Source of the DNA: Arenicellales bacterium
GTDB taxonomy: Bacteria > Pseudomonadota > Gammaproteobacteria > BMS3Bbin11
Assembly (NCBI GenBank): GCA_029287915.1
Contig: JARFQE010000095.1
Span: 1 to 50,095, forward strand
DNA length: 50,095 nt
Direction of reading: 5' to 3'
Shown in pieces: positions 1 through 50,095 of this stretch. The notes under the pieces were generated by a model that was given only the letters and a program-made list of their open reading frames with translations, did not search any database and was not told where the DNA came from. A program made the position numbers and the translations under genes. Every line of letters begins with the position of its first letter. Positions within the stretch are counted from its first letter, which is position 1.

Positions 1-299
1 TTGCCATCAATCATAAAAGCGCCTTCCGGCTTCTTGATGTCCTTACCAACTTCCTTGATATAGTTATTTTCCACCAGCACACTCATGCCCTTTTTCAGCT
101 CGGGACTGAAACCGTCGAAAATATTGACGTTGGTGAACAGGATGTGGATCGGCTTCTTTTCTTCCTTGGCGGCATCGGCCTTTGCAGGTGGTGGTGATGC
201 CGCCAGTGCCGTGGCGCTAACCTGCAGGCTGCTAACACCTATAACGGTTCCGATTGCAATTGCCATGCTGCTGCGCATGAACAGGGACTTGAATGACAT
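1..299 (-). CDS. Secreted amidohydrolase-family protein, N-terminal part only
   Basis: About 99 residues are visible; the gene runs off the left edge. It opens with a hydrophobic signal peptide (roughly residues 8-33, ending in an Ala-rich stretch) and a short Pro/Ala/Lys linker. Then comes the typical N-terminal strand of metal-dependent amidohydrolases (imidazolonepropionase/prolidase-like): FTNVNIFDG, then GMSVLVENNYIKEVG, and a terminal MIDG. In this family that strand belongs to the small beta-sandwich preceding the metal-binding barrel, which lies outside the window. The start ATG at 299 is preceded by AAGGAG at good spacing. It is divergent from the AraC-type regulator, which could control it. 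The substrate cannot be inferred. The family call is fairly sure; the activity is not visible. Confidence 0.75.
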   Translation of the reverse strand, partial: MSFKSLFMRSSMAIAIGTVIGVSSLQVSATALAASPPPAKADAAKEEKKPIHILFTNVNIFDGFSPELKKGMSVLVENNYIKEVGKDIKKPEGAFMIDG

Positions 300-475
300 T
301 GAGGTTTCTCCTTCCAATTGTTTTATTTATACATCACGAAATATGCATAAGATACCTGATAACAATGACCGATTCTGTGCAATTCTTACCAATTTAGTCA
401 GATTAGATGTTATAAATGCACACAATAGACACGTAAAGATTGACACTATTTACATAAACACCACACACTTGTGAC

Positions 476-1498
476 ATGAGCGAGAACAACGAACAACTCC
501 GGACCGGGCTGCCGCTGATCCGCCTGAGCCTACTTACACCCTTCACCAACGTGCTGGAAGAATGCGGGATTGATTATGATGCCGTGTTTGCTGAATACGG
601 CCTGTCCCGGGACAACCTCACCTCACCCGATGTCTTCATTACCGCGAGCGTGATGTACCACATTCTGGAAGGCCTGGCCCAGGTGTCTGAGGATCCCTAC
701 CTGGCGCTGCATATCGGCGAGACTCTGGATCTTTACTCGTGGCCATTATTTATGGACGCGGCACGCAAGGCAGTAACATTCGGCGATTTCTTCCTGCGTT
801 TCAGCATGGAAACGGGAAACCAGGCCACGTCAACCGCTTATCATTTGACGACCGATGGCGAGCATGCCCTGTTTCGCCTGCATCGTGTCAGCGAACCCGA
901 GTTCTGCCCTGGCCAGGCCGATGCCTTCTATGTCGGATTGTTCCACAACCTGTTTCACCGGGCAGCCGGGGAGCTCTGGGACCCGCGCCATATCATGATC
1001 CGGGTATGTGATGTCAGCGCGGTACCGCCCGCCTATATGAAAATGCCTATTGCCGAGGGTGACCGGCTGGGCTGTTCGATCCGTTTTCCGCAGCAGTGGC
1101 TGCTGCTACCATTCAACATCAGCAACTTCAGGCAGCAGGATACGCCGGGTATAAAGTTTAAAGGACCGCCGAAATCACTGATCGACGCCGTACACCAGGC
1201 CCTGATGCCGCATCTACATGTTAGTGAACTAAATGCCGAACGGGCGGCCCAGTTGTGCGGTTTCGACAGGCGCGCCCTGGCGCGCAAGCTACATGACAAG
1301 GGCACAACTATCACCAGCGAGATTGCCCACCTGCGTGAACTGCGGGCTACGGAACTATTGCGCCAGTCTGACGAAAGTATTTCGGAGATCGCCGACCGCG
1401 TCGGTTTTAGCGACCCGGCCGTTTTTTCCCGCGCGTTCAGGAAGTGGACCGGCATGTCACCCAGCGAGTATCGCAAACAACAGAAGCGTGGCACGTAA
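476..1498 (+). CDS. AraC-family transcriptional regulator
   Basis: A 340-residue regulator of the type with an N-terminal 'arabinose-binding' AraC domain (about residues 15-205) and a C-terminal double helix-turn-helix (about 243-337). The second HTH is clear: ESISEIADRVGFSDPAVFSR followed by AFRKWTGMSPSEYR, the usual AraC signature. The first recognition helix is around CGFDRRALARKL. Members of this type (OruR/ArgR-like) usually act as ligand-responsive activators of a neighbouring catabolic gene. Here the neighbour is the divergent secreted amidohydrolase, so control of that gene is a reasonable inference. The ATG at 476 lacks a strong ribosome binding site, but no better start is visible in frame. 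Confidence 0.88.
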   Translation: MSENNEQLRTGLPLIRLSLLTPFTNVLEECGIDYDAVFAEYGLSRDNLTSPDVFITASVMYHILEGLAQVSEDPYLALHIGETLDLYSWPLFMDAARKAVTFGDFFLRFSMETGNQATSTAYHLTTDGEHALFRLHRVSEPEFCPGQADAFYVGLFHNLFHRAAGELWDPRHIMIRVCDVSAVPPAYMKMPIAEGDRLGCSIRFPQQWLLLPFNISNFRQQDTPGIKFKGPPKSLIDAVHQALMPHLHVSELNAERAAQLCGFDRRALARKLHDKGTTITSEIAHLRELRATELLRQSDESISEIADRVGFSDPAVFSRAFRKWTGMSPSEYRKQQKRGT

Positions 1499-1770
1499 GT
1501 GCCGAAAATCGTCATTCTGATGTCGGACAACAAAAGCTACGCGAAAGCAGCTCTGAGGGTCAGCTTCGGATTGCGGTCTATCTATTGGGTTCTAACAATT
1601 TCTTGCTTTGGATGCCAGCTATCGGCTGCGGTTTTAATAGAAAGTCCGGATTTTTTATGCGAGTTCATCAGGGATGAACTAAGTAATTGCTAATGAGTCG
1701 TCTTTCAATGAAGAATACTGTTCATATGGCTTGGAACTACTGCAAAGCGCCAATCTAATCTGCTGATCTG

Positions 1771-2949
1771 TCAATAGACCTTCACGACAAATTGCAGTCG
1801 GCCATTTATAATCTTATTGACAACAAGTGGCCGTTCAGCTCTGCCATTTTTAGTTATGGAAATCTTGCCAATCAGTCCGGTATGTTTATCCGTACTGCGT
1901 ATCTTGTCGTTGATGCATTTCCTGTCCATATTGGAAATGCAACGGTTTATGGCATGCATCAAAACACTGTAACCTTCAGCTCCCAGTCCGGTATATGTAG
2001 TTCCATCCGTATCGTACAAGCTAGAGAATGCAGCTAGAGTCTTGTTGCCAAAATCCGTCAGTGGCATCACGCTGCTGAAAAAATCGGTTGCATAGATCCC
2101 ATCGAGAATATTTGACTGATCTTTATGTTGGGCAATCGCGGAGGCAATCATTCCATCACCACCCATCATAACTGGTGACCAGTTGATTGCACTTGCCGCT
2201 GTGATGATATTGAAAACTTGTTCGGCTTTAAGGGGTAAATAAAGGAGTTCTGCGCCTTGGGCCTGGATATTTTTTAGAGATTCTTCATAATCACTGGCCG
2301 CCTGCTCTAGCAACAGGCTGTTAGTGATTTCACCACCAGCTGACTCGAAGGTACGGATGAACTGCTCCGCCAACTGCGTTGAATGAAAGCTGTGGCCATC
2401 GTAGATAACCGCCACTTTGTCCAACAGTAAATCGTCCCTGACAAAATACGACGCAACACGACCCTGGAAGTTATTATCAAAGCTAATCTGACTGATATAA
2501 TGACGGCCAGTGGTTATGACCGAATGTGTCGCGACCAGCGATAGTACAGGAATACTATACGCATCTGCGACGGCGCCGGCTTTTAGGGCAGAAGCGCTGC
2601 TTGAAAGCAGCAGGATAGCTAAGACATTTTTTTCTTCTGCCATCAAGCGAATCAGTCTTACTGTTTCATCCGGATCGTTCTTGTCATCTTTGATTACCAA
2701 CTCTATTGCATCGCCATTGTTCAGATATGGATATAGGTGCTGAATAGTTCTAATACCCTTGACCCCCTCTTTACCCTTGGCATACTCATCACCTGTCATG
2801 GGGCCAATCACGCCAATTGTTATTGTCTTGCCGCTTGGTTCTATAACTGGATTACTATCACAAGAGGACAAATAGAGTGCAGCGCATAACACTAAAAGTA
2901 CCATTGCTATCTGGCGTGCGAGTAGATAATCAGGGTATGTAAATAACAT
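1771..2949 (-). CDS. Lipoprotein, branched-chain amino-acid-type periplasmic binding protein
   Basis: A 392-residue protein of the type I periplasmic binding fold (Peripla_BP_6 / LivJ-like). Residues 16-30 form a hydrophobic signal ending in a lipobox (YLSSC), so it is probably a lipid-anchored periplasmic protein. The mature part begins TITIGVIGPMTGDEYAKGKE, the family's first strand and ligand loop. Later ILLLSSSASALKAG and PVLSLVATHS match the second ligand-binding region. The reading frame begins 20 bases inside the end of the upstream DUF389 gene, suggesting translational coupling. No permease or ATPase genes are adjacent, so it may be a sensor-like or orphan binding protein rather than part of an ABC importer. 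An internal Met at residue 16 is an alternative start without a ribosome binding site. Confidence 0.85.
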   Translation of the reverse strand: MLFTYPDYLLARQIAMVLLVLCAALYLSSCDSNPVIEPSGKTITIGVIGPMTGDEYAKGKEGVKGIRTIQHLYPYLNNGDAIELVIKDDKNDPDETVRLIRLMAEEKNVLAILLLSSSASALKAGAVADAYSIPVLSLVATHSVITTGRHYISQISFDNNFQGRVASYFVRDDLLLDKVAVIYDGHSFHSTQLAEQFIRTFESAGGEITNSLLLEQAASDYEESLKNIQAQGAELLYLPLKAEQVFNIITAASAINWSPVMMGGDGMIASAIAQHKDQSNILDGIYATDFFSSVMPLTDFGNKTLAAFSSLYDTDGTTYTGLGAEGYSVLMHAINRCISNMDRKCINDKIRSTDKHTGLIGKISITKNGRAERPLVVNKIINGRLQFVVKVY

Positions 2950-4825
2950 CTGCTCGAATCACCAGCTTGCGCTCAAAATTGGTTTGTATCTTTTCACCGA
3001 AGTCATCGAGGTCGTCGCGGGTCAAAGGCTCTCGTGCAAGTATCTCCATCGTCATGACATCCTTGTCCTTATAGTGATTGAGCCTGGCCTGACGTACGAT
3101 CAAGTACTTGTTATTGACCAGGAACCGCTCATGCTGCCAGCTTTTCTCCAGCACTACTTTTTCCACTATGCGTTCGTAGGACAGATACAGAGGGATTGCA
3201 ATAAGGACCAGCGCAAGCGTCACGATTCTGATTCCGTGCCGACCATACACTGCAGACGAATAACCCAGTACCCGGAACGTTAACGTCGCTGCCAGGATGA
3301 TACCGACCAGGTTGGTCGAAAATAAAAGGAAAGCCTGTGAAAAGAAGTCCCAGTCGAGCCGGCCAGCACCGATACCAGCAACAGCAAGCGGTGGCACCAG
3401 GGCAACTGCAATGGCCACACCGGCGAGGCTCTGCAGGATTTCCTTGTAGGACTTGGTATAAGCTCCCGCAATTCCGGCAATGATTGCCACCGCCAGATCC
3501 AGCAGTGTCGGATTCAAACGAGCCTGCATTTGATCGGTTATCAGCTTGTGTGGAAACCACTGCGTAATCAGTATCGCCGAGACGAGTGCTAAAACTATGC
3601 CCACAGCGACCTTGATCATCGAATGGATGACTAGTTTATCATCCGCTCGAAGCAAACCCATAGACAGTGATACGATCGGTGTCATCAATGGCGCCAGCAG
3701 CATGGCTCCAATCACAACAGCCGAACTGTCCTGGTATAGGCCGACTGTTGCTAGCATGGTACTCAACACAATCAGCACTACATATGTCACATCCAACTTC
3801 GCATCATTACGCAGAGCGGTAAACAGGTCACGAAAGCGATCTTCAGATGCATAGGCAAAGAATGGGATTGCTTTTTTTGTCGCCTTTTTTAGTTCCTCCT
3901 TGCCCTTTGGAAGGTTCTGTATGCTGATCTTTTCTTTTATCGTCTGCGCTTTACTGATTTCCGCGCGCAGTTCGTCTCCGATATTAACGCGCAATGCCCC
4001 CTGTATAGATTCACAGTGGACAGGTGTTGTCGTGGTCGCGCCATCATCAATGGTTACTTCCAGTTCGGTATCGGACTCGATATCAATTGAGCGGCATCTT
4101 ATGTAACCGATGGTACTGGGGACAGATCTTTGTTGCCTGGACAGACTCGTCGACTGAATCAGGAACCTTATGTATTCGACGATTGAAGATGGCGCACTGA
4201 CGACCATGGACACCATTCCATCAGCCAGAGAACTGTCCTGGTCAAAACTTCGCGTGGCCTGGTTGCCTTTATGTTGCTGCAGGATCATGCAGCCACAGGC
4301 TGCAGTGCTTATTTTCTGCCTGTTTGGGAGTGATATGTTGAAGGTTAACAAACGCAGCCCGACAAAGCGCTTAAGACCATGCCAGAACATGTTCCATCGA
4401 TTCATGTCCACCGGTCTATCGAGCAACGGTAGCCTGCCCAACGTTGCCTTATACATCATGATCTGGCCATTGCATAGAATGATGTCGATGGCAGGTGCGT
4501 CATCTCTGAGAGCCAGATCGATAGCATCTGCTGTATTGGTCGGGATGTTATAACTCCGCGGCATTTCTTTCTGTGCCGGTAGCGGAATAATCCCCAAGCT
4601 GAATCCATGTTCTCGAGCCAATGCTCCGACGGTTTTTACTTCAGCAACCGTTGCAGCCACAACCACGTGCCTGGCATCACCCAATGTTGCTTTAGGGTCA
4701 CGTATAAAGGCTTCGAATTCAACAGGTGTGACGAGGCAATCGTAAGGATTATCACGAACCTGATCTACAAGACCCTGGCTATCCTCAGTGTAGATAAAGA
4801 CTGCAGCATCAACATGGGATGCCAT
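2930..4825 (-). CDS. TIGR00341/DUF389 membrane protein with lipid-kinase-like N-terminal domain
   Basis: 631 residues in two parts. The C-terminal half (about 325-565) is a DUF389 (TIGR00341) membrane domain. It begins DLFTALRNDAKLDVTYVVLI and continues with SSAVVIGAMLLAPLMTPIV and several further transmembrane helices. The N-terminal half (about 1-290) aligns by eye with diacylglycerol-kinase/LCB5-like proteins: LGIIPL near 78, IPTNTADAIDLAL near 94, then nucleotide-fold-like strands and a second lobe with LADGMVSMVVSAPSSIVEYI near 200-219. Where an active kinase has GGDGT this protein reads VAATVAEV (56-63), so it is probably a non-catalytic ligand-binding relative. The ATG at 4825 follows GAGGAA at good spacing. 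It overlaps the downstream binding-protein lipoprotein by 20 bases. DUF389 function is not established. Confidence 0.87.
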   Translation of the reverse strand: MASHVDAAVFIYTEDSQGLVDQVRDNPYDCLVTPVEFEAFIRDPKATLGDARHVVVAATVAEVKTVGALAREHGFSLGIIPLPAQKEMPRSYNIPTNTADAIDLALRDDAPAIDIILCNGQIMMYKATLGRLPLLDRPVDMNRWNMFWHGLKRFVGLRLLTFNISLPNRQKISTAACGCMILQQHKGNQATRSFDQDSSLADGMVSMVVSAPSSIVEYIRFLIQSTSLSRQQRSVPSTIGYIRCRSIDIESDTELEVTIDDGATTTTPVHCESIQGALRVNIGDELRAEISKAQTIKEKISIQNLPKGKEELKKATKKAIPFFAYASEDRFRDLFTALRNDAKLDVTYVVLIVLSTMLATVGLYQDSSAVVIGAMLLAPLMTPIVSLSMGLLRADDKLVIHSMIKVAVGIVLALVSAILITQWFPHKLITDQMQARLNPTLLDLAVAIIAGIAGAYTKSYKEILQSLAGVAIAVALVPPLAVAGIGAGRLDWDFFSQAFLLFSTNLVGIILAATLTFRVLGYSSAVYGRHGIRIVTLALVLIAIPLYLSYERIVEKVVLEKSWQHERFLVNNKYLIVRQARLNHYKDKDVMTMEILAREPLTRDDLDDFGEKIQTNFERKLVIRADVIYIP

Positions 4826-5164
4826 TAGGATTCCTCGTCAGCTCAATTTGGGTTGAGTTCTGATCATATCAATAATGGCAACAGGCGCAACCGAAATTAC
4901 CATACTGGACTAGCTAATTAGCAGGATTTTGTCGTCAATCCAAAAATCCTCATCAACTCAAATCTGATGATACAAAACTGTGTTCATGTATTTAACAATG
5001 AATCCTGGTAATTTAGGTTCCAGTTGTTGTCGAATGTAGACATTTAGGATGGCTGACTGATTAGGCTCCACTTACTGGTGCCTACACCCTCACTATAATT
5101 TATTTCTTTTTAGATATTAGTAGAAGAGGTATAGCAAGACATCTAGCTAACTTATTGTATGTAA
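4826..5164. other. Intergenic region without a recognisable gene
   Basis: AT-rich spacer between the DUF389 gene and tRNA-Leu. It must hold the minus-strand promoter of the DUF389 operon. A small 5-bp hairpin (4842-4857, CTCAA/TTGAG) lies just upstream of the ribosome binding site. I see no ORF or RNA gene here. Confidence 0.5.
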
Positions 5165-5251
5165 TGGTACCCGGGACCGGAGTCGAACCGGTACGGTGTT
5201 GCCACCGAGGGATTTTAAGTCCCTTGCGTCTACCAATTTCGCCACCCGGGC
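5165..5251 (-). tRNA. tRNA-Leu (anticodon UAA)
   Basis: Read on the minus strand, the 87-nt sequence begins GCCCGGGTGGCGAAATTGG and ends in CCGGGTACCA, so CCA is encoded. The acceptor stem GCCCGGG pairs with CCCGGGT (one wobble). The anticodon loop reads CTTAAAA within a GGGA/TCCC-type stem, giving UAA. The long variable arm (TCGGTGGCAACACCGT region) and the T arm GGTTCGACTCC are typical of class II tRNA-Leu. No integrase or duplicated 3' end lies nearby, so there is no sign of use as an attachment site. Confidence 0.96.
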
Positions 5252-5266
5252 ACAGGAAGCAGCGGC

Positions 5267-5295
5267 ATTTTACACTGCACGACCCTGCGGGTGAA
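5267..5295 (-). promoter_or_regulatory. Probable sigma70 promoter of tRNA-Leu
   Basis: On the minus strand TTCACC (5295-5290) and TAAAAT (5272-5267) are 17 bp apart. The start would fall a few bases before the tRNA 5' end. A GC-rich discriminator (GCCGCTGC) follows the -10, as expected for stringently controlled stable RNA genes. Recognised by eye only. Confidence 0.5.
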
Positions 5296-5404
5296 ATGAT
5301 TTCGTGAAGAAGATCATCAGATTGTCCGATTATATTTTGCTAACGCGGTATTTCACTGTTTAACCGGCGCGTATTGATGATCCAGTTCTGAAATAGTTAT
5401 TAAA

Positions 5405-5424
5405 AAGCCGGCTAAAGCCGGCTT
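5405..5424 (-). terminator. Rho-independent terminator of the binding-protein gene
   Basis: A perfect 8-bp stem AAGCCGGC/GCCGGCTT with a 4-nt loop. On the minus strand it is followed directly by a T-rich tail (TTTTTAATAA). It lies 60 bp beyond the stop of the minus-strand gene at 5484 and separates it from tRNA-Leu. Confidence 0.85.
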
Positions 5425-5483
5425 AGTGCGGAGCTACTTTACTCAGTTTAACAAATAAAGCTACTACAGTTCGCGGCTAATCC

Positions 5484-6299
5484 TTAATTAGCCGCTTCTT
5501 TCATTAGTTTACCCAGCCATTTATTTGCCAGCACTTCCAGTGTTTCTGTCTTGTCCAGGCGTTCGAGGAAATTACTGGTCCAGTTCATGAATAGAGCATC
5601 ACTTGCCGGCAGTGCAATGCCAATTGGTTCATAGGTCAGCACTGAGAAGACAGAGATAAATCCAGCATTGGGATTTTTATTAATGGTGTGCAGGCAGACC
5701 GGGTAGTCGGCCATCATGCCGCCGATCTTGTCGTCGGCAACCATCTTCACTCCCTTTTCCAAATTTTCAACGGTTTTAAGCTTCACCTTTGGCATTAATG
5801 TGCGAACAATATCTTCACTAGTTGAACCTTTGAGAACCACCAGATTCATATCAGCAATATTCAGTTCTTCTGTATCATCTGCTTGGGCCAGGTTTTCTTC
5901 CTTGGTTATCAGGCATTTTCCAGATGTCATGTATGGGCCAACAAAGGCCACCCGCATATTTCGACTCGGGTTGATCGTCATATTTGAAATAACGACATCT
6001 ACCTCACCTGCTTCAAGAGCATCCAGTAACTTGTTGAAGGGTAATTGCTTGATAACCAGTTTGACATTCAGTGCCTGTGCCATCAGGTCAGCCAGATCAA
6101 TATCGAAGCCGGACGGCTTTCCATTTTCATCAAGCATTGTCATTGGTGGCTGGTTACCTGAGGTACCAAGCACCAGTTGTCCATTCTTTACAATTCGTGA
6201 CATCGCCGGTGCATCTGGCGATACCTGTGCCGCGTGAGTATTGGCGGCGATAAATAAAAGTGCCAGGGTAAGACTGAAAATTTTCAGGAGTTTTTTCAT
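5484..6299 (-). CDS. Amino-acid-type ABC transporter substrate-binding protein (SBP_bac_3 family)
   Basis: 271 residues with a cleavable signal peptide (about 1-23, ending THA-AQ) and one family 3 solute-binding domain. Landmarks are GQLVLGTSGNQPPMTMLDE (first lobe), GFDIDLADLMAQAL, the hinge-region EAGEVDVVISNMTINPSR and the second-lobe MMADYPVC. These proteins usually bind polar amino acids or other small charged molecules in the periplasm. No permease or ATPase genes are adjacent. Start ATG 6299 is preceded by AAGGA. It appears monocistronic, with a strong terminator at 5405-5424. Ligand unknown; cyclohexadienyl-dehydratase-like relatives share this fold. Confidence 0.88.
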   Translation of the reverse strand: MKKLLKIFSLTLALLFIAANTHAAQVSPDAPAMSRIVKNGQLVLGTSGNQPPMTMLDENGKPSGFDIDLADLMAQALNVKLVIKQLPFNKLLDALEAGEVDVVISNMTINPSRNMRVAFVGPYMTSGKCLITKEENLAQADDTEELNIADMNLVVLKGSTSEDIVRTLMPKVKLKTVENLEKGVKMVADDKIGGMMADYPVCLHTINKNPNAGFISVFSVLTYEPIGIALPASDALFMNWTSNFLERLDKTETLEVLANKWLGKLMKEAAN

Positions 6300-6421
6300 A
6301 TTTTTCCTTCTTATAGGTTAGTTAGTTAATCATTGATTTTCGATTGGTGCACCATAGTTGTCTCGTTAATAAGAGTCAATCTGTGCAAATAAAAAAATGC
6401 ATAAATGGCTTGTTTAATCAT

Positions 6422-6868
6422 TCAGTCACTCTTTTGTATTGAGCTGCCAGGCCGCTGCATGGCATCGCCGGCTTCATGCATCTTCTTGCCAGTATATTCA
6501 GCTGCCCTTGCAGTAGCATCTTTAGTTGCATCCCAGGCTTCGCCACTTGCCTCAGCAGCATCGTGAGCTATCTCTGTGCTCTTAACACTGGTTTTGTGTG
6601 CGGTTTCTTTGCTTGTGTCCCAGGCTTTTTCACCGACTTCAGCAGCATCATTTGCAAGCTCTCTGCTCTTCTCCGATACATCGTGAGCAGCATCCTTACC
6701 TGCTTCATAGACCGCTCCTGCTGCCTTTTTACTTGACTCATAGGCATCAGCTGCTGCTTCTCTGGCTTTAGCCATTGAATCGCTTTCTGTCCAACTGTTA
6801 TCGCACAGTGCCGGAACAGGTAAAGAAAAGGCTAGTAGCAATATAATGCGTAACACTAAATATCTCAC
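6422..6868 (-). CDS. Secreted LEA-like amphipathic-repeat protein
   Basis: 148 residues: a signal peptide (about 1-23, ending ALC-DN), then an almost uninterrupted amphipathic helical region. It is built of degenerate 11-residue units such as SKKAAGAVYEAGKDAAHDV, EKAWDTSKETAHKTS and EAWDATKDATARAAEYTGK. This Ala/Lys/Glu/Asp pattern with regular Ala, Tyr or Trp on one face is that of group 3 LEA proteins and apolipoprotein-like helices, often linked to desiccation or osmotic protection or membrane-surface binding. It is probably periplasmic. The stop is close to the SBP gene and the start is 23 bp beyond the end of the PEGA/SHOCT gene, so it may be cotranscribed with it. Function inferred from composition only. 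Confidence 0.7.
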   Translation of the reverse strand: MRYLVLRIILLLAFSLPVPALCDNSWTESDSMAKAREAAADAYESSKKAAGAVYEAGKDAAHDVSEKSRELANDAAEVGEKAWDTSKETAHKTSVKSTEIAHDAAEASGEAWDATKDATARAAEYTGKKMHEAGDAMQRPGSSIQKSD

Positions 6869-6891
6869 GTATGTTATTGATTAAAAATATA

Positions 6892-7473
6892 TTAAATAGA
6901 GTCAAGAATCCTCTTGCGCTGATCGGCGTATTCTTTAGAAGTTATTACTCCACGATCAAGTAAATCTTTAAGCCTGCTTAAAGGCTTTTCTATCTCGTCA
7001 TCAGCAGTGCTGGATTTTGCCGGTGCAGGTGACTCGGCGCGGACCGCTGCAGCAGCAGGAACAGCTGGAATTGCCTTTGTGTCGTTTACCTCCGGCATGC
7101 CAGAAACCGGTGCTGGCTTATTCATTGTCTGCGCCGCCCCTGGCTGGCAATTAAGGCTCGCCCTGATAACTTTTGACAGGACAAAATCATTAACATCCAT
7201 AGTGTAACTGTCACAGCCTTCCTTCTGGATTTCAAGTTTGCCTTTGACCATATAGCTGGTGCCTTGCCAGCGCGGCGGGAATACATCATTCTATTTAATC
7301 TGCAGCGGCGTATTTCCGATATTCTTACCATCTGCAAGAATGCTTGCTCCCTGAGGTTCCGAATCGATGGTGATTTCTTTTCTGCCACTACATCCCTGTA
7401 AGAACAAAAAAGATGACAGTATCAATCCGATGATAAGTATGTTCCGCTGCTGGCTGTTTAAAATAGGTTCCAC
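6892..7473 (-). pseudogene. PEGA/SHOCT lipoprotein interrupted by an in-frame amber codon
   Basis: A single reading frame is broken by TAG at 7293-7291. The first 60 codons (GTG start at 7473, with AGGAGAG upstream) encode a lipoprotein signal with lipobox LQGC and the start of a PEGA domain (EITIDSEPQGASILADGKNI, then GNTPLQIK). After the TAG the same frame continues NDVFPPRWQGTSYMVKGKLE, a natural continuation of the PEGA strand and its C-terminal extension. It then has a Pro/Ala-rich linker and a C-terminal SHOCT motif (RLKDLLDRGVITSKEYADQR). The total would be about 193 residues. It could be a recent nonsense mutation, a suppressed amber or a sequencing error. An internal ATG at 7251 could restart the distal half without a good ribosome binding site. 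Confidence 0.78.
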
Positions 7474-7548
7474 TTATGATCTCTCCTCTGTTTATTATTT
7501 TTCACTCCCCTGGTGTAGTGTAATTCCATTGTGTTTCATCAATGAAAG

Positions 7549-8070
7549 CTATTTTTCAAGTAACCTCGGCATTATTTCTACCAGATTACATGGACGAGTC
7601 CGATAATCCAGCTGCACAGAAATCAAATGCTTCCAGCCATCCCTGCAGGCGCCTGTTGAACCCGGTAGACAAAAGATAAAGGTACCGTTTGCCGTACCAG
7701 CTATCGCGCGAGACTGCATGGTTGACGCACCAATAAGGTCGTAAGAGATGACACGGAACATTTCACCAAAGCCATCAATCACCTTATCCAGCAATGGAGC
7801 AACCGCTTCCGGTGTACCATCACGGCCGGTCAGGCCGGTACCACCGGTAGTGATAACGACCTGGAGATTGTCATCAGCAATCCAGCGCGATAAATCTGCA
7901 CGAATTCGATATATATCGTCAGCAACAATAACCTTCTCAGCCAGTTTGTGTCCAGCCTCTGTCAACAGCTTGACGAGAGCAGCTCCTGACTTGTCGGTTT
8001 CTTCATTACGGCTATCTGAAACCGTCATGATGGCAATATTCAGCGGGATAAATTCTCTTTCCTTTGACAT
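7549..8070 (-). CDS. moaB: Molybdenum cofactor biosynthesis protein B
   Basis: About 173 residues of the MoaB/Mog family (molybdopterin adenylyltransferase fold). It closely follows E. coli MoaB along its length: FIPLNIAIMTVSDSRNEETD at the start, VVITTGGTGLTGRDGTPEAV (the pterin-binding TGGTG loop), FRVISYDLIGASTMQSRA and FCLPGSTGACRDGW. MogA-type enzymes adenylylate molybdopterin; for MoaB the role in bacteria is less settled. I chose ATG 8070 because GGAG lies 8 nt upstream; an ATG 18 nt earlier lacks that. No other Moco gene is adjacent. Confidence 0.92.
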   Translation of the reverse strand: MSKEREFIPLNIAIMTVSDSRNEETDKSGAALVKLLTEAGHKLAEKVIVADDIYRIRADLSRWIADDNLQVVITTGGTGLTGRDGTPEAVAPLLDKVIDGFGEMFRVISYDLIGASTMQSRAIAGTANGTFIFCLPGSTGACRDGWKHLISVQLDYRTRPCNLVEIMPRLLEK

Positions 8071-8697
8071 TCCTGACTCTCCAAGCATTCGTCACAGCAT
8101 TTCCAATGGGTAGATACGGGCAAAGGGTAGCAGAATAACAGCATGCGACTGACTCGCAAATCAAATCTCTTGCTGCAGCGATTTTTTGCGCATCTCAATT
8201 AGTTAGACAACTGTCGTCTGCTGATGATATTCGGATAATCGCAATCTAAAATAACAGATAGCATCTTTGTTGATGACGATAATTTCCGCTCAGATAACTG
8301 AACTTTCACAACAGCCTTCAGATACAGCTGCCTGATCGAGTGTCTTAAACAATAGTGGGCGACAATGTTGATGCGGTACTATTTTTCATTATTAGCGGCT
8401 CACTATTTGCGCCGACTTGCTGACAATTTAAATTGTATAAAATGCTCTGTCCTTTCGCTTTTTCTTCTTAAATATAAGCTATTCATGGATACCATAGCCT
8501 GGAAAAATGTGCCGGAGTATATTAACTGAAACTTGTCTTGCGATACATGGTTCAGCTTCTTATTAAACGCGCCAATAATTTAATTTACTAATATACTATT
8601 TGTCATCGTAGTCTTACGCTATAGTTAGAAAAAATTTCCCTCTAACCCGGGTTTTCGAACGTCGAATATGCTGCTCGGGGAATAGATTTCAATCTGT
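8071..8697. other. Long intergenic region with three short palindromes
   Basis: About 630 bp with no convincing ORF. It separates the minus-strand moaB from the plus-strand acyltransferase. A perfect 14-bp palindrome (8423-8436, ACAATTTAAATTGT) abuts a -10-like TATAAAAT (8436-8443). Closer to the gene are AACCCGGGTT (8644-8653) and TTCGA-ACG-TCGAA (8654-8666). These could be operator sites, but the evidence is symmetry alone. Confidence 0.4.
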
Positions 8698-9396
8698 ATG
8701 CAAACATCAACAGTCATCTCACTTGTCATAATCGCTCTTCTGGTGATCGGCTTTATCTGGCTGATGCGTATCGGCGATGTCGAAAACATTGCCGACTGGG
8801 GAAACAAAACAGCCAATCGCCTCGATGGCCTGAACAGGTTATTCATGCGCAGTTACCATCGTATACCAACTGTATCTATTGATCTGCCTGACAAAGGACC
8901 GGCAATCGTGGTCGCCAACCATATTTCCGGCCTTGACGCTTTCATACTACTCGCCAGCTGCAGTCGTCCACTTCATTTCCTTATCGCGCAGAAAGAATAC
9001 GAACGCTTCGGCTTCAAGTGGCTTTTTGACCTGGCCGGCTGCATTCCGGTCGAGCATACAACACGTCCCGAGCGCGCACTGCGTGCAGCACTGCATGCAC
9101 TACGTGATGGCAAGGTGATCGCACTGTTCCCTTTTGGCCGCATGCATCTCGACAGCGAGGCGGTCAAGATCAAGGGTGGTGTAGCTGTCCTCGCTGGACG
9201 TTCAGCTGCAACTATTTACCCTGCCAGGATCGAAGGTACAGCGGTAAGGAAAGAGGTCATGCCGGCAATGATCAGGCGCGGTCATCCCAGGCTCTTCCCC
9301 CTCGAACCAGTCAGAATAGAAGAAAATGAAACGCCACGGCAAATGTTGCATCGTCTTAGCGTGTTATTGAGCACGCCAATTGAGAAAGCAACGTAG
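8698..9396 (+). CDS. PlsC-like lysophospholipid acyltransferase
   Basis: 232 residues: an N-terminal transmembrane helix (about 4-23) and an acyltransferase domain of the 1-acyl-sn-glycerol-3-phosphate type. The catalytic HX4D motif is present in ANHISGLDAF (about 74-83). The second block is IPVEHTTRPERALRAALHAL. The third block, usually FPEGTRS, reads FPFGRMHLDS, so the acidic residue that normally contacts the acceptor phosphate is replaced. The final block IYPARIEGT is conventional. It is probably an inner-membrane enzyme transferring an acyl chain to a lysolipid or another hydroxyl acceptor; the altered block argues for caution about the substrate. The ATG at 8698 has only a weak upstream GGGGA. 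Confidence 0.8.
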   Translation: MQTSTVISLVIIALLVIGFIWLMRIGDVENIADWGNKTANRLDGLNRLFMRSYHRIPTVSIDLPDKGPAIVVANHISGLDAFILLASCSRPLHFLIAQKEYERFGFKWLFDLAGCIPVEHTTRPERALRAALHALRDGKVIALFPFGRMHLDSEAVKIKGGVAVLAGRSAATIYPARIEGTAVRKEVMPAMIRRGHPRLFPLEPVRIEENETPRQMLHRLSVLLSTPIEKAT

Positions 9397-9424
9397 CATT
9401 GGTGGTAATGTCGACGTAATGTAG

Positions 9425-9476
9425 CGAGGCTTTCCGGTCTAGCAGAACGTTGTTCTGCTGGATCAGAAGAGCCTCG
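9425..9476. other. Nested inverted repeat (long stem-loop)
   Basis: A two-level stem: the outer arms CGAGGCT (9425-9431) and AGCCTCG (9470-9476) are perfect complements. Inside, AGCAGAAC (9441-9448) and GTTCTGCT (9452-9459) form an 8-bp stem with a 3-nt loop. It begins 29 bp after the stop of the acyltransferase gene. The nearest T-run is about 13 nt beyond the stem, so it is not a textbook intrinsic terminator. It could be a 3'-end stabilising structure, a small RNA end or a repeat-family member. Confidence 0.55.
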
Positions 9477-9690
9477 AAATAATTGTTTTTCTTAACTAAA
9501 GGTAGTTAAAGAGAGTTAATGAATATAGTTCAGACATCGGCACTATTGTTTAGATGTCTTTGTTATAGTCATACGCTTAGATCTACTTAGATCTACAAAC
9601 TCCGTTATGAAGACTTCTGTTTGGTAATACGTGTTGTTAGACCCGCTTCGCAAATCCTGTTTTCCAGACTATTACTATGCTACAGAATAA

Positions 9691-9927
9691 TCATAGTCCT
9701 ATCATTTCAGCGTGAAGATTCTCGCCCAGAACAACCTGGAGAAGCTCTTTGCTTCTGGTGTGGCCTGGATCATATGTCACTACAATGAGATGCGGTGTCT
9801 TTTCAGATGAATGGATGCTCACCACACCTTCTTGAGCACGCAGATCATCTTCTAACTTTGCACGAGACTCAGCATCCAGGTTTTCATCGACGTGGAATGT
9901 CACATCCGCTAGATTTATATTATTCAT
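9691..9927 (-). CDS. Small HMA-like protein without a CxxC motif
   Basis: 78 residues with the beta-alpha-beta pattern of heavy-metal-associated domains: NLADVTFHVDENLDAESRAK, then LEDDLRAQEGVVSIHSSEKT, then HLIVVTYDPGHTRSKELLQV. There is no cysteine at all, so it cannot bind soft metals through the usual CxxC; such domains are likely protein-interaction or other-ligand modules. Start ATG 9927 is chosen because GAAGGAG lies 6-7 nt upstream; a GTG 36 nt earlier would include that ribosome binding site in the coding region. Monocistronic, minus strand, upstream of and divergent from the DsrE2-like gene. Confidence 0.75.
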   Translation of the reverse strand: MNNINLADVTFHVDENLDAESRAKLEDDLRAQEGVVSIHSSEKTPHLIVVTYDPGHTRSKELLQVVLGENLHAEMIGL

Positions 9928-10287
9928 TTTTGCTCCTTCTAATATAAAGTTATGTAAATTCACTCACCTCTTATGGGGTCAAGAATACAGGATATATGGT
10001 TGAAACTCCATATTTTTTAAGAGTTCTGCAGGTCAAACCATGCATAAGATGGCCGTCCTGTGAGCATTCATTTTCAGGCAGGGATCCCTTGTCTGTCCAG
10101 TGCGCTTTATGATTGCAGCCGGGACGGCGCCTGAAGCGGTATGGTACTGAATCTGTGACTCCATCGATACACCAAGATAGTGGGCAGCATAGACTTTCGA
10201 AGAATTGTATGTATTAATATGATTATCGCTACTAACCGCTAAGCTTCAATTTGTAGATTTCATGCTAACTAATGAGAGAGAGAAGAG
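9928..10287. other. Divergent intergenic region, no gene seen
   Basis: A 360-bp region between the minus-strand HMA-like gene and the plus-strand DsrE2-like gene. It should carry both promoters. I see no ORF, no FNR/Anr-type box and no strong inverted repeat. Confidence 0.4.
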
Positions 10288-10899
10288 ATGGCTGACGCAG
10301 ATAATCAATTAATAACAAGTTTAGGTGGCAAGACATTAGAAGAATGGTTCGATGCCCGATTTGAACAGAAGATGCTCGAACGAGAAGAAGCAAAGACGAC
10401 AACACTCTCTATGCTGATTACAAAAGGAACATTGGACTGGGGATATACGACCTTCATTGTAGCTTCTACAGCGGCTGCACTTGGCTGGAACGTGTCCCTC
10501 TTCTTCACATTCTATGGGCTGTCTCTACTGAAAAAAGATATGTCGCCGTTAATCAGCGGTTTAGGAAACCCTGCTATGCCGATGAAAATGCCATTTGGGC
10601 CTGCATGGTTCAGGAATATCGATATGAATATACCGAATCTTGTTCAGGCAAACGTTCCTTTCTTCGAAACAATAGCTACCGGACTGATGAAGCAGACATT
10701 GAAGCAGAATGGTGTTGCACCTGTTGCAGATTTACGCGATGCATGTGTCGAAATGGATGTGGAAATCATCGCGTGTCAGATGACTGTGGATTTGTTTGGC
10801 ATGAATAAAGAGGACTTTTTTGACGGGGTGACAGAATGGTCTGGAGCAACGGCTTATCTCGATAAAGCGAGCCGTGCCGATGTCACACTTTTTACATAA
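10288..10899 (+). CDS. DsrE2-family (DsrE/DsrF/DrsH-like) protein
   Basis: 203 residues of the DrsE_2 (PF13686) type. Typical features are SMLITKGTLDWGYTTFIVAS with STAAALGWNVSLFFTFYGLS in the first half. Near the C-terminus is a conserved cysteine, EIIACQMTVDLFGM, which in DsrE2 proteins is the candidate persulfide-carrying residue. Family members are membrane-associated sulfurtransferases or sulfur carriers that work with TusA and rhodanese in sulfur oxidation or sulfur trafficking. Here no tusA or rhodanese gene is adjacent. The start has a purine-rich GAGAGAAGAG upstream. An earlier Cys (RDACVEMD) is a second thiol. Family call confident; partner unknown. Confidence 0.87.
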   Translation: MADADNQLITSLGGKTLEEWFDARFEQKMLEREEAKTTTLSMLITKGTLDWGYTTFIVASTAAALGWNVSLFFTFYGLSLLKKDMSPLISGLGNPAMPMKMPFGPAWFRNIDMNIPNLVQANVPFFETIATGLMKQTLKQNGVAPVADLRDACVEMDVEIIACQMTVDLFGMNKEDFFDGVTEWSGATAYLDKASRADVTLFT

Positions 10900-11028
10900 G
10901 AATTGCTTTGTCCTGTGCAAATGCCGGGAACCATAACAATTTAGCGGCAACACACCGAAAGCCGGCCATCGCTAAGATACTGGACCATTTCTATAAATAT
11001 CGATTTATTGCTCATTTTCCCGTTCATC

Positions 11029-14000
11029 TCAAACGTATACCCACTCGCGCCACCCCTGTATCAATGGGAAATACAGGGCCAGATGGATCTTTCGATCTTC
11101 GCGTTGGCTAATCGCCTCGGCATATTTCTCCAGCTGTAACCGATAGCGCTCCTGCTCGCGGTCAAGAAATTCATCCAGGCCACCGCCTGTATGGCTACCT
11201 GTTTTGTAATCGATGATCCAGCGCTCACCCTTTTCATCGATAAAGGTGCGGTCGATAACCATGTTGTATACCTTGCCATCAAACACGCTGCTAATGGCAT
11301 ATTCTGAATGAATCTCGCTGTGCTCGGTAGACAAAATCCATTGCCCTCTGTCATCTTCCAGCATGCCCTGTAGTGATGCATGGATCCTATCCTGAGCCTG
11401 ATCGAGAAGTTCAACCGGGAGCCCTTGATGCCGCAACATCTGACGGCTGATGATACTTAACCGTGACAAGTCCACATCAGCACTTGAAAAAACACCCCGG
11501 CGGGAAAGATATTCCAGCTGCCGGTGAACGACGGTGCCGATAAGGCGAGCCGATTCGCTGGCCCAGTCGAATTCCAGTATTTCTTCAGCCTGTTCGCTTT
11601 CCCGTGACAGCGTGACAACGCTTGCCGGCGGCAACGGGCAGTTCCAGTCCGCAAGCAGCCGCTTTCTGGCTTGTTGAGGAATCATTACAGATTCAGAATT
11701 GTCTTCTGCGGAAGATTGAATTTCCTGCTTTGAATGCATGACAGGCTGATTCTCATACTCATTTTTTACAACCGGCCATAGTTGATATAACAAGGTCGTG
11801 TCGGAGGGCGTTCTCAACTCATCTTTTTTACTGTCGAAGTCTGCATGCGCCAGCAGGTACAGACGCTTTCGCGCGCGGGTCGCGGCAACATAAAGCAGGC
11901 GTCCATTTTCTAACTGGCTCTTTTCCTTATCCAGATGTTTGATGTATTCAACTGTCTGGTTCTGGCCGTCATTGACCGATGCGATGGGACCAAACATCAG
12001 CTCAGGCTCTCCGGTCTCGCCGGTTCTTTCCAGCCAGTAGAGCAAACGTGATTGATCCTGACCGGTACGCTTACCCAGTCCCGGTAAAATAACTGTATCG
12101 AACTCAAGCCCCTTCGACTTGTGCATAGACATGACCTGCAGTCGTTCATCGGCCTCAACATCAGGTCGGGCAAACAAACTCGACAACTTGTCCTGCAGCA
12201 GTTCAGGGGTGACAGACTCACCCGAATCTTCAATCTCCTGCAACAGGGCCAGGAAAACTTCTGCATCTTCTCTGTCACTCTGGCTATGCAGACAGGCAGG
12301 CCCTCCGAGTGACATCCACGCGCCTTCTACCCAGCTGCGCAGGAACTGCCTTCCACGTTGCGCCAGTACTTTTTCCAGGAGCGGCAACAGGCGTTGTAAA
12401 CGTTGCTGACCATCAGCACTGATCTGCTCAATTCGGCTTTCATCTCTCAGCAGCTCGAGAACTGATGTCTCTCTATCATCAGCGACCAGCAGATGCAGGT
12501 CTACCAGGGTCAATCCGCACCAGGGTGCGCGTAGAATGGCCAGCCAGCTGATACGGTCAGCGGGATGAATCAATGCGCGGGTCAGTGAAACCAGATCCTG
12601 AACCACCGGCCGCTGCGACAGTTTATCAATCTCAACTGCCTGGTATCTGTAACCATGACTTTGTAACTGATGAATAATATCAATAACATGGGCCTTACTG
12701 CGCACCAGTATCGCGACGGACCCCCGTGGATCATCCTGGCGGCACTGTTCAATGATGCTTAGCACGTTCTCGCTTTCTATAGATTCATCACGTTCGAACT
12801 GAGGATGCAAAATGACTGCATCACCTTGCAGCTGGCCTTTAAAGGGTAATGAAGGGGTGTAATGGACTGCGCTTCTGAGCTTGTCACTTTGTGACGGAAA
12901 AATTTGTGGAAACGACTGATTCACCCAGTCTATGATGCCTGCCTGGGAACGGAAATTAACACTTAGCTGCAGCGCTTCCAGTGGCACGCTGCCAAGCTGG
13001 CCTTCCCATGCTTGCAGGAACAGGCCGACTTCTGCTTCGCGAAACCGGTAAATAGATTGCATTGGATCACCGACCAGAAAAAGCGTCCGCTGATCATCAG
13101 GCATCCAGCCCGCGGTAAGCTTGCTGAACAGGGTATATTGATTCTGTGAAGTGTCCTGGAACTCGTCGACCAGCAAATGTTTGATCTGGTAATCCAGCCT
13201 GAGTGATAAGTCGGTCGGTGACTGTTCAGTGCCCAGCGCACGATCGGCACGAATCGCCATCTCGCTGAAGTCCACCTCTCCGCGCTGCCCGAAAACCAGT
13301 TGCAATTGCGCCACGGCATTGACCAGCAGTTGAAACAGGGCTTCCACCAGTAGCCATTCATCATCGCTATAAGTCGCAGCGGGCAACTTTCTTAATGCCG
13401 CGAGCTTTAGTCGCAATTCATTATTTTCCTGCAAGTTCTCTAGCAGCGCCTGCATGGACTGTTTTTTCTCTTTGAACTGCTGTTTCTGCTGCGGGTTGCT
13501 GGATGCTTTTTCGGTTGGGAAACCCAGTTTTATATTGACCCCGCCTGCCTTCCTCCACAGACCGGCTGTCAGTAGAAAATCTGATATTGCCACCCATTTG
13601 TCGACATCAGCTGTCGTGGTCTCGGGCATACGCTGCATGCCCGCACATATCTTGATGGTGCTGCTACTGTTGCTGGTGTGTTCGGCGGCAAATGCTGCCA
13701 ATTCAGGCAATACCGCCTTGACGTCAATCGGCATGGCGCTGTCAACATCGACCAGTGCCTTTTCAACCAGGCGCTGTAATACCCGTTCTATCTCCTGGCG
13801 CCGAACAATAGAGTCTTTCTGGCCGCTTACGTGTTTGACGATATGGCGTAGCCACTGGTCACGTCTTGCCAGCATGTCTGCGATCAAGCCCTGTAACTCA
13901 TCCATGCGGTTATCGCGATGCTTTAGTAACCGCGCAATATCTTCAGACAGTGGAGAACTCGATTCAAGCTGTTCAAGCACGGCCAGTGCTGCCTCGCGAT

Positions 14001-14496
14001 ACATGCCACTGGCATCTTCTGTCAACGAAGGTATGGCACCGAATTGTGATAACAGGGGCATCTGGCGGGTCAGTGATTGACTGAATGAATCAATGGTCTG
14101 GATCTTCAGTCGCCCAGGATTTGATAACAACTGCCACTGTTGGCGCGTGTCATTAGCAAGTGCCGCCTGCGCCAGTTGCCAGGTTTTTCTTTGATAGGCA
14201 GTTTCAGGTTCAGGCTCCATGCTGGCTTGATGCAAGGCTTCCAGTATCCGTGTTCTCATTTCCCCGGCTGCCTTGCGGGTAAAGGTAATGGCAACGATTT
14301 CTTCAGGTGATTCTACGCGGGCCAGCAATTGCAAAAAACGTTGAGTCAGTAGACCGGTCTTTCCAGAACCCGCTGGCGCCTGCACGATAAAAGAACGTTC
14401 GGGATTTAATGCCCGTTCTCTTGCCGCCGAATCTTCTGGTAATTCATCTCCAGGCAGCCGCGCATCTGAACGGGTCATAGTCATGTCTTCATTCAT
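11029..14496 (-). CDS. AddA/RecB-like UvrD-family helicase-nuclease
   Basis: About 1155 residues from the chosen start. It contains the superfamily 1 helicase motifs in order: Walker A APAGSGKT near residue 40, Walker B LLVDEFQDTSQNQY, LVGDPMQSIYRFREAEVGLF, and motif V-like SMHKSKGLEFDTVI. A C-terminal PD-(D/E)XK nuclease follows, with VIDRTF and WIIDYKTG, then a QLEKYAEA box. This is the AddA/RecB arrangement for processing double-strand breaks before recombination. It follows the AddB-like gene with an 8-base overlap (ATGAATGA), so the two are translationally coupled; the ATG at 14496 was chosen for that. Further Met codons at 14484 and 14478 are alternatives. Longer open frame upstream only overlaps the partner gene. 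Confidence 0.9.
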   Translation of the reverse strand: MNEDMTMTRSDARLPGDELPEDSAARERALNPERSFIVQAPAGSGKTGLLTQRFLQLLARVESPEEIVAITFTRKAAGEMRTRILEALHQASMEPEPETAYQRKTWQLAQAALANDTRQQWQLLSNPGRLKIQTIDSFSQSLTRQMPLLSQFGAIPSLTEDASGMYREAALAVLEQLESSSPLSEDIARLLKHRDNRMDELQGLIADMLARRDQWLRHIVKHVSGQKDSIVRRQEIERVLQRLVEKALVDVDSAMPIDVKAVLPELAAFAAEHTSNSSSTIKICAGMQRMPETTTADVDKWVAISDFLLTAGLWRKAGGVNIKLGFPTEKASSNPQQKQQFKEKKQSMQALLENLQENNELRLKLAALRKLPAATYSDDEWLLVEALFQLLVNAVAQLQLVFGQRGEVDFSEMAIRADRALGTEQSPTDLSLRLDYQIKHLLVDEFQDTSQNQYTLFSKLTAGWMPDDQRTLFLVGDPMQSIYRFREAEVGLFLQAWEGQLGSVPLEALQLSVNFRSQAGIIDWVNQSFPQIFPSQSDKLRSAVHYTPSLPFKGQLQGDAVILHPQFERDESIESENVLSIIEQCRQDDPRGSVAILVRSKAHVIDIIHQLQSHGYRYQAVEIDKLSQRPVVQDLVSLTRALIHPADRISWLAILRAPWCGLTLVDLHLLVADDRETSVLELLRDESRIEQISADGQQRLQRLLPLLEKVLAQRGRQFLRSWVEGAWMSLGGPACLHSQSDREDAEVFLALLQEIEDSGESVTPELLQDKLSSLFARPDVEADERLQVMSMHKSKGLEFDTVILPGLGKRTGQDQSRLLYWLERTGETGEPELMFGPIASVNDGQNQTVEYIKHLDKEKSQLENGRLLYVAATRARKRLYLLAHADFDSKKDELRTPSDTTLLYQLWPVVKNEYENQPVMHSKQEIQSSAEDNSESVMIPQQARKRLLADWNCPLPPASVVTLSRESEQAEEILEFDWASESARLIGTVVHRQLEYLSRRGVFSSADVDLSRLSIISRQMLRHQGLPVELLDQAQDRIHASLQGMLEDDRGQWILSTEHSEIHSEYAISSVFDGKVYNMVIDRTFIDEKGERWIIDYKTGSHTGGGLDEFLDREQERYRLQLEKYAEAISQREDRKIHLALYFPLIQGWREWVYV

Positions 14497-17224
14497 CCGG
14501 ATGACCTGTCGATATTTCATCGATACGACACAAACCTGACAACTCGCAATAACTGGTCTCGCAGGTGCTGGGCTTTTTAGGATTGACCTCTGCCCTGCCA
14601 TGGCGAAAGCCTTGCGCCAGTTGACTGATCGTTTGCTTCCAGTCATCGAGTACCTGCGGCCATTGCTCGGTAACCTGTTTAAGCTGCGGGTTTCGAGACG
14701 GCGGCAGATCCGGTAGCAAGCCCGCTTCTTCGACGACACCATTAAACTTCATCTGTGCCGCTTTTAGCTGAGCAAACAGCACGGCACAAACCCCCTCACC
14801 TTCTACCATGCTGTACAAAGGTAATTGTGGATCTTCCGGGCGATCTCCAAACCACTGCGCAGGGTTAACCGACCCTGTTTTATAGTCGATGACAACCTTG
14901 CGTCCATCAGCCAGTTCATCAATGCGGTCGATCCATAGATGCACGCCAATACCATTGACCTCTGCGTTGACTTCCTTTTCGAAATCAACCACCTTGAAGT
15001 CTGCCCGCTGCTTCTCTATCTCCAGCCATTGTTGAGTTAGCTGCTTAAGGCGGGATAATTCGATTTGACGAAAGCGCGGGCTGAAAATTCCAGGATTCTG
15101 TTCAGCCATTGCGTCTATTGCCTGCCCTATGACGGTATCGAGTTTGTTCTCCAGCGCATCTTCATTCATTGAAATTAATGTTTTAAGATCCCCGACATCA
15201 CGCCAGAAAATTTCCAGTATACGGTGAAACAACTGTCCCCTTTTCTTTGCATCGAGACCCAACTCAGGGGTGACCATCGCTGTTGCTGACAAGCGATATT
15301 GAGCAAAAGCACGAAATGGACAAAGCGACTGGTATTTAAAAATGCCACTACCACCTGAGGCTCGATACTGCAGGAGCTGCGGTGCCGTATCGTCAGCTAA
15401 CAGCTCATGTCGCCCACTTTTCTGAATGATGTCGCTCCATGTGAGTTCGTTACTCCCCGTATAGTATTCTTTATCACCTTCAGCAAGATCACTGATGAGC
15501 GGACTGATTCTGAGCTGCTCTTCACCTCTACGCAGTGGGTAACTCATCACGACTTCTGGCGCGGCTGACAATAATCGTCGGGTTATGCGCCGGGCGATGA
15601 CAAGCTCCCTGGCCTGGTCAGCATGCGGCATGGACTGCTGTCGCTGCAATGACAGGGGGATGAATGGATTAGGCTGTGGCGATGATGGCCAGTTGCTATC
15701 ATGCAGATCCATCACCCAGAGGGCATCGAACTGCATACCGATAGCTTCATACAGGCCCAGTATCTGGACAGGTGTCGATTCACTTCGAGGCTGAAATATC
15801 TGAGACAGAGCAAGCCGCTTCAACATACCCAGCGCACGTGAGTAGCTCAAGCGTCCAGTGACAGACTGTAGCCCGCTAAAGCGTGCCATTAGCTTATGGA
15901 AGGCTTCCATTGCCTGGTATTCTGCAGCATTAAAATCACGGTCTTTTGCCCAGCCTGCAACGCTCAGAATTTCTGTAAACCACTTAACCCAGTCAGCCGA
16001 TGAGGCGGAGCCCGGGACTTTCTTCACCAGCTCAGCCAGTTCGTGGACACGTATTGCCAGCTGTGGAGAATGCCAGGGCTGGCCGGTATTACCCGCCAGC
16101 CTGTACAGATCTTTCAAACTCACGCCAGGTTCGCCAATTTCTCTTAGCTTTCGATCGAGCAAAGCACGGGAACTTAGCTCTTCTGAAGCGCCGGCAAGAT
16201 AAGGAGAATTAATCAGCGGACCCAGATCGGCAAGCAGGAAACTAGCACCGGCAAGTTCCAGCACATTGAATGCGGCTCCTATAATCGGATAATGCTTTAA
16301 CGGTAAGCCTAGCGAGATGTTCCACGGCAAGGGCTCATTACCTTCAACCATTAGATTACACGGCACAAGGGACTCGGTGAGGCAACGAATCAGGCGCGAA
16401 CGATGTTCCGCCAGATCTGGGACGACCACACCTATACGGGCATCAGGCCGTTCTTCTAATCGTTGTCGTATCCATCGCGACAGTGTGAAGATCTCATCAC
16501 TATTATCGGCACAGGCCAGACGAATGGCCGAGTTGCTTCCGTCGTTCGCATGCGCCAGTTGAAGCCATTGAATCGAGCCACGGGTATTGGCGATGGCCGC
16601 ATACAGGGCCTGCTGCAGCGGTGTTAATTCGTCAAAACCCAGAAGGATGATATGACTGTCGTAAGTATCGTGATTATCATTGATGCACTGCAGTAGTTGT
16701 TCAGCTATGCGGCTGGCTGGCAGCCATCCCTGCTCAAGGCATTGCTGCTTATACAGATCAGCCCATAGTTTGAATATCTGCGTGTCTTCATTGACATCAA
16801 ACTCTATCGCATCAAGGTCGATCTGCCAGTTAATCAGTTGTTGCCATGCTTCACTGGCCTTCCTGGCGGTGGCTTCCTTTCTTAAAACGCTCGCTGACGA
16901 TGATTCAATAACGGACTCCCAGACATACTGCTCCTGTACCTCTGTCAGCAATAATTCGGGCGATTCAATCAGACCGTCGAAGACCGCCTCTTCCCAGTTC
17001 TGTCGTAACCAGTTATTCCAGGGTTTTATATCAGGTGATTCCCAAACCTGCAGACCTCGTTCGACTGCCTGAAGCTGGAATTCCTGTTTCAGTGCTTCAG
17101 ACAGGCGGGAGTTGCCGGTAACGACTGTAGCTCCCTGCTCAAGTTTTTTATATAGATCCGATCGATTTATCGTTCCAGGTTCCAAGTTCCAGCTTCCACT
17201 ATGAGAGAGTAAAAGAAAGTGCAA
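14489..17224 (-). CDS. AddB-like nuclease, 'probable DNA repair protein' family
   Basis: Up to 911 residues, matching the roughly 900-residue TIGR03623 family related to AddB. The middle carries degenerate helicase-like sequence (VQILGLYEAIGMQFDALWVM; YPLRRGEEQLRIS). The C-terminal nuclease has LWIDRIDELADGRKVVIDYK followed by TGS and PQLPLY. Cysteines in the YQSLCPFRAF segment plus a terminal C-x4-C-x5-C (TCETSYCELSGLC) resemble the four-cysteine iron-sulfur staple of AddB nucleases. It is presumably the partner of the overlapping AddA-like helicase. The 5' end is uncertain: the open frame begins with TTG at 17224, upstream of a heptanucleotide repeat; a TTG at 17185 is an alternative. Recognisable family sequence starts near LEQGATVVTGNSRLSEAL. 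Confidence 0.87.
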   Translation of the reverse strand: MHFLLLSHSGSWNLEPGTINRSDLYKKLEQGATVVTGNSRLSEALKQEFQLQAVERGLQVWESPDIKPWNNWLRQNWEEAVFDGLIESPELLLTEVQEQYVWESVIESSSASVLRKEATARKASEAWQQLINWQIDLDAIEFDVNEDTQIFKLWADLYKQQCLEQGWLPASRIAEQLLQCINDNHDTYDSHIILLGFDELTPLQQALYAAIANTRGSIQWLQLAHANDGSNSAIRLACADNSDEIFTLSRWIRQRLEERPDARIGVVVPDLAEHRSRLIRCLTESLVPCNLMVEGNEPLPWNISLGLPLKHYPIIGAAFNVLELAGASFLLADLGPLINSPYLAGASEELSSRALLDRKLREIGEPGVSLKDLYRLAGNTGQPWHSPQLAIRVHELAELVKKVPGSASSADWVKWFTEILSVAGWAKDRDFNAAEYQAMEAFHKLMARFSGLQSVTGRLSYSRALGMLKRLALSQIFQPRSESTPVQILGLYEAIGMQFDALWVMDLHDSNWPSSPQPNPFIPLSLQRQQSMPHADQARELVIARRITRRLLSAAPEVVMSYPLRRGEEQLRISPLISDLAEGDKEYYTGSNELTWSDIIQKSGRHELLADDTAPQLLQYRASGGSGIFKYQSLCPFRAFAQYRLSATAMVTPELGLDAKKRGQLFHRILEIFWRDVGDLKTLISMNEDALENKLDTVIGQAIDAMAEQNPGIFSPRFRQIELSRLKQLTQQWLEIEKQRADFKVVDFEKEVNAEVNGIGVHLWIDRIDELADGRKVVIDYKTGSVNPAQWFGDRPEDPQLPLYSMVEGEGVCAVLFAQLKAAQMKFNGVVEEAGLLPDLPPSRNPQLKQVTEQWPQVLDDWKQTISQLAQGFRHGRAEVNPKKPSTCETSYCELSGLCRIDEISTGHPDE
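17172..17199. repeat. Heptanucleotide tandem repeat at the 5' end of the AddB-like gene
   Basis: Four adjacent 7-bp units: GTTCCAG, GTTCCAA, GTTCCAG, CTTCCAC on the plus strand. Part of it (AGTTCCAGCTT, 17185-17195) recurs as an exact inverted copy at 17316-17326. The period is not a multiple of three, so a change in copy number would shift a frame begun upstream of it. Confidence 0.75.
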
Positions 17225-17443
17225 TTACCATACGGGGTACAAAAGGTCATAGAGACTATTATTGCGAGTGAAAAATCATATCATTTCAGCATACCACTGA
17301 AAGCTTAACACTTGTAAGCTGGAACTCGAATTTGATTTTATTTATGTGCGCCTCTGGCATGAAAACGGTACAATTACTGGCCATATATTAATGACTGCCA
17401 TACTTAAAGATACAGGTCATTCAGAGAATCATAAAACACTGCT

Positions 17444-17875
17444 ATGTTTATTAACGCCAGGGAACTTAATAACGGACAACACATCGAATCAGATGTCTGC
17501 ATCATCGGCGCCGGAGCAGCAAATATCACCATCGCCCGAGAGTATATAGGTACTTCTGCAAACGTAGTATTGCTTGAATCCGGTGGGCTTGAATTCGACA
17601 AGAAAACACAGTCATTGTATGACGTAAAGAATATTGGCCTCCCATCCTTCGGTTTAAATGTCAATCGCCTGCGCTATTTTGGTGGCACCACCCGGATGAC
17701 GGATAATCCAAAAACCGGCGTCGTAGATGAAAATTGTAAGCTCAACTATGTCTCCAATCTGTACATCGCGGGCAGCTCGCTGTTTCCTACCATCGGATAT
17801 GCGAATCCGACCCTGACAATTGTCACGCTGGCATTGCGTCTGGCAGATCACACACGGAGCCTAGTTAAAGGATAG
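17444..17875 (+). pseudogene. GMC oxidoreductase remnant with large in-frame internal deletion
   Basis: 143 residues made of the two ends of a GMC-family flavin oxidoreductase (normally about 500-560 residues). Residues 1-82 are the FAD-binding N-terminus: SDVCIIGAGAANITIAREY, VVLLESGGLEFD and NRLRYFGGTT. Residues 82-143 are the C-terminal end: TRMTDNPKTGVVDENCKL, NLYIAGSSLFPTIGYANPTL and TIVTLALRLADH. The substrate-binding domain and catalytic His are missing. In intact relatives both the N-terminal YFGGTT and the C-terminal GTTRM segments occur, so the join at GGCACCACC (17684-17692) looks like recombination between short identical stretches. The frame is kept, so a short protein can still be made, but oxidoreductase activity is not expected. 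Confidence 0.85.
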
Positions 17876-17880
17876 CCTTC

Positions 17881-18315
17881 ATGACTTCGCAGACTCATTT
17901 AAAAACTAGTAGAGCATTTCTCAAAGCCGGAATACTGATAGGTGGCGCGGCGCTGGTCGGAACTGGAATTAAATTCGCTGCAAACCCCGATACACAAACT
18001 ATTGCCAGGCTGCTGACCAGCCACCTGGCGTACCCTGAACTGGCAATACAACTCGGTGGAAGCATTTTAAAAAATGACACTCAACTGGCGACACTTACTC
18101 TTGATCAGATGACAAATATCGTTCTCAACGACGCCGGCTTTAACAGAGAAAAGGTCACCTATTTTTCTCTGCTCAATAATTTTGACGCCTATCGCAGAAC
18201 GGTGCATGAAGACTTTGCCATCGAGAACATTCTGCATGTTGATGGCTGGGTGCTATCTGCAACAGAGGCCCATCTATGCGCTTTATTATATCTGTATAAA
18301 AACAGCAGCGCCTGA
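17881..18315 (+). CDS. Small protein with Tat-like N-terminus, possible GMC oxidoreductase partner
   Basis: 144 residues, no firm family assignment. The N-terminus TSRAFLKAGILIGGAALVGTG resembles a twin-arginine signal, with TSRAFLK in place of the consensus S/T-RRxFLK (only one Arg), followed by a hydrophobic stretch. The remainder is helical and ends HVDGWVLSATEAHLCALLYL. Its position right after a GMC oxidoreductase gene and its small exported form recall gluconate-2-dehydrogenase subunit 3-like partners of such enzymes, but that is inference from context. A ribosome binding site (AAAGGA) precedes ATG 17881, 5 bp after the GMC remnant's stop. Confidence 0.65.
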   Translation: MTSQTHLKTSRAFLKAGILIGGAALVGTGIKFAANPDTQTIARLLTSHLAYPELAIQLGGSILKNDTQLATLTLDQMTNIVLNDAGFNREKVTYFSLLNNFDAYRRTVHEDFAIENILHVDGWVLSATEAHLCALLYLYKNSSA

Positions 18316-18338
18316 TCCTGAAATATTGAATTGAACCA

Positions 18339-19055
18339 ATGAATGTCGTTGAGCAGGAATTTGATGCACTTGCCGCTGAATATGAAAACAACCGCCTGGC
18401 CAGCTGGTATCAGGCGCATGCCGATGAAATGCTGCAGCATTGTATAACGATTGAAGAGGGTGACATTCTTGATATCGGTTGCGGGACAGGGCATTTCCTG
18501 CGTGAATACATGAAGGGCAAGCCTGGCTTGAAGGCCGTTGGTGTGGATGTCTCCTCTTCTATGATCGTGGAAGCGAGCAGAAAAGCGCAAGAAGCAGGCC
18601 TTGAAAACCTGAAATTCATCCATGCTGACTGGGAAAGCATGAGTCTTGCACCGTTATCGGGTTATAATTTCAATATTATTTTCTGCGCCAATGCCTTTCA
18701 TTATTTCACTGATCCTCAGGCTGCCAGTGACAAGCTCTACAAACTACTGAGCGATGGGGGCATGCTTTATGTGTTAGAACGCAATAAAGCCCGATCGCTA
18801 TTAACACTATTCTGGGGATTTTTGCATAGCACTTTCATCAAAGATCAGGTGGTGTTTTATAAAAACTCGGAGCTGATTAACTTCTTCGAGAAGTCAGGAT
18901 TTACAGGTGTCAGAATTATCCGTTCTATTAAGAAATACTTCTGGAAAAATAAAATTTTTACCAGCATCGTTTTGCTTGAGGGGAAAAAATCTGATGCAGC
19001 CGGAAATGACTCAATCACAACAGGAACTATAACAGGAAAACAGGGCAGCAAATGA
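18339..19055 (+). CDS. Class I SAM-dependent methyltransferase
   Basis: 238 residues. The N-terminus FDALAAEYENNRLASWYQAH is followed by the SAM-binding motif I, ILDIGCGTGHFLREY (about 44-58). Motif II GVDVSSSMIVEASRKA, the IHADWESM acidic post and FNIIFCANAFHYFTDP complete a UbiE/Methyltransf_11-type fold. The C-terminal third (after about 150) is hydrophobic and may position the enzyme at the membrane. It overlaps the epimerase gene by ATGA (19052-19055), showing translational coupling, and lies in a run of six genes for a small-molecule or glycoconjugate pathway. The methyl acceptor is unknown. Confidence 0.88.
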   Translation: MNVVEQEFDALAAEYENNRLASWYQAHADEMLQHCITIEEGDILDIGCGTGHFLREYMKGKPGLKAVGVDVSSSMIVEASRKAQEAGLENLKFIHADWESMSLAPLSGYNFNIIFCANAFHYFTDPQAASDKLYKLLSDGGMLYVLERNKARSLLTLFWGFLHSTFIKDQVVFYKNSELINFFEKSGFTGVRIIRSIKKYFWKNKIFTSIVLLEGKKSDAAGNDSITTGTITGKQGSK

Positions 19056-20119
19056 TCAACCTCAGTTTACTTGAAGAAAGACAGTCACTCACGGTGCCTG
19101 ATGAGTACAAAGATCTGATCGGTAAAAAATTACTTGTCACCGGCGCAGCAGGTTTTATTGGGGGAGCGTTATTCAAGCGCCTGGTGGAATATAATCTCGA
19201 TGTTGTAGGCACCGTTCTGTACGATGAAGAAGCGGCCACCCTGCACGATAAGGGCTACACGGTGCAGGTACTGGATCTTGCCAGTGACGCATCATGGGAT
19301 GACCTGCTGAAAGATATCGATATTGTATTCAATATCGCAGCCCTTTTTCAGGAGGTGGAAAATACCGAGGCCATGTATCACAAAGTCAACGTCGATGGAA
19401 CATTGAAGCTGGTCAAAACAGCTGAAAAGGTCGGCGTAAAGCGCTTTGTTCATTGCAGTACGGTTGGGGTCCATGGTCACGTCAAAGAGATCCCCTGCAC
19501 CGAAAAAACCCCTTACAACCCGATGGATGAATACCATCGTACCAAGCTGGAAGGGGAACTTGCCGTGCTGGATTTTGCACGCACACTGGGTGACGACGGC
19601 ATGATCGTCACGGTTAATCGTCCTGCCATGGTCTACGGCCCAGGTGACATCCGCATGATGAAGATCTTCAAGGCCATTCATTCCGGTAAATTTATGATGA
19701 TTGGATCAGGCGAGGTACTGGCCCATCTTGGCTATATCGACGATCAGGTCGACTCGCTTATCCTGAACGGGGTGAGACCCCGTGACCAGGTGCATTTAGA
19801 GGCCTTTAACATTGCCTCCGCCAAACCGATCACGCTGAATGAACTGGCGAAGTTTATAGCGGATGCCGCAGGTGTAAAACTCTCGAAGATCAAGATACCG
19901 GTGGCACCGGTCTGGTTTGCCGGACTGGTCTGTGAAATCATCTGTCGTCCATTGAATATAAAGCCCCCTATCTTCCGCCGTCGCGTCGGTTTCTTCACGC
20001 ATAACCGTGCGTTTGATATCAGCAAGGCAAATGAGCTGCTCGACTATCACCCGAAAATGCCTGATCAGCAAGGTATTAAGATCACGCTTGACTGGTACAA
20101 AGAAAAAGGCCTGCTCTGA
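19052..20119 (+). CDS. NAD(P)-dependent epimerase/dehydratase (extended SDR)
   Basis: 355 residues of the extended short-chain dehydrogenase/reductase family. The Rossmann motif KLLVTGAAGFIGGALFKRLV lies at about 26-45. The catalytic pair is YHRTK (YxxxK) with HCSTVGVHG as the upstream Ser/Thr strand. RPAMVYGPGDIRMMK is the usual substrate-side block. Relatives are nucleotide-sugar epimerases and 3beta-HSD-like or dihydroflavonol-reductase-like enzymes; the exact reaction is not deducible. The N-terminal 25 residues (INLSLLEERQSLTVPDEY) are an extension not usual in the core family. Coupled to the methyltransferase upstream (4-base overlap) and separated by 1 base from the amidotransferase gene downstream. 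Confidence 0.88.
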   Translation: MINLSLLEERQSLTVPDEYKDLIGKKLLVTGAAGFIGGALFKRLVEYNLDVVGTVLYDEEAATLHDKGYTVQVLDLASDASWDDLLKDIDIVFNIAALFQEVENTEAMYHKVNVDGTLKLVKTAEKVGVKRFVHCSTVGVHGHVKEIPCTEKTPYNPMDEYHRTKLEGELAVLDFARTLGDDGMIVTVNRPAMVYGPGDIRMMKIFKAIHSGKFMMIGSGEVLAHLGYIDDQVDSLILNGVRPRDQVHLEAFNIASAKPITLNELAKFIADAAGVKLSKIKIPVAPVWFAGLVCEIICRPLNIKPPIFRRRVGFFTHNRAFDISKANELLDYHPKMPDQQGIKITLDWYKEKGLL

Positions 20120-20120
20120 T

Positions 20121-22037
20121 ATGTGCGGAATTGCCGGCATCATGGGCTCGCAACGTACCGATGCCATCAAAAAAATGACAGACATCATGATCCATCGCGG
20201 TCCCGATGACTCCGGCTATTTTCATGATGACGAGATTGCACTGGGGCAGCGACGTTTGTCTATTATCGACCTCAATTCGGGCCGTCAACCTATATCCAAT
20301 GAAGATAACACACTGCAGCTGGTCTGCAATGGTGAGATATACAATAGTCCTGAGTTAAGAAAAGAACTTAAATCGAGGGGCCACCAGTTTAAGACCGAAA
20401 CCGATGTTGAGGTCATTCTGCATTTATATGAGGAACACGGTGATGACTGCGTAAAATTTCTGCGTGGAATGTTTGCTTTTGCAATCTGGGATTCTCGCAA
20501 CAGAAGATTATACATGGCAAGAGATCACCTCGGACAAAAGCCTCTTTTCTTCTGTCGACACGATGGTGCCTTTGCCTTTGCCTCCGAGGCGAAAAGCATT
20601 CTTGCCTCAGAAATAGTGAAACCCGAGATTGACCTTGAAGGACTCTGGCATTATCTCTCACTGCGATTCATGCCTGATGACCACTCGATGTTCAAGTTTG
20701 TGCAAAAACTACCGGCAGCACATTACCTGGTCTATGAAAACAGCCAGATTACTATCAATCATTACTGGGATGTTGATTTCAAAAACAAATTACATGCCAG
20801 TGAGGACGAACTCACCGATCAGCTTGATGAGCTGCTGCTGGAAACGGTTAAGGGCCATCTACTCAGTGATGTACGGGTTGGTGCATTCTTAAGTGGAGGC
20901 ATAGATTCAGGTACCGTTGCTTCGATGATGGCCGTTCTCGGTGAAACCAACCTGCCGAATTTCTCTATAGGGACAAAAGAAAAGGAATTTGACGAGCTTC
21001 CGTTTGCCCGCCTGGTGTCAGAAAACTATGGCATGGAAGCACATGAAAAAATCATCGAGCCAGATCTCATTCATACCATCCCGTCGATGATTTATCACAT
21101 GGATGAGCCGGCCGACCCTTTTGGTTTTGGTGTTTATCTTGTTTCCGAGATGGCCTCTGAACATGTAAAAGTTGTACTCGGCGGTGACGGTGGTGATGAA
21201 AACTTTGCCGGTTATGATCGTTATTCCGGCCAGCGCCTGGTCGATTACTACTGCCTGCTGCCGCAATGGTTCCGCCAGGGTATCGTTAAGAAGGTCACCG
21301 ACCGCATCCCTGAATCATTTGGTTACAAGAGTCTTGCCCAGAAGGCGGCCTGGGTCAACGAGATGTCTCTGTTCTCCGGCGGTGATCGTTATGCACAAAG
21401 CCTTGGCGTATTACGTTTTACTCACGAGTCCAAGCGCAAGCTGTTTACAGCATCGGCCATTAATGAACTCGGTGATCCATCTTCGTCTGAAAAGATACTC
21501 AAGTACTTCAACGCTGACAATGCTGATCATGTGGTAGATAAAATGCTCTATACCGACCTGATGACACGCATTCCCGATCATTTACTAACAATAGGTGACC
21601 GCATGACAATGGCGCATTCGCTGGAGAGTCGCGCGCCTCTGATCGACTATAAAGTCGTTGAGTTTGCAGCAACACTGCCTGCCAATATAAAACTAAAAGG
21701 TAACAACCTTAAGTATATCCTGCGCCAGGTTGCCAAACGTTACCTGCCACCTGAAGTAACCCGTCTAAAAAAACAGGGTTTCCGCTTCCCTCTGGGCATC
21801 TGGTTCCGTACTGACCTTAAAGAATTCCTGCTCAGGCTTTTTGAACAATCGCGCTTTGTTGAACTGGGGTTATTTGAAAAAAGCTACATCGATAATTTGC
21901 TCGAGGAGCATATATCAGGCAAGGTAGATCACAATTACCGAATTTGGGTACTGTTAAATCTCGAGTACTGGTATCGCATGTATTTTGAAGGTGAGACAGT
22001 GGAATCAATGAAAGCTTTTTCTGATCAGTTAGCCTGA
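20121..22037 (+). CDS. asnB: Asparagine synthase (glutamine-hydrolysing)-type amidotransferase
   Basis: 638 residues from ATG 20121. The protein begins MCGIAGIMG, so Met removal exposes the nucleophilic Cys of a class II glutamine amidotransferase. The second domain (from about 240) is the ATP-pyrophosphatase synthetase with the PP-loop GAFLSGGIDSGTVASMMAVL. The C-terminus (NYRIWVLLNLEYWYRMYFEG) is like that of AsnB relatives in exopolysaccharide or exosortase loci and secondary-metabolite clusters. Such enzymes form amides on substrates other than aspartate. The setting among a methyltransferase, epimerase, oxidoreductase remnant and acyltransferase makes a pathway-specific amidation likelier than housekeeping asparagine synthesis. 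An in-frame upstream start (20007) would overlap the epimerase and is rejected. The symbol reflects family only. Confidence 0.9.
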   Translation: MCGIAGIMGSQRTDAIKKMTDIMIHRGPDDSGYFHDDEIALGQRRLSIIDLNSGRQPISNEDNTLQLVCNGEIYNSPELRKELKSRGHQFKTETDVEVILHLYEEHGDDCVKFLRGMFAFAIWDSRNRRLYMARDHLGQKPLFFCRHDGAFAFASEAKSILASEIVKPEIDLEGLWHYLSLRFMPDDHSMFKFVQKLPAAHYLVYENSQITINHYWDVDFKNKLHASEDELTDQLDELLLETVKGHLLSDVRVGAFLSGGIDSGTVASMMAVLGETNLPNFSIGTKEKEFDELPFARLVSENYGMEAHEKIIEPDLIHTIPSMIYHMDEPADPFGFGVYLVSEMASEHVKVVLGGDGGDENFAGYDRYSGQRLVDYYCLLPQWFRQGIVKKVTDRIPESFGYKSLAQKAAWVNEMSLFSGGDRYAQSLGVLRFTHESKRKLFTASAINELGDPSSSEKILKYFNADNADHVVDKMLYTDLMTRIPDHLLTIGDRMTMAHSLESRAPLIDYKVVEFAATLPANIKLKGNNLKYILRQVAKRYLPPEVTRLKKQGFRFPLGIWFRTDLKEFLLRLFEQSRFVELGLFEKSYIDNLLEEHISGKVDHNYRIWVLLNLEYWYRMYFEGETVESMKAFSDQLA

Positions 22038-22050
22038 ACCATCTCGTATA

Positions 22051-22794
22051 ATGACAACAAGGATTAACAAAACGCACAAGGTACTATCCGAAAAAGGTTC
22101 TGCGCTGGCAAAGTATAAGCATGTTATCGTTGGTGATGATTCCTGGTTTTATCTGATTTATTTTGAGCTTTGTACATTACTGGGCAAGTTTCCCGGCGCC
22201 CTGGGAATACTGCTTAGGAAAATCTTCTGGCCGCGACTGTTCGGCTCCTGTGGCAACGGTGTAATGTTTGCTGACAACATTGTGTTACGCCAGCCTAAAA
22301 AAATTCATCTGGGAAACAACGTCATCATTAGTGAATTCTGTGTACTGGATGCACGACATGATGATGAGGACAAGGTCATAAAGCTGGATGACGATGTCAT
22401 GTTATCCACAAACGTCATGATTTCATGCAAGAATGGTTGTATCGAAATTGGCAAAAGAACCGGACTGAGTGCACAAACCATCATCCATGCCACCAATGAC
22501 TGCCCGGTCAGCATCGGTGATGATGTCATCATCGGCCCGCAGAGCTATATTTCGGCGGGAGGCAACTACCATTTTGATCGCCTGGACATACCGATAAGGG
22601 ATCAGGGAATCAATCCGGATGGCGGCATAAAGCTGGAACAGAACATCTGGCTTGGCGCCAGGGTAACAGTGCTGGGTGGCGTACATATGGAGAGCGGAAG
22701 CATTGCAGCAGCCGGAGCCGTGGTTAATAAATCAGTTTCGGCAAATGCAATCTGTGCCGGCATCCCGGCGAAGGTAATAAAGACAAGAGGATAG
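22051..22794 (+). CDS. Hexapeptide-repeat acyltransferase
   Basis: 247 residues. The C-terminal two thirds are left-handed beta-helix hexapeptide repeats: KIHLGNNVIISEFCVLDAR, CIEIGKRTGLSAQTIIHATN, PVSIGDDVIIGPQSYISAGG and NIWLGARVTVLGGVHMESGS. The end, AGAVVNKSVSANAICAGIPA, is typical of maltose/serine/sugar O-acetyltransferases. The N-terminal 60 residues are helical with a hydrophobic segment (LLGKFPGALGILLRKIFW), possibly membrane-associated. It is last in the plus-strand biosynthetic operon, 13 bp after the amidotransferase. It probably acetylates or acylates the pathway product; the acceptor is unknown. No clear terminator follows. Confidence 0.87.
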   Translation: MTTRINKTHKVLSEKGSALAKYKHVIVGDDSWFYLIYFELCTLLGKFPGALGILLRKIFWPRLFGSCGNGVMFADNIVLRQPKKIHLGNNVIISEFCVLDARHDDEDKVIKLDDDVMLSTNVMISCKNGCIEIGKRTGLSAQTIIHATNDCPVSIGDDVIIGPQSYISAGGNYHFDRLDIPIRDQGINPDGGIKLEQNIWLGARVTVLGGVHMESGSIAAAGAVVNKSVSANAICAGIPAKVIKTRG

Positions 22795-22830
22795 TCGCAG
22801 GAGTTTTTATTCTTCGAATGCCAACAGTGC

Positions 22831-23628
22831 TTACTTTTTCAATGCACGCTGAATTGCGTCAAACCACTTTTCTGCCATTTTCTCTTCGCCTCGGGCATTG
22901 GGATGCACCTTGTCATAAAGATCAGTTTCGCCATCAAAGCCGTCATACTGATCAACCAGAATGACCGGCGAGTCGGCGGTTCCCAGTGTCTTCGAAAGCC
23001 TTGCTATAGACTCATTCAATGAAACAACAGACTTTGTATCCTGCGCTGTACGGGTGGTTGGAATAAGCCTGGCCAACAGTATAATCACTCTGGGATTGTC
23101 TTCTCTTAACAGGGAAACAATACTCTCCAGTTCCTTGCTGGTTGTCTGATTGTCCTGCTGCATAAATGCGTCATTGGTACCAAGATGAATCAGTGCAATG
23201 TCAACATCATACTCCGTCAACCAGTCCTGCAGACGCCCCGATCCGGAACCATTATCATAGTTCCTTCCCCTGATAATTTCATCGGCGCTCCAGGCGAAAT
23301 GCCCTTCATGATCACGATCAAACTTGTGTCCCTTGTAGTCATAATGGGGTGGTGTCCCCTTGTTATACTGGCTAAACTGATTGTCCATAGAGCCGACAAA
23401 GTCGAAATTTATACCCGCATCGATCAATTTCTTCCACAGCGGATAGCGAAAACTTGCGCGGTTACTTTCAGCCTGGGTTATTGAATCGCCAAGGGTAAGG
23501 ATTTCTATCACTTCATCGCTGTTCTCATCAGCAACCAGGCACTGGTTCCAGGCCAGCATGCAGGCAGTCATTATGCTGAAAATAGAAACTCGTGATATCT
23601 TTGAACAAGACCTCATAAAGACAAACAT
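22831..23628 (-). CDS. Secreted SGNH/GDSL-type esterase
   Basis: 265 residues with an N-terminal hydrophobic signal region (about 12-32). Motifs of the SGNH hydrolase family occur in order: block I LTLGDSITQAESN with catalytic Ser at about 49, a block with GHFAWSADEI, block III IHLGTNDAF and block V YDKVHPNARGEEKMAE with the catalytic Asp and His. Enzymes of this family deacetylate or de-esterify carbohydrates and lipids. It is probably periplasmic or exported. It lies 43 bp downstream of the subtilase gene on the same strand and tail-to-tail with the acyltransferase, which hints that it could remove acyl groups from a related product (inference). Confidence 0.85.
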   Translation of the reverse strand: MFVFMRSCSKISRVSIFSIMTACMLAWNQCLVADENSDEVIEILTLGDSITQAESNRASFRYPLWKKLIDAGINFDFVGSMDNQFSQYNKGTPPHYDYKGHKFDRDHEGHFAWSADEIIRGRNYDNGSGSGRLQDWLTEYDVDIALIHLGTNDAFMQQDNQTTSKELESIVSLLREDNPRVIILLARLIPTTRTAQDTKSVVSLNESIARLSKTLGTADSPVILVDQYDGFDGETDLYDKVHPNARGEEKMAEKWFDAIQRALKK

Positions 23629-23671
23629 CAGTGAATTAAAGATACTCGGTATCAGTTTCTCATCACCACAA

Positions 23672-25864
23672 TTAGAATCTCATACCAACAGTGGTAAACA
23701 CTGACAGGCCTTCGCCATTATAACTGGCACCTTCCGGAGTATCGCGGTATGCGACTGAAGTGCCAAGTTGGGTACGATGATTCAGGTTCATTCGGTAAAA
23801 GGCTTCTAAATCGATTTCCCTGCCTTGCGGAGACAGAGATACCCGTGTCTTGCTAGTACTGACATTGCGAAAACTGTCGAGTGACTGTGGCACGATCAGA
23901 TCAGCATCACCGCTACTGACATGCAGTGGACTGGAGATGGCAAAACCTGCTCGATCATTATAGCGGAACAGGTTGCTGCCGATAAGCCCTGTGCCCCATG
24001 ACTGGCTGCTGAGACCTGAGAACCCCTGCAGGAATGAGCCCTGCTGTTCCTTGACTCCAGTATAACCCTGGGTAAAACTTGCAAACAGGGAGAACTTGTC
24101 AAACACCTCGTATTTACCAGTAACACCGATTGCCGTTGTGTTGGCGTGAGCAACACTAAATGCCCCACCGGAGGCACCGCCTAACAGGCTGCCATCCTCA
24201 TAGAGATTACTCAAACGCAACGACAGGCTGCTTTTTTCAGTTGGGAAATAACTGCCCTGAAGCATCGCAGAATCGCTGCTCAGACCATGTTCCAGTCCAT
24301 CATCGAGATGATTTGCACCAACACGCAAAGCAACTTTTTTCGTTGGCTGATACGCCACGCTCATGCTATCTGCGATACTGCCAAATCCCAGGTACTGTGA
24401 ACCATATGAACTGGCCCAGATAAAGTTTTCACTTAACGAAAGATTGCCAACGTTATCAAAGCCGCTCGATGGTGCATAGTTGTGTTGCATATTGAATGAC
24501 AAACTATTGTTAAAGTTGCCTGCTACCTTCAGTGACAGATCCTCATCGCGCAATTCGTCATGTTCTTCCAGGAAAGGGTCTGAATCTTTGAGAAAGACAT
24601 AATCTGTTTGATTGGCTGTACGCGTATGCAGTGACATTGAGAGATTTTCTGACATCTCCACATCCACAGCGCGAGTCTGGCGATCAAACATATTCATTAC
24701 ATCAAAAAGTTTTGGCGCCTCGTTCTGTACATTCAGTACCTGGTTCAAATTCATGATATATGGACGATCATAACTATCAAAAACCAGTGCGTTCTCCAGC
24801 TCTTCTTTTGCCTTTTTATTTTTGTTCCAGAAGTAAGCGACACCACCACCTACTGCGAGCGCGGCCAGGCCGACACCAAGAGCTCCTGCCGATGAGCTTG
24901 ATGAATCAAGATCACCCTGTGCAGAAAGAGCATTACCAACATTGAGCAGGCCGTGACCGGAGATCGCATCCACACCGGGAGCATCAATATCGGTGGCGCT
25001 ATTCAACAGGATTTCAACTACCTGCGCGCTTGAAAGAGAGGGATTCTGTGACAGCACGAGGGCGGCCGCACCGGCAACATGAGTAGAAGCTATAGATGAA
25101 CCCGTCCAGCTGACAAATGCGTCGTCACTACTATTGCCCGGCGCAGTGATACCAACGCCCGGTGCAGCAAGATAGACATTCGCCGCAGCACCCGCCTTAT
25201 TCGACAAATCAGCGATAGTTCCCGTGTTAGGATTATACGCACCTACAATAATACCGCGGCCATTGAACTGATTATAAACAGATGGTGGTACATCCGGGTT
25301 TGCCTGAAAGTCATTGCCAGCCCTGATAATGACGGCTTTACCCGCATTTATTGCATTAATAATTGAACTATTAAGTGGTTCAGCAAAAATTGTCCCTGCG
25401 GAAAAGTTTATGATACGCACATCACCACGGGATGCGGCGATATTAAATCCTGCTGCGGCACTGGCAGCTCCAGCGAACCTACTTGAATTTGCGACACCTA
25501 TGGGCAACACCTGTGCCTCATATGCAACGCCAACAATTCCTGCATTATTGAAGTTTGCAGCGATAACACCTGCGAGGCTGGTACCATGACCGCCACCACT
25601 ATCTATATCGCCGGTACTTCCGCCTGGCGCAATTCTCCCCTGAAGCTCAAAATGGCTTATGCGTGCTCCAGTGTCGAGAGATGCAACGACTATCCCACTG
25701 CCTGTAGCACTATTCCATGCTGGCAGAACATTTATCGTACCAAGCCCGGTGTTTCTGAGATACTCCTCTGATGCCGGGTCTGGAGTAGCTGCCAGAGACT
25801 GGCCTGAAATACCAATTGTTAGCGCAACAGTTAATACTCGGGAGAGTGTAGATTTTAATTTCAT
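23672..25864 (-). CDS. S8 (subtilisin-like) serine protease with autotransporter-like C-terminal barrel
   Basis: About 730 residues. After a signal peptide (ending SLA-AT, about 26) comes a subtilase domain (about 50-310) with the triad Asp in ASLDTGARISH (D64), His in GGGHGTSLAG (H93) and Ser in TGSSIASTHVAG (S257). The oxyanion Asn is in RAGNDF. At about 320-345 a Ser run and a hydrophobic Gly/Ala-rich stretch end in FWNKNKK. The last 270 residues are alternating amphipathic strands ending VFTTVGMRF, with an aromatic C-terminus, as in outer-membrane barrels; SPLHVSSGDADLIVPQSLD matches barrels of S8 autotransporters. ATG 25864 is preferred because GGGAT lies upstream; an ATG 12 nt earlier is possible. 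Probably displayed on or released from the cell surface. Confidence 0.86.
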   Translation of the reverse strand: MKLKSTLSRVLTVALTIGISGQSLAATPDPASEEYLRNTGLGTINVLPAWNSATGSGIVVASLDTGARISHFELQGRIAPGGSTGDIDSGGGHGTSLAGVIAANFNNAGIVGVAYEAQVLPIGVANSSRFAGAASAAAGFNIAASRGDVRIINFSAGTIFAEPLNSSIINAINAGKAVIIRAGNDFQANPDVPPSVYNQFNGRGIIVGAYNPNTGTIADLSNKAGAAANVYLAAPGVGITAPGNSSDDAFVSWTGSSIASTHVAGAAALVLSQNPSLSSAQVVEILLNSATDIDAPGVDAISGHGLLNVGNALSAQGDLDSSSSSAGALGVGLAALAVGGGVAYFWNKNKKAKEELENALVFDSYDRPYIMNLNQVLNVQNEAPKLFDVMNMFDRQTRAVDVEMSENLSMSLHTRTANQTDYVFLKDSDPFLEEHDELRDEDLSLKVAGNFNNSLSFNMQHNYAPSSGFDNVGNLSLSENFIWASSYGSQYLGFGSIADSMSVAYQPTKKVALRVGANHLDDGLEHGLSSDSAMLQGSYFPTEKSSLSLRLSNLYEDGSLLGGASGGAFSVAHANTTAIGVTGKYEVFDKFSLFASFTQGYTGVKEQQGSFLQGFSGLSSQSWGTGLIGSNLFRYNDRAGFAISSPLHVSSGDADLIVPQSLDSFRNVSTSKTRVSLSPQGREIDLEAFYRMNLNHRTQLGTSVAYRDTPEGASYNGEGLSVFTTVGMRF

Positions 25865-26094
25865 AACATATCCCATATTAGTTTGTATTATTAAATTATA
25901 TTGTTGTATTAAATTATTATGGAAAAGAAAAAATACTGATCGATTATAGACACAATGTTACTTGAACTCCATAGCTTGCTTTTTGCGGACCGATTCTTTG
26001 CCAGTATAGGCAATAATGAACTGCCACGTTGAGAAAGTATGAAACTTTTCATTACTGCTTGCGCTCTATAGAGAAACAGACTCACTATTCACTG

Positions 26095-26853
26095 ATGCAA
26101 ATTATGCTAATACTGAGACAACGCTATTTGCTGCTGACACTGTTCTTTTTAGTTATAGCAACACCGTCAGTAAGCTATGCTATCGATAAACATTTTGTTA
26201 GCGGCGCGACTAAGGTTGTGCTCGTTGAACTCTTTACCTCCGAGGGCTGTAACAGTTGCCCACCCGCTGATAAGTGGATGAATGCGCTGAAGGATGATGC
26301 GCGATTGTGGAAACAGTTTGTGCCCGTTGCCTTCCATGTGGATTACTGGGATTACATCGGATGGAAAGACCGATTTGCAAACAGTGCCAACGGGATCAGG
26401 CAGAGGAAATACAGGCAACAGGGTAATATACGAACCGTTTATACCCCTGGCATTATCATTGACGGAAAAGAATGGCGAAACTGGCACTACAGGCGGCATG
26501 TGCCACTTTCAGATAAAACCGTTGGCAGCCTCGATGTTGTCGTCAGAGGTAATTATATTAGTGCAGAGTTCACTGCTACAGATAAACAGGTAACAGAATG
26601 GGAATTGAATGTTGCCCTACTGGGCTTCAACCTGAGCTCACAAGTAAGTGCCGGAGAAAATACAGGCCGCAAACTTGAACATCAGTTCGTCGTGCTGAGT
26701 CATCAGCGAAAGATTTCTGACGACCGCAGCTGGCAGGTTAAGTTGCCTGCCGTAAATACCGATTCTGTCATGCGCACCGGGCTTGCTGTCTGGGTAAACA
26801 AAAAGGGTCAGCAGGCGCCGGTTCAGGCAACCGGTGGCTGGTTGTCGGAGTAA
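26095..26853 (+). CDS. DUF1223 thioredoxin-like secreted protein
   Basis: About 252 residues from ATG 26095: a signal peptide (LLLTLFFLVIATPSVSYA) and a DUF1223 domain. The family signature VVLVELFTSEGCNSCPPADK has a thioredoxin-like CxxC. It is followed by VAFHVDYWDYIGWKDRFA and TVYTPGIIIDGKEWRNWHYR, all standard for this family. Function is unestablished; members are secreted and may have a redox role. A TTG 66 nt earlier extends the frame but would bury the signal peptide. It begins a likely plus-strand group with the VC0807-like and sugar dehydrogenase genes. Confidence 0.85.
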   Translation: MQIMLILRQRYLLLTLFFLVIATPSVSYAIDKHFVSGATKVVLVELFTSEGCNSCPPADKWMNALKDDARLWKQFVPVAFHVDYWDYIGWKDRFANSANGIRQRKYRQQGNIRTVYTPGIIIDGKEWRNWHYRRHVPLSDKTVGSLDVVVRGNYISAEFTATDKQVTEWELNVALLGFNLSSQVSAGENTGRKLEHQFVVLSHQRKISDDRSWQVKLPAVNTDSVMRTGLAVWVNKKGQQAPVQATGGWLSE

Positions 26854-26973
26854 AGATAAATGACAAAAGACGCAGAGTTATGAGAATGTGTGGTGAGCTG
26901 ACTGAAATGGTATAATTTGCCTGCTGGTCTTAGCCACTCGCAGCAGCCAGACAACGCAAAACTTCAGGATATT

Positions 26974-27738
26974 ATGGAAAACAGCACACCAGACAGACCA
27001 ACACATAAACCCCGCCCACTGATCGACCTGCTGGTCAGCATTGTCATTCCTTCAGTCATTTTGATGAAGTTCAGCGGAGATCAGGATCTTGGCGCTGCAC
27101 GCGGTCTCATCGTCGCACTTGCCTTCCCTGTTTGCTGGGGCTTATTTGAACTAATCAGGTATCGTAAATTTAACTTTATTGCCCTGCTTGGCGTAGTCAG
27201 TGTATTGCTCACTGGTGGCATTGGTTTGCTGGAACTTGAGCTGAAATGGCTGGCAATAAAGGAAGCTGCTGTGCCCGGGGTATTAGGTCTTGCAGTGCTG
27301 ATCTCGACATACACCCGCTACCCACTTATCAGGTCGCTTCTGTATAACCCCAAGATCATGCAGGTAGACAGGATACATAAAGCACTGGAGGAAAAAGGCC
27401 ATGTCGAAACCTTTGAAAAAAGACTGCTTAATGCAACCTACATGTTAGCCTGTACTTTTTTCTTTTCCGCGGTGATGAATTACATCATGGCAAAGTGGAT
27501 AGTCACCAGCCCAACGGGTACGCAGGCTTTTAATGAAGAGCTTGGCAGGCTCACGCTGGTCAGCTATCCGATGATTGCCATTCCCTCCATGCTGATGATG
27601 TTCGGCGTACTTTACTATTTATGGAAAACCATACATGGACTAACCGGGCTTGATCTGGAACAGTTGATGGTATTACCCGAAGATCACAAAAAAAAATCCA
27701 GGGCAAAGCAGAAAGCTGAAGATAATGCAGCCTCCTGA
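26974..27738 (+). CDS. VC0807-like integral membrane protein
   Basis: 254 residues from ATG 26974 (AGGA upstream; a TTG at 26917 would add 19 unrelated residues). It has about six hydrophobic segments: LLVSIVIPSVILMKFSG, LIVALAFPVCWGLFELIRY, FIALLGVVSVLLTGGIGLLE, AAVPGVLGLAVLISTYTRYP, YMLACTFFFSAVMNYIMAKW and MIAIPSMLMMFGVLYYLW. The C-terminus is Lys-rich and cytoplasmic. The pattern and motifs match the uncharacterised VC0807 family. The gene overlaps the sugar dehydrogenase by 14 bases. No function is known to me. Confidence 0.78.
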   Translation: MENSTPDRPTHKPRPLIDLLVSIVIPSVILMKFSGDQDLGAARGLIVALAFPVCWGLFELIRYRKFNFIALLGVVSVLLTGGIGLLELELKWLAIKEAAVPGVLGLAVLISTYTRYPLIRSLLYNPKIMQVDRIHKALEEKGHVETFEKRLLNATYMLACTFFFSAVMNYIMAKWIVTSPTGTQAFNEELGRLTLVSYPMIAIPSMLMMFGVLYYLWKTIHGLTGLDLEQLMVLPEDHKKKSRAKQKAEDNAAS

Positions 27739-28939
27739 TCGTTTACCCACCTGCTCATCTAATCATCATGATTCAGCTATCTGTGGCCGTGTAAAACTGT
27801 TTTTATACTACTTGAAGAAACCGGGTTTACTGCCAGCATTTCTTATTGCAGTTTTTATCTACCCTTATGCAGGTAACTGTTTCGCTGAAACTACCCGGCA
27901 AACTTCTAAAACGGTTTTCAGCATTACCACCATTGCCGATGGCCTGGAACACCCGTGGGGTATGGCCTTTCTTCCAGATGGTCGCATACTGATCACAGAA
28001 CGACCAGGGCGACTCAGGATCATTCGTCAGGGAAAACTGCAGGACGATGCTGTTACCGGTCTGCCCGCTATCGCTGCCAGGGGCCAGGGCGGCTTGCTTG
28101 ATGTAGTTCTACACCCCGATTACGTAAACAATGGCTGGCTCTATTTCTCTTACGTGACAGGCAATGGAAACAGGACGGGTACAGAAGTGGGTAGAGGCCG
28201 CCTGTCTGGCAATCATATAGCAGACTGGCAGACCCTGTTCAGTCTACAGCCCAAAAGCCGTGCTGGCCGGCATTTCGGCTCCAGGCTGATCTTCGACCGG
28301 GACAATTACCTGTATATCACACTGGGTGATAGAGGGGAGCGCTTTCGGGCACAGGACCTCAATGATCACGCAGGTTCTGTTATTCGCCTGCATGATGATG
28401 GTTCAATCCCTGCTGACAATCCATTTGTTAACCAGCCGGGCAAAAAACCTGAAATATACAGCTATGGGCATCGTAACAGCCAGGGTGCCGCCCTGCATCC
28501 ACAGACAGGGAGAATCTGGATTCATGAACACGGCCCGCAGGGCGGAGATGAACTCAATGTTATCGCACCGGGCAACAACTATGGCTGGCCTGTTATTACT
28601 TTTGGCAAGGAATATGGAAGTGGCGAGGATATCGGTGATGGCACACACAAAGCGGGTATGCAACAACCAGTCTACTACTGGGTACCCTCTATCGCTCCTT
28701 CTGGGATGGCCTTTTATAACGGAGACAGGTTCCCTGACTGGCAAGGCAATCTGTTTGTTGGTTCGCTAAAATTCCGGCTCCTGGTAAGGCTTGAACTAGA
28801 AGGAATGAACGTTGTTAAGGAAGAGCGCCTGTTGAAAAACGAAATCGGGCGAATACGCGATGTCCGGGTCGGTCCTGATGGCTTTATCTATCTGCTGACA
28901 GATGAAAAAAATGGGAAGTTGGTTCGCCTCCAATTATGA
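27725..28939 (+). CDS. PQQ-dependent sugar dehydrogenase (aldose dehydrogenase type)
   Basis: 404 residues. A hydrophobic export signal (about 37-55, ending NCFA) precedes a six-bladed propeller of the soluble glucose/aldose dehydrogenase (YliI/Asd, GSDH) family. Landmarks are GLEHPWGMAFLPDGRILITE, GQGGLLDVVLHPDY, YLYITLGDRGERFRAQDL, YSYGHRNSQGAALHPQTGRI, EHGPQGGDELNVIAPGNNYG and WVPSIAPSGMAFY. Such periplasmic enzymes oxidise aldoses with PQQ. PQQ synthesis genes are not in the window. The start ATG 27725 lies inside the end of the VC0807-like gene; the long pre-signal stretch (about 35 residues) means the true start could be later, but no better codon is obvious. Confidence 0.88.
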   Translation: MQPPDRLPTCSSNHHDSAICGRVKLFLYYLKKPGLLPAFLIAVFIYPYAGNCFAETTRQTSKTVFSITTIADGLEHPWGMAFLPDGRILITERPGRLRIIRQGKLQDDAVTGLPAIAARGQGGLLDVVLHPDYVNNGWLYFSYVTGNGNRTGTEVGRGRLSGNHIADWQTLFSLQPKSRAGRHFGSRLIFDRDNYLYITLGDRGERFRAQDLNDHAGSVIRLHDDGSIPADNPFVNQPGKKPEIYSYGHRNSQGAALHPQTGRIWIHEHGPQGGDELNVIAPGNNYGWPVITFGKEYGSGEDIGDGTHKAGMQQPVYYWVPSIAPSGMAFYNGDRFPDWQGNLFVGSLKFRLLVRLELEGMNVVKEERLLKNEIGRIRDVRVGPDGFIYLLTDEKNGKLVRLQL

Positions 28940-29018
28940 TTCGCCGTGAAAGTAGCCAGTTATCTGTAAATAAATTACGATATAATAAATGTAAAGTTAA
29001 TATCTGGATATAAATTCC

Positions 29019-29312
29019 ATGGCACAGATAAACATCAGAAAGAAACACTCTCTTGGTAAAAAAGGAGCACGTAAGACTGCAGAAAAGATTGCTGAATCTC
29101 TGTCCTGTGAGTACAAAGCCAAATGTAAATGGACTGATGATGATCTCTCTTTCACCTCGCACGGCGTCAAAGGAAAACTGCATGTCGGCGATGAAGATGT
29201 CGAGATCAGGGTTGACCTCGGATTGATGATGAGCCCACTCAAATCGAAGATCGAATCAACTATCGTGTCGCAGCTGGATGATATTCTTGACGATGATACA
29301 AACATCGCCTGA
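29019..29312 (+). CDS. Polyhydroxyalkanoic acid system family protein
   Basis: 97 residues matching the PHA_gran_rgn (TIGR02610) family. It begins with AQINIRKKHSLGKKGARKTA (the basic HxLG start), the middle has CKWTDDDLSFTSHGVKGKLH, and then VEIRVDLGLMMSPLKSKIES and a C-terminal acidic tail. The family is named from occurrence in PHA-producing bacteria; the molecular role is not settled. No phaC, phaB or phasin gene is adjacent, although an H1/phasin-like protein is encoded at 38448. It is tail-to-tail with the HMA_2 gene. Confidence 0.85.
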   Translation: MAQINIRKKHSLGKKGARKTAEKIAESLSCEYKAKCKWTDDDLSFTSHGVKGKLHVGDEDVEIRVDLGLMMSPLKSKIESTIVSQLDDILDDDTNIA

Positions 29313-29324
29313 GCTGGTGCTGCT

Positions 29325-29813
29325 TTATTCGCCTTCTACGTTGTGATCAAAGGTGTCAATCTTCTCTGCCAGGCTCCAGGCGTGCATTAGCATCGGCAGA
29401 GCGGGACCAAGAATATGGCCATGTAATACCTGTCGGATAGTCAGAACCATCAGGGCCAGGTAGGCCATTGTGCGGAGGTCCACGCGGCTATTAGTACCCT
29501 GGTAGATTTTCCTGTTAAGGCGGTGGATGTTAGACAGAAATGGTGCCATCGAAGGAGTTGCTTCATGCTGCCCTTCGACGATTTCGAACAACTCGAGTTT
29601 TTCAAGCTCTTCAACCACTTCCGACCACTCCGTGTCGGGATAGTGCATCACGATACAGCCGGAAATCCTGTTGGTATGGAAGTTTGACAGGCTGTCCAGA
29701 GTTGACAATTTGTCTATGGCCCGATCGAAAAAATCATCGTTGTTACGCATTTCATCGAGCCGCAGTCGAACCCGGCTTCTTAACTGGTGAACAATATACG
29801 CTTCTGGCAACAT
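29325..29813 (-). CDS. HMA_2 domain-containing protein
   Basis: 162 residues. The first 90 residues have an HMA_2-type fold (EAYIVHQLRSRVRLRLDEM, NFHTNRISGCIVMHYPDTEW, EVVEELEKLELFEIVEG) without any CxxC metal site. A hydrophobic segment near the C-terminus (MAYLALMVLTIRQVLHGHI plus LGPALPMLM) suggests a membrane anchor. The same kind of domain begins the P-type ATPase at 35985, so both may belong to one system. It starts 9 bp after the DUF5132 gene, forming a two-gene minus-strand unit. No clear ribosome binding site; coupling to DUF5132 is likely. Confidence 0.8.
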   Translation of the reverse strand: MLPEAYIVHQLRSRVRLRLDEMRNNDDFFDRAIDKLSTLDSLSNFHTNRISGCIVMHYPDTEWSEVVEELEKLELFEIVEGQHEATPSMAPFLSNIHRLNRKIYQGTNSRVDLRTMAYLALMVLTIRQVLHGHILGPALPMLMHAWSLAEKIDTFDHNVEGE

Positions 29814-29822
29814 TACTGATGC

Positions 29823-30107
29823 TTATTTATCGGAAGCTGCTTTGACGGTTTCATCGACAGCTTCAGCAACGGCTTCACCAGTTCGTTCTTCGGTTAATTC
29901 TTCTTCTACCTCGGCCCTGACGTCATCAAAAGTCTCACCCAGTTCCTCGAGTGTTTCACGACCTTTCTCATAAACCATCAGACCTGACTTGAGGGCAGTT
30001 CTGGCCAGCGGGCGAATCACTGGAGCAAGGGCAATCATTGCCACCGGGACGAGAAGTGCCACACCCACACCGAGGGCGGCGCCCTTGAGTAAATCTTCGT
30101 TACGCAT
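29823..30107 (-). CDS. DUF5132 domain-containing small membrane protein
   Basis: 94 residues. It begins MRNEDLLKGAALGVGVALLV and runs into PVAMIALAPVIRPLARTALK, a Gly/Ala-rich transmembrane segment that is the DUF5132 signature. It ends in a highly acidic helical tail (FDDVRAEVEEELTEERTGEA). GGAGATTTAACC precedes the ATG. DUF5132 genes are commonly found beside HMA_2 proteins and P-type ATPases; the function is unknown. Here it leads the HMA_2 gene. Confidence 0.82.
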   Translation of the reverse strand: MRNEDLLKGAALGVGVALLVPVAMIALAPVIRPLARTALKSGLMVYEKGRETLEELGETFDDVRAEVEEELTEERTGEAVAEAVDETVKAASDK

Positions 30108-30240
30108 GGTTAAATCTCCAACCGTAGCAAATCCTGCAGCTGTATATTATCGCTGGCGGACAGATAATAAATATTATACGAGGAAAGTTTAGCCCAAATG
30201 TCGTATACAAGTCGAATCCGACTTTCAAAAAAATAAAATA

Positions 30241-30254
30241 TTGATCAGGATGAA
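30241..30254 (+). promoter_or_regulatory. Imperfect FNR/Anr box upstream of the EcsC operon
   Basis: TTGAT-CAGG-ATGAA matches TTGATN4ATCAA with one mismatch. An AATTAT -10-like hexamer at 30276-30281 would place transcription start about 41 bp from the box centre, the spacing of class II FNR-type promoters. The gene starts at 30327. Weaker than the site at 36053, so confidence is modest. Confidence 0.4.
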
Positions 30255-30326
30255 TTTTAATCAAGTAAAGCTTTCAATTATTTTGAGGCAGTGTGGCATA
30301 ATGAAACCACTAAAAGGAGTGTTGTT

Positions 30327-30536
30327 ATGATCTTTCGTTTACTTCTTGGTGCTGGTTTAATTGCCGTCGGTTATTATGTTGGCCGCACAGTTGGGCGTAG
30401 TGAATTGCTTGACCGTAAACTGCATGGGAAAGGCCGTAAAAGGCGGGTCGAAGGCAAGGTTGTCGATGCCACGGAATACAAAGTCACAAGTGGCGATGAC
30501 AGTAGTCAGTCTAAAAGTGGTCAGGGTGGCACATGA
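30327..30536 (+). CDS. Small single-pass membrane protein
   Basis: 69 residues from ATG 30327, which has AAGGAG at good spacing; an upstream in-frame start lacks this. It has one transmembrane helix (IFRLLLGAGLIAVGYYVGRT) followed by a basic patch (KLHGKGRKRRVEGKV) and a Ser/Gly-rich tail. No family recognised. Its stop overlaps the EcsC start by ATGA (30533-30536), so the two proteins are made together. Confidence 0.75.
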   Translation: MIFRLLLGAGLIAVGYYVGRTVGRSELLDRKLHGKGRKRRVEGKVVDATEYKVTSGDDSSQSKSGQGGT

Positions 30537-31333
30537 GCGATCTCCCTGTTGCTATGGAAGAGGATGACCTCGAAGCGCTGAGGGATGCTACCCGCCATCT
30601 TGAACATCCCAGTCTTGCCATGCGGCTATCCGGTATTATCGGCACCCAGATAGATATTGCTATCAAGCTGTTGCCACGTTCCATGTACAAGCGTGCACAA
30701 TCGATTGCGGAAACTGCCATGACAAAAGCACTAAAGACCGCTGTATCTTCACTGCGTCATCAAGAGTATAGTGATACCAATGATCATATGTACCGTATAC
30801 TTGCAGCGGGCTCGGGAGCTGTAGGCGGCGTGTTCGGTTTATACAGCATTCCGATCGAACTTGGAGTCAGCACCACCATCATGTTACGTTCAATTGCTGA
30901 AATAGCCCGTGCGGAAGGCGAAGATATTCGTGAGCCGGAGACACAACTGGCCTGCCTGGAAGTCTTCGCGCTCGGCGGTGAATCTGAGGTCGATGATGCT
31001 GCCGAATCCGGCTATTACGGGATACGCCTTGCTCTGGCATGGCCGGTTTCACATGCGGCACATCATCTTGCTCGCCATGGTCTGGCTGCCGATGGGCCTG
31101 TACTGACTAGACTGGTTTCAGCAATCGGTTCTCGATTCGGCATTGCCGTGTCACAAAAGACGGCTGCCTTGATGATTCCACTGATTGGCGCTGCCAGCGC
31201 TGCTACCATTAATGTTGTTTTTATTAATCACTTTCAGGAAATGGCACGTGGCCATTTTGTTGTCCGCCGACTTGAACGCAAGTACGGTAAAGAGCTGGTA
31301 CAGGCAAACTATGAAAATTTTGTCAACGCTTAG
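30533..31333 (+). CDS. EcsC-family protein
   Basis: 266 residues of the EcsC (PF12787) family: IIGTQIDIAIKLLPRSMYKR near the N-terminus, AAGSGAVGGVFGLYSIPIEL, VSTTIMLRSIAEIARAEGED, CLEVFALGGESEVDDAAESG and MIPLIGAASAATINVVFINH. The last two are the characteristic blocks. The name comes from Bacillus EcsC, a protein of unknown function beside the Ecs ABC transporter; proteobacterial members occur in stress-related islands. Hydrophobic segments suggest membrane association. Translationally coupled to the small membrane protein upstream. Confidence 0.88.
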   Translation: MSDLPVAMEEDDLEALRDATRHLEHPSLAMRLSGIIGTQIDIAIKLLPRSMYKRAQSIAETAMTKALKTAVSSLRHQEYSDTNDHMYRILAAGSGAVGGVFGLYSIPIELGVSTTIMLRSIAEIARAEGEDIREPETQLACLEVFALGGESEVDDAAESGYYGIRLALAWPVSHAAHHLARHGLAADGPVLTRLVSAIGSRFGIAVSQKTAALMIPLIGAASAATINVVFINHFQEMARGHFVVRRLERKYGKELVQANYENFVNA

Positions 31334-31391
31334 ACTGGCTATTTCTAGTTGTGTATACTTGATTTTACATTAAAGAAAAGAGAATTTTTTT

Positions 31392-31622
31392 ATGGGACGC
31401 TTACTGGTATCTGGAATTACATTCGGTGTCTTCATGGCTGAGGCCCTGATCCATTACAATATGGGGCGTGCAAGAGAAGACAAAATAAAAGGTGAGCGAA
31501 CTCACTTCGAATTGCCACCAGCAAAAGAACTGGCAAAGATTGCAGCAGTCACCGGTACGTTTTCCCTGGTTAGTGGCGTGATAATAGGTTCCCTGCACAA
31601 AAACCTGCCACCAAAATCCTGA
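31392..31622 (+). CDS. Small hypothetical membrane protein
   Basis: 76 residues with hydrophobic segments at both ends (LLVSGITFGVFMAEALIHYN; IAAVTGTFSLVSGVIIGSLH) separated by a charged stretch. No family recognised. A purine-rich GAAAAGAGA precedes the ATG. It lies 58 bp after the EcsC gene on the same strand and ends 14 bp before the converging metK-like gene, so it is probably the last gene of the EcsC operon. Confidence 0.68.
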   Translation: MGRLLVSGITFGVFMAEALIHYNMGRAREDKIKGERTHFELPPAKELAKIAAVTGTFSLVSGVIIGSLHKNLPPKS

Positions 31623-31636
31623 CAGGATCGCGCGGA

Positions 31637-32821
31637 CTATTTCAGCTTTTGGGCCATGTCCGTACTCTCCCATGGTACATCAAGCTTAGCACGGCCCATG
31701 TGCCCATAGACTGCAAGCTTGCGATAAAAACCTTCCGGCCGAGCGCTTAGTTTTTTCAGGCCCAGGTCACGCACGATTCCGCCGGGGCGAAAATCTATTA
31801 CCTCATGTAAACGATCAGCAATTGCACCATCATCGAGTTCACTGCTGCCGAAGGTACGTACCCGAAGGCTAACCGGACGTGCACTACCAATCGAATAACT
31901 CAACTGCACTTCACACTCCCGGGCCAGCCCTGCAGCAACAACATTTTTTGCCGCATAGCGGGCAATATAGGCACCAGCGCGATCTATCCGCATTGGATCC
32001 TTGCCACTGAGTGCGGCACCACTGGTACGCGCATAGCCGCCATAGGTGTCTATGCCGGTCTTACGGCCGGTCAGCCCGGAATGGATCGCTGGGCCGCCAC
32101 TTCTTCGTAGTACGCCAGGATTGATGTGAATAATTGTGTCAGCATCTGACAGAATCTTTTCTTTCTTCAATACTGGCTCAATTACTTTAGCAATCAGGTC
32201 TTCACGCAAGTCCTTTCTGTCAATATCGACGTTGTCATTCTGAGAGGCTACAAGTGTGATGCTGTGAATACGGGCAGGCTGGCTATCCTGAAATTCGAAA
32301 GCGACCTGAATCTCGGCATCGGGCAGCAGATAAGGCAGCTTTTTAATCACTTTTTTCTCGTCCATGCGATAGGCAAGACGATGTGCAAGCCAAATTGGTA
32401 ACGGCATCAAATCCTCAGTATGGTCACAGGCATAACCGAAGACACTGGTCTGCTGGCGAGCGATGATCGAGTCGATTTCCTTATCTGACATTCCATCCAG
32501 GTCTATCGGCATGTAATCCGTGGTGCTGTGGTCCATTAAGCTGGTCAGGATAGTACAGTCCTCTGCATCAAAGACATCCTTAGGATAACCGATTTCTCGT
32601 ATTGTTCGACGTGCTATATCCGAAATATCCAGCGTAGCCGCTGATGCATAATGACTGGAGATGAACATGACGCCGCTGGATACAGCGCACTCTGCTTTGA
32701 TCATGGCATCTGGGTCCTGCATCAGGAAGTGATCGACGATAGCATCACTGACCTGGTCACAGATTTTATCCGGATGCCCGCAGGTTACGGACTCCGAGGT
32801 GAATACAAAGCCATTAGTCAT
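31637..32821 (-). CDS. metK: Divergent methionine adenosyltransferase (MetK paralogue)
   Basis: 394 residues, full length for S-adenosylmethionine synthetase. Conserved parts are FTSESVTCGHPDKICDQVSD (H16, D18, K19), AECAV, SVFGYACDHTEDLMPLPI, SGLTGRKTGIDTYGGYA, ALSGKDPMRIDRAGAYIARY and AKNVVAAGLA. Compared by eye with E. coli MetK, several active-site positions differ: the Asp of GDQG is Gln (ARQQTS), the Lys of DAKSQV is Glu (DAEIQV), the Asp of GDxGLTGRK is His (AIHSGLTGRK), and HGGGAFSGKD reads TSGAALSGKD. It may have lower, altered or regulated activity, so the symbol denotes family only. It overlaps the Ca2+-ATPase stop by ATGA, so it is cotranslated with an ion pump, an unusual context; a housekeeping metK is presumably elsewhere. 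Confidence 0.87.
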   Translation of the reverse strand: MTNGFVFTSESVTCGHPDKICDQVSDAIVDHFLMQDPDAMIKAECAVSSGVMFISSHYASAATLDISDIARRTIREIGYPKDVFDAEDCTILTSLMDHSTTDYMPIDLDGMSDKEIDSIIARQQTSVFGYACDHTEDLMPLPIWLAHRLAYRMDEKKVIKKLPYLLPDAEIQVAFEFQDSQPARIHSITLVASQNDNVDIDRKDLREDLIAKVIEPVLKKEKILSDADTIIHINPGVLRRSGGPAIHSGLTGRKTGIDTYGGYARTSGAALSGKDPMRIDRAGAYIARYAAKNVVAAGLARECEVQLSYSIGSARPVSLRVRTFGSSELDDGAIADRLHEVIDFRPGGIVRDLGLKKLSARPEGFYRKLAVYGHMGRAKLDVPWESTDMAQKLK

Positions 32822-35800
32822 GATAAATCCTCCGCATCGTTTTCTTTTTCACTTGCTGTTAAAGGCTCGGTGATTACTCCGTCATCCAGTGATTCAATTT
32901 CAGGCATTGTCGGCTTACGTGCCTCATTGATTGCCAGTGGAATGATGACACTGCCTGCAAGCACCATTAGGTCAGAAATTCCCATTGGAGCTGTACCCAG
33001 CAGCCGCCTGAATGACGGCACCACACTGACTATCGCCTGCAATCCGGCCATCCCCAGAATGGCCTTGTTGAGGTGTGGATTCGGCGGTAGATCACTACTG
33101 ACATTAAACACATGCCGATGTTTAGATCGAGAGCTGTAAGCATGCGCAAGTTCATTCAGAGTCAGGGCATTGAAGGCAAGCGTGCTCGCTGCAGCTCCGG
33201 GTCCATAGCGCTTCAGACCATAGGCATAGGCTGCCATAGTGCCGACACCAATGATGCCTGATTCGATGGTCATTTGTTTCAGATCCTGACCGCCTATAAT
33301 CGCATCTTCACTTCCTCGTGGCGGATTTGCCATGATGTCTTTTTCCGCTGGTTCCATCGATAGTGCAAGGCCGGGAAAGATATCTGTTACCAGGTTGATC
33401 CACAATAGCTGCATCGAGTTCATCGGCTGACCCATGCCGCTGGCAATGCCAGCAAGCATTACTTCAATCTCTGTCAGGTTGGTCGAGACCATGAAATGGA
33501 TCATTTTGCGAATGTTATTATAGATGGTACGTCCCTGACGGACAGCAATAGCCATCGTATGCAGGTTGTCATCTTCAAGTACAACATCCGATACATCTCG
33601 TGCCACATTTGTACCGCTTTCGCCCATTGCTACGCCGATATCGGCTGCTTTCAACGCAGGCCCATCATTGATGCCGTCGCCCGTCATTGCGACGACACGA
33701 CCGGCATCCTGGAACGCCTGAACTATGCGCAATTTATGAGCTGGACTGACACGGGCAAAGACGTGTACATTTTTGACCAGTCCGGCAAGAAGTTCAGCTT
33801 CGACATCCTCCAGTTTGCTGGATTCGAGGACCTGCAGAGGCTTGTCACCACTTAACCCCAGTTGCTTGCCAATAGCCTGTGCTGTTGCGGCCTGGTCACC
33901 GGTAATCATTACAGTTTCTATACCGGCACGATGGAATTGAGATATCAGTATATCCATGCCTTCGCGCATAGGATCAGCCATGCCAGCAAGTCCAAGCCAG
34001 ACCAGCTTGCCTGTTTTACGTGGCATTCTGTCTTCATCAAGTTCGCGATAAGCAACAGCTAGAACACGCAGTGCATCGCCGGCCATGCGATCATTTTCTG
34101 TTATAATTGCATGACGTGCTGCGTCGGTCAGTGGGATGCGTCGACCGTTGCGAATCTGCTCTTCACACATCGCCAGGACTTGCTCCGGGCTGCCCTTGAC
34201 GGCGAGCAGATGCTTACCGCCTTTCCATGAGTGCAGAGTAGTCATGTAAGGACGTCCCTCTGCCCGATCACGGCTACGCAATCGAGGATGGCTTCCACGC
34301 AAGGCCTCGACATCCAATCCGGCTTCTAGTGCAAGATCAACCAGTGCCATTTCAGTGGGGGAGCCGTTCTGTCGTCTTTCACCATCAATCTCAGTGAACT
34401 CGGTATCACTGCACAGCGCAACGATGTTCATTAATTCTCTTGTTTCACGTAGATTGACAGCATCTATAGCTCCACCATCATCGATGAATTGCTGACCAGC
34501 GATAACATAGGCCTTATCACCGCAATACACTGATACCACTGCCATACGGTTCATCGTCAGCGTGCCTGTCTTGTCCATGCAGAAGACCTGTACCGAGCCG
34601 AGAGTTTCAACAGCATCCAGGTGGCGCACGGCGACCTTGTGTTTTCGCATGTCGGCGATACCCATTGCCAGGGTCGTCGTGGCCACAGCAGGCAGGCCTT
34701 CGGGTACTGCAGCGACAGCAAGAGAAACAGATGCCTTCAGCATTTCCAGTACTGCATAACCGCGCATGACACCGACACCGAATACACCGGCACAGACGCC
34801 GCCGCTGAGTAGCGCCAGGGTCGTGCCCATTTTATCGAGTTGCTTCTGCATCGGCGTTTCCGGTGCTTCAGCTTCACCAACCATGGTCTGGATCTGTCCC
34901 AGTTCCGTAGCAGCAGCAGTTGCCACAACGACAGCTCGACCGTTTCCACCACTTATATGTGTGCCCATGTAGGCCATGTTGCTGCGGTCACCCAGAGAGG
35001 TCTTCTTCGGTGCGACAAAGTTATGGTCCTTGTTGACCGGCAGGCTTTCGCCAGTCAGGGCAGACTCATCAACTGTGAGACGGTGTGAACTAAGCAGGCG
35101 CGCATCTGCTGCAACATAGGTGCCGGGTGTAAAGATTAGGATATCGCCGGGAACAATCGCTTCAATATTGATCTCTGATTGCTGTCCATTGCGCACGACG
35201 CCAACTGTTCGCACACCGGTGTCAGACAGTGAACTGATGGTCTTTTCAGCCTGGCGTTCGGTAACAAAGCCTATGGCTGAGTTGATGATGACAACCCCTA
35301 GTATCACCGCTGCATCGATCAGACCTCCTGTCATAATAGCGATTACAGCGGAACCACACAGCATGAAGACCGGCGGGCTGTTGAACTGGCTCAACAGGAT
35401 TGACAGATCGGAACGGGCCGCACTGGCAGAGAGACTGTTTTCTCCAAAACGCTGCAGCCGCTGTAAAGCTTCCTCATCATCAAGCCCGCTGCGCTTTGAG
35501 GTATCTAATATTTTCAGCAGATCATCAAGTTCCTGCACATGCCATGCCTGTTGCTTCTGGGCTTCTGCATTCGTTGTACTGGCTGATTGAGCAGGTGAAC
35601 GACTAAAAATCGGAATTGACCTGATTATGGCAGGGATGCTGTCAAATAGCCCTGCAGCTGAATCGATGGCCTGTTTAATCTTCAGCGTGTCAAACGTCGT
35701 GGACTGTCGTGGTTTACTACGTATTTTGCCAACATCGACCAGGTGCTCCTCGATTGCTACGATGATGTCTTCCATCATCATATCGGGCTGATATACAACA

Positions 35801-35985
35801 AGCAGACGTCCAGTCAGAACATTGGCAGTGACACATTGCACGCCATTGACATCATTTAATACTGATTCAAGGCGCTGTTTGATGCGGTTACAACGGTAGA
35901 GACCGGCGACCTCGAAACGTGTGCGTCCCGCTACACTTGCGTGTACCACTGCGAGGTGCTCTGAAACTGGTGAAGCAGCAGACAC
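32818..35985 (-). CDS. P2-type Ca2+-transporting ATPase with HMA-like N-terminal domain
   Basis: 1055 residues (GTG start at 35985, AAGGA upstream). Residues 10-85 form an HMA_2-like domain without CxxC; a roughly 70-residue linker follows. The pump has the cation-ATPase N-terminus (QELDDLLKILDTSKRSGL), the actuator TGES (311-314), PEGLPA (428-433) in helix M4, the phosphorylation site DKTGTLTMN (D471), KGSPEQVL for nucleotide binding and TGDGINDGPALKAADIG (768 on). The PEGLP motif, NLTE (N836, E839) in M5 and NLVTD (N864, D868) in M6 correspond to Ca2+ ligands of SERCA, so Ca2+ export is the best guess; Mn2+ is possible. First gene of an operon with the metK paralogue, behind an FNR/Anr-type promoter. 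Confidence 0.92.
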   Translation of the reverse strand: MSAASPVSEHLAVVHASVAGRTRFEVAGLYRCNRIKQRLESVLNDVNGVQCVTANVLTGRLLVVYQPDMMMEDIIVAIEEHLVDVGKIRSKPRQSTTFDTLKIKQAIDSAAGLFDSIPAIIRSIPIFSRSPAQSASTTNAEAQKQQAWHVQELDDLLKILDTSKRSGLDDEEALQRLQRFGENSLSASAARSDLSILLSQFNSPPVFMLCGSAVIAIMTGGLIDAAVILGVVIINSAIGFVTERQAEKTISSLSDTGVRTVGVVRNGQQSEINIEAIVPGDILIFTPGTYVAADARLLSSHRLTVDESALTGESLPVNKDHNFVAPKKTSLGDRSNMAYMGTHISGGNGRAVVVATAAATELGQIQTMVGEAEAPETPMQKQLDKMGTTLALLSGGVCAGVFGVGVMRGYAVLEMLKASVSLAVAAVPEGLPAVATTTLAMGIADMRKHKVAVRHLDAVETLGSVQVFCMDKTGTLTMNRMAVVSVYCGDKAYVIAGQQFIDDGGAIDAVNLRETRELMNIVALCSDTEFTEIDGERRQNGSPTEMALVDLALEAGLDVEALRGSHPRLRSRDRAEGRPYMTTLHSWKGGKHLLAVKGSPEQVLAMCEEQIRNGRRIPLTDAARHAIITENDRMAGDALRVLAVAYRELDEDRMPRKTGKLVWLGLAGMADPMREGMDILISQFHRAGIETVMITGDQAATAQAIGKQLGLSGDKPLQVLESSKLEDVEAELLAGLVKNVHVFARVSPAHKLRIVQAFQDAGRVVAMTGDGINDGPALKAADIGVAMGESGTNVARDVSDVVLEDDNLHTMAIAVRQGRTIYNNIRKMIHFMVSTNLTEIEVMLAGIASGMGQPMNSMQLLWINLVTDIFPGLALSMEPAEKDIMANPPRGSEDAIIGGQDLKQMTIESGIIGVGTMAAYAYGLKRYGPGAAASTLAFNALTLNELAHAYSSRSKHRHVFNVSSDLPPNPHLNKAILGMAGLQAIVSVVPSFRRLLGTAPMGISDLMVLAGSVIIPLAINEARKPTMPEIESLDDGVITEPLTASEKENDAEDLS

Positions 35986-36023
35986 TAGATCTTCATCCTT
36001 CAGATAATTTAGCCAGTAGATGC

Positions 36024-36066
36024 ATTGTATGCTTTTTAGCTGTATCGAATTATTGATCTAAATCAA
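36024..36066 (-). promoter_or_regulatory. FNR/Anr-dependent promoter of the Ca2+-ATPase-metK operon
   Basis: TTGAT-CTAA-ATCAA at 36053-36066 is a perfect FNR/Anr consensus. On the minus strand TACAAT (36029-36024) is a good -10, predicting a start near 36018, which places the box centre at about -41.5, the class II activation position. The GTG start at 35985 is about 33 nt downstream. Being palindromic, the box could also act toward the antiporter gene, but no equally well-placed -10 is seen there. Confidence 0.75.
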
Positions 36067-36095
36067 AGTAATCGATCAAAATTTTATAGCCTGTA

Positions 36096-36120
36096 TACAA
36101 TACATGAACGATGTATTGTA
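36096..36120. promoter_or_regulatory. Perfect 25-bp inverted repeat, candidate operator
   Basis: TACAATACAT (36096-36105), a 5-nt spacer and ATGTATTGTA (36111-36120) are exact reverse complements. It lies between the ATPase promoter and the antiporter start (36237). The size and symmetry fit a dimeric regulator; it is not followed by a T-run. I do not recognise the protein that would bind it. Confidence 0.6.
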
Positions 36121-36236
36121 GAATTTCAAATTATACGAGAATGATACAAATCAAACTATATCTTATTTCACTTCTGGCAGGAGAAGAACATCAAATCAAT
36201 TGAACGATTTCTCCAACTGAGCGATGATGAATAATA

Positions 36237-37295
36237 ATGAATGACTCTGTGTTGAGCTGGATAGGTGATGAAACCCTGCTACAGAGCCTGCTAGCCGGGC
36301 AGTCCACGATAATCCTGCTCGTCGTCATCATCGTTTGCATTGCGATGCTGTCAATGGGCGCAGACTGGATGATTGATGGCGTCGTTGATCTTGCCGAGCG
36401 GACAGGTCTGCCTAAGATTGTTATCGGTGCAACTGTCGTCTCACTGGGTACCACCTTACCCGAAGCCTTTGTCTCTGTGATGGCAGCTTACATGGGCAAT
36501 CCCGGACTGGCACTGGGCAATGGTGTTGGCTCCATCATCGCCGATACCGGTCTCATATTCGGCCTGACCTGTATACTAGCGGCTGTACCTGTTAACCGTT
36601 TCATCCTTAACCGGACGGGCTGGGTACAGGTTGGCACTGCGACACTACTGGTGCTGATATCCATCGGTGTATTGTTGACGACTGATGATGACCCGAAACT
36701 GGAACGCTGGGTTGGCTTTCTGTTTCTGGGTCTGCTGCTGCTGTATCTGTACATTACTTATGTATGGGCCAAACAGGGGACAGGTGTGTTGCCCGAAGAC
36801 GAAGCTCTGGAACATGAACTGATGAGTGTAGGCAAAAGCTGGATTCTCATCGTTGGTGGTCTGCTTCTGGTTATTATCGGCGCCCGCATTCTGGTACCGA
36901 GTGCCTCTGAGATTGCTATGCGCTTTGGAGTTCCGGACGATGTGATTGCTGCGACAATGGTCGCATTCGGCACATCGCTCCCAGAGCTAATGACTGCCAT
37001 TGCTGCAATTCGCAAGGGTCATCCGGAGATAACCGTAGGCAATATCGTCGGTGCCGACGTCCTCAATGTACTGTTTGTCATCGGTGCTGCTGCAGTGGCT
37101 TCACCGCTGGTTATTCCGATGAATTTCTATTATTTTCATTTCCCTGCCATGCTGATCATCCTGTTCTCGTTCAGGATATTTATATCGATGAACAAGGAAG
37201 GAGTGTTTCATCGCTGGCAGGGCTTCTGGCTGCTGGCTGTATACCTTTGCTATGTCATACTTCAATATACCCTGAATATAGAGAGCGCCCATTAG
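36237..37295 (+). CDS. Ca2+/cation antiporter (CaCA family, YrbG-like)
   Basis: 352 residues, about ten transmembrane helices in two homologous halves. The two alpha-repeat signatures are GATVVSLGTTLPEAFVSVMA with LGNGVGSIIAD in the first half, and TMVAFGTSLPELMTAIAAIR with VGNIVGADVLNVLF in the second. The acidic residue in each G-T-(T/S)-L-P-E motif is the cation ligand. Na+ or H+ would drive Ca2+ movement across the inner membrane. It is divergent from the Ca2+-ATPase gene, so two independent Ca2+ transport systems share one control region. A 40-bp gap leads to the stress protein gene. Substrate from family; K+ or Mn2+ cannot be excluded. Confidence 0.9.
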   Translation: MNDSVLSWIGDETLLQSLLAGQSTIILLVVIIVCIAMLSMGADWMIDGVVDLAERTGLPKIVIGATVVSLGTTLPEAFVSVMAAYMGNPGLALGNGVGSIIADTGLIFGLTCILAAVPVNRFILNRTGWVQVGTATLLVLISIGVLLTTDDDPKLERWVGFLFLGLLLLYLYITYVWAKQGTGVLPEDEALEHELMSVGKSWILIVGGLLLVIIGARILVPSASEIAMRFGVPDDVIAATMVAFGTSLPELMTAIAAIRKGHPEITVGNIVGADVLNVLFVIGAAAVASPLVIPMNFYYFHFPAMLIILFSFRIFISMNKEGVFHRWQGFWLLAVYLCYVILQYTLNIESAH

Positions 37296-37335
37296 TGATG
37301 ATCATTTTAGACGAAGGAAATACGGGACACATGAT

Positions 37336-38268
37336 ATGAATATACTGATTGCCACAGATGGATCGGAGTATGCCAGCAATGCACTGGATTTCATGCTGAG
37401 TTTTCCGTTTCCACGTGATTCGAAAATGACAGTGCTTACTGTTGTCGATGACGTACCAATGCTACAGGCGGAACTCGATGCACTGAATGATGAACAAAGC
37501 GAAGCACTGAAGGTAGCTACCAGTCGCCTGCACGAAGAAGCAGAAGAACTGGTGGCGCGGGAAGGTGCCCGCCTACGTAACGATGACTGGCCTGGAGAAA
37601 CAATGGTACGCAGTGGCAAGCCGGCTGATGAGATCCTGCGTGCTGCCGAAGAAATAGATGCCGATCTAATCGTGCTGGGCTCACACGGTACCGGCATGGC
37701 CAAACGCTTTCTGCTAGGCAGTGTATCAGACCGAGTATTCGAGTATGCATCATGCTCGGTTTTAATCGTAAAGAAGAAAACAGAGGATGAAAAATCAGCA
37801 GTGATCGAATCCGGAGCCAATGCCCCCTACCGGATCATGCTGGCTTATGATAATTCAGATATAGCACATGAAGCACTTGATCTGTGTTCTTCATTACCTC
37901 TGGAAGAGAGCTCGGAAATCAAGGTGGTAAATGTGCTTCCTCTGATTACTGCATACCGCCAGGATATTCGTCAGCACATGAACAGCATCTGGCTGCAAAA
38001 GAAGCAGTTGATGGAGGCTGAGCTTGAAAAGGCGGTCAGATCGTTACAGTGGGCTACACCCAATGTTACGACAGAGTTGCGCGAAGCTGAGAATATCTCT
38101 AATGAAATACTCAATGCTGCGGAGGAAGCTGGCAGCGACCTGATTATGGTTGGATGCAAGGACAAGAGCAGCATCAAACGTTTCCTGCTCGGTTCCATCA
38201 CTCAACACATGGCGCGTTATGCGAAATGTACTGTCTGGGGTGTGCGTAACAAAAACAGCAAAGACTGA
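37336..38268 (+). CDS. Tandem universal stress protein
   Basis: 310 residues with two UspA domains. The first (1-140) starts MNILIATDGSEYASNALDFM and ends with the ATP-binding pattern GSHGTGMAKRFLLGSVSDR. The second (about 155-310) starts YRIMLAYDNSDIAHEAL and ends GCKDKSSIKRFLLGSITQH, where the first Gly motif (G-x2-G) is degraded. So the first domain probably binds ATP while the second may not. Such proteins are cytoplasmic and induced by starvation, low oxygen or envelope stress; in Pseudomonas several are Anr targets. No Anr box is seen directly upstream, so cotranscription with the antiporter gene (40 bp away) is likely. Confidence 0.92.
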   Translation: MNILIATDGSEYASNALDFMLSFPFPRDSKMTVLTVVDDVPMLQAELDALNDEQSEALKVATSRLHEEAEELVAREGARLRNDDWPGETMVRSGKPADEILRAAEEIDADLIVLGSHGTGMAKRFLLGSVSDRVFEYASCSVLIVKKKTEDEKSAVIESGANAPYRIMLAYDNSDIAHEALDLCSSLPLEESSEIKVVNVLPLITAYRQDIRQHMNSIWLQKKQLMEAELEKAVRSLQWATPNVTTELREAENISNEILNAAEEAGSDLIMVGCKDKSSIKRFLLGSITQHMARYAKCTVWGVRNKNSKD

Positions 38269-38447
38269 TTGATGTCGATAATGCTTAACAGCGTTGATGA
38301 GTTAACTATATGGTTGCTTGAGATATAAGCCATGTCTATTTATAGATTGATCGCACAAAACTTTTACTTACACCATCTGTATATATTTATTAATTCAACT
38401 TTTAGATATATTAAATAAAATCCTATTGACCCGATCGGAGAGAAAAA

Positions 38448-39059
38448 ATGGCCACAAAGAAATCTACATCAAAGAAAAATCAGACTAGATTGACGGATAT
38501 AAAACAGACAGTTTCTTCTACAGCAAGTTCTGTTATAGACGAAATTGATAAAGCCAGTGACGTAGTCATTCGTGAAATACGCGATGGATTTAATGCCATC
38601 AGTGATAAGACAAAAGTTGCTGCAAAGTCAGCTGCTGATGCGTCAGTGAATGTCAAAGATATCGTTGCTGAAGCACACCCAAAAGAAATTTTTCTTTCAC
38701 TGGTAGATGAAGTTGAAGAGATTACTGAAGGTATTGTCAATGTCGTCAAAGATCGCTTCAACCAGCTAGGCAAATCAGCTGAAGGTGCGGCTAAAAAGAA
38801 AGCTGTGAAGAAAAAAGCAGCAAAGAAAGCAGTGAAAAAGAAAGCAGCAAAAAAGACAGTAAAGAAAAAAACTCCCAAAAAAGTCGTAAAGAAAAAAGCT
38901 GTGAAGAAAAAAGCAGCAAAAAAGGCAGTGAAGAAAAAAATTCCCAAAAAAGCTGTAAAGAAAAAAGCGGTTAAAAAAGCAATTAAGAAAAAATCTACCA
39001 CTAACAAGACAGCAAAGAAAAAAGCAGTAAAAAAGAAGGCAGCGAAGAAATCTTCCTGA
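38448..39059 (+). CDS. Histone H1-like Lys/Ala-rich protein with phasin-like N-terminal half
   Basis: 203 residues. The first 115 are a helical domain (TDIKQTVSSTASSVIDEIDK; GFNAISDKTKVAAKSAADAS; EEITEGIVNVVKDRFNQLGK) resembling phasins or other coiled amphipathic helices. The last 88 are almost only Lys, Ala, Val and Thr/Pro in KKAVKKKAAKK-type units, as in histone H1-like and AlgP-like bacterial proteins that bind DNA. The combination could tether DNA to PHA granules or membranes (PhaM/PhaF-like), in keeping with the PHA-system gene nearby, but that is inference. GGAG precedes the ATG. The long open frame on the other strand is an artefact of the AAG-rich repeat. Confidence 0.8.
   Translation: MATKKSTSKKNQTRLTDIKQTVSSTASSVIDEIDKASDVVIREIRDGFNAISDKTKVAAKSAADASVNVKDIVAEAHPKEIFLSLVDEVEEITEGIVNVVKDRFNQLGKSAEGAAKKKAVKKKAAKKAVKKKAAKKTVKKKTPKKVVKKKAVKKKAAKKAVKKKIPKKAVKKKAVKKAIKKKSTTNKTAKKKAVKKKAAKKSS
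38793..39056 (+). repeat. Degenerate Lys-rich coding repeat
   Basis: Low-complexity DNA dominated by AAGAAAAAAGCAGCAAAA-like units encoding the H1-like tail. Unit lengths are multiples of three, so copy-number changes would keep the frame while changing tail length. Confidence 0.7.
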
Positions 39060-39093
39060 TAGTTTTGCTACATCATAAATTCTGCAACCTGTT

Positions 39094-39116
39094 GTCGGCT
39101 ACCGCTGGTAGTCGAC
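39094..39116. other. Stem-loop downstream of the H1-like gene
   Basis: GTCGGCTACC and GGTAGTCGAC form a 10-bp stem (one G-T pair) with a 3-nt loop, 34 bp past the stop. No T-run follows on either strand, so it is at most a rho-independent-like or transcript-stabilising structure. Confidence 0.4.
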
Positions 39117-39352
39117 ATCACTGGCCAGTTTGATATAAACCTTAAGAGAAGAATTACATATATCGTCAAATAAAACAGGTCAAGCGCCCTGAGAGATATC
39201 CAGGACTTTTTTTTACAGGTCTTAGCGCAGCATCAACTGAGGCTGTAATTGTCTGGCTGGCCGGATCCATAAACTCCAGCCACCACCACTGAACAGCGAC
39301 GAGAATTTAAATTGGCTGAACCTGGCCGTTGTATAAAATCTGGGCAACAACT

Positions 39353-40387
39353 ATGAAAGCACTGGTAAAAAAATTTGCTAAAGAAGGCTTATGGCTTGAA
39401 GATGTCGCCGTTCCGGAAGTGGGCAATACTGACGTACTGGTAAAGATTCAGAAGACCGCTATTTGTGGAACCGATGTACACATCTACAACTGGGATGAAT
39501 GGGCACAGAATACTATTCCCGTGCCCATGACAATTGGTCATGAGTTTGCCGGCGTTGTTGCCGAGGTAGGTGCCAGTGTCGAGGACGTAAAAGTTGGTGA
39601 TGTAGTTTCCGGAGAAGGACATATAGTTTGCGAACGCTGTCGCAACTGCCTGGCTGGTCGGCGTCATCTTTGTCCAAATACTATTGGTATCGGTGTTAAC
39701 CGCACTGGCTGTTTCGCCGAGTATCTATCGATTCCTGCCAAGAATATTTTTCGGCCTAACATGAAAATACCTACTGAGGTTCTGGCCTGTTTTGATCCTT
39801 ATGGTAATGCGGTGCACACAGCATTATCTTTTAATATGGTTGGTGAGGATGTATTGATCACCGGCGCAGGCCCGATAGGCATCATGGCTTCAATGGTGGC
39901 TGCGCATTGCGGTGCGCGTAACATAGTAATCACTGATATCAATGATTACCGTCTGAACCTGGTAAAAAATATCGTACCGAAAGCGATCCCTGTCAATGTT
40001 AACAATGAAAACATAAGCATGGAATTCATGCGAAGTCTTGGCATTCTCGAAGGCTTTGATGTTTGCCTTGAAATGTCTGGTTCACCAGAAGCATTTAGAG
40101 ATGCCATCGGTAAAATGATAAATGGCGGCAGTATTGCCATGCTCGGCATCATGCCTGATGGCACGGGAATCGACTGGACCAAGGTCGTTTTTAAAGGACT
40201 GTTCATAAAGGGCATCTATGGACGTGAGATTTTCGAAACCTGGTATAAAGGGGCAATGATGGTTCAAAGCGGTCTTCCACTGGAGAAAATCATAACGCAC
40301 CGTTTTGACTACACTGATTTCCAGCAAGGTTTCGATGTTATGCGTTCAGGCCAGTCCGGCAAGGTGATTCTTAACTGGGAAGACTAA
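39353..40387 (+). CDS. tdh: L-threonine 3-dehydrogenase
   Basis: 344 residues from ATG 39353, close to E. coli Tdh (341). A TTG 24 nt earlier only adds unrelated residues. Zinc-dependent medium-chain dehydrogenase features: [20 protein letters not shown] (catalytic Zn Cys and the Tdh-specific stretch), TIGHEFAG, the structural-zinc cluster [28 protein letters not shown] and the NAD-binding [15 protein letters not shown]. It oxidises L-threonine to 2-amino-3-ketobutyrate, which the enzyme encoded next (Kbl) cleaves to glycine and acetyl-CoA. The 36-bp gap implies an operon. Confidence 0.96.
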
Positions 40388-40423
40388 ATAGTTAATAAAT
40401 AGTTAATAAAATGGGCGATTAAG

Positions 40424-41620
40424 ATGAGTTTTAAAAGTGCCAAAGTGAGCCTGGTAAAGGAATTGGCGGAAATAAAAGAAGCAGGCTTATGGAAGACCGA
40501 GCGTATTCTTGCTTCACATCAGAAGAATGATATCACCCTCGCTGATGGCAGAGAAGTTGTTAACATGTGCGCGAATAATTATCTCGGCCTGGCAAATAAT
40601 CCCGAAGTCATACAGGCGGCCAAAGACAGTTATGATCAGTGGGGTTTTGGCCTCTCATCTGTGCGTTTTATCTGCGGCACCCAGACAATACATAAAACAC
40701 TTGAAGATAAGGTAAGCAAGTTCCTCGGCATGGAAGATACGATCCTTTATGCCGCTTGCTTCGATGCCAACACTGGTCTCTTTGAAACAATCTTAAATAA
40801 AGAAGACGCCGTAATTTCTGATGAGTTGAATCATGCTTCTATTATTGATGGCGTGCGTTTGTGCAAGGCAGTCCGCTTTCGATACAAAAACAATAACATG
40901 AAAGACCTCGAAGAAAAGCTGGAACAGGCGAAGGCAGCAGGCGCGCGCCGTATATTGATTACCACTGACGGCGTGTTTTCAATGGATGGAACAATTGCAC
41001 AGCTGGACAGGATTTGTGATCTTGCTGACAGGTATGATGCGATGGTTCATCATGATGATTGTCATGCCGTTGGTTTCATGGGTAAAAAAGGCCGTGGTGT
41101 ACATGAATATTGCGGCGTGATGGATCGTGTAGACATAATCACCGGAACTTTTGGAAAGGCACTCGGCGGCGCCTCAGGCGGTTATACATCGGCACGTAAA
41201 GAAATCGTTGATATGCTGCGTCAACGCTCACGCCCTTACCTGTTTTCAAATACACTGGCTCCTGCTATTTGTGCAGCATCCATCAAGGTGCTGGACATGC
41301 TGTCTGAGTCGACCTCTCTTCGTGATCGCCTGCAAGAAAACACGCACTATTTTCGAAAAGGGATGCGGTCGGCCGGTTTTGCAGTGGACGAAGGTGATCA
41401 TCCGATTGTACCAGTGATGCTTGGAGATGCTGTATTGGCACAAAAAATGTCACAAAAATTATTAGAGCACGGTATTTATGCCATTGGCTTTTTCTTTCCG
41501 GTAGTACCGAAGGGCAAGGCAAGAATCCGTACCCAGATTTCAGCGGCCCATACCAAAGAAGATCTGGATAAGGCTATAGCGGCATTTGCTGCAACCTATG
41601 CTGAAATTAGCGGCGAATAG
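40424..41620 (+). CDS. kbl: Glycine C-acetyltransferase (2-amino-3-ketobutyrate CoA ligase)
   Basis: 398 residues, the family's usual length. It is a fold-type I PLP enzyme of the alpha-oxoamine synthase family: [89 protein letters not shown] and [16 protein letters not shown], which holds the PLP lysine. It cleaves 2-amino-3-ketobutyrate with CoA. Second gene of the tdh-kbl threonine degradation operon. Confidence 0.96.
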
Positions 41621-42022
41621 AATCAACACCACCATTAGTGCGTCTGTGGCGGGGATACATTCATTTTTTAAACAGAGCAAGTGGGACTGACAACAGAAAC
41701 AGGGTCAGCATCGTTACTCCAGCCAGTTTCGGGTTGCCATTGCCATAAATATGGTGAGTTAAACATCATCAGCACCGGGCCCATAACTTCGATTAATCCG
41801 TCCGAATTGTCCGCAATCCGGACTAATTTCGAACATACGAGATTAGATCACGTTCTGCAGCCATAGACTATGTGCATACAGGTAGCGATACCAAAACGAT
41901 AAGGAATGATAGATTTATTATATTTTACATTGTAAACATCAGCGCATTTACATGCGATATATAATAACTTACTAATATATCGTATAATGTGGAGTCATCC
42001 CCAGCACACCTAAAGGCCTATC
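41621..42022 (+). other. Intergenic region with probable deaD promoter and leader
   Basis: A 400-bp AT-rich spacer. TATAAT at 41983-41988 is a likely -10 close to the helicase gene, leaving a leader of about 30 nt; no good -35 is visible. GATATAT/ATATATC arms (about 41956-41981) form an inverted repeat overlapping that promoter. A 61-codon open frame in the middle has no ribosome binding site or recognisable sequence and is not called. Confidence 0.4.
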
Positions 42023-43831
42023 ATGTCTTCATCAGCACAAACACCCGATTTCAACAGTCTGGGGCTATCATCTAACCTGATGAAAGCACTCAATGATATA
42101 GGCTATGAGTCCCCTTCACCAATTCAACTACAGTGTATCCCCTATTTGCAGCAGGGTCACGATATTATCGGACAGGCGCAAACGGGTACAGGCAAAACTG
42201 CTGCATTCGCATTGCCACTGCTGGATCGAATAGAAATTAAACAAAATCATCCTCAGCTGCTGGTGCTCGCACCTACCAGGGAACTGGCTATACAGGTTGC
42301 CGAGGCGATCCAGTCCTACGCCCATTACATGAAAGGATTCCATGTGCTGCCAATCTATGGTGGCCAGGCCTACAATCTACAGTTAAGGCCGCTAAAACGG
42401 GGCGTCCATGTTGTTGTTGGTACCCCCGGGCGAGTTATGGATCATATTAAACGCGGCACCCTGAAACTTAATGGTCTGAAGGCACTGGTACTGGACGAAG
42501 CTGATGAAATGCTGCGCATGGGTTTTATAGATGATGTCAAGTGGGTGATGGGAAAAATCCCGCAACAACGTCAAATCGCGCTGTTCTCTGCCACCATGCC
42601 AGATGCCATACGTAAAGTTGCTGAACGGTTTTTAAACAAACCTAAAATAGTCAAGGTTAAAACCAGGACAACAACTGCTACCACTATACGACAACGTTAC
42701 TGGCAGGTCGCCGGCCATCATAAACTCGATGCCCTGACCCGCATTCTGGAAGTAGAACCCTTTGATGCACTATTAATTTTTGTACGTACCAAGACAGCCA
42801 CTGTAGAACTTGCAGAAAAGCTGGCAGCCAGGGGCTTTGCCGCCGAAGCAATTAATGGCGATATCGCACAAAAAATGCGTGAGCGTACGATCAACCAGTT
42901 AAAACAGGGCAAGATTGACATATTGATTGCCACTGATGTTGCTGCACGTGGACTGGATGTGGAGCGCATAAGTCACGTTATTAACTACGATATACCGTAT
43001 GACCCTGAATCCTACGTTCATCGCATTGGACGCACTGGACGAGCGGGTCGCAGTGGAGAGGCTATACTGTTTGTCGCACCGCGTGAAAAACGCATGTTGA
43101 AAACCATCGAAAGGGTAACCAAACAACCCATCGACCCGATGAAATTTCCATCAGCGAAAGCAGTGAACGAACTGCGCATAAATGCATTCAAGCAAAAAAT
43201 CAACGAAACTCTGAGCAATCAGAATCTGGAAACATTCGAAAAACTGATCTCCGATTACCACAATGAGACAGGAACAGATCCATTACAGATAGCTGCTGCC
43301 CTGGCTCAAATCGCGCAGGGTGAAGTACCACTGCTAGTATCAGAAAAAGAGCAGCGCCCTGAAAGAAGACCTGATCGACAAGGTACTGTCAGGCCAAAAG
43401 CTACCCGAGAAGGACGGAAAGGCAGACCTGACGACAGAGAAAAAACACTGCAAACAAGGCCGCGGCGATTGAAAGAATTTCCTGACGTTGGAATGTGCCG
43501 CTACAGAGTTGATGTTGGACATGATGATGACGTAAAACCCGGCAACCTTGTAGGCGCTATTGCCAATGAAGCCGATCTTGAAAGCTGTTACATCGGTGCA
43601 ATTGATATTTATGATACTTTCTCAACCGTAGATTTACCTGCAGGCATGCCGGATGAAACATTCAGAATTCTTAAAAATGCCAGGGTTTGTGGAAAAAAAT
43701 TAAATATTTCTGAATTGAAGGTCTCTGGATCTAAATCATCAGGCAAAAAATCTGCAGCACAGAAACGAAATAAAAAAAGCAAATCAACTGCAAAAAAACC
43801 GGCTGGGAAACGCTCGTCTAAAAGCAGGTAA
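42023..43831 (+). CDS. deaD: DEAD-box ATP-dependent RNA helicase, DeaD/CsdA type
   Basis: 602 residues. The helicase core (about 8-370) has the Q motif (FNSLGLSSNLMKALNDIGYE; SPIQLQ), AQTGTGKTAAFALP (Walker A), PTRELAIQVA, GTPGRVMDHI, the DEAD box in LVLDEADEMLRMGFIDDVKW, SATMP, and HRIGRTGRAGRSG. Then come a charged Arg/Glu/Gly-rich linker (about 440-485) and a DbpA-like RNA-binding domain (MCRYRVDVGHDDDVKPGNLV; GAIANEADLESCYIG). A Lys/Ser-rich tail ends the protein. DeaD unwinds structured RNA in ribosome assembly and mRNA decay, especially in the cold. It is alone in its transcription unit. Confidence 0.93.
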   Translation: MSSSAQTPDFNSLGLSSNLMKALNDIGYESPSPIQLQCIPYLQQGHDIIGQAQTGTGKTAAFALPLLDRIEIKQNHPQLLVLAPTRELAIQVAEAIQSYAHYMKGFHVLPIYGGQAYNLQLRPLKRGVHVVVGTPGRVMDHIKRGTLKLNGLKALVLDEADEMLRMGFIDDVKWVMGKIPQQRQIALFSATMPDAIRKVAERFLNKPKIVKVKTRTTTATTIRQRYWQVAGHHKLDALTRILEVEPFDALLIFVRTKTATVELAEKLAARGFAAEAINGDIAQKMRERTINQLKQGKIDILIATDVAARGLDVERISHVINYDIPYDPESYVHRIGRTGRAGRSGEAILFVAPREKRMLKTIERVTKQPIDPMKFPSAKAVNELRINAFKQKINETLSNQNLETFEKLISDYHNETGTDPLQIAAALAQIAQGEVPLLVSEKEQRPERRPDRQGTVRPKATREGRKGRPDDREKTLQTRPRRLKEFPDVGMCRYRVDVGHDDDVKPGNLVGAIANEADLESCYIGAIDIYDTFSTVDLPAGMPDETFRILKNARVCGKKLNISELKVSGSKSSGKKSAAQKRNKKSKSTAKKPAGKRSSKSR

Positions 43832-43908
43832 GATTTACCGAGGATAGAAAGTCCGCACACAGAATAGATAGCACAACAGGAATTAATAGTTCCTGCTATG
43901 GCTCATTA

Positions 43909-45111
43909 CTACTCAAATTGTTCGGCTTCTATCTCACGATAGATAAAATTGCTGTTTGGCCGCTGGTTCAATCCATACAGGCGAACATTTTTCCAGTCTT
44001 CAAATTCGGCCGTGTCTACAGCATCCATCAAATCCACTCCATCATCTATCGCTTTCGCCATAAATTCACGCATGCGTTTAACATAATTCATGGTTTTTGT
44101 GACCATTGGGAATGGTGCTGTTTGTGCACTGCCATGCCCGGGAATCATCAACTTAACATCTGAAAAGTTATCTAACAGCCATTCCTGACCCTGTATAGCC
44201 AGCTTGCTGTGTCCATCTTCCATAAAAGTTACACGGTTGTTAAAGACCAGGTCTGATACCCATAGTATATTCTCATTCCTGTCGTGTACGATCAGGTCTC
44301 CGTAGGAATGCTGTGGACCAACGTTGTAGATATCAAAGATATACTCACCGAGCTTCAATTCGTATTTTTCATATAACGGGACATCTATAATGATGTCAGG
44401 TCTGACTGCCTCAAATTCCACCATATCCGGTTCAATAAAAGTTCGGCGATAGGCAACAGAATGTTCAATGCGACCCGAATTTATATATTCTATTGCTGCT
44501 TTATGACCAATCACATCAACATTATCAATTTGCTTAAACGAAATTGCACCGTAGGCATGATCCGGGTGATTATGAGTCACTATAAGGTAACGGATCGGAA
44601 TATCAGTCACCGACCTAATCGTTGCTATTATTCTACGCGCGAGCTTCGGGGTGCCCAATGAGTCTATGACTACGACGCCATCCGGAGTGACGACAAAACC
44701 TGCATTTCCATTCATGCCTCGATTGTTCTCATCCACCTCTGCGATATTGCCGAAGAAAAAATAACTGTTATCGGTCAGTTTATAGTATGGCAATGGTTCT
44801 GTATCAGACTCATCTTCAGTAAATGTAAATTCTGGTGCTTCGTCAGTGTCGATGGCAACTGCAGGCAAAAACTTGCTACCCGGCCTGGTGCCAAATTTAT
44901 GTTCTACTTCTTCCAACGTGAATGCTATGTGTTCTTCGTGTTCTTCACTTTCCTCGGCTGCCGGTGGTGTGTCAGTTTTATTAGACACCGCGGCTTGCGA
45001 CATCTGCTGCTCTGGCAAGCTGGCAGATTCTGCCTGTTCTTCTGTCTCTACACTACAGCCACTGAAAAGATGCAATGCTATAAAAATTGTAATAATCATA
45101 AATTTCTTCAT
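43909..45111 (-). CDS. Metallo-beta-lactamase-fold lipoprotein
   Basis: About 400 residues from ATG 45111. The signal ends in lipobox LFSGC (Cys19), so it is lipid-anchored. A Glu-rich linker follows to about residue 60. The MBL domain has GNAGFVVTPDGVVVIDSLGT, the metal motif THNHPDHAYG (HxHxDH), NVGPQHSYGDLIVHDR (third His), LWVSDLVFNNRVTF (bridging Asp) and MIPGHGS. The sequence pattern is that of SoxH/quinoprotein-relay-type zinc hydrolases, which hydrolyse unknown small substrates in the periplasm. A GTG 18 nt upstream is a less likely start. It lies about 108 bp downstream of the CPA2 antiporter gene on the same strand. Confidence 0.87.
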   Translation of the reverse strand: MKKFMIITIFIALHLFSGCSVETEEQAESASLPEQQMSQAAVSNKTDTPPAAEESEEHEEHIAFTLEEVEHKFGTRPGSKFLPAVAIDTDEAPEFTFTEDESDTEPLPYYKLTDNSYFFFGNIAEVDENNRGMNGNAGFVVTPDGVVVIDSLGTPKLARRIIATIRSVTDIPIRYLIVTHNHPDHAYGAISFKQIDNVDVIGHKAAIEYINSGRIEHSVAYRRTFIEPDMVEFEAVRPDIIIDVPLYEKYELKLGEYIFDIYNVGPQHSYGDLIVHDRNENILWVSDLVFNNRVTFMEDGHSKLAIQGQEWLLDNFSDVKLMIPGHGSAQTAPFPMVTKTMNYVKRMREFMAKAIDDGVDLMDAVDTAEFEDWKNVRLYGLNQRPNSNFIYREIEAEQFE

Positions 45112-45218
45112 TCCATTATCCCGGCACACTGGCTATTTTGTTATCGATATTTATCAGTATATTAGCTGATATCAAATCAACTGGCAGATATTTTTCCATA
45201 AACCACTGAATATCAGTC

Positions 45219-46829
45219 TTAGTTATTAACATTACAGATATTCTGAACATTTTCAGCAAGCCCGGCACCGGCCTCCGCATAAATATTGAAGACAGCATCT
45301 ACTCCTGCTTCTTTTAAAACGGCTTCTTCATCCGGGAACTTTGTTGCTGAACAAATCAGACCTTTATAACCCCGTTGTCGTGCTAATTTTGCTGCTGTTG
45401 CATTGGCGTAATTATTTGGAGCACATAGAAACACCCATTCGATTTTACTATCATTTACATCTATGCGTGACCAGAAATCTGGACTACTGGCATTAGCCAG
45501 GACTGTATTACGGCCATGTGAGCGCTGGCACGTCACAACCTCTTCATCTGAATCCAGCCCCAGCACATTTACATGTCCCTGCTCCAGAAGGTAATCATAT
45601 GCGCCACTACCTACTCTACCCATGCCGCAAATAAGAACCCTGGTGTCCGACAAGTCAAAATCTTCGTCACCGAGAAGTCGTTCTTTACGCTGAAGTCTTC
45701 TAAGTTGATTTCGGAAACGAGTATAAATATCATCACTATAATTATTAATCACTGATGATACAGCAAATGAACTTGCTACTAATAATGCCATAGCGACAAG
45801 CCATTCGTTAGAGAGCCATTGTTGAGAAACTCCCACTACAGAAACGATAAGACCAAATTCACTGTAGTTTCCCAGTATCAAGGATGTCGCCACAGCAGGA
45901 CGTGCACGCACACAAAAAAGTGTAAATAAAAGATAGAACAGGCCGCTCTTGAAAGCCATCAGTACTAACAATATTGCTACGGCAATCATTATTGAATAAT
46001 CGGGTAATCCGGCCATACCAATACTCAGAAAGAATCCCACCAGAAAGAGTTCCTTCAGGCTAAATAAGATTTTAACCAGCTCTTTTGATTTGGGATGATC
46101 ACCGAGTAAAACACCAACGACAAGGGCTCCCAGGTCGCCTTTCATATCCACTGCATCAAACAAAGCAGCCCCACCCAGAGCAAGTGCCAGACCAAATAGC
46201 ACCAGTAACTCGCCATGCCCTAATTTAGCTAATAAGTTTAGTAACAGCGGTCGTCCGACAATCAGTAAAGCAATGAGCGAAACTGCCCACATAGAAGGAA
46301 TCTTTGCTTCTGAGATACCGAGAAACAGCACGGCAGCCAGGTCCTGTACAATCAACACACCGATAGCAAGGCGACCATATTGTGATAACACATCGCCGCG
46401 ACTTTCAAGCACCTTAACAACAAATACCGTGCTTGAAAAAGACAGTGCAAAACCGAGAACCAGAATGCTTGCCTGGCTCAAGTTACTAAATAATGGAAAG
46501 TCCAATTCCTTGAACAAGACAAGGCTCATCATCATAAAGATGCTAACCGTCAGAATGTGAATGATAGTGACGCCCAACACTTCAGCACGCAACAACTCTT
46601 TGACGCGCAATTTCAGACCAATTGAAAATAGCAGCAGAGTGACGCCAATATCTGCCATCTCGTTTAGAAACTCACCACCTTCTGCACCAAAATAATTGAG
46701 TGTAAAGCCCGCAACAAGAAATCCTACTAATGGTGGCAGCCCGATCTGACGGCTCAAGTAACCGAAGACAAATGCAACTGCAATCCAGACTGGATCTTTG
46801 TAATCGATTGATGAGAACAAGTTTTCCAT
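45219..46829 (-). CDS. CPA2-family cation:proton antiporter with TrkA-N domain
   Basis: 536 residues. The first 370 are a Na+/H+-exchanger-type membrane domain with about 12 helices (IGLPPLVGFLVAGFTLNYFG; ADIGVTLLLFSIGLKLRVKE; AIGVLIVQDLAAVLFLGISE with the ion-binding region; DLGALVVGVLLGDHPKSKEL). The C-terminal part is a cytoplasmic TrkA-N Rossmann domain (DTRVLICGMGRVGSGAYDYL, then VLGLDSDEEV). This resembles KefB/KefC/YbaL K+/H+ antiporters, which are gated by nucleotides or glutathione adducts. The gene starts 19 bp after the oxygenase gene in an AT-rich stretch without a clear ribosome binding site. Confidence 0.9.
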   Translation of the reverse strand: MENLFSSIDYKDPVWIAVAFVFGYLSRQIGLPPLVGFLVAGFTLNYFGAEGGEFLNEMADIGVTLLLFSIGLKLRVKELLRAEVLGVTIIHILTVSIFMMMSLVLFKELDFPLFSNLSQASILVLGFALSFSSTVFVVKVLESRGDVLSQYGRLAIGVLIVQDLAAVLFLGISEAKIPSMWAVSLIALLIVGRPLLLNLLAKLGHGELLVLFGLALALGGAALFDAVDMKGDLGALVVGVLLGDHPKSKELVKILFSLKELFLVGFFLSIGMAGLPDYSIMIAVAILLVLMAFKSGLFYLLFTLFCVRARPAVATSLILGNYSEFGLIVSVVGVSQQWLSNEWLVAMALLVASSFAVSSVINNYSDDIYTRFRNQLRRLQRKERLLGDEDFDLSDTRVLICGMGRVGSGAYDYLLEQGHVNVLGLDSDEEVVTCQRSHGRNTVLANASSPDFWSRIDVNDSKIEWVFLCAPNNYANATAAKLARQRGYKGLICSATKFPDEEAVLKEAGVDAVFNIYAEAGAGLAENVQNICNVNN

Positions 46830-46848
46830 TTTTTATATTTTAATTTTT

Positions 46849-47661
46849 TTATTTTTTATAGACATGATTAGTCTCTACTACCCCTTTGGAAAATACTTTT
46901 CTTATACCCATTCGTAGCACGCTATCAGCCTGTAAAATTACATCCCGTATTTTTTGCTCCGGACGGCCCCTGAATGAAGTAACGTGAAAATTTATCTCAT
47001 CTTTTAGAGCAGAATCTGAAAAATAATAATTCGACACACAGCACCTGGACGCATGATGAGTAATCGGGCTCACTGAGTGCCACGAAGTATCATGCGTTGC
47101 CATAACAGCCAGTCGATTGAACTTGCTATGAACGGTAATTTGTTTACCTTCCATTCCATCGGGCCATAGTTCCAGATTACCTCCGTATTCCTGTTTCCAG
47201 TCAGGAGAGACATAGTAAAGTAGATTTAATACTCTCCATTTTTCTCTGTCTTTGTCATGTGAATTATCCAGGTGGGGATTGAGGAACTGTGATTGTTCCA
47301 TCCGGGATATCCCTCCTGCATATAAGTTCTCATCAGGGTATAAACTGTCTATCTCACAAATATCGCTAATTACATCGATGATGCGCTGGTCCTGAAAGGC
47401 AAACAGCACCTCTTCTAATATCGGATCGTATTTATCCATTTGAGCCGCGATATACTTATATTCACGCAGGCTTTTATTGAGATTCATTGCTGCAGCAGGC
47501 GGAAATGCCTTATAGATAGCCAACGCCATCTCCACCGGAAGTAATTCATCTACGAAAAAATAACCAATGGAATTTTTAGTATCCATATAGCTCTGCTTGA
47601 TGGATAATTTCTCGTTCTCAAGCCTTGCTAATATATGGTTTGCAATTTCAGTCCTTTTCAT
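46849..47661 (-). CDS. 2-oxoglutarate/Fe(II)-dependent oxygenase
   Basis: 270 residues with the double-stranded beta-helix of the prolyl-4-hydroxylase-like 2OG-Fe(II) family. The iron ligands are visible as HLDNSHD (H-x-D, about 132-134) and TSWHSV (distal His, about 196); the 2-oxoglutarate-binding Arg is in HASRCCVSNYYFSD. YYVSPDWKQEYGGNLELWPD is the typical strand between them. Substrates in this family include prolyl residues, amino acids and small metabolites; none can be chosen here. AGGAAG precedes ATG 47661. Likely cotranscribed with the CPA2 antiporter. Confidence 0.87.
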   Translation of the reverse strand: MKRTEIANHILARLENEKLSIKQSYMDTKNSIGYFFVDELLPVEMALAIYKAFPPAAAMNLNKSLREYKYIAAQMDKYDPILEEVLFAFQDQRIIDVISDICEIDSLYPDENLYAGGISRMEQSQFLNPHLDNSHDKDREKWRVLNLLYYVSPDWKQEYGGNLELWPDGMEGKQITVHSKFNRLAVMATHDTSWHSVSPITHHASRCCVSNYYFSDSALKDEINFHVTSFRGRPEQKIRDVILQADSVLRMGIRKVFSKGVVETNHVYKK

Positions 47662-47754
47662 TATTTTCTTCCTGTTGAAAAATCCTGTCTCAAAATATAG
47701 TACCTTGAATTATTTGCTTCCTGTTAGGATAGATTTGCTCGATTTTATGTTGAG

Positions 47755-48447
47755 TTAATTCCCCTGGGTTATCAATATTCCCCTTCGATGATCCTCGGCA
47801 ATTCTCGCTATCAGCAACCAGTGAAAACTGATTCCAAAGATGACAAAGACATGAAATAATTCGTGTGGACCGATCACCCCTTCAATAACAGTCGGCATTC
47901 TGAGGAATTCAAGTATTGCTCCAACGGTGTAGGCAAGCGCACCTGCTATCAGTGGAACAAGATAACGACCACCATGCAAATGATAAATCAAAATTGCTGA
48001 TAAGGCGCCTATCCATCCCATGGACAGGTACAGGGTTAAACCTACCCATTCAGGGAGTTCGTTGAAGTAAAGTGTTTTTACAATTATACCGGCAATCGCA
48101 AACACCCAGATAACTGTAAGCACACTCCATCGTCGCCAACCCGAAAACAGTAATACATGTATCGGTGTGAAGGTACCCGCAATCAGAGTAAAAATAGCTG
48201 CGTGGTCGAGACGGCGCAATATACTACGTGGCTCACCGCCGGGCTCAAGCAGATGGAAAACTCCGCTCATGGATAAAAGAAAAACAACTGATAGAATAAA
48301 AATACCAATACTATAAAGACGGCCATGGTTACCTCGGCTGCGTAACAGCAGCAACAGGCCTGCTAAAGAAAATAGTGCAGCCGCCAGCAAATGGCTTAAT
48401 GAACTAAACGGCTCGCTAAAACCAGGAATTGAAACTATTGCTGTCAC
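47755..48447 (-). CDS. Hemolysin III / PAQR-family membrane protein (TrhA-like)
   Basis: 230 residues (GTG start, GGGG upstream) with seven predicted helices. The family's metal-site motifs are present: SMSGVFHLLEPG (Ser and His of the second helix), RRLDHAAIFTLIAGTFTPIH (Asp and His) and IGPHELFHVFVIFG near the C-terminus (HxxxH). Bacterial members are called hemolysin III or TrhA and have been linked to membrane energy or fluidity homeostasis; hydrolase activity on ceramide-like lipids is known for animal relatives. It is shorter in the N-terminal arm than PAQR receptors, as usual for bacteria. Confidence 0.9.
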   Translation of the reverse strand: MTAIVSIPGFSEPFSSLSHLLAAALFSLAGLLLLLRSRGNHGRLYSIGIFILSVVFLLSMSGVFHLLEPGGEPRSILRRLDHAAIFTLIAGTFTPIHVLLFSGWRRWSVLTVIWVFAIAGIIVKTLYFNELPEWVGLTLYLSMGWIGALSAILIYHLHGGRYLVPLIAGALAYTVGAILEFLRMPTVIEGVIGPHELFHVFVIFGISFHWLLIARIAEDHRRGILITQGN

Positions 48448-48749
48448 ATGAGCCCCGTTAAAAGAAATTTTGGAAAGATATATCTACCTTAAAATTTCCG
48501 TATCATACAAATAAACTGGCAGTATATGACATGTATAGACAAACTGTGATTGTTCACACGCAAATTTGCTGCCATAAACTGGAATCGACTAAGTTAAAAT
48601 AATGAATAGTTTTAATGTTGCAATAGCCAGGAGAAATATGCCTTTTTTCAACATCAAGCTGTTGTTCAGTTTCATATATACACAACCGGACTCTATTATA
48701 AGCCGATTTATTGGCTAATGAACTGCACTAATAATGACGGGGATACGCA
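48448..48749. other. Divergent intergenic region, no gene seen
   Basis: A 302-bp AT-rich region between the PAQR gene and the MFS gene. It carries both promoters, but no clear -35/-10 pair, operator or RNA is recognisable. Confidence 0.4.
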
Positions 48750-50072
48750 ATGGCTTATCGGTATGAATCTCGGGTAGACAACCTGTACAACCTGATCACC
48801 GGTGATGAAGACGCACGTGTCTGTAGAGACATCCCCGAATCTGCCTGTAACGATCAGCCCCGTAATTTTTTTTCCTACCTGTTTGCCAACCTCTTCAATA
48901 AGATTGCTGATGAATTGTCCAGTGCCAAACTTATCCTTCCCTGGTTGATGACATCACTCGGTGTCCCGCTGGCCTATATAGGCTTTCTGCTGCCAATTCG
49001 CGAGACCGGTGTATTGCTTCCGCAGCTTTTCGTTGCTGCCGTGATCCGTCAGCTTGAACGACGCAAACCGGTATGGCTGCTGGGTGGACTGCTTTCCACC
49101 CTGTCACTGGCAGGCATGCTGATTGTCGCACTAACACTGCAGGGCAGTGCTGCAGGGATCGGTATTATTGTTATGCTGATTATATTCAGTCTCTCGCGTG
49201 GGCTCTGTTCGGTGTCGGCAAAAGACGTGCTTGGCAAGACTGTGTCAAAGTCGCGGCGTGGTGTATTGATGGGCTACAGCGCCAGTATTGGTGGCATCGT
49301 AGTGCTTTTCATTGGCGTTATGCTAGCAGCAATAGACCTGCAAAAATCGAGCAGCTGGGTCTTTGTCATACTGCTTGGTATTTCCATTGTCATGTGGGTT
49401 TTCTCGTTGATTTCTTTTGCAATGATCATTGAGCAGCCGGGTGCTACGGAAGGAGGCGGCAGTGCACTCGATGTAATGAAAGATGGTTTGCGCTGCCTGT
49501 ATAGCGACAGCCAGTTTCGCCAGTTTGTGATTGTTCGTATTATGATGCTCGCCGTGGCCCTGGCACCCCCCTTTTACGTATTACTGGCACAGCAGTGGCT
49601 TGGCGAGGATATCAGCATCCTGGGTTACCTGATCATCGCCAGTGGGGTTGCCAGCAGCCTCAGCTCACCGTTCTGGGGTAAATGGGGTGACCGCTCAAGC
49701 CGCCGGGTGATGATCTATGCAGCCAGTGGTGCCGCATTACTCGGTTTGATGATGAGCCTCTCTTCATGGCTGGAACTACCCTATATGAAGAACACCTGGG
49801 TACACGTCGCTGGCTTTATGCTACTCATCATCGTGCACAGTGGCATCAGGCTCGGCCGCAAGGTTTACCTGGTCGATATGGCAACGATGGATAACCGGGC
49901 AATGTATGTCGCCGTCTCAAATACCATAATCGGCATCGCCATGATGACAATGTCATTGATCGGTTTACTCAGCAGTTATGTTGGTATTACCGGCATTATC
50001 TTCCTGCTCGCTAGCATGAGTGTCATTGCAGCCCTGCTAACCACTACGCTGAATGAAGTGTCAGTACAATAA
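48750..50072 (+). CDS. MFS transporter
   Basis: 440 residues, about 12 transmembrane helices, preceded by an unusually long cytoplasmic N-terminus (about 55 residues: RYESRVDNLYNLITGDEDAR). The helix 2-3 loop region RQLERRKPVWLLGG and the second-half loop WGKWGDRSSRRVMIYAASGA carry the MFS G-x-x-x-D-R-x-G-R-R-type motif. It has no closely recognisable substrate family; long-tailed MFS proteins of this kind are uncharacterised. GGGGA precedes the ATG. The stop is 23 bp from the right edge of the window. Confidence 0.87.
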   Translation: MAYRYESRVDNLYNLITGDEDARVCRDIPESACNDQPRNFFSYLFANLFNKIADELSSAKLILPWLMTSLGVPLAYIGFLLPIRETGVLLPQLFVAAVIRQLERRKPVWLLGGLLSTLSLAGMLIVALTLQGSAAGIGIIVMLIIFSLSRGLCSVSAKDVLGKTVSKSRRGVLMGYSASIGGIVVLFIGVMLAAIDLQKSSSWVFVILLGISIVMWVFSLISFAMIIEQPGATEGGGSALDVMKDGLRCLYSDSQFRQFVIVRIMMLAVALAPPFYVLLAQQWLGEDISILGYLIIASGVASSLSSPFWGKWGDRSSRRVMIYAASGAALLGLMMSLSSWLELPYMKNTWVHVAGFMLLIIVHSGIRLGRKVYLVDMATMDNRAMYVAVSNTIIGIAMMTMSLIGLLSSYVGITGIIFLLASMSVIAALLTTTLNEVSVQ

Positions 50073-50095
50073 AATTATTTGCTACCGGATAGTTG

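Follow-up and report, generated by a model that had tools for sequence, protein, structure and literature searches.

A MetK paralogue encoded with a P2A-type cation pump has probably ceased to be a SAM synthetase

In human MAT2A, residues Glu70, Gln113 and Asp258 (E55, Q98 and D238 in E. coli) take part in methionine and SAM binding, and Arg264 (R244) contacts the gamma phosphate; several human MAT variants, including Asp258Gly and Lys289Asn (K269), lose SAM synthesis while their phosphatase activity is unaffected (PMC6850014). P-type ATPases can also have co-encoded partner proteins, such as PacL1, the scaffold of mycobacterial zinc pumps (PMC9374683). Here we describe MetK2, a MetK paralogue encoded together with a cation pump. 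The open-licence PMC literature yielded nothing relevant on the pump-metK2 pair, on DUF5132 or on inactive MetK paralogues, nor any SAM synthetase branch without methionine. To our knowledge, no branch of SAM synthetases that gave up methionine is known.

The pump-metK2 locus

The window analysed is a stretch of 50,095 nucleotides from an Arenicellales bacterium (contig JARFQE010000095.1). An earlier note on this DNA had placed at 31637-36066 a divergent metK paralogue translationally coupled to a Ca2+-type pump. Both genes are confirmed, but the end at 36066 takes in untranslated leader: the coding sequence ends near 35985. The features are as follows.

31637-32821, minus strand: metK2, 394 aa, SAM-synthetase fold, with the methionine pocket lost and the triphosphate/metal site retained (open reading frame, domain and residue comparison)
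32818-35985, minus strand: P2A-type (Ca2+-class) cation P-type ATPase, 1055 aa, GTG start (open reading frame, domains and motifs)
32818-32821, minus strand: ATGA overlap of the pump stop and the metK2 start, with a GGAGG ribosome-binding-like sequence just upstream
29823-30107, minus strand: DUF5132 small membrane protein, a recurrent member of the system
29325-29813, minus strand: stand-alone HMA_2 domain protein, a recurrent member of the system
30533-31333, plus strand: EcsC family protein, a neighbour in 5 of 26 loci

At the junction, ...gcggaggatttatcATGActaat, the pump stop and the metK2 start lie in a common ATGA and GGAGG lies within the pump gene. The shared ATGA is thus seen directly, and the overlap supports the proposed translational coupling.

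All three S-AdoMet_synt domains of Pfam are found in the metK2 product. The pump has the full Pfam domain set of a P2A cation ATPase plus an HMA_2-like N-terminus, and contains the motifs DKTGT, TGES, PEGLP, N..E, NLVTD and GDG[IV]ND. Among 23 aligned pumps DKTGT occurs in all and TGES in 22; the predicted site-II Ca2+ ligands, PEGL in M4, N..E in M5 and N..[TS]D in M6, are present in 23/23. Judged by sequence, the transported cation would be of the Ca2+ class, with Mn2+ or other divalents possible. A metal-binding CxxC was considered for the HMA domain and rejected: the conserved motif there is [x]GR.R, and the pump of the window has AGRTRF instead of CxxC.

The EcsC family protein, given its low recurrence, appears to be a looser associate. 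Upstream, a sodium/calcium exchanger (36237-37295) is transcribed divergently from the pump, and the next gene encodes a double universal stress protein (37336-38268). The window also encodes a Lys/Ala-rich (KKAAKK), histone-like tail protein that matches no Pfam family (38448-39059). On the other side, a PHA-granule-region protein (PF09650) is encoded at 29019-29312, near the system; a similar gene occurs at another locus (L052:12004-12303).

The MetK2 clade and its substrate site

The genome of the window carries a second, canonical metK on another contig (G000:C73), 44% identical to MetK2. Such a copy accompanies MetK2 in 23 of 25 carrier genomes, the two exceptions being draft assemblies, which disposes of the idea that this could be the only metK in the genome. 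In a maximum-likelihood tree of 24 MetK2 and 34 canonical sequences, MetK2 forms one clade with a support of 100/99; the divergent paralogue is genuine. Matches in 369 genomes of the window's class fall into two groups: MetK2 sequences (E <1e-118) are at least 49% identical, and canonical MetK does not exceed 47% (best E 6e-99). Within the window's own family, one relative carries another MetK2 copy, 76% identical.

A scan of named genomes places MetK2 in Gammaproteobacteria, Alphaproteobacteria (Methylocystis), Desulfobacterota, Nitrospirota, Cyanobacteria and Acidobacteriota. It is carried by 12 of the 369 genomes, the window's included, and, in searches around two members from the scan, by 13 of 292 cyanobacteria and 21 of 297 Desulfobacterota; these prevalences depend on genome samples drawn evenly across families. 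A plasmid search gave canonical MetK only, at most 46% identical, and no plasmid-borne MetK2.

We aligned 57 MetK2 with 34 canonical sequences. Residues are numbered as in E. coli, and the E. coli and human numbers were transferred by alignment together with the correspondence between the two. The GHPDK, TGRK and SGKDP blocks are all kept in the window's MetK2, and the alignment places Gln, Glu and His at D118, K165 and D238, exactly as the earlier note had stated. As a definition of the change, however, only the last of the three stands: position 118 is mostly Asn across MetK2, with Gln in the window, and K165 is still Lys in 45/57, being absent from the window (Glu) and 11 others. The K165E change is therefore local to a few members and was rejected as a mark of the family.

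The near-family-wide changes had otherwise been overlooked. E55 is found in none of the 57 sequences (Arg in 48, His in 5, Gln in 3, Asn in 1). D238 is His in 56 and kept in one, K269 is Arg in 55, F262 is Leu in all 57, and Q98 is kept in only five. MetK2 thus does not have the methionine-binding residues E55, Q98 and D238 (human Glu70, Gln113 and Asp258) that mark a MAT. The human Q113A mutant reportedly retains 75% of its activity, so the loss of Q98 is weak evidence by itself. Adenine contacts are affected too: T227 (human Ser247) is replaced, mostly by D, E or G, R229 is lost, as are S186, Q188 and H189, and F230 (human Phe250) is kept in 27/57 and is Arg in the window.

The other half of the active site is retained. 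H14, D16, E42, R244, K245, K265, S263 and R272 are invariant in MetK2 wherever the column is filled, and D271 is kept in 55/57; the triphosphate/Mg2+/K+ site (H14, D16, E42, R244, K245, K265 and D271) is accordingly invariant or nearly so. The pattern resembles the separation of function described in human MAT variants (PMC6850014).

An AlphaFold model of MetK2 has the MAT fold (pLDDT 84; Foldseek TM 0.85-0.88 to solved MATs). Its confidence is below 50 at residues 253-259 and 264-271, which adjoin the changed site, and we draw no argument from its geometry.

Could MetK2 still be a working SAM synthetase with unusual kinetics, supplying SAM near the pump or under stress? The fold would allow it, K165, a residue that matters for SAM synthesis, is mostly kept, and the window's MetK2 scores above the NCBIfam metK equivalog cut-off (365.5 against 309.4); this score and the Lys at position 165 in 45/57 are the points that speak against a loss of SAM synthesis. 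Yet the equivalents of Glu70, Asp258 and Lys289 are replaced throughout the family or almost so, the MetK2 operons contain no recurrent methyltransferase or SAM-using gene, and almost every carrier also has a canonical metK. We regard such an enzyme as very unlikely. Local SAM production and methionine sensing, both suggested by the earlier note, are contradicted by the family-wide loss of methionine-binding residues; its view that a changed reaction is plausible is supported. Neither of the two findings that the note named as refuting it was made: the alignment shows no conservation of the catalytic and binding residues, and the genome has another metK.

The former methionine site has not merely decayed: its replacement is uniform (Arg in 48/57 at E55, His in 56/57 at D238, Leu in 57/57 at F262), which suggests a new ligand. 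The uniform Arg and His leave room, as far as residues can tell, for another nucleophile or ligand. MetK2 might thus be an adenosyltransferase in which ATP donates its adenosyl group to a different nucleophile, one that fits the conserved Arg (E55R) and His (D238H), and the retention of K165 in 45/57 would suit this. But the contacts to adenine have gone too (T227 and R229, the S186/Q188/H189 group, with F230 variable), 12 members, the window's among them, lack K165, and the neighbourhood survey gave neither a substrate candidate nor biosynthetic genes at the MetK2 loci. On balance, we find this activity unlikely.

A conserved operon with the pump

The survey of the pump-metK2 pair covered 56 distinct MetK2 loci with a readable upstream flank. 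A pump of this same P2A type directly precedes metK2, in the same orientation, in 55 of them, which rules out chance adjacency; a short gene or a gap of 0.3-1.2 kb separates the two genes in six of the 55, and in 25 loci (the window and 24 others) they overlap by 4 nt. The exception is Calothrix PCC 7103, with a truncated pump-like gene just downstream of metK2. The encoded protein (L059:11695-13668, 657 aa), which adjoins metK2, is devoid of the nucleotide-binding domain and of DKTGT, having GSGKTG instead.

The pairing is also exclusive. A pump search of the 369 genomes gave matches of at least 48% identity in exactly the 12 MetK2 genomes; the next best pump is 39% identical, the closest further relatives within the same genomes are at about 39-41%, and these have no such N-terminal domain. 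The random chance of hitting the same 12 of 369 genomes is about 1 in 1e22, an estimate that ignores relatedness. The two genes remain together across at least five phyla: Pseudomonadota, Desulfobacterota, Nitrospirota, Cyanobacteria and Acidobacteriota. Operon conservation, exclusive pairing and the selective residue pattern are direct observations.

Patchy presence in all three genome samples and spread across phyla are what one would expect if the pair were simply hitch-hiking on horizontal transfer, with no functional connection. We consider this highly improbable: the genes stay adjacent in 55/56 loci despite a sequence difference of about half and changing other neighbours, and pump and MetK2 distances correlate (r 0.77, 22 loci).

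The near-universal pairing with translational overlap would equally suit a catalytically dead pseudoenzyme, that is, a subunit with a purely structural or allosteric role in the pump, sensing Mg-ATP or PPPi through binding. A lost substrate pocket beside a retained triphosphate/metal site is compatible with this, and PacL1 offers a precedent for a co-encoded P-ATPase partner (PMC9374683). The residues tied to PPPi hydrolysis in published work are nevertheless kept, and a dead subunit seems to us rather unlikely.

Further genes recur around the pair. Of 54 neighbourhoods, 41 encode a DUF5132 protein and most an HMA_2 protein, separate or fused to DUF5132. An amphipathic repeat protein of about 230 aa is found in 20 of 54 loci, usually between HMA_2 and the pump. 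None of the three was detected near canonical metK at 68 loci. Gene calls in the neighbourhoods were made by a simple script, so that the absence of a small gene at a locus is weak evidence.

The repeat protein (L053:6168-6860, L240 and 18 other loci) shows a KG..E.G.D pattern, stands just before the pump in most cases and has a composition like that of granule- or membrane-coating proteins; no Pfam family matched the two members scanned. In the cyanobacterial loci L218, L219, L220, L223, L225 and L228, DUF5132 and HMA_2 are apparently fused upstream of the pump. The Mg2+ channels CorA or MgtE adjoin the pair in five loci (L053, L054, L042, L044 and L067).

A link to phosphate is suggestive, and concerns a minority of loci rather than the system in general. 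Among the first 26 MetK2 loci, PhoU/Pst genes are near five, against one of 68 canonical metK loci (PhoU 5/26 against 1/68; PstA four against none). Pho-box-like sites (12/14) precede the pump in three loci, a modest excess (3/23 against a background of 3/267). At the window locus this link is absent: the best matches upstream of its own pump, 9/14, are at background level. A cluster of PhoB and histidine-kinase neighbours was dropped as evidence, as it mixes unrelated regulators.

Proposed role and comparison with described systems

Instead of making SAM, MetK2 probably serves as a partner of the pump. We favour, with moderate confidence, a MAT-fold protein that does not make SAM, binds and maybe hydrolyses a triphosphate, and works with a P2A divalent-cation pump as its partner on the cytosolic side. 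Among the options raised by the earlier note, a repurposed tripolyphosphatase or ATP-binding protein would fit the residue pattern best.

On this reading MetK2 keeps the dimer-interface site for Mg2+/K+-bound triphosphate, while the residues that contact methionine are gone, as are most of those that contact adenine. Its ligand is most likely a triphosphate, either inorganic or part of a nucleotide, which MetK2 may also hydrolyse. Pump and MetK2 would belong to an assembly in the membrane, together with DUF5132, HMA_2 and, in many lineages, the amphipathic repeat protein, and this assembly probably ties cation export to the cell's triphosphate/phosphate state. We infer the loss of SAM synthesis, the triphosphate as ligand, the contact with the pump and the phosphate-state link. 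We give slightly less than even odds to a further-reaching view: the operon would encode a pump system for divalent cations that has not been described before, with a one-time SAM synthetase as a triphosphate-binding or -hydrolysing subunit that couples cation export to the triphosphate/phosphate state of the cell. If true, the MAT fold would have acquired a new function, and P-type ATPases a new kind of partner.

A whole clade, MetK2, seems to have given up methionine while staying attached to an ion pump. These genes currently appear in databases as metK, so that metabolic models of the carriers include a second SAM synthetase, perhaps wrongly. The operon moreover places DUF5132, the HMA_2 proteins and the repeat family in one context, and the link that it suggests between divalent-cation export and triphosphate/phosphate can be tested.

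The PacL1/DUF1490-CtpC metal efflux platform of mycobacteria (PMC9374683) likewise combines a co-encoded P-type ATPase and a small protein, and in DUF5132, as in PacL1, a single membrane segment precedes a Glu/Ala-rich helix. A PacL-type platform is defined by a DUF1490 scaffold and a P1B-ATPase; here the scaffold candidate is DUF5132 and the pump is P2A, no metal-binding motif was identified, and MetK2 has no counterpart in the PacL1 platform. With the P2A Ca2+-ATPases of PMR1/SERCA type (TIGR01522/TIGR01116) the pump has in common the M4, M5 and M6 motifs, DKTGT and TGES, but it scores under both equivalog cut-offs (639.7 against 798.3 and 556.8 against 703.4) and has the additional HMA_2-like N-terminal domain. 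With MetK/MAT (PF00438-PF02772-PF02773, TIGR01034; E. coli 1P7L/1RG9), MetK2 has in common the fold, the length, the three domains and the triphosphate/Mg/K site. In contrast to canonical MetK, it forms a separate clade in which the methionine and most adenine contacts are replaced, and in nearly all carriers it is a second copy, encoded with a cation pump.
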